31,327 nucleotides of DNA from a virus, in the IMG/VR virus record IMGVR_UViG_3300030419_000396, positions 1 through 31,327 of that record. One strand, written 5' to 3'. Each line of letters begins with the position of its first letter. Position 1 is the stretch's first letter. Of this stretch, positions 1-31,327 are shown in pieces. The notes under the pieces were generated by a model. It saw only the letters and a list, made by a program, of their open reading frames with translations. It searched no databases and was not told the DNA's origin. A program made the translations under genes and the position numbers.

Positions 1-159
1 GATTGTGCTAATATTGAAACAGCAATAGATAATGCTAGTGATATGGCAGCTTTTAAAAAACTATATGAATGGGAATATAATAGTGATGGTAGTGTAAAAA
101 CTATTGCACCAATACAAAACTGGAGTGATGATTATGACGTTCAAAACTATGTTAGATAG
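1..159 (+). CDS. 3' end of a late-operon protein (partial)
   Basis: An open frame enters from the left edge and ends at TAG 157-159, giving 52 C-terminal residues ending in DDYDVQNYVR. The residues are mostly polar and I do not recognise them. The gene sits at the head of a continuous plus-strand virion operon, so a structural or head-tail function is the simplest guess from position alone. A 30-residue gene starts inside its last 26 bases. Confidence 0.6.
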   Translation, partial: DCANIETAIDNASDMAAFKKLYEWEYNSDGSVKTIAPIQNWSDDYDVQNYVR

Positions 160-226
160 AATAAAAGATTTTTATAAAAAAATTAAAAAAAGATTATTTG
201 GTAAACTTTGTAAGTGTGATAATTAA
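134..226 (+). CDS. 30-residue basic protein
   Basis: A short frame starts at ATG 134, inside the end of the preceding gene, and stops at TAA 224-226, whose last A is the first base of the next ATG (a TAATG junction). The product is rich in lysine and ends in KLCKCDN. Small basic proteins with a Cys-rich end occur in marine phages, but I know no function. The tight overlaps on both sides are the main evidence that it is real. Confidence 0.45.
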   Translation: MTFKTMLDRIKDFYKKIKKRLFGKLCKCDN

Positions 227-534
227 TGAAGTATATAGGATATTCAATTATATTTCATATATTATTTTTATTATTATCATATTGTGTAGTAGCAAATGAA
301 ATTATAACTAGAACACTTACAATGGATTATACTTGTTCAAATAGAAATTTTGCAGTTAATGATTTAAATAATAGATTAAATCTTACTAGAACAGCTTTTT
401 CAGTAACTTCTAATAATAGTCTTATAGAATTATATACAAATAAACAAAAAGGTGATTGGTTAATCATGATAACAGGAATAGATAAAATCACTTGTGGTCT
501 CATGGGTGGTAAACAAGAATTTATATTTGAATAG
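226..534 (+). CDS. Small exported protein with a signal peptide
   Basis: The 102-residue product begins with a Lys followed by a strongly hydrophobic stretch at about residues 5-23 ending in VVA-N, a good Sec signal peptide with likely cleavage after VVA. The mature part has two cysteines (C37 and C90) that could form a disulfide in the periplasm. The C-terminal pattern, GDWLIMITGIDKITCGLMGG, resembles the G-x-W...T-x-x-x-G-x-x-C-x-x-x-x-G end of small secreted proteins of alphaproteobacteria. It lies among virion genes. Its role is unknown; a host-envelope-acting protein is possible. Confidence 0.65.
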   Translation: MKYIGYSIIFHILFLLLSYCVVANEIITRTLTMDYTCSNRNFAVNDLNNRLNLTRTAFSVTSNNSLIELYTNKQKGDWLIMITGIDKITCGLMGGKQEFIFE

Positions 535-543
535 GAGAAATAA

Positions 544-1467
544 ATGGTAGCATCATATACAAGTAGATTAAGATTAGTAAAACAAGGAGATGGAGATAAT
601 CCAAATACTTGGGGTACTGTATTAAATGATGGCATGATAAGTTTAGTAGATGATGCTATTGCAGGATATACTACAGTAGAAATAGGAGCTAATGCTACAG
701 TAACCCTATCAGCAGTAGATGGTGCATCTGATGTACCACGTAATGCTTTTATTGAATTTAAAGGTTCAGTAGGTGGAACAAATACTACAATAACAATGAT
801 AATACCTGCTCAATCTAAAAGTTATGTTATTAATAATAAAGTATCTGCTAATACAACTGCAAGTGATATAGTTAAAATAAAAACAGCTAGTGGTACAGGA
901 TATGATGTTCCTTTTGGAGCAATAGGTTTAGTTATTTGTGATGGAACAAGTGTATTTGCAACTAATGTTAAAGGACAAGGATTTGGTACAGCAGCTTCTG
1001 CAGATATAGGAACAGGTGGAGAAAATGTACCTAAAGTATCTGTAGCAGATTTACGATATGTAAGAACATCAGTAACAACTGATACAACTATTAGAGGTAA
1101 TATAACTTATGAAGCAGGTGCTTTAAAAGTAGGAACATCTGCTAGAGCTTATAGTCCTATAGTAACTGTAACAGATGCTGCATGTATAAGTGTAAACTTT
1201 GCATTAGGTAATAACTTTTTAGTTACTCTTGGTGGTAATAGAACATTAAAAGCTCCTGCTAATTGTACTGCAGGTCAAACAGGAAACTTTTATGTAATTC
1301 AAGATAGTACAGGTTCACGTACATTATCTTATAATTCAGCATGGCAGTTTGTATCTGCAGCAGCACCTACATTAAGTACAGGTGCAAGTGATGTAGATAT
1401 GTTAGTATATAGTGCAAGGAGTGCAACAACAATAGATTCAGTATTATTAAAAAACTTTGATAGATAG
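544..1467 (+). CDS. Tail fibre-like virion protein
   Basis: The 307-residue product has the short N-terminal motif GDNPNTWGTVLN (about residues 17-28), common at the start of fibre-like proteins of marine phages and probably a particle-attachment segment. The middle carries GFGTAASADIGTGG followed by VSVADLRYVRTS, the repeat style of phage tail fibres. The rest is rich in Thr, Ala, Gly and Asn with predicted beta structure. A good Shine-Dalgarno, AGGAGA, precedes the start. It probably helps recognise the host surface. The fibre assignment rests on motifs and composition, and no receptor-binding tip can be identified. Confidence 0.7.
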   Translation: MVASYTSRLRLVKQGDGDNPNTWGTVLNDGMISLVDDAIAGYTTVEIGANATVTLSAVDGASDVPRNAFIEFKGSVGGTNTTITMIIPAQSKSYVINNKVSANTTASDIVKIKTASGTGYDVPFGAIGLVICDGTSVFATNVKGQGFGTAASADIGTGGENVPKVSVADLRYVRTSVTTDTTIRGNITYEAGALKVGTSARAYSPIVTVTDAACISVNFALGNNFLVTLGGNRTLKAPANCTAGQTGNFYVIQDSTGSRTLSYNSAWQFVSAAAPTLSTGASDVDMLVYSARSATTIDSVLLKNFDR

Positions 1468-1469
1468 TA

Positions 1470-1808
1470 ATGGCTTTAACTCAAGCAGAAAAAAATAAAT
1501 TAAAAAAGTATAATTTAAAAGGTGTTAATAAACCTATACGAACAAATAAATATGGTAAAAAAGGTGTCGTTGCTTCTAGATGTAATGAAGGTAAATTAAA
1601 AATAATACACTTTGGTGATTCAACAGGTATGGGTCACAACTATAGTAAAGAAGCACGTAAATCTTTTAAAGCACGACATGCTAAAAATATAGCTAAAGGT
1701 AAGTGTAGTGCAGCTTATTGGGCAGATAAAGTATTATGGTCTGGTCCTAGTGGTTCTAAAAAAAGACCACCTAGTAAACAAAAACATGTTAAAGGAATAA
1801 ATAGATAA
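1470..1808 (+). CDS. Conserved small basic phage protein
   Basis: The 112-residue product is strongly basic (many Lys and Arg). Its core, about residues 60-90, reads SKEARKSFKARHAKNIAKGK followed by SAAYWADKVLW, a block I recognise as recurring in small proteins of marine phages and some large viruses, without an established function. The basic charge suggests nucleic-acid contact, perhaps inside the particle. It lies two bases after the fibre gene and ends in a TAATG junction with the next gene, so it belongs to the virion operon. Confidence 0.6.
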   Translation: MALTQAEKNKLKKYNLKGVNKPIRTNKYGKKGVVASRCNEGKLKIIHFGDSTGMGHNYSKEARKSFKARHAKNIAKGKCSAAYWADKVLWSGPSGSKKRPPSKQKHVKGINR

Positions 1809-3673
1809 TGTCAACAAGTTCTAAATTAGTAAAGATGGATTTTAAACCAGGAATCCATAGAGAATCAACTCAATATGCAGAAGCAGGTGCATGGTATAAT
1901 GTTGATAAAGTACGTTTTAGAGCAGGTAAACCAGAAAATATAGGTGGGTATGAAGCGAAAGTATCTGCTTCTTTTAATGGTGCAGGTAGAGATTTAATTA
2001 CATGGTCTGATAATGACCAATTTAAAAGAGCAGCTTTTGGTACTGCTCAAATGTTATATGAACATAATGGTGACCAGATATTTGATATTACTCCTGTATC
2101 TGCAAGTGTTACTTTAGCTAGTGCTTTTAGTTGTGCTATTAGTTCTAATACAGTAACAGTATCAGCTACAGCTCATGGTAGAGCAACAGGTGATTTTGTT
2201 TTTTTTACAAGTTCTACTACGATTGGTGGTAATATATTATTAGGAACAACAACATATCCTGTAAGTGTTATTAATGCAAATACATTTGCTTTATCAGTAG
2301 CTACTACAGCTAGTGCTGCTCAATCATCTGCAGGTGGTGGAACAATACATTATTTATTAGCTAGTGGTATAGATAATGCAGCAACAGGTTTAGGTTATGG
2401 AGCTGCTTCTTATAATGCAGGTGTAAGTACAGCAGGAGCTAGAGGATGGAATAGTCCTACATCTGTAGGAGCTAGTGATTTTGCTAGTCAAATAACACAA
2501 TGGAGTTTAGATAACTGGGGTGAAGATGTTGTAGCAAATAGAAGAGGTGGTTCTATTTATCATTTTGATACAGATGCATCAACAAGTCCTGTAAGAGCTG
2601 TATTAGTTTCAGGTGCTACAAGTTCAACTCCATTAAAAGTAAATTCTGTTATCGTTTCACCTAATGATAGACATTTAGTTTGTTTAGGAGCAAATCAATT
2701 TAATACAACTGCTAATCCTAATGGAACCTTTGAACCTATGTTAGTTAAGTGGTCTAATCAAGAAGACTTTACTAACTGGGTTCCTTCATTAAGTTCTACA
2801 GCAGGAGAAAATATATTAACAGATGGTACAGAAATAATAGGTGGAGTAAGAAGTAGAAATGCTATTAATATATGGACAGATAATTCTTTATGGACTATGA
2901 CTTTTGTTGGACCACCTTTTACATTTCAGTTTCAACAGTATGGTAGTAACTGTGGATTAATAGCTCCACATGCTGCAGTTGATTATGATGGTGTAACAGT
3001 ATGGATGGGACATGATAACTTTTATATGTTTGATGGACAAGTTAAAAATTTAGATTGTACTATAAGAAGATTTATATTTGATAGATTAAATAAAGACCAA
3101 AAAGATAAAATATTTTGTGGAATTAATTCTGAATTTAAAGAAATTATATGGTTATATCCTTCTACAAATTCAACTGAATGTGATAGTTATGTTATTTATT
3201 CACCAAGTGAAAATTATTGGACATATGGTTCAAGTATTTTTACAACCTTTGCAGATAAAACTGTATTTGGAAATACAATAACAACAGGAACAAAAGGTAC
3301 TGTTAATAATTTATATAACAATGAACCTGATGGAATGTATACAGAAGATGGTGTAGCACAGTCTTCTTTTATAGAGTCAGCAGATTTTGATATAGCAGAT
3401 GGTAATGAAATTATGTTTTTATCTAAAGTAATACCAGACTTTACATTAAATGATGGTAACATAACTTTTTCAATTAAAACAAAAGATTTTCCTGAAAGTT
3501 CAACAGCTAGAGAAAAACCACAACCACCACATACAGTTACAAATTCTACAGTTAAAATAGATATGAGAGCAAGAGGAAGGCAAGGGAGAGTGAGAGTATC
3601 TTGTAATTCAGCTAATACGAGTTGGAGATGGGGTTCAGTTCGTTTAGCAATGCAACCAGATGGTAGAAGATAA
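1808..3673 (+). CDS. Large tail or head-completion structural protein
   Basis: The 621-residue product opens with FKPGIHRESTQYAEAGAWY then VDKVRFRAGKPENIGGYE, an N-terminus found in marine podovirus virion proteins. Aromatic and Gly-rich repeats such as WSDNDQFKRAAFGT, IYHFDTDAS and VTVWMGHDNFYMFDG are spaced like propeller blades. The length and beta-propeller-like look fit packaged-DNA stabilisation or tail tubular proteins (P22 gp10 or T7 gp12 class), but I cannot choose between them. It starts and ends at TAATG junctions. A structural role is well supported; the exact position in the particle is not. Confidence 0.6.
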   Translation: MSTSSKLVKMDFKPGIHRESTQYAEAGAWYNVDKVRFRAGKPENIGGYEAKVSASFNGAGRDLITWSDNDQFKRAAFGTAQMLYEHNGDQIFDITPVSASVTLASAFSCAISSNTVTVSATAHGRATGDFVFFTSSTTIGGNILLGTTTYPVSVINANTFALSVATTASAAQSSAGGGTIHYLLASGIDNAATGLGYGAASYNAGVSTAGARGWNSPTSVGASDFASQITQWSLDNWGEDVVANRRGGSIYHFDTDASTSPVRAVLVSGATSSTPLKVNSVIVSPNDRHLVCLGANQFNTTANPNGTFEPMLVKWSNQEDFTNWVPSLSSTAGENILTDGTEIIGGVRSRNAINIWTDNSLWTMTFVGPPFTFQFQQYGSNCGLIAPHAAVDYDGVTVWMGHDNFYMFDGQVKNLDCTIRRFIFDRLNKDQKDKIFCGINSEFKEIIWLYPSTNSTECDSYVIYSPSENYWTYGSSIFTTFADKTVFGNTITTGTKGTVNNLYNNEPDGMYTEDGVAQSSFIESADFDIADGNEIMFLSKVIPDFTLNDGNITFSIKTKDFPESSTAREKPQPPHTVTNSTVKIDMRARGRQGRVRVSCNSANTSWRWGSVRLAMQPDGRR

Positions 3674-3966
3674 TGGCACAACAATATCCTCTTATACCTA
3701 AATTATATGGTTATCAAATGCAAGATAATGAAGAATTAAGACAACTATATACATTAATTGAAAAATGGGGTTCTACTTTAGTTAATGAATTAAATACTAG
3801 AGATATACAAGTAGATAGTAGACCATCAACAAAAATATATACAGTTACTACTGTTACTAATATTACAAATCCACAAGCAGGAGATATAGCTTATTCAGCA
3901 TCAACTGGTAAATTTAAAGGATATGTAAGTTTAGCTTCTGAAACATCATGGCATGATTTAAATTAA
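3673..3966 (+). CDS. Small virion-operon protein
   Basis: The 97-residue product has a helical N-terminal half (NEELRQLYTLIEKWGSTLVNE) and a beta-type C-terminal half ending in GDIAYSASTGKFKGYVS and WHDLN. The second half resembles the end segments of marine phage structural proteins that display a short beta domain. It is bounded by TAATG on both sides, so its translation is probably coupled to the large protein before it. A minor tail or fibre-accessory role is a guess. Confidence 0.55.
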   Translation: MAQQYPLIPKLYGYQMQDNEELRQLYTLIEKWGSTLVNELNTRDIQVDSRPSTKIYTVTTVTNITNPQAGDIAYSASTGKFKGYVSLASETSWHDLN

Positions 3967-4127
3967 TGACTGATAATATAATTATATTTCCTAAAGATAA
4001 AATAATACAAGAAGAAAATAATATTATAAGTAAAAAAGATATTTTAAAACAACAAGAACAAATTATGTTACAACAACAAGAAATTATAAAACAAAGAGAA
4101 CAATTACTAGATATACAATATGAATAG
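3966..4127 (+). CDS. 53-residue coiled-coil protein
   Basis: The frame starts in a TAATG junction and ends at TAG 4125-4127, eight bases into the next gene. The product is a run of Lys, Gln, Glu, Ile and Leu from residue 13 onward (for example LKQQEQIMLQQQEIIKQREQ), which should form a single long alpha helix or coiled coil. No homologue is recognised. Overlaps on both sides argue that it is translated. Confidence 0.5.
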   Translation: MTDNIIIFPKDKIIQEENNIISKKDILKQQEQIMLQQQEIIKQREQLLDIQYE

Positions 4128-4335
4128 CAAAGAATATTTTAATTTTATAAATGAAAGTACATTAATAGGTAATTTAAATACAGGTCAAGGTAGTATACCT
4201 ACTATATTTAATTTACAACAAAAGGTAGAACCTATAGCAAACTCTCAAAAAATAGTGTATAATAGTAGTAACTTTATAGCAAATAATACAACCCCACAAT
4301 CTAACTATATGAATCCAAGAGGTATAAAAAAATGA
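4120..4335 (+). CDS. 71-residue hypothetical virion-operon protein
   Basis: The product is polar and rich in Asn, Ser and Ile, without a signal peptide or membrane segment, and ends in MNPRGIKK. It is not recognised. It overlaps the coiled-coil gene by eight bases and shares an ATGA junction with the 633-residue gene that follows, so it is probably translated together with them. Its position suggests a minor structural or assembly protein. Confidence 0.5.
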   Translation: MNSKEYFNFINESTLIGNLNTGQGSIPTIFNLQQKVEPIANSQKIVYNSSNFIANNTTPQSNYMNPRGIKK

Positions 4336-6233
4336 TGATGAATCCCACAATAAATCGTATAGAACAGCTTGATAACTTTCAAGATTCTATACAAAGTACA
4401 CAAGCAATAGATAGGCTACGAGCCATGCAAGGACTGCGAGATTTACCTACAGTTCAAATGGAAGAAGGAGGTTCGATAGCAGATACTGCTCAAGATTTAG
4501 CATCATATGGTAGATTTGGTGATAGTGTTTTAATACATGTAAGACCTGATGAGTTACAAGGATTAATGTCTCTTGGAAATATTACATATAATCCTATAAC
4601 AGGTTTACCAGAAGCTTGGGGTTTAAAAAGTATTATAAAACCTTTTAAAAATATTGCAAAGTCTAAAGCATTTAAAACTATTGCACCCATTGCTATAGGA
4701 TTAGCTGCTCCTGGTCTATTAGGTCCTAAAGGACTAGGTTTATTTAAATCTTATGCAGGATTAGGTGGTGCAGCAAAGTATGGATTAGCTAGTTTTATTG
4801 GTGGTGGTCTTGGAGCTTTAGCTTCAGGAAAAACAGGTTCTGATATATTTAAACAGGCAGCTATTTCTGGTGTAACTGGAGGTGCTTTAAAAGGTATTTC
4901 TAATTATGCACAACAAAGAGCATTAGCAAAAGGATTAGAAACTGCAGCAGCAGAAGGTGCTACTTCAGGTAGTGCAGCTTTAGAAGCAGGTACATCAAAT
5001 GTTCAAGGTAGTGTTGTTGCACCTTCTGACCAATTAATAAAAGGTGGAAGTTTTGATGCAGCAGGAAATAAAATAACAACTGCTTATAAACCTTCAACTG
5101 AAATGATTACAGGAGCTCCTGAAAACTTTGGAACATATGCTGATATACCTCGTTTAAGTCCAACACCTTCTGTTGCAGTAGAACCAAATTATATGGCACA
5201 GGCAGCAGATATATTAGCTTCAGACCCAACAGCTAGTGCAACTTTTAATATAGGAGAAAAAGGTATTACTGAAGCAGCAGCTAAAAAAACAGCACAAGAA
5301 GCAGCAGCTAGACCTTTTCAAGAAGCTTTAATTGAAGGAGCATTATCTTTTGATAAAACAGGTGGTATTGATTATTTAGGAACTGCAGGTAAATTAGCAG
5401 CAAAAGCAGCACCTATGGAATTAGGAAGCACTTATTTAGATTATGAAGATGCAGAAGAAGCTGCAGAAGAAGAAGCAAGAAGACAATTAGAAGAAATGAA
5501 TTATGAAATAGATACAGGTTTTGGTGGACAAACAGTTATACGTGACCCAGAGGGTGTTGTACTACCTGCTTATCTATCCTCACAAGATATATTAAACATA
5601 GCATTAGGTAAAATACCAAGACCTAGATTAGTAGCAGGAACTCAGTTTGCACCTACTAGTCAAGTAATGGCAGCAGAAGAAGGAACTAAAAAAGGTGGTA
5701 TAGGTGATTTACCTCCTAGAGTAGAAAAAACAGTTACTCAAATGGAAAATAATATGATAAATGATATATTTGAAATGGAAGATGAAGAGTTTGAAGAAAA
5801 ATATAATACATCAAAAGATGAAGCATATCAATTTATAAAAGACCAAACTGGTATGACTGATGGTGATTTTAATGAGTTATTTTCAGGAAGAGCCTTACAA
5901 CTTATTAAGAAAGAACAAGGTGGATTAATTAATCTAGCTGCAGGTGGTGAGTTTAGTGGTATGGTTCCTGGTCGAGGTGGTGGAATGGATGATAATGTTT
6001 TTATGCCTATTAAAGAAGGTAATAAACAAGTGGGAACATTAGCAGTAAGTCCTACAGAATATGTAGTAGATAGTTATACAATGGCAGCATTAGGTGATGG
6101 TAATCCAAGTGAAGGAGCAAAAGTAATGGATGGTGTTGTAAAAAGAGTTAGACAAAAAGCTTATGGAACAATGAAACAGCCAAATGAAATAGATGGTCTA
6201 CAAGCATTAGGACCAATGGTGAAGGGAGTATAA
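4332..6233 (+). CDS. Internal virion-type protein (first of three large ones)
   Basis: The 633-residue product has, near residues 78-105, GDSVLIHVRPDELQGLMSLG followed by NPITGLPEAWG, a block I associate with marine podovirus virion proteins. A long Ala/Gly-rich hydrophobic region follows (about residues 115-185). The C-terminus contains MVPGRGGGMDDNVFMPI then EYVVDSYTMAALGDG and EGAKVMD, matching a pattern (GPGDGMSD...LSDGEFVIP...LGNG...GAK) widespread in marine phage structural proteins. Alternating Ala-rich and hydrophobic stretches suit a protein packed in the capsid and ejected through the envelope with DNA. The exact role is inferred. Confidence 0.65.
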   Translation: MMMNPTINRIEQLDNFQDSIQSTQAIDRLRAMQGLRDLPTVQMEEGGSIADTAQDLASYGRFGDSVLIHVRPDELQGLMSLGNITYNPITGLPEAWGLKSIIKPFKNIAKSKAFKTIAPIAIGLAAPGLLGPKGLGLFKSYAGLGGAAKYGLASFIGGGLGALASGKTGSDIFKQAAISGVTGGALKGISNYAQQRALAKGLETAAAEGATSGSAALEAGTSNVQGSVVAPSDQLIKGGSFDAAGNKITTAYKPSTEMITGAPENFGTYADIPRLSPTPSVAVEPNYMAQAADILASDPTASATFNIGEKGITEAAAKKTAQEAAARPFQEALIEGALSFDKTGGIDYLGTAGKLAAKAAPMELGSTYLDYEDAEEAAEEEARRQLEEMNYEIDTGFGGQTVIRDPEGVVLPAYLSSQDILNIALGKIPRPRLVAGTQFAPTSQVMAAEEGTKKGGIGDLPPRVEKTVTQMENNMINDIFEMEDEEFEEKYNTSKDEAYQFIKDQTGMTDGDFNELFSGRALQLIKKEQGGLINLAAGGEFSGMVPGRGGGMDDNVFMPIKEGNKQVGTLAVSPTEYVVDSYTMAALGDGNPSEGAKVMDGVVKRVRQKAYGTMKQPNEIDGLQALGPMVKGV

Positions 6234-6234
6234 T

Positions 6235-9102
6235 ATGGCAGTATTATCATCTTTATTAGGAATAGGACAACAACAACCTGTTGCAGGTCCTGCTATAGCA
6301 ACTACTGCATTTCCTGCAGAGTTAGCACCTTATTATAAAGATATATTAAGTAAATCACAAGCTTTATATGAGGATAGAACAGCAGAAGGTTATCAACCTT
6401 ATCAAGGTCCTACGATTGCAGAATTTACTCCTGAACAACAACAGGCTTTTGCAGGTATTGCAGGATTAACAGGACAGCAAGCTCCAAAATTTGCAGAAGC
6501 AGAACAGCTAACTAAACAAGCTGCTGCTCCTATAGTTACTGCAGATATAGAACAGTTTATGAATCCTTATCAGCAAGCTGTTGTTGATATAGAAAAAAAA
6601 GAAGCACAAAAACAATTTGAACAAAAGACATTACCTTCTATAAAAGCAGCACAAGTTGCTCAAGGAGCTTTTGGTGGAACTAGAGGGACATTATTAGAAG
6701 CACAAACATTAGCAGAACAAGATAGACTACTTTCTGATATACAAGCTAGAGGTAGTCAACAAGCTTATCAACAAGCTTTACAACAAGCAGAAGCTCAAAG
6801 AGTAAGACAAGGGCAAGCTGCAGCACAACTTGCAACCATGGCACCTCAAGCATTTAAAGCACAGTTAGGTGAATTAGGTGCTATACAAACTGTTGGTGAA
6901 GAAAAACAAAGACAAGCACAAACAGCATTAAATGAAGCTTATAAACAATTTGTAGAAGAAAGACAATTTCCACAACAATCTTTAGGTCAATATCAAGCTG
7001 TGGTACAAGCACAACCTGCATCACAAATGTTAGAGACTGTACAATATGCTCCACCTCCTCCACCTTTAGGACAACAATTATTAGGTGGATTAGGTACACT
7101 TGTTGGAACCTATGGTGCATTTGGTGGATTTAGTCCTGGTGGTTTATTTGGTAAAAATGCTAAAACTGGTGGTGGTATAAGTGGATTACCTGTAGTTAAA
7201 AAAAGTAATGGTGGTGGTTTTTTTGGATTTATGAATAGAGGTCCTATTGATAATTTAAAATATTATTATAATAAATTTAAAAAAGATAAAGAGGATGAAG
7301 CACAAAAATTTGTAGATAGAATGAACTTACCTAATAAATATCTTTCAATAGAAGACCAGATAATGGAAGAGCAAAATAAAAAATTTAGTACACCAGATGA
7401 TATGACTATACTTGATAAAGACCCTAGACTAACTACTTCTGTAGATACTTATGACCCTATAGGTGAGTTTAATACATCAAAATATGCAGGTGGTTTTAAT
7501 AGACCTATAGACGATATGACTGGATACCAAGATGCTAGAGATGCTCAAAAGTTAAGAATAGCTCAAGAAAAATTTGATAAGTTTAAAGGTAGTGCAACAG
7601 ATGCTCTTAAAGATTTTTATGAATCAATAAAAAAAGTACCAGGAGGGCTTAAAGAAAAATTTACTCCTCCTATGGACTCACCTGCTGCTGCAGATATTGA
7701 AGCTATTAAGGAAGGTAGTGTAGAATTATTAGGTGAAACTTTAGATATGGCAGATTTAATTGCAAAGTATGGTGTTAGAGGTGCAAATCAAATTAGAGCA
7801 TATTTTGGTAAAGGTTCCTTAGAAGAACTTTATGGAGCTGATAAAGGAACTTTAGAACAAAAAGGTATAGGTAGAGAAACATTTTCTAAAATTTTAAATA
7901 TTCCTGAATTAAAAGAAGATAAAAGTATTAAAGAATTAGCAAGTGTAACTGAAGGACCAGGATTATTACCTTATTTAAATAAACAATTAAATAGAGGTAC
8001 AAATTTTCTAGAAGATGCTTACAGAAAAATAATGGGTTCTAATGCGTCAAATGAAGTTAAAAAACAAGCAACAGAGTTTGTAAATAAAAATATAAAAGAT
8101 GATAAAACAATTTCTAAAATGGGACAAGATGTTGAACAAAAAGATGATACAAAAATAGTTAAAGATGATAAAGCAATAGTAACTGAAGATGGAGTTGTTA
8201 AACAAGTAAAACCAGAGGTAGTGGATGAACAACAAGAGAAAGAAGTAAAACAAAAAGAAGAAAAAGTAAATAAATTAAAAGAAAAACTTGATGAAAATCC
8301 TAAAGATACTAAAACTAAATCTAAATTACAAACTGCTAGAGATGATTATCTTGAAGCATTAAAAAAACAAAAAGATGATTTAGGAAAACAAAAAAGTAAT
8401 ATAGATGATGCTAGAAGAAAATCTCTGTTTGAGTTTTTAGCTAAAGTATCATCAAAGTATGGACAAGGTGCTACTCTTCCTGAAGCTGCTGCAAGTGAAT
8501 TAGATGCTGCAACTAAGAGAACAAGACAACTTGACCAAGCTGCCTTAGATTTAAAAGGAAAACAAAGAGAAGCTGAACTAACTGCTAAAAAAGAATTAGT
8601 AAGTCAAGAAGAAAAGAAAGCTGCTGCAGCATTAGAAACAGGTAAAGAAGCTACAAGAAAAAGAGAAAAAGCTTTTGACCAATTTATAAAATTATATGAA
8701 ATAGACACAAAAGCTGCGACAGAGGGTATTAAACCTAAACGAGCTTCTATTGGAACTTATAAATCTTTATCAGGTTATTTAGATGATTACAAAGATATTT
8801 ATAAAAATAAATTACTTAATTTATCTGACTCAGGAAAAAAACAATTTATAGCAGCTACAGGTTTATCAGGAGTTAATACTAATAACTTTGATGATGCTGT
8901 TAAAACATTTATAAATAAAATGGATGATGCTGCAATATATTCAGCTATGAAAAATAATCAAAGAGGTGGAGCTATTGTAGATTCTGAGGGCATGGATGGT
9001 TTATATGAAAAATCTTTTTTAAACTTATGGAGAAATGCAAAAGGAACGTACAAGGGAGGTAGAAAGTTTTTAGGATTTACTTTTGGTAGTGGAATAGAAT
9101 AA
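6235..9102 (+). CDS. Internal virion-type protein (second)
   Basis: The 955-residue product has an N-terminal Ala/Gln-rich helical region. It contains FMNPYQQAVVDIEKKEAQKQ and QGAFGGTRGTLLEAQTLAEQ (about residues 105-165), a signature I recognise from marine phage virion proteins next to the tail genes. A proline run (APPPPPLGQQ) and a Gly-rich hydrophobic patch follow near residues 265-305. Residues of about 640-870 are Lys/Glu/Asp-rich and likely coiled coil. One base separates its start from the previous stop. An ejection protein or tape-measure-like role is plausible; no enzymatic domain is visible. Confidence 0.65.
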   Translation: MAVLSSLLGIGQQQPVAGPAIATTAFPAELAPYYKDILSKSQALYEDRTAEGYQPYQGPTIAEFTPEQQQAFAGIAGLTGQQAPKFAEAEQLTKQAAAPIVTADIEQFMNPYQQAVVDIEKKEAQKQFEQKTLPSIKAAQVAQGAFGGTRGTLLEAQTLAEQDRLLSDIQARGSQQAYQQALQQAEAQRVRQGQAAAQLATMAPQAFKAQLGELGAIQTVGEEKQRQAQTALNEAYKQFVEERQFPQQSLGQYQAVVQAQPASQMLETVQYAPPPPPLGQQLLGGLGTLVGTYGAFGGFSPGGLFGKNAKTGGGISGLPVVKKSNGGGFFGFMNRGPIDNLKYYYNKFKKDKEDEAQKFVDRMNLPNKYLSIEDQIMEEQNKKFSTPDDMTILDKDPRLTTSVDTYDPIGEFNTSKYAGGFNRPIDDMTGYQDARDAQKLRIAQEKFDKFKGSATDALKDFYESIKKVPGGLKEKFTPPMDSPAAADIEAIKEGSVELLGETLDMADLIAKYGVRGANQIRAYFGKGSLEELYGADKGTLEQKGIGRETFSKILNIPELKEDKSIKELASVTEGPGLLPYLNKQLNRGTNFLEDAYRKIMGSNASNEVKKQATEFVNKNIKDDKTISKMGQDVEQKDDTKIVKDDKAIVTEDGVVKQVKPEVVDEQQEKEVKQKEEKVNKLKEKLDENPKDTKTKSKLQTARDDYLEALKKQKDDLGKQKSNIDDARRKSLFEFLAKVSSKYGQGATLPEAAASELDAATKRTRQLDQAALDLKGKQREAELTAKKELVSQEEKKAAAALETGKEATRKREKAFDQFIKLYEIDTKAATEGIKPKRASIGTYKSLSGYLDDYKDIYKNKLLNLSDSGKKQFIAATGLSGVNTNNFDDAVKTFINKMDDAAIYSAMKNNQRGGAIVDSEGMDGLYEKSFLNLWRNAKGTYKGGRKFLGFTFGSGIE

Positions 9103-12100
9103 TGTCTGACCCTTTAGCACAAATTTTAAATAATTCAAATCAAGTTTTTTCTTCAGACCCTTTATCTTCTCTTTTTACTGAAGAAAAAGAAGATACTGAT
9201 TTATCTTTATTATTATCTCCAAAAAAAGAGGAAGATAGTTTATCTTCTATTTTAAGTGATGAGTCTGTAACAGAACGTAAAGATGATGACCCTGATTCTT
9301 TTTTAAATACTTTTTTCAAAGCCTATGATACTTCTCAAAGAGATTCTTTTAAAGCTATTAAATTATTTGCAGAGGAAGCACAAGAAAAGTTTCCAGAAAC
9401 ATCTGCTAAAGTTATAGAGATAGCAGATAAAGGTATAGCAAAAAATCAAAAACAAATAGATGAAAGAAGAGAAACTAAACCTATACAAATGCCTACAGAA
9501 TCTTTTAATGAATTTAAAAAATCTTTTAATGAAGGCGATTATAAAACAGCATTTTTAGAATTAGCAAAAGATGCTAAAAGAGGAACTGCTGAAGCATTAG
9601 GTCAATTTGCTCCTTACATAGCAACAGGTGCTGCTGCTACTATTCCAGGTAGATTATTAAAACTAGGAACAACAGGACAAACAATATTAGGAGTTCTTGG
9701 TTTTACGTTACCTGCAAGTTTACCTTCTAAATCTAGCACTTATGAAGAAGCTATTTCATTAGATGCAACAGAAGAAGATGCTAGAAAATATTCTAATTAT
9801 GGTTATGGTATTACAGCAGCTTTAGGTAGTTTTATTCCTTCCTATCTTATTGCACCTTTTTTAAAAAGTATAGGAAAAGATGCTACTGTTAAATTTATTA
9901 AAAAAGATATTACTGATGAACTCAGTCAAAAAATGTCTAAAAAATCTGCAGAAAAAGTAAGTAAAGAAATAACAGATGAGTTAATAGATAAAGCAGAAAA
10001 AGGTGCAGATAGAGTAATTATTAATCAAGCTATTAAACCTAGTGTATTAGGAACAGCAATTAAAAGAGGTACTACAGCAGGTATTGCAGGTGGTGTTATA
10101 GAAGCTGCACAAGAACGTGCTCAAATAGGAGCAGCAGGATTAGCTTCACCTGAAAGAACTGTATCTCCTTACTCTGAAGAAGATATAAATAGAAGACTAA
10201 TTAATGCAGGTGTACTAGGTTTACTAGGTGATAAGAGTATAGGTACATTTTCAGGTGCTGTAGAAGGTATGAATTTACGAAGTTTTGCTAATGAGTTTAA
10301 TGAACAAGAAATAAATGAAGCAAAGCTAGACCAATTATATGAAAAAGAAACTTTAGAAAATGAATTAACAGATGCTGTTAGAGGTAAAAGAACTGATGAT
10401 AAGAAAAGCTTTGGTCTTAATATGTTATATAATACCTCTATGGCTCCATTAAATAACTTTTCTCAAAAGAGTAAAGGTAATAGAGAAGTATATAATGACT
10501 TTGTAAATTACTATAATAAATTATCTCAAAGAGTTGGACAAGAAGGGACAAAGATTAGAGATGCTTTAGATGAAAGTTCCAAAGCATTAAAGGTTCCTTT
10601 ATTTTCTAGAGCACTATCAAAAAAAGATGAAAATAATATTTATGAATTATTAAATAATTTTTATCCTAATAAAAAATATTCTAAAAAAAATATAGCTAGT
10701 GCAGAAGCTATACGTGATGTAACTGGTAGAGTAGAAAAACCAGAAATAACTTTAGATACAGATACTTTATTTGAATATGTAGCCACTAACTCTCCTGTTT
10801 TACCTGAAGTTAATTCAGCTTTTAGAGAGGGTAGAATAAGTCAAGATGATTATGATTTTATTTATAGAAGATATAATAGATTAATTAATAAATACAATAA
10901 AGAGTTTAGACAAAGAATTGAAAAACCTATACAAGAAGGTACATTTGATAATGAGTTTTATGACCAAGAATTAGGTAAAGTTAAAAGTTTAGTTTTAGAT
11001 AGTAATGATTTTAAAAAAATAGTAGAAAATCCAATAGCTCCAGTTGTAGCAACAGGTATTGCAAAAAATGTATTTGATGAGGGACTAGATTTTAAATTTC
11101 AAGATAGTTATTTTCCTGCTATGTATAAAATATATAGTAAAAAACAAAAAGAACAAATGAAGCAAATATTAAGAACAATGCAACCAGAAGATTTTGGTGG
11201 AACAAAAGCAGATGTTGCCATAGAAAATATGACAGAGAATAATGGTTTTTATATTCCTAATAATAAAAAATTAAGATTAGAAAATGTATACAAAGATGAT
11301 ACTGTTACAGACTTTGATAAAGACTTTCAAAAGAAAAGAGCTATAAATCCTGAAACAAGAAGAGCTTTATATGAAGCAGGTTTAACAGAAACAAATGTAA
11401 AAAAAGTTTTAGAAAAATATGTATTAGATTCTAGTCATAGAATAGAAATAGCTAAACTAGCTAATAAATTTAATAGATTAATATCTGATAAGAGAAGTGG
11501 TGATTTAATAACTAAAGATGAAATGAATCAATTACAAGATGTGTTTCAAGCTTTACAAAATAATCATCAACCTATTAGAGGAACATTTAAAGATGTGCAA
11601 AGAAACATAATTACTTATCAATATATGTTAACACTTCCTGCTGCAGCATTAACTTCCTTAACAGAACCTTTAATTGTTTTATCTAGAGTAAGACCTACTG
11701 ATGCTATCTTTGGTGGTATAGAAGCTGCAAGAAATGTGTTACGTCAAGGACTACGTTCTATATTTCCTAAACTACCTTACTCTAAAAAAGAAAGAGCATT
11801 TAGAAGTTTACTTGAAGGTTTTGATGGAACTCTAGCTGAAAGATTAGGTTCTATAGAAGGTGTAGATATATCAAGAAGAGTAACTGATAAGTTTTTCAAA
11901 GCAATAGGTTTAACTCAAGTAACACAGTTTAGTAGAGATATAGCTTATAATGCAGGGTCAAGACAAATAAAAGTTGATATAATAGATTATCTTAAAGATA
12001 TAAAATTAAACAAAAATACTAAAGGTGGATTAAGAGCTAGAAAAAGATTAGCAGAAATAGGTTTAACTAAAAATAATATACAATCTAAAGAGATGCTTGA

Positions 12101-12758
12101 TTTTATAGAAGGTAGAGTAACAGAACCACCAAGACTATTTCAACAAGCTATGGCTAAATTTGTAAGAGAGATTATTATGGCTCCTAATGTTGTAAATAGA
12201 CCTTTATGGATGTCTAATCCTATCTATGCTTCATTAGCTTTATTAAAAGGTTTTATGTTTACTTTTGGTTTAACTATTATGCCAAAGATATGGAGAGAGT
12301 TATTTAAACCTATGGTAACACTTCAAAGATTACCAGTAGAATCAGCAGTAAAATATGGACTAGCTTTTGGATTAATAGTAGCAGGAACTATGGGTATTAG
12401 AGAAATAAAAGACCATATTAGATATGATGGTGATGGACCTTATCAACAACTAGATACATTTAAAAAGATAATAGATGCTATTTTACGTAGTAATGTTTTT
12501 GGTCCTGGAACTGCTTTATTTGAAGCAAGTCACTCTTATAAATATGGAGCATCACCTTTAGAAGTTTTATTAGGTCCTGTTGCTTCACAAATAAGTGCAT
12601 TAATAAAAGCTATGGGTCAAGTAGCTCAAGGTAGTTTTTCATCTATTAGTAGATTCTTTGTTAATTCACTACCTTTCTTTTCTGCATTAGCACCTAAAGA
12701 AACAAAAGATAAAGTAAAAGAAACAACAGAAAATATTTTAGAAGACGTTTTTAAATAA
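9102..12758 (+). CDS. Largest internal virion-type protein (third)
   Basis: This 1218-residue product is the largest in the window. It opens with an acidic low-complexity segment repeating the pattern DPLxxxL. Hydrophobic stretches lie near residues 165-205 (IATGAAATIPGRLLKLG, LGVLGFTLPASLP) and 225-250. Further ones come late: SLALLKGFMFTFGLTIMPK and YGLAFGLIVAGTMGI, about residues 1045-1110. The middle is charged and helical. Length and position match the largest ejection protein of T7-like phages (gp16 class), but I see no lytic transglycosylase motif. It starts in a TAATG junction. Role inferred from size, place and membrane-like stretches. Confidence 0.6.
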   Translation: MSDPLAQILNNSNQVFSSDPLSSLFTEEKEDTDLSLLLSPKKEEDSLSSILSDESVTERKDDDPDSFLNTFFKAYDTSQRDSFKAIKLFAEEAQEKFPETSAKVIEIADKGIAKNQKQIDERRETKPIQMPTESFNEFKKSFNEGDYKTAFLELAKDAKRGTAEALGQFAPYIATGAAATIPGRLLKLGTTGQTILGVLGFTLPASLPSKSSTYEEAISLDATEEDARKYSNYGYGITAALGSFIPSYLIAPFLKSIGKDATVKFIKKDITDELSQKMSKKSAEKVSKEITDELIDKAEKGADRVIINQAIKPSVLGTAIKRGTTAGIAGGVIEAAQERAQIGAAGLASPERTVSPYSEEDINRRLINAGVLGLLGDKSIGTFSGAVEGMNLRSFANEFNEQEINEAKLDQLYEKETLENELTDAVRGKRTDDKKSFGLNMLYNTSMAPLNNFSQKSKGNREVYNDFVNYYNKLSQRVGQEGTKIRDALDESSKALKVPLFSRALSKKDENNIYELLNNFYPNKKYSKKNIASAEAIRDVTGRVEKPEITLDTDTLFEYVATNSPVLPEVNSAFREGRISQDDYDFIYRRYNRLINKYNKEFRQRIEKPIQEGTFDNEFYDQELGKVKSLVLDSNDFKKIVENPIAPVVATGIAKNVFDEGLDFKFQDSYFPAMYKIYSKKQKEQMKQILRTMQPEDFGGTKADVAIENMTENNGFYIPNNKKLRLENVYKDDTVTDFDKDFQKKRAINPETRRALYEAGLTETNVKKVLEKYVLDSSHRIEIAKLANKFNRLISDKRSGDLITKDEMNQLQDVFQALQNNHQPIRGTFKDVQRNIITYQYMLTLPAAALTSLTEPLIVLSRVRPTDAIFGGIEAARNVLRQGLRSIFPKLPYSKKERAFRSLLEGFDGTLAERLGSIEGVDISRRVTDKFFKAIGLTQVTQFSRDIAYNAGSRQIKVDIIDYLKDIKLNKNTKGGLRARKRLAEIGLTKNNIQSKEMLDFIEGRVTEPPRLFQQAMAKFVREIIMAPNVVNRPLWMSNPIYASLALLKGFMFTFGLTIMPKIWRELFKPMVTLQRLPVESAVKYGLAFGLIVAGTMGIREIKDHIRYDGDGPYQQLDTFKKIIDAILRSNVFGPGTALFEASHSYKYGASPLEVLLGPVASQISALIKAMGQVAQGSFSSISRFFVNSLPFFSALAPKETKDKVKETTENILEDVFK

Positions 12759-12768
12759 GGAGTAAACA

Positions 12769-13011
12769 ATGGCAGATATGACAATGATATGGAACGCAAT
12801 ACTAACAATGGCTATAGGTGGATTTCTATGGTGGATACGTTCTACATCTGCTGCTATTATTAAAGTAAAAGAAGAAGCTGCAGAATCTAGAGAAAAGATG
12901 GCTCTTATGTATGCCACTAAAGAAGATGTAAAAGATGATATGCAACAACTCTTACAAAGATTTGATAGACTAGAAAGTAAAATAGATGATATGATAAGGA
13001 GACAACAATAA
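12769..13011 (+). CDS. Small membrane protein with cytoplasmic coiled coil (holin candidate)
   Basis: The 80-residue product has one membrane segment at about residues 5-24 (IWNAILTMAIGGFLWWI) followed by a charged amphipathic helix to the C-terminus (ATKEDVKDDMQQLLQRFDRL). A strong Shine-Dalgarno, AAGGAG, sits seven to eight bases upstream, one of the best on this strand. It directly precedes the endolysin at a TAATG junction. This layout suits a pinholin-like or lysis-accessory protein. A structural anchor is an alternative. A better holin candidate is encoded on the other strand. Confidence 0.55.
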   Translation: MADMTMIWNAILTMAIGGFLWWIRSTSAAIIKVKEEAAESREKMALMYATKEDVKDDMQQLLQRFDRLESKIDDMIRRQQ

Positions 13012-13400
13012 TGCACACAAGATGGAAATATTTTTCTGAAGATGAATTAAGATGTAAGGGTACAGGCGAAATACACATGGATGAATCATTCATGGAAAAG
13101 CTTGTAGAATTAAGAGAAAAATTAAATCAACCTATGTCTATTAGCTCTGGTTATAGAAGTGAAGCACACAATATAGCTATAGGTGGTAGTAAAAGGTCAG
13201 CTCATTTAAAAGGTTGTGCTGTTGATGTTGTATGCTCTGGACATAAAGCTTTTGAAATAGTACGTTTAGCTATGGAGTTAGGTTTTACTGGTATAGGTGT
13301 TAAACAAAATGGTGTACATGAAAAAAGATTTATACATATAGACACTATGCCTAAAAAATCTATAACAAGTCCAAGACCTTGGATATGGTCTTATAAATAA
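13011..13400 (+). CDS. Endolysin, peptidase M15-type
   Basis: The 129-residue product carries the M15/DUF882 zinc peptidase pattern: SSGYRSEAHN (45-54), SAHLKGCAVDV (63-73) and FIHID (107-111). H65, D72 and H109 are the expected zinc ligands. Family members cut the peptide bridges of peptidoglycan (L,D- or D,D-carboxypeptidase/endopeptidase). The length is typical of a single-domain phage enzyme. There is no signal peptide, so a holin is needed for access to the wall. It is translationally linked to the small membrane protein before it. Confidence 0.85.
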   Translation: MHTRWKYFSEDELRCKGTGEIHMDESFMEKLVELREKLNQPMSISSGYRSEAHNIAIGGSKRSAHLKGCAVDVVCSGHKAFEIVRLAMELGFTGIGVKQNGVHEKRFIHIDTMPKKSITSPRPWIWSYK

Positions 13401-13409
13401 GGAGATGAT

Positions 13410-13859
13410 GTGGACCCTATATCAGCGATTGGTGTTGCTACAACTGCGTATAATGCAATCAAAAAAGGTTTTCAAGTTGGTAAAGAAATTGAAGGTATGT
13501 CTAAAGACCTTGGCAGATGGATGGGTGCTATTCAAGATGTTAAAGAAGGACATAATAAAGCTAAAGGCAGGAGTTTTGGCTCTGTTGAAGAAGAAGCACT
13601 AGAGTCTTTTGCTGCTTTAAAAAAAGCACAACAAATGGAAAATGATTTACGTAATTTTGTAAATCTATCCTATGGTCCTAATGCTTGGGCAGAAGTAATA
13701 AGAATACAAGCTAGTATAAGAAAGAAAAAAAAAGAAGCAATATTAGAAGCTAAAAGAAAACAAACTCAAATGGTAGAAAATGTTATTCTTGGTGTTCTTG
13801 TAATATTTTTTCTTGGTGCTGTTGGTGCTGTTCTTTATTTGATTCTATTTGTAAAATAA
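13410..13859 (+). CDS. Conserved marine-phage protein with C-terminal membrane anchor
   Basis: A GTG start is chosen because GGAG lies five bases upstream; an ATG five bases earlier is in another frame. The 149-residue product begins PISAIGVATTAYNAIKKGFQ, has a central block with DLGRWMGAIQDV and FVNLSYGPNAWAEV, and ends in a hydrophobic helix (VILGVLVIFFLGAVGAVLYL). Similar proteins lie near terminase or lysis genes in marine phages, without known function. Its last 77 bases run opposite to the end of the terS gene. It is the last gene of the plus-strand operon. Confidence 0.65.
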   Translation: MDPISAIGVATTAYNAIKKGFQVGKEIEGMSKDLGRWMGAIQDVKEGHNKAKGRSFGSVEEEALESFAALKKAQQMENDLRNFVNLSYGPNAWAEVIRIQASIRKKKKEAILEAKRKQTQMVENVILGVLVIFFLGAVGAVLYLILFVK

Positions 13860-14289
13860 TTTTACTATGACTACTTTTTAAAAGTAACTCTTTTACTTTC
13901 TCTGTAGATATTCTATTTAAACAATCTACAATATTTTCTTCTAAAGATTCTACAGATATTTCTATCTCATTAGAACTTTTATTTCCTCTAACTTTTTGTA
14001 TTAATTCTAATGCTTTTAATGCACCAGGAATATTATGTTTCTTTTGAGCAGTATCATATTGTTTTTCTAATTCTTCAACAACATCTACATTAAAATTAAC
14101 TTCAGTTTTTTTACTTTCTTTAAGTTCTTCTACTCTTGCTTTAATCTCTGGTATTTTTAATAATTTACTTGCAGTTATATGTGAATGTTTTTTTGCATAA
14201 CCTACACTTCTAGCAGATAATGCACCATTACCAGTTTCAGCAACCATATTTGCAAAGTTTTCATACTTTTCATTTTTTAATTCAGGCAT
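13783..14289 (-). CDS. terS: Terminase small subunit
   Basis: The 168-residue product opens with a helix-turn-helix block, EKYENFANMVAETGNGALSA then RSVGYAKKHSHITASKLLK and IPEIKARVEELKE. This is the standard layout of small terminase subunits (K-x-x-x-F...A-x-x-x-G-Y...L-x-x-P-x-V-x-x-R-I), which bind pac/cos DNA and deliver it to the large subunit. A helical oligomerisation region follows. The tail is Gln/His-rich. It is the last gene of the minus arm. The large subunit is not in the window and probably lies with the head genes on the plus strand. Confidence 0.7.
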   Translation of the reverse strand: MPELKNEKYENFANMVAETGNGALSARSVGYAKKHSHITASKLLKIPEIKARVEELKESKKTEVNFNVDVVEELEKQYDTAQKKHNIPGALKALELIQKVRGNKSSNEIEISVESLEENIVDCLNRISTEKVKELLLKSSHSKIILQIESNKEQHQQHQEKILQEHQE

Positions 14290-14350
14290 TAAATAATCCT
14301 ACTATCCAATAAAATCCTTCACATATTAATATTGTTTTTAAAAAATTCAT
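14282..14350 (-). CDS. 22-residue membrane peptide
   Basis: A tiny frame starts in an ATGA junction and ends at TGA 14282-14284, overlapping the start of terS by eight bases. The peptide (MNFLKTILICEGFYWIVGLF, then NA) is hydrophobic and could span the membrane once. The case rests on gapless, overlapping packing between neighbours. It may serve mainly to carry ribosomes into terS. No homologue is recognised. Confidence 0.4.
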   Translation of the reverse strand: MNFLKTILICEGFYWIVGLFNA

Positions 14351-14457
14351 CTTATCCACCAAAAATATAATATTATTAATATAATATAAATTGATACTTC
14401 ATAATACATAGAATCTACATTCTTTAATTTATAGTATATATATTCAAATATATTCAT
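14347..14457 (-). CDS. 36-residue membrane protein
   Basis: The frame lies between two ATGA junctions, sharing bases with the gene before and the peptide after. The product has a polar, Tyr-rich N-terminus and a C-terminal hydrophobic helix (SIYIILIILYFWWIR) ending in Trp-Trp and Arg, typical of a single-pass inner-membrane anchor. The region is extremely AT-rich and could be taken for an intergenic spacer. The continuous frame and perfect ATGA joins argue for a gene. It might be a small lysis accessory, since it follows the holin operon. Confidence 0.5.
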   Translation of the reverse strand: MNIFEYIYYKLKNVDSMYYEVSIYIILIILYFWWIR

Positions 14458-14660
14458 TGATACAACCTTATGTTAGGGTTTGTAATATCTACATTTACTG
14501 GTTTACATATACCAGTATATTTCTTTTTAGTACCTGGAACTGCAGGTTGTTTACTTATTCTATTGGCAAAATATTTACATCTATTAATGTCACGAAAATG
14601 CATATCACTTTGCTGTACATTATTTCCTAAATAAATTACCAATAGAAATACTGTTGTCAC
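14454..14660 (-). CDS. 68-residue exported or membrane-anchored protein
   Basis: A GTG start overlaps the holin stop codon (GTGA). The product begins with a hydrophobic stretch (TTVFLLVIYLG), then a polar domain with two cysteines, C28 (FRDINRCKYFANRISKQPAV) and C51 (YTGICKPV). The block RDINxCxYFAxR...QPxVP...YxxxCxP is one I recognise from small proteins near lysis genes of marine phages. A periplasmic role at lysis is possible from the position. It is weakly characterised. Confidence 0.55.
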   Translation of the reverse strand: MTTVFLLVIYLGNNVQQSDMHFRDINRCKYFANRISKQPAVPGTKKKYTGICKPVNVDITNPNIRLYQ

Positions 14661-15064
14661 TTGAGATTATCTCTTGCTACATTTTTTGATTTTTCAAAAC
14701 TTCTCATTGCTCCAAGTCCTAATAAAGACATTACTAATGTTATTAATCCTTCTACTTCAAGCTGTGGTGGTACAACATCAGGCATCCATATGCCAGTACC
14801 CCAAGTTAAAATTGGACCTACAAAGAACTGCCATAGCAGCCCAAGGCAACAGACCCACATGATTGCAGGGCGAGCTCCAGAAACAAATAAGCTAGGATGT
14901 TTTGCTTGTTCTTTGTTTACTTCTATTTGTGATTTAGCTAATTCTTGTGCATGTTTTTCTGCCATAGTAGATAGGTCATGAGCAAGTTCCATTTGTTTGT
15001 CTTTATCTTTTATAAACTTACCAAGTAATTTACTAGCAGGTCCTATTAGTGCAGTTAATGCCAT
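14657..15064 (-). CDS. Holin, three-TM family
   Basis: The 135-residue product starts MALTALIGPASKLLGKFIKD, then has an amphipathic charged helix (residues 20-55). Two clear membrane segments follow, around 64-86 (RPAIMWVCCLGLLWQFFVG) and 101-120 (EGLITLVMSLLGLGAMRSFE). This order, with the G-A-R-P motif before the first clear segment, matches the 3TM holin family of phages and gene transfer agents (PF11351). Holins open the inner membrane to let the endolysin out. The endolysin of this phage is on the other strand. It starts at a TAATG junction with the methyltransferase gene. Confidence 0.75.
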   Translation of the reverse strand: MALTALIGPASKLLGKFIKDKDKQMELAHDLSTMAEKHAQELAKSQIEVNKEQAKHPSLFVSGARPAIMWVCCLGLLWQFFVGPILTWGTGIWMPDVVPPQLEVEGLITLVMSLLGLGAMRSFEKSKNVARDNLK

Positions 15065-15675
15065 TATTCTTTCTCCTTTTTTATTAAATTAGCATGAGTA
15101 TATTCTTTACCCACACATATTATATATATTTTTAAATGTTGAAAATTATTCCAAATATTTTTTATCTTATCTGACCACCAATTATGATTAAACACAGATA
15201 CATGTACATTCTGTCCTTTAAACTTACCTTCTTTAAAATGTTTTAAAGCAAGTTGGCAAGATATATTTAAGAATACTGTGTTTTTACTATGAGATAATAT
15301 TTCTGTTAATACCCAATCTAAATCTTGTTCTGCTATATGTTCTAATACATCTGTACATATTACAATATCATATTTTTTATTAGGTAGTTTATTATATTTA
15401 GGATAAGCAGGGTCATACAAATCAAATGAATCTAAATTAAGTAATTCTTGTACAGGTTTTCTTATACCTAATTCTTTACATCTTCTTTTCATATAAGGAA
15501 CTGCTTTACCACAACCATAATCTAATAAAGTTTTACATTTATTTTCTTCTACAATTTTCATTAATGTAGTTACAAGAGGTATTAAACTTATACCTTTAAA
15601 CTTACCTTTTTCTTTATGTAATTTTTTATAAGAATTTATTAATTCATAATAATCTTCTGAAGGTTGTGTTAACAT
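15064..15675 (-). CDS. Class I SAM-dependent methyltransferase
   Basis: The 203-residue product has motif I TLLDYGCGKAVPY (49-61), which binds S-adenosylmethionine, and a later acidic/post-core motif DIVICTDVLEHI, standard for class I small-molecule or sugar methyltransferases. The substrate cannot be read from the sequence. It lies directly downstream, through a TAATG junction, of a glycosyltransferase/methyltransferase fusion, so a sugar or glycosylated product is a reasonable guess. No DNA-methylase motif (DPPY/NPPY) is present. Confidence 0.75.
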   Translation of the reverse strand: MLTQPSEDYYELINSYKKLHKEKGKFKGISLIPLVTTLMKIVEENKCKTLLDYGCGKAVPYMKRRCKELGIRKPVQELLNLDSFDLYDPAYPKYNKLPNKKYDIVICTDVLEHIAEQDLDWVLTEILSHSKNTVFLNISCQLALKHFKEGKFKGQNVHVSVFNHNWWSDKIKNIWNNFQHLKIYIICVGKEYTHANLIKKEKE

Positions 15676-17972
15676 TACAAATCCCCTTTAAAAGATTGTT
15701 GTTTTTGTTTATATCTATTAGATGTTTTCCATAAAGCAGAAACTAAAGTTCCTTTACCATGAAAATTAATATCCATTTCCATAGGTGATTCATTAAAATA
15801 TTTTTCACAGTCTTGTGCTAATGCAAGTAATTCTCCTGTTGTCCAGAACTCTTGTTTACCTACAGATACTTTAAAGTATTTAGGTCTAGGTTGTTCGCCT
15901 TCTGCACCTGTTGTTTCTTTCTTTTGTTCTTCAGTAGGTTCTTCCATATTGGAATCAAAACCAAACAAATCAAAGAAACGAAAACCTAATGTATGCATAA
16001 TACCTATAGCTCTCATAGCTGCACAAGTACCACCTGTTATTAATGTAGTACCTTCTGGTAAACCTAAATCTTTATTTAAAGTTACTATATTATTTTGTAT
16101 ACCTTTCTTTTGTTCTTCAGGGTCACGTAATGATTCTGTAAATGCATGCCATCCCCATATGGTTGCTTTCTTTTCTATTAAATAATCAGTAACAGAAGGG
16201 TCAGTCATAGATGCAACAAAAAACTTTGTACTAGGGTCTACTGTTTTAAACAAATCTTTTCTAACTACACCATGTGTACTTGTACCTGTAATAGGTCTAG
16301 GGTCTAATACAACACATGCCCAAGGTTTAATACCATGCTCAAGTAATTTAGGATAAGAATGTTTAACAGCTACTACCTTTGCATTAGGATTATTTTTAAT
16401 TGTAGCATGTAGTTCTTTATAATCTGTGTAAGGTCCACCTGATACTAATATACATTTATAATTATGTAAAGGAAATTTCTCTAACCATTTATCAATCTTT
16501 TTAAAATTTGTTTTTATATTATTTCTAATATAATCTTTAGGCACACAATCTCTAGGATTAACTTTAATAGGTACACTAAATAAATGTTTAGAAGGAGCAG
16601 GTAATTTATCATCATGTAATATAAATAATAAATGTGTATGCCCACCTTCTCTTACTTTATCTTCACTAGGTAATATATTATTTTTTATTTTTTTATCTAA
16701 TTTTTCTTTAACTTTATTTGTACCTTTATATTTATCTTCTACTTCATTACCATCTGTATCTTTAGAAAAGAAATTATCCATAACAACTACAGGTACATGT
16801 TTCAAACAATCATAATCACTTTGTTTTGTTTGAATACTATCACCACCACCTATAAAAGCATAGTCTATATCTAGTAAAAATTCAAATAAATTTTTAGCTT
16901 TTAATGTTTCTCTTGTATTACCTTTCGTTAAAACAAAATGAAATTCTTTATTTTTTTCTTTCATTTTAACTTTAAATTCTTCAAGTCTTTTTTCTACAGC
17001 TTCTAAAGTATTATGTGCCTTAACATTAAATTCTTCTTTATCTGTTTCTATTGTAGCATCTTCAAACAAATCAAAACCATAGTATACAACTCTATCTGTA
17101 TTTTCAAAAGCAGCTAGTGCCATTTCTATTGCACGACCACCATTCCATGTACCAGTTTCTAATATAGTTTTAGGTTTAAAATGTCTAATAAGTTCAGCAT
17201 TTTTTTGATACCTAGATGGTAGTATATCTTGGGATACTTTATCTTTTGATAATTCAAATACACGATTACCTTTTGAATCTCTTAAAGGTACAATATTAGA
17301 ATTAGATACACCTTGTAAATGAACAATATAATTTGATATTTGATTTTCAATATTATGAATTTTTAAACCATGTGCTTTATATAAGTTTAATAATCTTTGA
17401 ATAACAAAACCATCATGCCATTCTCTATAGGTAGTAAGTTCGTCATTCATATATATTCTACGCAAATCCCACAACAAATCTAATGGTGGTTTTTTATTTA
17501 GATTAAAAGCCATAAAAGACATACCTTCACCATGTACTATATCAGCACTATCAGGGAGCATATCTAACATTTCTTTATATGTTAATCTTTTATTAGCATA
17601 ACAATCTATATCAATCCATACTAACCAACCTGCATCTTTATTATTTTCTGTTAATGTAAATGCATAGTCTGTTAATGCAAACATTTTATGACACCATCTA
17701 ATAGCATCAAGCTTTGCATTATAAGGTATCTGTCCATCTTCAGTACCATTATGTTTCGTATTATCTTCTTTAAATTTTTTATATTTTTTATTATCTTCAA
17801 GATTAGAATACTCAATAGCTTTATCTAATGAATATTTATCAGCAGGAAAGTTATGATAATAAGCTTTTACTTTTAAAGTAGGCTCCCAATTTTCCTGTAT
17901 AGATTTAAAAAATATATTACCAAATCTATTATATAAGTCTTCATTATAAGATGTAACAAAGTTTATTTTCAT
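15675..17972 (-). CDS. Three-domain glycosyltransferase / methyltransferase / DUF115 protein
   Basis: The 765-residue product appears to have three domains. Residues 1-235 look like a nucleotide-sugar glycosyltransferase with a DxD-type motif (GWLVWIDIDCYAN, D121 and D123). Residues 255-400 are a class I methyltransferase-like fold, motif I ILETGTWNGGRAIEMA, with YYGFDLFE. Residues 505-675 resemble DUF115 (Maf/MptE-like): ILVSGGPYTDYKE, KVVAVKHSYPKLLEHGIKPW, VVLDPRP and a Gly-rich helix GGTCAAMRAIGIMHTLGFRF. DUF115 proteins include motility accessory factors linked to flagellin glycosylation. The fusion suggests one enzyme that builds and caps a sugar on a protein or surface. ATGA junction before it, TAATG after. 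Confidence 0.65.
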   Translation of the reverse strand: MKINFVTSYNEDLYNRFGNIFFKSIQENWEPTLKVKAYYHNFPADKYSLDKAIEYSNLEDNKKYKKFKEDNTKHNGTEDGQIPYNAKLDAIRWCHKMFALTDYAFTLTENNKDAGWLVWIDIDCYANKRLTYKEMLDMLPDSADIVHGEGMSFMAFNLNKKPPLDLLWDLRRIYMNDELTTYREWHDGFVIQRLLNLYKAHGLKIHNIENQISNYIVHLQGVSNSNIVPLRDSKGNRVFELSKDKVSQDILPSRYQKNAELIRHFKPKTILETGTWNGGRAIEMALAAFENTDRVVYYGFDLFEDATIETDKEEFNVKAHNTLEAVEKRLEEFKVKMKEKNKEFHFVLTKGNTRETLKAKNLFEFLLDIDYAFIGGGDSIQTKQSDYDCLKHVPVVVMDNFFSKDTDGNEVEDKYKGTNKVKEKLDKKIKNNILPSEDKVREGGHTHLLFILHDDKLPAPSKHLFSVPIKVNPRDCVPKDYIRNNIKTNFKKIDKWLEKFPLHNYKCILVSGGPYTDYKELHATIKNNPNAKVVAVKHSYPKLLEHGIKPWACVVLDPRPITGTSTHGVVRKDLFKTVDPSTKFFVASMTDPSVTDYLIEKKATIWGWHAFTESLRDPEEQKKGIQNNIVTLNKDLGLPEGTTLITGGTCAAMRAIGIMHTLGFRFFDLFGFDSNMEEPTEEQKKETTGAEGEQPRPKYFKVSVGKQEFWTTGELLALAQDCEKYFNESPMEMDINFHGKGTLVSALWKTSNRYKQKQQSFKGDL

Positions 17973-18757
17973 ATCATATAATCCTTATTAGCATCTAGTA
18001 TACCCTGCATTTGTAACCATCTTGCATCATTACACCATTCAATAGCATATTTATTATCTTTATCTCTTCTAGAACCCCAGTCTTTAAACCAAGGACCACC
18101 TGTTGTAAAGTGAACATTCTTTGCATCTATATCTACAGAGGAATGATTATCTAACCAATTCCATTCTTCTGGTATTGTACCTATATCTGCTTCTTTATCT
18201 GGTAACCATTGAAATGTATGTAACCATCTGCCTGATTTAGTGTTTACTTCTTGAGGTGTAAGTTTTAAATTTACATCATGCCCACAATTAAACATAATTA
18301 AACTAGACCAATTCTTTCTAGGATAAACATGCTGTTCCTTACCATCCATTTTAGTTTTATTTGTAGGCTCATACTTATGTTTAACTACATGTATAGGGTA
18401 ATAATTATCTCTGCACATTTCAAATAATTCAGATACATCTGCCCTTACATACATATCACAATCCATATATAATGCTTGTCCTTCATACATATTTAATGCA
18501 GGAATTAAAAATCTAGTAAAACTAAATTGTGTAGAAAAAGGTTTACCATCTATTTCATCATAGTCTTGTCCACCTATTGTATTATGTTTCCTAGTATAGA
18601 TACCTATCTTGGTAAGTATATCTCTTCTTAAAGGTATTACACGCACAGCTTTCGTAGCTATTCTTTCTAATGAAAACTTTAATACTTCATATGCAGTATA
18701 TTCTTTAGGGTCATAGCCTACATAAACTGTATTGACCATTTGTTTTTTTAATAACAT
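17969..18757 (-). CDS. Glycosyltransferase, GT8-like
   Basis: The 262-residue product has the family's N-terminal strand (NTVYVGYDPKEYTAYEVLKF), the hydrophobic run before the metal site and the DxD motif in ALYMDCDMYV (D99, D101). GT8-type enzymes move a hexose from a nucleotide sugar using Mn2+ held by DxD. A late HF/TGG/W block (NVHFTTGGPWFKDW) also fits. The first ATG is preferred because AAGGAAAG lies just upstream in a TAATG junction; an in-frame ATG six codons later is possible. The acceptor is unknown. Confidence 0.75.
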   Translation of the reverse strand: MLLKKQMVNTVYVGYDPKEYTAYEVLKFSLERIATKAVRVIPLRRDILTKIGIYTRKHNTIGGQDYDEIDGKPFSTQFSFTRFLIPALNMYEGQALYMDCDMYVRADVSELFEMCRDNYYPIHVVKHKYEPTNKTKMDGKEQHVYPRKNWSSLIMFNCGHDVNLKLTPQEVNTKSGRWLHTFQWLPDKEADIGTIPEEWNWLDNHSSVDIDAKNVHFTTGGPWFKDWGSRRDKDNKYAIEWCNDARWLQMQGILDANKDYMI

Positions 18758-18891
18758 TACTTTCCTTGTCCTCTATATTTTTTCCAATTTCTTTTTTTAT
18801 GTTTATTTTTTGGTTTGCTTCTAACAGAATCTCCTATAGAAGTTACCTTCTTAAAAAAAAATTTAAATTTTTTAACACCTATTCTTTTCAA
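18757..18891 (-). CDS. 44-residue highly basic protein with TTG start
   Basis: A frame fills the apparent gap between the secreted protein and the glycosyltransferase. It is read from a TTG that overlaps the preceding TGA (TTGA) and ends in a TAATG junction. The product is about half Lys and Arg and ends SKPKNKHKKRNWKKYRGQGK, a C-terminal block I recognise from small proteins of marine phages. It probably binds nucleic acid. A run of nine T bases near its 5' end encodes three Phe. No in-frame ATG or GTG exists, so the start is less certain than the frame. Confidence 0.6.
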   Translation of the reverse strand: MKRIGVKKFKFFFKKVTSIGDSVRSKPKNKHKKRNWKKYRGQGK

Positions 18892-19139
18892 AATTTATAT
18901 TCATGGTCTATAAACCACGTTCCTGCTTCTACTCCACGACCTGTTCTGTGTCTTTCATAAGCAAACTTAACTTTACTTTTATAAAACTTTTTAGTAGCAT
19001 AAGCTCTAAACTTTGAACCATCATGTTCATTATCTAAATCATGATAGTATCTATAACCTAACGAATCAAAAGCATATATGTTAGTATAAAAAATATTTTG
19101 TAACCATAATAATGTTAATACAACAAATAACTTATTCAT
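18888..19139 (-). CDS. Small exported protein with beta-strand C-terminus
   Basis: The start at 19139 is chosen because GGAGA lies just upstream; an earlier ATG lies across the terminator. The 83-residue product has a signal peptide (MNKLFVVLTLLWLQNIFYTN, likely cut after IYA). The mature part is aromatic and alternating, ending GTWFIDHEYKF. A terminal Phe after alternating hydrophobic residues resembles the C-terminal signal of outer-membrane beta proteins, though 60 residues are too few for a usual barrel. It follows the hsp20 terminator and no promoter is visible, so expression may depend on readthrough. Confidence 0.65.
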   Translation of the reverse strand: MNKLFVVLTLLWLQNIFYTNIYAFDSLGYRYYHDLDNEHDGSKFRAYATKKFYKSKVKFAYERHRTGRGVEAGTWFIDHEYKF

Positions 19140-19148
19140 ATCTTCTCC

Positions 19149-19178
19149 AAAAAAATGGGGAGTATATTTCAACTCCCC
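19149..19178 (-). terminator. Intrinsic terminator after hsp20
   Basis: On the minus strand GGGGAG and CTCCCC form a perfect six-pair stem (19178-19173 with 19162-19157) around a ten-base loop, followed by A and seven T. It begins eight bases after the hsp20 stop codon and is the clearest Rho-independent terminator here. G/C runs are otherwise rare in this AT-rich sequence. Confidence 0.85.
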
Positions 19179-19185
19179 TGTTAAC

Positions 19186-19593
19186 TTAATTAATTTTAAT
19201 CTTTTTAGGTTTTTGTTCTTCAGGTATCATTTGTTTAAGAGTTAATCTTAATATACCTTCGCTGAATGTAACGTCTTCAACGTGTAACGTATCGTGTAGA
19301 ACAAAGTCCCTAGTAAAAGACCTCTTTGCTATACCTTTATGTAAGTATTCAATATCATCTCCTCTTACATAATCACCTTTTATTGTTAAATGATTTTCTT
19401 TAACAACAATATCTAAATCATCTTTCTTAAATCCTGATAAAGCAAACTCTATAATAAAAGTTTCTTCATCTTCTTTTATAATATCATAAGGTGGATAGTT
19501 TGTATCTGTCCCTCTTATGTTATTCATTACATCAAACAATCTATCAAAGCCAATAGCTTGTCTTGAGAATGTATCTACTTCAAAATTAACCAT
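19186..19593 (-). CDS. Small heat-shock protein, Hsp20/alpha-crystallin
   Basis: The start at 19593 follows AAGGAGA with a seven-base spacer, giving 135 residues. The N-terminus (FDRLFDVMNN) resembles IbpA-type proteins. The alpha-crystallin domain spans about residues 33-120: YPPYDIIKEDEETFIIEFAL, SGFKKDDLDIVVKENHLTIK, HKGIAKRSFTRDFVLHDTL and FSEGILRLTL. The IxI anchor is present near the end (KKIKIN). These chaperones hold unfolding proteins in the cytoplasm without ATP. Small Hsps are known in marine cyanophages and pelagiphages. The gene has its own promoter, a structured leader and its own terminator, so it forms a single-gene unit. Confidence 0.9.
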   Translation of the reverse strand: MVNFEVDTFSRQAIGFDRLFDVMNNIRGTDTNYPPYDIIKEDEETFIIEFALSGFKKDDLDIVVKENHLTIKGDYVRGDDIEYLHKGIAKRSFTRDFVLHDTLHVEDVTFSEGILRLTLKQMIPEEQKPKKIKIN

Positions 19594-19643
19594 ATTTATC
19601 TCCTTATTAAGCAAGTTAAAATGAGTCCTTTATTGGCACTCAT
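19591..19643 (-). promoter_or_regulatory. Putative ROSE-like RNA thermometer in the hsp20 leader
   Basis: From a start site predicted at 19643 the leader is 50 bases and holds two hairpins. The first, at the very 5' end, pairs AUGAGU(G)CC with GGACUCAU around AAUAAA (19643-19621). The second pairs CUUGCUU (19615-19609) with the Shine-Dalgarno AAGGAG (19605-19600) around the loop AAU: C-G, U-A, U-G, then a bulged G (19612), C-G, U-A, U-A. Pairing of a UUGCU-type element with the Shine-Dalgarno, with a bulged G, is the hallmark of ROSE thermometers of small heat-shock genes. Pairings are seen in the sequence; heat sensing is inferred. Confidence 0.6.
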
Positions 19644-19649
19644 GATGTA

Positions 19650-19678
19650 ATTATACATTATAAACATATGAAAGTCAA
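19650..19678 (-). promoter_or_regulatory. Sigma70-type promoter for hsp20
   Basis: The -35 box TTGACT (19678-19673) and the -10 box TATAAT (19655-19650) are separated by exactly 17 bases. The expected start is an A near 19643, at the base of the first leader hairpin. It lies in the short spacer after the 40-residue gene. Confidence 0.8.
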
Positions 19679-19686
19679 GAACTTTT

Positions 19687-19809
19687 TTATATGTTTAATA
19701 AACCAAATGTGTTTAATATAGCCATGACTATTACATAGATACACCAAGCACCTACGCAAATAGCCATAAAGTTAACTATTAATTTACATATTATATCTAG
19801 TAGTGTCAT
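19687..19809 (-). CDS. 40-residue membrane protein
   Basis: The ATG directly abuts the TAA of the DUF59 gene, with no spacer. The product is almost wholly hydrophobic (IICKLIVNFMAICVGAWCIY, then VIVMAILNTFGLL) and could span the membrane once or as a short hairpin. It is not recognised. Its stop lies nine bases before the -35 box of the hsp20 promoter. The clean fit between DUF59 and that promoter is the main evidence. Confidence 0.5.
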   Translation of the reverse strand: MTLLDIICKLIVNFMAICVGAWCIYVIVMAILNTFGLLNI

Positions 19810-20121
19810 TTATATTAATCCTAATTCTAGTTTACCACTTTCTGAAATCATATCTTGTGTCCAAGGTGGGTCCCAAGTAATACCAACTTTAACTTTCTTA
19901 ACTTCTTCTAATGTTGCTACTGCATCTTCTATTTGTTTTGGTAATTCTTGTGCTACTGGACAATGTGGTGTTGTTAATGTCATAAGAATATCTACATCTT
20001 TATTTTCTTTTATATCTATATTATATATTAAACCTAAATCATATATAGAAATAGGTATTTCAGGGTCATATACTTTTTGTAGTACATCTATAATATTTTC
20101 TTTTAAATTTTTATTAATCAT
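19810..20121 (-). CDS. DUF59 / SufT-like iron-sulfur assembly protein
   Basis: The 103-residue product is a single MIP18/DUF59 domain: VYDPEIPISIYDLGLIY (residues 17-33), the Cys-bearing block MTLTTPHCPVA (C54) and ITWDPPW near residue 85. Members of this family (SufT, PaaD, MIP18) help mature or deliver Fe-S clusters. Phage copies are known in marine viruses. It sits in a TAATG junction after the ribonucleotide reductase gene. The class II reductase has no Fe-S cluster, so another client is likely, either a host enzyme or the Cys-rich nuclease at 23704-24567. Confidence 0.85.
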   Translation of the reverse strand: MINKNLKENIIDVLQKVYDPEIPISIYDLGLIYNIDIKENKDVDILMTLTTPHCPVAQELPKQIEDAVATLEEVKKVKVGITWDPPWTQDMISESGKLELGLI

Positions 20122-22043
20122 TATATATCTACTAATTCACACGACCCACTTTTGCATGCTAACTCCTGTGAACCTCTTGTATTATCTTCTGTTTCATAAT
20201 CTTGTAGTTTATTCCAGTTAATATCTTTAGGCATTTTAGATTGTAATTCATTGTATTGTACTTCATCTATATCTTGATAAGGTGCTTGCTGATATGTATG
20301 GTCAGAGAAAGGTAAGAAAGATATACCAGATAGTGTATCAAAGTTATCCCAACACCAATTACCTACATTAATCCATTCGTCTTCCTTAACAGATATAGTT
20401 ACTGATGGTTTATGTTCACACCAATGCTGTGCATAACACTTCCATATCTCTAACTGTTCAATAGCAGTCATAGTATATCTAAAGATAGCATTAGAATCTG
20501 CTTTCATAGGAAAAGAAAAGACAGAATTATTAGGTTGCATAACATCATCTTCACAAGGTATGCCTTGGTCTATCATAAACTGTGTTAATGGGTCTTTCTT
20601 ATCTCCTCTAACTGTTCTAATATAATATGGATTATGTCTAGCATGAATACCACTAGCAGAGTCAACTAATTGACTAACTGTACCAGAAGGTTTGACACAT
20701 GTAATAGCTGTTGATTGTGGTATACCTAATTTCTTTGACCATTCTTCATTTGTTATTACAGCTTTGTATCTCATCTTACCTAATACATCTGGTAGAGTCG
20801 TCCTCATTCTAGACAATATACTATTGTCCATAATACCTGTAAGAGATACACCAAGCAGTCTTTCTTCTTCTGTATTTGTTTGCCATCTTTTACGTAGGTA
20901 ACCAAAGTTAGTTAGTGTAGCTTGTATTGTACCTAGTATCGTAGCTACTTCTATCTTATTATGTAATGACTCCTCTGTATCTAATGGTCTCACTACTACT
21001 TCTGTAAGATTACAAAACTGATTAGGTCTTAATATAATTTCACTACAAGGATTAGTACCAAAGTCCCAATCACCATTACGTCTACCATTCTCTCTAGCTT
21101 TAGCTTGAGCAGATTGCCTATTAAAGATACCACGTTCACCAGATTTACTTTCATATAATGCTAACCATTCTTTCATGAAGATACCTGCATCTGGTTTCTC
21201 TGTGTAAGCTACAGAGTTATTAGCTAATGCTCTTTCTGGATTAGTTTCCCACCATGCACCAGACTTGGCAACTCTTAATCTCTGGTCTGATAAATTAGAC
21301 AGAGATATAAGAGCTGACCTACGCACACCACCTACAACCACAACCTCACCTGTTTTACAAACAATATCATGACACTCCATAGAAGATAGCTTTCTACCTT
21401 TAGCATTTTTAAACTTATCAATAGTAAAATCAAATAGATTAACTAAAGGTTGAGGACCACTTGCTCGACCACCAAATGTTTTTAATCTAGCACCTGCAGG
21501 TCTAACTTTAGTTACATCTATCTTTGGTATTCTATTTGTATAAAGATAAGATATTAAATCCTTAAATGCTCTTGCCCAACCTTCTTTAGAATCATTAACA
21601 GAAACAACATCATCTGTTTTTTCAAACTCTCTATCTGGTATAGTAGGTAACTTATCTATGTACTGTCTTTCAACAGAAAAACCTACACCTGTACCATTCA
21701 TAAGTATATATAATACTTCATCAAATGCTTTTGGATTATCAATAGGTATATAAGAACAATTATATCCTGATATATTTTCTCTTTCTAATGCAGCACCTGC
21801 TGTCATTAAAGCTCTCATAGAAGGCATAACATTTAATCCTATAATATTATCTTCTATTTTTCTCCATACTTCGCTATCTATTTCCACACCTAAATTTTTC
21901 TTTAAATGTATTTGGAAAAAGTTAGTTAATCTTGTAACTGTTTCTATCCATGTCTCTCTTCTACTTTCATCAGGTAACCAACGAGCATATCTTGATGCAT
22001 GAATAAAGGTTTGATACTCTGTTGGTAAATAGTTATTCCCCAT
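20121..22043 (-). CDS. nrdJ: Class II (B12-dependent) ribonucleotide reductase, monomeric type
   Basis: The 640-residue enzyme makes deoxynucleotides using adenosylcobalamin. Against the Lactobacillus leichmannii enzyme the key residues are in place: C96 (GYNCSY) and C344 as the active-site redox pair, C333 as the thiyl cysteine and E335 in NPCSEI, and the C-terminal pair C630/C635 (ACKSGSC). The spacing 333-335-344 equals 408-410-419 in the reference. It uses no oxygen or iron centre, but needs B12. Upstream it overlaps DUF3310 by 11 bases. The glutaredoxin further up could serve as an electron donor. Confidence 0.92.
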   Translation of the reverse strand: MGNNYLPTEYQTFIHASRYARWLPDESRRETWIETVTRLTNFFQIHLKKNLGVEIDSEVWRKIEDNIIGLNVMPSMRALMTAGAALERENISGYNCSYIPIDNPKAFDEVLYILMNGTGVGFSVERQYIDKLPTIPDREFEKTDDVVSVNDSKEGWARAFKDLISYLYTNRIPKIDVTKVRPAGARLKTFGGRASGPQPLVNLFDFTIDKFKNAKGRKLSSMECHDIVCKTGEVVVVGGVRRSALISLSNLSDQRLRVAKSGAWWETNPERALANNSVAYTEKPDAGIFMKEWLALYESKSGERGIFNRQSAQAKARENGRRNGDWDFGTNPCSEIILRPNQFCNLTEVVVRPLDTEESLHNKIEVATILGTIQATLTNFGYLRKRWQTNTEEERLLGVSLTGIMDNSILSRMRTTLPDVLGKMRYKAVITNEEWSKKLGIPQSTAITCVKPSGTVSQLVDSASGIHARHNPYYIRTVRGDKKDPLTQFMIDQGIPCEDDVMQPNNSVFSFPMKADSNAIFRYTMTAIEQLEIWKCYAQHWCEHKPSVTISVKEDEWINVGNWCWDNFDTLSGISFLPFSDHTYQQAPYQDIDEVQYNELQSKMPKDINWNKLQDYETEDNTRGSQELACKSGSCELVDI

Positions 22044-22323
22044 ATTCCATCTCCAATATCATTTCAGCATAGTGTATTACTTTTTCTATATCTTTTTTTC
22101 CATCACCTTTTCTTCTATGTCTTGTAATATATTTAATTATATTACCTTCAAGATAAGTTAAATTATTTTCTACAATATAATCTACTGGTTGTATACTTAA
22201 ATTTTTATAATGATTACCACCTATTTGTTTATTTCTTGTAGCTAATCTTTTTATATCTGTCTTTTTAAAACCATTCTTTTTATCTTTAACTGTATCTTTA
22301 ATTGCTTCATCCATTAATCCCAT
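22033..22323 (-). CDS. DUF3310 protein
   Basis: The 96-residue product contains the family core: GGNHYKNLSIQPVDYIVENN, LEGNIIKYITRHRRKGDGKK and DIEKVIHYAEMIL (about residues 35-92). DUF3310 proteins are small phage proteins, often named nucleotide kinases in databases without firm evidence, and commonly lie near nucleotide metabolism genes, as here with nrdJ. A Shine-Dalgarno GGAGAGGG precedes it. The first 30 residues are a Lys-rich leader. Confidence 0.8.
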   Translation of the reverse strand: MGLMDEAIKDTVKDKKNGFKKTDIKRLATRNKQIGGNHYKNLSIQPVDYIVENNLTYLEGNIIKYITRHRRKGDGKKDIEKVIHYAEMILEMEYGE

Positions 22324-22332
22324 AACCCTCTC

Positions 22333-22422
22333 CTATAATTTAGTTAAAAAGTATGCCACTAAAACAATAAACATACCTAATATTATTCCTATTATAAAAC
22401 ATGTTAATAAATCAAAAATCAT
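22333..22422 (-). CDS. 29-residue single-pass membrane peptide
   Basis: The frame starts one base after the preceding TAA and ends nine bases before the DUF3310 start. The peptide is one hydrophobic helix (IFDLLTCFIIGIILGMFIVL, then VAYFL) followed by TKL, typical of a single membrane span with a positive cytoplasmic end. No homologue is recognised. It is supported by gapless packing and a clear membrane-helix composition. Confidence 0.5.
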   Translation of the reverse strand: MIFDLLTCFIIGIILGMFIVLVAYFLTKL

Positions 22423-22451
22423 ATTATATCATCTTTTTTATTCTTTGTCTA
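22423..22451 (-). promoter_or_regulatory. Candidate promoter before the DUF3310-nrdJ genes
   Basis: TAGACA (22451-22446) and TATAAT (22428-22423) are 17 bases apart, and the -10 is extended (TGATATAAT). It overlaps the end of the 101-residue gene. One -35 mismatch makes it weaker than the five near-consensus promoters. It would serve the 29-residue peptide or DUF3310, nrdJ and DUF59. Confidence 0.5.
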
Positions 22452-22729
22452 ACATATTTTAAATCTGGTGAGTGAATAACTTTGTATGCAAAACTTCTTG
22501 TGTATGTAGGACTTAATCCTGCATGCTCACAAACTTGCTCAAAGTTATCACACGTAACACCAACACTACAAAAAAACCATGCTATTGCTTTATCTTTATT
22601 TACTTTACTTTTTTTACTTGTAGCATCTAATAAAGCTTGTAGTATAACTGATAAAAATAAACCTCTTTCAGGAAATTCTTTATTATTATAATCTACATCT
22701 AAAAATATATCAATGGTCTTTTTCGTCAT
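22424..22729 (-). CDS. 101-residue conserved phage protein
   Basis: The product has a block AIAWFFCSVGVTCDNFEQVC then EHAGLSPTYTRSFAYKVI (about residues 49-85). It resembles small proteins of alphaproteobacteria and their phages with the pattern A-x-x-W-[FL]...F-x-x-[VI]-C-x-x-A-G-L-[DS]-P-x-x-x-R, thought to be helix-turn-helix-like. The basic end (RQRIKKMI) fits DNA contact. It overlaps the previous gene by 20 bases. The function is not known. Confidence 0.6.
   Translation of the reverse strand: MTKKTIDIFLDVDYNNKEFPERGLFLSVILQALLDATSKKSKVNKDKAIAWFFCSVGVTCDNFEQVCEHAGLSPTYTRSFAYKVIHSPDLKYVRQRIKKMI
22685..22713 (-). promoter_or_regulatory. Weak promoter candidate inside a coding region
   Basis: TTGATA (22713-22708) and TATAAT (22690-22685) are 17 bases apart, inside the first codons of the 101-residue gene. 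One -35 mismatch and the AT-rich background make a chance match possible. It is listed because the spacing equals that of the other minus-strand promoters. Confidence 0.3.
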
Positions 22730-22925
22730 TTACTATATGCGTTAACATATCCATAGCATCTTTTGCTTCAGATGCTTTATGTACTAATTCAATAACATCT
22801 TCTACAATCTTGGGATGTTCACCTACACCCACAGGATTGTTAAGATGTATCTTAATATTTGCTAAAGCTTTATCTCTCTCTGCTGTATAGTGAGACATAA
22901 CTGCTTCTAATATATGTGTTTTCAT
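22710..22925 (-). CDS. 71-residue conserved phage protein
   Basis: The product starts [20 protein letters not shown] and has [19 protein letters not shown] (residues 26-44), a pattern I recognise from small T4-like and cyanophage proteins (HIL-x-A...NPVGIGEHP...). It is helical and acidic toward the C-terminus. No function is established. It shares an ATGA junction with the GIY-YIG gene and overlaps the next gene by 20 bases. Confidence 0.65.
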
Positions 22926-23710
22926 ATTCCTTCCTTTATTAATTTAGCTTCACTCATTTTTCTTTTAGTTTCTTCTGTAAGTTTTGTTCCTATAAGAGCT
23001 TCACTTATTTTTCTTTTAGTTTCTTCTGTATGTCTTGTTCCTAATCTAGCTTCACTTATTTTTCTTTTAGTTTCTTCTGTAAGTTTTGTTCCTAATTTAG
23101 CTTCCCTCATTTTTATTTTACTTTCTTCTGTATGTTTTGTTCCTAATTTATATTCCCTCATTTTTCTTTTACTTTCTTCTGTATGTTTCTTACCATAGAA
23201 GTTATTTTTTTCTCCTAATCTAGCTTCACTCATTTTTCTTTTAATTTCTTCTGTATGTTTTGTTCCTAATCTAGCTTCCCTCATTTTTCTTTTACTTTCT
23301 TCTGTATGAGGTGTATAACTTTCAAGAGGTCTATAAAACTTACCACCAACATATGAATTATAAAATGCAGGCTTATCACTACCTTCTACAGTAGCAGTAA
23401 GAACATTCCACTTTACTTGATAGTACATCTCATAGTAACGTAAACTTCTCTTGTTTTTATACTCTGCTATTACTTCAAATGTAAAATATTTTTTACCTAT
23501 CTTTTTAATGTCTTCATTTAAAGATTTACAAGAACCCATATAGGTTTGCCATTTAGATTCTTTCTTATTTTTTCCTGTGTAATATTGTTTACAACCAACA
23601 TAAGCTTTTTTTATTTTAGTATTAGTTATTATATAAACAAAACCAAACTTATCTGCATTAGGAATAAAAGGTTTATCACTTTTATAAAATATCCAATGAT
23701 TATTTACCAT
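22922..23710 (-). CDS. GIY-YIG endonuclease with seven NUMOD3-like repeats
   Basis: The 262-residue product has an N-terminal GIY-YIG nuclease core: GFVYIITN (23-30) and [11 protein letters not shown] (34-44) stand for GIY and YIG, and YYEMYYQ (92-98) carries the probable catalytic Glu. After residue 134 come seven repeats of the NUMOD3 type ([16 protein letters not shown]) at residues 135, 152, 176, 193, 210, 227 and 244. NUMOD3 units are helical DNA-binding modules of phage homing endonucleases. The gene overlaps the upstream gene by seven bases and the downstream one by four, unusual for a selfish free-standing endonuclease. No intron is apparent. Confidence 0.85.
22925..23308 (-). repeat. 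Seven tandem 51-base coding repeats (NUMOD3)
   Basis: The 3' half of the endonuclease gene is seven near-identical units with a 51-base (17-residue) period. A 21-base (seven-residue) insertion encoding EKNNFYG stretches the second-to-third interval to 24 residues. Variation is mostly H/L before TEE, S/T/I within TEE-x, and M/I in the middle. The reading frame is kept throughout. Confidence 0.85.
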
Positions 23711-24567
23711 TCTAATATTTCCTCTACTCTAGGTTCTTTATAAACTTGTGTAAGATATGTCGTACCTTTTTCATATTTAAAAGCACGAAGTCCTTGACCA
23801 TTGTTAGCATCAGACCAACACTCTCTTTTATGAGGACAAAAAACACAGCTAATAGCAAGCTTCCTATTCCCACTACTACCTTCAGGAATATCACTATAAC
23901 ATCTATCAGGAACTGTTTTAGAATCCAAAGCACCTTTGAGATATTGTACTCTTTCTTTTGCATTTATCATCTCCATATCATGCACTCTTGTTAGTGCAAT
24001 GTTACCATGTTGTTTATCTATTGCTAAAAAGTAAGCTTCTTTAACACCATTACCTTCAGAGTATGCAGATATTTGTGCTATATAACCAAAAGGGTCATCA
24101 TCAGCTAGTCTATTATTAGCAAACTTTTTAAATGCAAAACCACTAGCACTTTTACAATCCACTAACACACCATCTATTTTACAATCTTGATGTCCTTTAA
24201 TACCTTCTACCTCTACTTCTTTTTGTTCTTCTGTAACTGTATGTCCTGCTACTCTAGATAAAAGTATAAGTAAATCTTCTAGTATATGTCCATATAAAAA
24301 TTTAATTCTTGTTGATGGAGCTAAAGGTCTAGCTTCTGAATTAGAATGTTTGTCATACCATAACTGTCTTGTAGGTTTACCTATAGAAGACAAAGATAAT
24401 TTTCTTTGTTTCTGTGGTTGTTCATTTAAAACAGTTTTAATATTATTAGTTACATTTTTTGTAAACTCTTTTAAATGTTTTTCTAAATCTTCTTCATTTA
24501 TTTGATTAATAATACTTGGTTCAAATAAGTTATATATATCTTCTACTAATGTATCTATTGTTTTCAT
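23704..24567 (-). CDS. PD-(D/E)XK nuclease, Cas4/RecB-like, with four-cysteine cluster
   Basis: The 287-residue product has the RecB-family motifs in order: GHILED (E97), [10 protein letters not shown] (D128, D132), LVDCKSAS (D137, K139) and YIAQISAY (Q165, Y169; the QxxxY motif). A C-terminal block holds C223, then C241-x2-C244-x5-C250, a layout reminiscent of the Fe-S cluster of Cas4/AddB-type nucleases, although there the first Cys usually lies N-terminal. It probably trims DNA ends in replication, recombination or host DNA breakdown. The start lies ten bases after the T-tract of the ssb terminator and no Shine-Dalgarno is visible. Confidence 0.8.
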
Positions 24568-24570
24568 AAT

Positions 24571-24627
24571 AAAAAAATGGGGAGACCAAGCTGATTACTG
24601 TATGTTGGTTTTTGCCAGAACTCCCCA
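24571..24627 (-). terminator. Intrinsic terminator after the ssDNA-binding protein gene
   Basis: On the minus strand TGGGGAG (24627-24621) pairs with CTCCCCA (24584-24578), extended inward by ACCAA with TTGGT after an unpaired stretch, then seven T. The 3' half is the same as at the hsp20 terminator. It lies 18 bases after the stop codon. The next gene starts only four bases past the T-tract. Confidence 0.75.
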
Positions 24628-24644
24628 TGTCCTTTCTTATTTAT

Positions 24645-25121
24645 TTAAGAAGCAAACTTTGCATCTACATCTTCAGTAGAAACAAAGCCATCAGGTACAA
24701 CATCAAATGCGTTATCTGCATCTGCATCTGCATTGTAAGGAATTAAATTAGTAACCTGTACTGCCCTTAAATCAGCAGACACTCCAGACTTACCACCAAA
24801 CTCCCAGTCATATGTAGAGTACAACACATTAACTTCTGAACCATTACCAATTAAAGTATTAATCATAGCTCTCTTCTGTGCATCTACAACTTCTGGTGAT
24901 TTGTTTAAATCACCTCGTTTGTTCTTAACTTTTCTTTTGATGGTAACAAAGTCTCCTCTGTCATCACCTTTATTCTTAACATTAAGACCATCTTCTTGAG
25001 CCATCTTTTTATTCTTCGCATCAAGATTACCTACATCAATAGTCCACACACCATCAGAATCAAATGTTGTGTTAGGGCTTGTTATGCTCGCCCAATAAGC
25101 ATTTCCTTTTAATACACTCAT
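24645..25121 (-). CDS. Probable single-stranded DNA-binding protein
   Basis: The 158-residue product begins LKGNAYWASITSPNTTFDSD, has a Lys/Arg-rich middle (DFVTIKRKVKNKRGD) and a beta-type core (EVNVLYSTYDWEFGGK, SADLRAVQVTNLI). It ends in an acidic tail (ADADADNAFDVVPDG), as in T7 gp2.5 and other phage ssDNA-binding proteins, where the tail recruits partners. Position between two nucleases next to polymerase and primase supports this. A Shine-Dalgarno AAAGGA precedes it. The single-gene unit with its own consensus promoter and terminator suggests high expression. Assignment rests on shape and context. Confidence 0.7.
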   Translation of the reverse strand: MSVLKGNAYWASITSPNTTFDSDGVWTIDVGNLDAKNKKMAQEDGLNVKNKGDDRGDFVTIKRKVKNKRGDLNKSPEVVDAQKRAMINTLIGNGSEVNVLYSTYDWEFGGKSGVSADLRAVQVTNLIPYNADADADNAFDVVPDGFVSTEDVDAKFAS

Positions 25122-25144
25122 ATTATTTTCCTTTCAAAATTAAA

Positions 25145-25173
25145 ATTATAGCAGAGTTATACATTTTTGTCAA
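25145..25173 (-). promoter_or_regulatory. Full-consensus promoter for the ssDNA-binding protein gene
   Basis: TTGACA (25173-25168) and TATAAT (25150-25145) with a 17-base spacer and an extended -10 (TGCTATAAT), a perfect sigma70 consensus. The -35 box overlaps the TGA stop of the upstream nuclease gene. The predicted leader is about 17 bases and contains AAAGGA. Confidence 0.85.
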
Positions 25174-25715
25174 GATTTTTTTAACCAAATAAATGTTTTA
25201 TCTAACTCAATAATCTTACACATTTCTATTCTTGATATTAAATCTTTCTTACCTTGATAACTCCTACCCCAAACTTTATAGTTTGCATTTTTAAATGAAG
25301 CAACTCTCTTTGTTACATCAACAATACTCTCACACATATTTCGAAGCTGTGTTGTATCTGCAAATACAAAGTCTTCTTTGCGTTCAAAAACAATATAATC
25401 AGATTTGCTATATAACCAACCTGCATCTCCCATAGTATTTTTGAACTCCACTACAGTCCATAAGTCATCAAATCCCTTTGACTTATCTGTTCCTGTTCTT
25501 CTAGCTTTTATATCTACTGTAAGTTTTTTATCTCCTTTCGTTAACATTAAATCAATGTGGTCATACATATTTTGTTGAGGAGAAGCAACCTTTACTCTAT
25601 AACCTCTTCTAATTGCTTCATCTACAAAAAAATTTTCTACTGTAGTACCTCTTTTAATATAATCTTTGTGGTCTTTTCTACCCACAAATTCTTTGACTAA
25701 TGTGTTTGTGCCCAT
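25170..25715 (-). CDS. Probable PD-(D/E)XK-type endonuclease
   Basis: The start at 25715 is preferred (GGAAGG six to seven bases upstream); a start six codons earlier is possible. The 181-residue product contains DHIDLMLTKGDKKLTVDIKA then RR, with the D...D-x-K layout of PD-(D/E)XK nucleases (DHID and VDIK, about residues 53-77), and a downstream block FKNTMGDAGWLYSKSDYIVF. Similar proteins lie beside polymerase genes in pelagiphages. A structure-specific or host-DNA-degrading role is likely; T7 gp3 analogy is only functional. It overlaps the polymerase gene by 19 bases. Confidence 0.6.
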   Translation of the reverse strand: MGTNTLVKEFVGRKDHKDYIKRGTTVENFFVDEAIRRGYRVKVASPQQNMYDHIDLMLTKGDKKLTVDIKARRTGTDKSKGFDDLWTVVEFKNTMGDAGWLYSKSDYIVFERKEDFVFADTTQLRNMCESIVDVTKRVASFKNANYKVWGRSYQGKKDLISRIEMCKIIELDKTFIWLKKS

Positions 25716-27331
25716 GTTGTACCTTCCTTCCATTCATTGTCTAGTGGACATTTCATTTGCAACTGTTGTTCTGTATCCTTCATTGCATCTTTGGTAATAC
25801 TACCAAATTTCTGTACATCTTTTTTAGAAACTTCATATTGATATTCATCATGTATTGAAGCAACTAATTTAGCATCTACTCCAGATGTTTGTATTCTTTT
25901 ATTCATATTAATTAACCATAACTTGCATACGACTGCACCTGCTCCTTGTAATAAGGTATTTAATGCAGCATGTGGAGAACGCACATGGAGTAATCTACCA
26001 TCAATACCTTTTATCTTACCTTGTATACCTGCTTTTGTAACACCATCTCTAACTTTTTTTAGAGCAGGCATATTGGATAAAAATCTATTCATTAATTCTT
26101 GTCCTTCTTTTGCACCTTTACCTACTATACTACCTATCTTACTAGCACCTGCACCATACATAAAAGCATAAATAAATGTTTTAGCTTGGTCTCTATCTGA
26201 TATACCTGCCATTCTCATATTAGCAGTATGTATATCTCCATTCAAAACTTCTTCAGTAAAATTAGTATCATTCATTAAATGTGCTAAACATCTTAATTCT
26301 AATCCACTAGCATCTGTACCTACAATGGAGTGAGTGTAGGGATTTTCAACTGTCCAACAATCTCTACACTCTTTTCCATAAGGAGAACGAACAGCAGGAA
26401 TTTGAGCCATGTTAGGACTGTGATGTGCCATACGACCAGTTATGGTTTTTAAAGTATGTACTCGACCATGTACTCTACCATCTTTATCATCACAAGCATC
26501 TATCCATGACTTAATTTGTGCTATTCTTTTCTGAAGTAACAAGTACCTAGAAATCTTTTTAGCTTCTGGTAAATTAATACCATCTAATACTTCTTCATTA
26601 ACAATTACATTACCTTTGTCTGTATGTTTTTTAGGTTTCCACCCTATCTCTATAAGCCTATCAGCTATCTGTTGTCTAGAACCTATATTAAAAGGTATGT
26701 ATTTTGTTTTTGTTTTTAAATCTTTTCTTGTTGGGTCAAATCTTATACGACCCCACTTCTCTAACTCATTAGCTTCATCTAGTAAAGTATTGTGTAAACA
26801 CATAGCTTTTTTTACATCAAGATAAAAACCATTCTTTTCTTGTTGGTCTATAATAACTCTTACTTGGTGTTCTAAATCAATAGAAGATTTGGAAAAACCT
26901 TGACCTTCTTTTTTTAAATAATTATATAACTTATGTGTTATATCTACATCTTGCATACAATATCTTCTTAACTCTTCTGTATATTTACCAAAAGAATCTA
27001 TCTCTCCTTTAGGAAATTTAAATCTATCTCCCCATACTCTTAATCCATGACCACCTTCTCTCATAGGATTAAATAACTGTGATAGTATTAATGTATCTAA
27101 TACTTGTGCAGGTTTAATTTCCACACCTAATAATCTATTTAAAATAGGTGCATCAAATGATAAACCATTGTGCATAATATATTGGTCAATATCTTTAGAC
27201 CAACTTTTAAATACATGCATATTATCAGGGTCAAATACTGTAGACACATTTGTTTCTATATCTTTAGCAACAATACAATTAACTACTGAAGCATTTATTT
27301 GGTCTGTTTCTATATCAAGAACTACTTTCAT
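25697..27331 (-). CDS. polA: DNA polymerase, family A
   Basis: The start at 27331 follows AAAGGAG and puts the first exonuclease motif at residues 6-9; an upstream in-frame ATG would add 15 residues. The 544-residue enzyme keeps the 3'-5' exonuclease (DIETD; IMHNGLSFDAPIL; YCMQD) and the palm/fingers: motif A VGTDASGLELR, motif B RDQAKTFIYAFMYG, motif C SIHDEYQYE. The residue at the position of E. coli Phe762 is Tyr (Y388 here), as in T7. No 5' nuclease domain is present. It is shorter than T7 polymerase (704). Replicates the phage genome. Confidence 0.95.
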   Translation of the reverse strand: MKVVLDIETDQINASVVNCIVAKDIETNVSTVFDPDNMHVFKSWSKDIDQYIMHNGLSFDAPILNRLLGVEIKPAQVLDTLILSQLFNPMREGGHGLRVWGDRFKFPKGEIDSFGKYTEELRRYCMQDVDITHKLYNYLKKEGQGFSKSSIDLEHQVRVIIDQQEKNGFYLDVKKAMCLHNTLLDEANELEKWGRIRFDPTRKDLKTKTKYIPFNIGSRQQIADRLIEIGWKPKKHTDKGNVIVNEEVLDGINLPEAKKISRYLLLQKRIAQIKSWIDACDDKDGRVHGRVHTLKTITGRMAHHSPNMAQIPAVRSPYGKECRDCWTVENPYTHSIVGTDASGLELRCLAHLMNDTNFTEEVLNGDIHTANMRMAGISDRDQAKTFIYAFMYGAGASKIGSIVGKGAKEGQELMNRFLSNMPALKKVRDGVTKAGIQGKIKGIDGRLLHVRSPHAALNTLLQGAGAVVCKLWLINMNKRIQTSGVDAKLVASIHDEYQYEVSKKDVQKFGSITKDAMKDTEQQLQMKCPLDNEWKEGTTWAQTH

Positions 27332-27548
27332 GTTGCTCCTTTCCACACCAACTACATTCTTCTCCTTCGCCAACAAACATTTCCATTTTTTCTACTGGAC
27401 AAACATGATACCACATCCAATGTCCATCATGTTTAGTTAGTTTGCCTTCATAATTTTCATTAAATAAAACTTTTCTTGCTTTCACTATAATCCTCTTTTC
27501 TTTAAATGTTAATTCTTTTGGCTTATAAACTATTTTGTTTTTAACCAT
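27315..27548 (-). CDS. 77-residue zinc-binding protein
   Basis: The start at 27548 lies inside the end of the preceding gene; an earlier in-frame start is possible. The product is basic at the N-terminus (MVKNKIVYKPKELTFKEKRI) and has HVCPVEKMEMFVGEGEECSW then CGKEQ, a C...C-x2-C set with nearby His that could hold one zinc ion. Zinc-ribbon proteins in this position may assist replication or transcription. It overlaps both the preceding gene and the polymerase start. Confidence 0.6.
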   Translation of the reverse strand: MVKNKIVYKPKELTFKEKRIIVKARKVLFNENYEGKLTKHDGHWMWYHVCPVEKMEMFVGEGEECSWCGKEQHESSS

Positions 27549-27727
27549 TCTTTGTACCCTTCTTCCCAACTTGGTTTATCTTCTTTATCTTTGTGACCCC
27601 AATACACTAGGTGAAAGGCATCACATTCAGGACAAGAAAGATTAGTAACAATAGCATAGTCTTCATATTCTTCACAATCATGGTCACCACCCCATATTAA
27701 TTCTGTTCCACAGTTATAACATTTCAT
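27530..27727 (-). CDS. 65-residue zinc-ribbon protein
   Basis: The product has two CxxC knuckles: CYNC (C3, C6) and CPEC (C32, C35), separated by an acidic loop with His, the layout of a zinc ribbon. The end is acidic and aromatic (DKPSWEEGYKEWLK). The start directly abuts the MT-A70 stop. Small zinc ribbons of this type occur in many phages; the function is unknown. Confidence 0.7.
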   Translation of the reverse strand: MKCYNCGTELIWGGDHDCEEYEDYAIVTNLSCPECDAFHLVYWGHKDKEDKPSWEEGYKEWLKTK

Positions 27728-28261
27728 TTATACCTCATTTCCCCAGACATCCCAACCTTCTGTTTTTTGTCTAGCAAATAATTCTATTCTTGATAAATCT
27801 CCACACAATTCTACAATTTTATCTCTAACACAGTTAGGTTTTTTAGAATGACTTTCTATTGGTTCATATATTATTTGATGCACACTACTAGAAACTCTTT
27901 TTGGTTTACCTTTAGTAGCAAGTAAACATATTTCATTGTTTGCTCTTGTCCAATAACCTAATCCCCAAAATAAACTATCACTTTTTTTATTCTTTTTCAT
28001 CCAACTAAAACCACAAGTCTTATATGTAAAACCCCAATCTGTTATTGTTTTTAATCCTTGGATTAAACAAGGATATGTTACCCATAAAAATAATATACAA
28101 TTATCTTTTGATATAGTTGATACAGGTAAATTACTTATATCTTCTTCACTCATACATGAGTAATGTTTTTCAGGGCTTCTATCTTTTCCTTTATCAGAAT
28201 AAGTTTTAAAAGACCAAGGTGGGTCTGCATATATAATATCATATGTTTTATTTGGAAACAT
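27728..28261 (-). CDS. MT-A70-family adenine N6-methyltransferase
   Basis: The 177-residue product starts with the catalytic DPPW motif (YDIIYADPPWSFKTYSDKGK, D13-W16), followed by HYSCMSEEDI and LFLWVT, then GFTYKTCGFSWMKK and NNEICLLATKGKP, in the order of MT-A70 enzymes. These methylate the N6 of adenine in DNA or RNA. No matching restriction enzyme is seen, so it is an orphan methylase, perhaps protecting phage DNA. It begins in a TAATG junction with the primase-helicase gene and has a consensus promoter about 30 bases upstream. Confidence 0.88.
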   Translation of the reverse strand: MFPNKTYDIIYADPPWSFKTYSDKGKDRSPEKHYSCMSEEDISNLPVSTISKDNCILFLWVTYPCLIQGLKTITDWGFTYKTCGFSWMKKNKKSDSLFWGLGYWTRANNEICLLATKGKPKRVSSSVHQIIYEPIESHSKKPNCVRDKIVELCGDLSRIELFARQKTEGWDVWGNEV

Positions 28262-29907
28262 TAAAAAGGTACCTCTTCTTTATTATTTTCTGCATTATAG
28301 TCTACTTCATAAGGATTGTCAATCTCTTTCATGCGACCTGTCTCTTTATTATAATGTAGATGTGTAGCTATACCTGTGTCTCCTGTATATCTATTCTTTA
28401 ATATACGAATCGTTGTAGTATTAGATTTAACTTCATCATCATCTTGTTGATTTCTTTCTAATCCAATCACACCATCAGATAGATGAGCAATACTTGCACT
28501 ACCTCGTAAATGTGAAAGTGTAATTTCTTTACCATTCTCGTGTCCTGCATCACCTGAAGGTCTTCGTAGATGTGATACTAATAACATACCAATGTTTGTT
28601 TGTTCTACAAGACTTCGTAGCTTGGTCATTAATACATCAATAGACTTTCTCTCATCTCCTTCATCTTGTCCAGACACAAGGATAGATAAGTGGTCTACAA
28701 ATATCCATTTACATTCTAATGCTTGTGCCATATATCTTACTCGTGATAGTATCTCGTCATTGTCAATAGAACCAAAGTGGTCAAAGGCAAAGAACCTACC
28801 AGAACCTATGGTATTCTTTTGATATTCTTGTAATTGCTTTCTACTAAAACAATTATCTCTAATCTCTTTGATATATAATCTAGCATTAGCTTCTACTGAC
28901 ATAATATTAAATGCAGTATTTTTAATACTCTCTTCTAATGCAAGTATACCTATGTTATGATTTGTATTTTTGAGTAAATGATGCATGAGTTCTCTCATAA
29001 TAGAAGACTTACCCATACCTGCACCAGATGTAAATGTAATTAACTCACCTGTTCTCATACCATAAGTCTTTTCATTCATCTTACCCCAAGGATATGGTAC
29101 TGTTTCACAATACTCTTCTGTATATAAAGCATCTCCTAAATCTCGAAGATTTGTAATTCCTGCAGGTGTGTAAGGTTGTGCGTTCCACCATGCTTGTGAA
29201 AACTTTTCTCTCTTACCCATCTTTAGATATTCGTTTGCATCTTTGAATTCCATGTTCATAATCTTACATTTGTTTGGACTAAACAACTGTGCCACCTTCT
29301 CACTAGCTTCTTGTCCTTGCTTATCCATATCAAATGATATGACTATATTTTGAAAGCTATCTAAATATTCAAAAGCTTTTCTACAATCTCGTACTGCAGA
29401 ACCTGCACCTGTTTTTACAGACACACAAGCCCATTTGCTACCTAATAATTCATAGGCAGACATAGCATCTACTTCGCCTTCAGTTATAGTTATATATTTA
29501 CCACCACCTGTGAACAAATTTTGTCCAAACAATGTAGCTTCAGTTATATTTCCTTCTACCCACATATTTTTAGTGGCAACATCTCTTACTTTGTTTCCTA
29601 TGTTAGCACCACTTTCATTATAGTATTTATAAATGTGGTGTGTATTTATACTACCCTGTACTTTTACACTTGTATTATATTTCTGTGCAGTTTCTTTGTT
29701 AATATTTCTTTCTGTTAATGCACCTGTCGTACCTACAGTTTTAATAACACTCTCTGTAGGCATAGGCACTACTTTTTCTTGTTGCATATTCTCTCCAAAT
29801 CTAGTGTTGCAGGAAAAACAATAACTGTAACCTTCAGAATGTTTAACATTCCCATCACTTGAACCACATTTAGGACAAGCACCCCTGTCTAGCCATTTTT
29901 TCTCCAT
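28261..29907 (-). CDS. Primase-helicase, T7 gp4-like
   Basis: The 548-residue product has an N-terminal zinc ribbon (C11, C14, C30, C33), a Toprim primase core (ITITEGEVDAMSAYE with E143; ISFDMDKQG with D193 and D195) and a RecA-type helicase with Walker A SGAGMGKSS (294-302), a Walker B-like WIFVDHLSILVSG and LLVSHLRRP. The acidic tail (EEVPF) resembles the polymerase-contact tail of T7 gp4. It unwinds DNA and makes primers at the fork. A promoter with -10 TATAAT lies just upstream, so the leader is very short. The Shine-Dalgarno is AGGGGA. Confidence 0.92.
   Translation of the reverse strand: MEKKWLDRGACPKCGSSDGNVKHSEGYSYCFSCNTRFGENMQQEKVVPMPTESVIKTVGTTGALTERNINKETAQKYNTSVKVQGSINTHHIYKYYNESGANIGNKVRDVATKNMWVEGNITEATLFGQNLFTGGGKYITITEGEVDAMSAYELLGSKWACVSVKTGAGSAVRDCRKAFEYLDSFQNIVISFDMDKQGQEASEKVAQLFSPNKCKIMNMEFKDANEYLKMGKREKFSQAWWNAQPYTPAGITNLRDLGDALYTEEYCETVPYPWGKMNEKTYGMRTGELITFTSGAGMGKSSIMRELMHHLLKNTNHNIGILALEESIKNTAFNIMSVEANARLYIKEIRDNCFSRKQLQEYQKNTIGSGRFFAFDHFGSIDNDEILSRVRYMAQALECKWIFVDHLSILVSGQDEGDERKSIDVLMTKLRSLVEQTNIGMLLVSHLRRPSGDAGHENGKEITLSHLRGSASIAHLSDGVIGLERNQQDDDEVKSNTTTIRILKNRYTGDTGIATHLHYNKETGRMKEIDNPYEVDYNAENNKEEVPF
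28294..28322 (-). promoter_or_regulatory. Full-consensus promoter inside the primase-helicase gene
   Basis: TTGACA (28322-28317) and TATAAT (28299-28294) with a 17-base spacer, encoded as part of the acidic C-terminal tail (codons for IDNPYEVDYNAE). The start site is expected near 28287, about 26 bases before the MT-A70 start. It would drive MT-A70, the zinc proteins and DNA polymerase. Confidence 0.75.
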
Positions 29908-29919
29908 AATTTCCCCTAT

Positions 29920-29948
29920 ATTATATATTATAAAATGTATTTAGTCAA
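29920..29948 (-). promoter_or_regulatory. Sigma70-type promoter for the primase-helicase
   Basis: TTGACT (29948-29943) and TATAAT (29925-29920), 17-base spacer. The -35 overlaps the TAA of the preceding gene. A second TATAAT at 29932-29927 lies inside the spacer. From the first -10 the leader is only about six bases and would lack the Shine-Dalgarno; from the second it is about 13. Confidence 0.65.
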
Positions 29949-30120
29949 TATTAAAAGAACTATTATATAACCTTTTATATGCACCCATATCAGATTCTGT
30001 TCTTTCTTCTATATCTTTTTTAGCTAACTCCATAGCTTCAAAAGATTCAAAACCCTCTTCTAAATATTCATAGTATCTTTCTTTAATTAACTGTTTCATT
30101 TCTTGTTCTAACAAATTCAT
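29941..30120 (-). CDS. 59-residue helical protein
   Basis: A frame from ATG 30118-30120 to TAA 29941-29943 encodes a charged, mostly helical product (NLLEQEMKQLIKERYYEYLE, then EGFESFEAMELAKKDIEERT). It has no signal or membrane segment and is not recognised. The stop codon overlaps the -35 box of the primase promoter. A weak purine-rich AGAGAAG lies upstream of the start. Confidence 0.6.
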   Translation of the reverse strand: MNLLEQEMKQLIKERYYEYLEEGFESFEAMELAKKDIEERTESDMGAYKRLYNSSFNID

Positions 30121-30130
30121 TTTTCTTCTC

Positions 30131-30268
30131 TTATAACGAAATTAAATAAAATAAAAAACTAATAAATAAAATTATAGGAAAAATATGATTGACCCATAAT
30201 TTTTTTTCTTTGCTTTTTTTAAACCATTTACCTGTAGCTTTTAATCTTCTTTCTCTTTCTCTACTCAT
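30131..30268 (-). CDS. 45-residue basic membrane protein
   Basis: The start overlaps the end of the coiled-coil gene by eight bases (ATGAGTAG). The first half is basic (SRERERRLKATGKWFKKSKE) and the second is one hydrophobic helix (IFPIILFISFLFYLISL), giving an N-in/C-out tail-anchored shape. It is not recognised; interaction with host membrane complexes is a possibility for such small early phage proteins. Confidence 0.55.
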   Translation of the reverse strand: MSRERERRLKATGKWFKKSKEKKLWVNHIFPIILFISFLFYLISL

Positions 30269-30452
30269 CTTTAATATGACTTGCATCTGGATTTTCTACA
30301 ACTAAATCATAACCAAAATCACTTTGTATTCTTTTATATTGACTTAACTCTTTTTCTAAAATAGAAACTTTAGAATTTAATTCTGTAATTCTTTTTCGTA
30401 GTATATTTATTTCTTTAGCTTCTTCTTTAATCTGTTGTTTTAATATATCCAT
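30261..30452 (-). CDS. 63-residue coiled-coil protein
   Basis: Residues 3-42 form a clear heptad coiled coil (LKQQIKEEAKEINILRKRIT then LNSKVSILEKELSQY), with a short polar tail (NPDASHIKDE). It should dimerise. It begins in a TAATG junction. No homologue is recognised; small early coiled-coil proteins may bind host factors, but nothing in the sequence shows which. Confidence 0.6.
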   Translation of the reverse strand: MDILKQQIKEEAKEINILRKRITELNSKVSILEKELSQYKRIQSDFGYDLVVENPDASHIKDE

Positions 30453-30685
30453 TATTGTACCCTCATAATTTCTATGTTATCATCTATTAATGCTTGTATA
30501 TGTATATTTCTTTCATCATATAAATTTTGTAAAAAAATTATAGCATCTTTCTTTCTTTTAAAATACATAACCTGACCATCTTCTTCCTCTAAAATATCTG
30601 GTAACTTGTTCTTATTAGGGTATGGCATAGCTATAACAAACATTTGTTTTTTTACATTAGTTTTATTATACATTACATTTTTCAT
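30452..30685 (-). CDS. 77-residue hypothetical protein, start uncertain
   Basis: The frame from ATG 30685 gives a Lys-rich leader followed by MFVIAMPYPNKNKLPDILEE, a stretch with VMYFKRKKDAIIFLQNLYDE, and IHIQALIDDNIEIMRVQ. This alternates strand and helix like a small alpha/beta domain. A strong promoter overlaps the first codons (-10 at 30670-30665), so transcripts from it would start near 30658 and miss this ATG. An in-frame ATG at 30643 (residue 15) would serve them, without a visible Shine-Dalgarno. Function unknown. Confidence 0.55.
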   Translation of the reverse strand: MKNVMYNKTNVKKQMFVIAMPYPNKNKLPDILEEEDGQVMYFKRKKDAIIFLQNLYDERNIHIQALIDDNIEIMRVQ

Positions 30686-30693
30686 ATAGTCAA
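30665..30693 (-). promoter_or_regulatory. Sigma70-type promoter for the small-gene cluster
   Basis: TTGACT (30693-30688) and TATAAT (30670-30665) with a 17-base spacer. The -35 overlaps the TGA stop of the 30-residue gene, and the -10 lies in the first codons of the 77-residue frame. It would drive the small genes leading to the primase. Confidence 0.7.
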
Positions 30694-30782
30694 TACCCTA
30701 TGTAAGGCACAATAAAACATAATAAATACCATATTAAAATACTTACAAATATTTGTACCATTTCTTTATTTATGTTTATCAT
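30690..30782 (-). CDS. 30-residue membrane peptide
   Basis: The frame overlaps the end of the 58-residue gene by 17 bases and ends at TGA 30692-30690. It has a short polar start and a single hydrophobic span (IFVSILIWYLLCFIVPYIGY). It is not recognised; support is limited to composition and tight packing, and its stop sits in a promoter. Confidence 0.4.
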   Translation of the reverse strand: MININKEMVQIFVSILIWYLLCFIVPYIGY

Positions 30783-30942
30783 TCTTAATACTCCTCTTAA
30801 TTTGTTCCCATAAGTTATTGTTATACTTATGTAATTTGTATTCAACTTTGTTGTCTCTTAACATATCAAACAGTTTGTTTAATACATCTTTTTTTGTAGG
30901 TCTTTTATCAAAGTCAATCTCCATTTCTATTTTGTATTTCAT
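30766..30942 (-). CDS. 58-residue basic protein
   Basis: The start shares an ATGA junction with the glutaredoxin stop, and the frame ends at TAA 30768-30766. The product (KYKIEMEIDFDKRPTKKDVL, then LFDMLRDNKVEYKLHKYNNN) is basic and mixed strand/helix, without membrane segments. No family is recognised. Coupling to the glutaredoxin is the strongest evidence that it is a gene. Confidence 0.6.
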   Translation of the reverse strand: MKYKIEMEIDFDKRPTKKDVLNKLFDMLRDNKVEYKLHKYNNNLWEQIKRSIKNDKHK

Positions 30943-31262
30943 TTATCTTCCTCTATATCTCCAGAGATAGCACCTATCCTAAAAGGTAATACCTTTGCAG
31001 TAGGTTTTGTTTCCTCTACAAGTTTTATATCTGGGTCAAACTCTATATCTTCTGGAAACATAAATTCTTCTAGTTCATTAAACCCACCTATATGTAAAAA
31101 GATTTGTGGTACAGTTGTGTGTCCTGCATCTCTAAATCTTTTTAGCTTTGCAGGTGTATCTAATAATCGTTCTTCAAAATGTTCGCCTGCTTCTCGCAAT
31201 AAATCTTTTGCTTTGTTACAAAAGGTACAAGAGTGTTGTGTGTATATAATATATTTAATCAT
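30939..31262 (-). CDS. Glutaredoxin
   Basis: The 107-residue product has a thioredoxin fold start (IKYIIYTQHSCTFCNKAKDL) with the dithiol active site C12-TF-C15, the cis-proline motif TTVPQIF near residue 50 and HIGGFNELEEF, the glutathione-binding GG-x-x-[DE] region. It transfers electrons from glutathione to disulfides, and could recycle the C-terminal cysteines of the phage class II ribonucleotide reductase. The last 25 residues are an extra tail. ATGA junction with the following gene; it overlaps the upstream partial gene by eight bases. Confidence 0.88.
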   Translation of the reverse strand: MIKYIIYTQHSCTFCNKAKDLLREAGEHFEERLLDTPAKLKRFRDAGHTTVPQIFLHIGGFNELEEFMFPEDIEFDPDIKLVEETKPTAKVLPFRIGAISGDIEEDK

Positions 31263-31327
31263 CTTTCACCTTCATATCTGGATTATTTATCATATATAAA
31301 ACATCATCTATAAATGAATCTAGGGTA
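31255..31327 (-). CDS. 3' end of an upstream gene (partial)
   Basis: A minus-strand frame enters from the right edge and ends at TAA 31257-31255, overlapping the glutaredoxin start. The 23 visible C-terminal residues (TLDSFIDDVLYMINNPDMKV, then KDD) are acidic and helical. Identity cannot be told. It shows that the early operon continues beyond the window. Confidence 0.5.
   Translation of the reverse strand, partial: TLDSFIDDVLYMINNPDMKVKDD

Follow-up and report, generated by a model that had tools for sequence, protein, structure and literature searches.

A putative free-standing SegE-type GIY-YIG homing endonuclease gene with seven NUMOD3 units at the cas4/p71 junction of an uncultured virus

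The Seg endonucleases of phage T4, including SegE, are encoded by free-standing genes located between conserved phage genes, and overlapping upstream open reading frames have been recorded for several of the free-standing endonucleases of T4 (PMC2988022). The T4 segE gene lies between inh and uvsW and its target is uvsW. I-TevI is intron-encoded and attaches its catalytic domain to a modular, 'beads-on-a-string' C-terminus composed of one helix, a zinc finger and a helix-turn-helix. In other phages, one position (HEG-islands, T5orf172) hosts homologous, same-class or different-class endonucleases, and repeated DNA-binding modules are known to recombine (PMC10448857). The gene analyzed here encodes a nuclease of the SegE family (PF19835) and is likewise free-standing; it differs from segE in its location behind a Cas4-like exonuclease gene, in a C-terminus made of seven NUMOD3 units and in that cleavage is predicted. 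Its modeled catalytic fold resembles that of I-TevI (Z 8.1) and its C-terminal DNA binding would be similarly modular, although the gene lies outside any intron, as the initial annotation had stated, and the seven NUMOD3 units take the place of the mixed I-TevI modules. The site behind cas4 resembles the HEG-islands in hosting different endonuclease classes and in the recombination of repeated binding modules; the difference is that the latter were reported for T5orf172 genes with zinc fingers in other phages. A search for a homing endonuclease adjoining Cas4 in podoviruses found no paper within the searchable literature. We read the gene as a free-standing homing endonuclease gene of a known type, at a cas4-end hotspot that is not named in the literature searched.

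We analyzed a 31,327-base record of an uncultured virus, probably a marine virus of bacteria; 'the window' refers to this whole stretch of DNA. The DNA polymerase and Cas4-like proteins were nearest to those of pelagiphages HTVC104P/115P (40-48% identity), and roseophages were also among the nearest for the Cas4-like protein, in the same identity range. The gene order on the minus strand is polymerase, a 187-aa ORF, a weak single-strand-binding match, the Cas4-like exonuclease, the GIY-YIG gene, p71, p101, a MazG-like/nucleotide-kinase-like ORF and ribonucleotide reductase. The PHROG name 'NAD synthetase' (phrog_447) was dropped as an annotation artefact. The features of the locus are listed below.

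23704..24567, minus strand: Cas4-like exonuclease gene (phrog_1990, E 2e-45); the insertion hotspot is anchored at its 3' end
22922..23710, minus strand: candidate GIY-YIG homing endonuclease gene, free-standing, 262 aa, ATG start (ORF, Pfam, PHROG)
23704..23710, minus strand: 7-nt overlap ATGGTAA, in which the last Trp codon and the stop of cas4 give the nuclease start codon and Val2
23348..23659, minus strand: SegE-type GIY-YIG nuclease domain, aa 18-121, with Y26, Y37-V-G39, E94 and Y117-N118 (Pfam PF19835, conserved columns, AlphaFold2 model)
22937..23308, minus strand: array of seven NUMOD3 units (PF07460, position-weight scan, tandem repeat finder, predicted helices)
23264-23308, 23213-23257, 23141-23185, 23090-23134, 23039-23083, 22988-23032 and 22937-22981 (plus-strand coordinates): the NUMOD3 cores
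23186..23206, minus strand: seven-residue spacer NNFYGKK between units 2 and 3 (24-residue spacings also occur in relatives' arrays)
22922..22935, minus strand: AGGAAGGAAT-ATGA, ribosome-binding site and start of p71, the same in the empty allele L095 (AGGAAGGAAT)
22710..22925, minus strand: p71, encoding a 71-aa protein (phrog_1811), the downstream edge of the insertion

The 262-aa protein matched the PHROG 'homing endonuclease' group (E 1e-34) and Pfam SegE_GIY-YIG PF19835 over aa 18-121 (E 9e-25; 87.7 bits against a curated cut-off of 25). Y26, Y37, G39, Y117 and N118 were invariant in an alignment with 29 relatives, and the putative catalytic Glu, E94, was present in the window and at least 90% conserved among the 29 aligned proteins. 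E94 and N118 were paired with E75 and N90 of I-TevI by motif order, and the fold match agrees with this pairing. The AlphaFold2 model reached a pLDDT of about 80-92 over aa 1-100, and its top match among solved structures was the I-TevI catalytic domain 1ln0 (82 residues, 2.4 A); a 5hmC-specific restriction endonuclease and UvrC ranked next. A phmmer search of PDB sequences with the GIY-YIG protein returned chance matches only, so the structural link was taken from the predicted model. Motif B of GIY-YIG nucleases contains a conserved Arg (R27 in I-TevI) that has no evident counterpart in the window protein; its first 87 residues contain no Arg of any kind, and the family consensus has none there either. 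K41 and K49 are both nearly invariant in the family (29 relatives), and one of these conserved Lys residues may replace the motif B Arg. The dN/dS of the nuclease domain in the relatives was about 0.13-0.3.

The reading of this gene as a GIY-YIG endonuclease with seven NUMOD3 units, already proposed in the initial annotation, was confirmed by PF19835, PF07460 and the tandem repeat finder. Pfam NUMOD3 PF07460 matched C-terminal to the nuclease domain with an E value of 1e-28 (99.5 bits against a cut-off of 20.4). The seven 15-residue cores, starting at aa 135, 152, 176, 193, 210, 227 and 244, scored 38-44 bits each on a weight matrix compared to a maximum of 8.8 for shuffled family proteins; the matrix was built from 50 seeds that included the window's own units, and the independent confirmation comes from Pfam and the tandem repeat finder. 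The units are spaced by 17 residues, with 24 between units 2 and 3. Tandem Repeats Finder reported a period of 51 with 4.9 copies and 88% matches at 22940..23188, in agreement with the 51-base units described previously; calling these near-identical was somewhat generous, the cores being 80-96% identical to one another at the DNA level. The AlphaFold2 model of the array consists of seven helices 17 aa apart, predicted at low confidence (pLDDT 40-69), and each unit presumably binds DNA. An ORF on the plus strand (22914..23198) was dismissed as a mirror of the repeat array.

Seven is the maximum number of units for this nuclease, with 0-4 in the 56 distinct relatives. It had been suggested that a few copies are more usual, and this holds for the nuclease's own clade and for a generic GIY-YIG sample (0-6 units, mode 3, n=55) but not for proteins with NUMOD3 arrays, where 18 of 62 in an array-selected sample had 7-9 units; ten were counted in one other protein by the position-weight scan. 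Seven units are ordinary among long NUMOD3 arrays. The relatives do not present a single conserved copy with the same repeat number everywhere, nor has the catalytic Glu been lost in the window.

The synonymous difference among the seven units (pS 0.026) was the lowest among the arrays of at least four units that we measured. The 58 comparison arrays, also of at least four units and drawn from the array-selected sample, had a median pS of 0.61, and the lowest among them (0.16-0.17) were arrays at the same cas4 site; the L001 group, with arrays of four units, fell between these and the window (0.05-0.07). Recent duplication of the units, as initially proposed, is well supported by the contrast between the window's pS and this median. 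The pN among the units was 0.137 against the pS of 0.026, and changes from the consensus unit were 22 non-synonymous to 1 synonymous, these not being independent events. We do not claim diversifying selection on the units from these values, as a core offers only some 7.7 synonymous sites and the units have changes in common. A degenerate DNA search of viral contigs with the window's inter-unit linker gave no match, so the birth of the seven units is not visible in orthologues.

Among the relatives, the same nuclease domain is followed by zero to four NUMOD3 units, by other C-termini or by nothing at all. The arrays nearest to that of the window belong to a second GIY-YIG-like endonuclease (L045, L047, L048: MNKESFVYLWYD...), which occupies the same position behind cas4 and has 7-8 NUMOD3 units, but whose nuclease domain is different, has no Pfam match and shows a weak PHROG homing-endonuclease match (E 3e-4). 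The linker GKFYRPxExYxP before the array is common to both genes. Together with the similarity of the arrays, it suggests that an array was exchanged between two endonucleases sharing the cas4 site. In distant relatives (L155:6852-7652) the same nuclease domain is found with another array, of units of the type DPEERKKMSE, which had zero synonymous differences in the three units compared.

Comparison of the locus with phages that lack the gene, as the initial annotation had recommended, located the insertion point at the cas4/p71 junction. Scans with the nuclease, Cas4 and p71 yielded 107 distinct junctions, some of them fetched with the nuclease itself, so that the following counts represent states and not frequencies. 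Of the distinct loci whose cas4 was at least 80% identical, 20 were empty, 8 carried this nuclease, 2 this nuclease and an HNH endonuclease, 6 HNH alone and 1 the second GIY-like gene with HNH. At 60-80% cas4 identity, 14 junctions were empty and 30 contained this nuclease; below 60%, this nuclease was present in 16 and the second GIY-like gene in 4, and 6 had no insert, with p101 directly after cas4. The occupied relatives contain the same nuclease with other C-termini, HNH, the second GIY-YIG-like endonuclease, or a tandem of two endonucleases. The gap between cas4 and p71 was 10-19 nt in the empty alleles (L082, L084, L087, L095 and others).

The window and the empty allele L095 share GAATGGTA(A)...AGGAAGGAATATGAAAAC. 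The empty allele reads gaatggtaa, AGGAAGGAAT and atgaaaac in uninterrupted succession, and identical letters flank the insert in the window. The AGGAAGGAAT-ATGA stretch also supplies the final codons of the nuclease, including its stop; the nuclease overlaps p71 by 4 nt. The overlaps of 7 and 4 bases, exactly as first described, exist because the insertion preserved the ancestral junction whose letters are seen in L095. In practically all relatives, the start codon of the nuclease is placed 6-10 nt ahead of the cas4 end, whether the following gene is p71 or p101; the element is anchored to the cas4 end, and the upstream overlap is a family trait. Being family-wide, it reflects no special adaptation to the window's operon, and the earlier proposal that the gene had adapted to the operon was not upheld. 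Several of the empty alleles (L140-L150 region) have a cas4 about 66% and a p71 80-91% identical to those of the window, a contrast that marks the junction as an exchange boundary even without an endonuclease.

We compared the divergence of the nuclease with that of cas4. Between the window and the L205 group, cas4 was 65% identical at the nucleotide level (pS 0.62, pN 0.29) and the nuclease domain 88% (pS 0.25, pN 0.08), while between the window and L015 the order was reversed, with cas4 at 94% (pS 0.21) and the nuclease domain at 83% (pS 0.42). Under vertical descent, the rates would have to be opposite in the two comparisons, and the reversed ranks indicate that the nuclease moves between lineages independently of its flanking genes. 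The cas4 data rejected the window and the nuclease's nearest neighbours as a group (p 1.5e-6). On the nuclease tree, an AU test did not reject the cas4-defined clade of nine (p 0.63); topology alone is thus no proof of transfer, and the argument is that of the reversed divergences. The window and L092 were nearly identical over about 520 nt from mid-cas4 into the nuclease domain, including 120/120 nt across the junction. Past this tract, identity dropped to about 85% and then to background in the C-terminus, and p71 was again about 96% identical. We read the tract as a recent exchange.

On these comparisons it is very probable that the gene inserted between cas4 and p71, in a phage with pelagiphage and roseophage relatives, is a free-standing homing endonuclease gene of the SegE-type GIY-YIG class. 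What the sequences themselves display is the domain composition, the insertion polymorphism, the kept junction, the module replacement, the youth of the units and the divergence reversed relative to cas4; for the 262-aa protein, cutting, target position and homing, as well as any exclusion function, are proposed from knowledge of the family. The endonuclease would be translated by coupling to cas4, and its seven-helix array would bind the uninterrupted cas4/p71 junction of a co-infecting relative. The cut by the GIY-YIG domain would follow close by, probably either within the conserved 3' portion of cas4 or spanning the junction, and recombinational repair templated on the occupied genome would transfer the gene with its flanks to the rival. 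The exclusion of rivals is expected as a side effect of homing. The C-terminal DNA-binding part would be a replaceable module: a recently amplified NUMOD3 array in the window, different modules with a similar nuclease domain in other alleles. A further reading, which we consider possible but less likely than not, makes the 3' end of cas4 a landing site common to homing endonucleases of several classes, which would replace each other and recombine there, and where duplicated NUMOD3 units would be quickly diversified by selection at DNA-contacting residues. If so, one nuclease domain would have been repeatedly re-aimed at new alleles of the cas4 site, with the window as the freshest product. One base-resolved junction offers a dense natural series (empty, one nuclease with several C-terminal modules, unrelated nucleases, tandem pairs) with which one can ask how homing endonucleases shift DNA specificity at an unchanged landing site and what share each NUMOD3 unit has in recognition.

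We evaluated the possibility that the nuclease is a recruited weapon, retained for cutting co-infecting relatives or satellites, with homing incidental. The many close relatives with an empty, uncut junction are potential targets, and there are precedents in the intron endonuclease of phage PhiPA3, which helps interference competition (PMC11620839), and in nuclease domains reused against satellites (PMC10448857). The patchy presence, the turnover of nuclease types at one site and the replacement of binding modules nevertheless fit a selfish element that brings no conserved benefit, and the locus shows neither a fusion nor a conserved partner gene suggesting a dedicated role; we consider this explanation unlikely. 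It is more doubtful still that the endonuclease is decaying or inactive, with homing lost and the array growing neutrally. The array differences are almost all non-synonymous (22 vs 1, not independent) and the expected motif B position lacks the Arg, as a decaying gene might show, but the frame is intact, E94 and N118 are kept, all seven units retain the motif, and the nuclease-domain dN/dS in relatives is low enough (as given above) to argue against decay. The absence of the Arg is family-wide and extends to alleles that are still mobile.

The tight overlaps with the genes on either side, and the example of I-TevI, which doubles as a repressor (PMC2988022), would be in line with vertical inheritance of a domesticated operon gene that was lost from relatives and might, for instance, regulate the expression of cas4 or p71. 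We regard this as highly improbable: L095 and many other loci lack the gene and still have an intact p71 start and ribosome-binding site, different nuclease families are present at the same site, and the divergence ranks are reversed relative to cas4. The homing endonuclease reading remains the one we prefer.

Several other genes of the window were observed, all on the minus strand. A gene for an MT-A70 type adenine methyltransferase (27728-28261) could affect nuclease targets. A B12-dependent (class II) ribonucleotide reductase (20121-22043) is directly followed by an iron-sulfur cluster assembly gene (PF01883; 19810-20121), and a gene for an Hsp20 small heat-shock protein is located at 19186-19614. 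At 15064-18757, a glycosyltransferase-like gene (family 8, slightly below the cut-off) lies beside genes for a 765-aa MptE-like-domain protein and a methyltransferase, possibly forming a sugar-modification cluster. Some relatives (L100:5162-5917, L047:1652-2395) have an additional gene, absent from the window, between the MazG-like gene and ribonucleotide reductase; by eye, it combines a terminase-small-subunit-like N-terminus with a T5orf172/GIY-YIG-like C-terminus.
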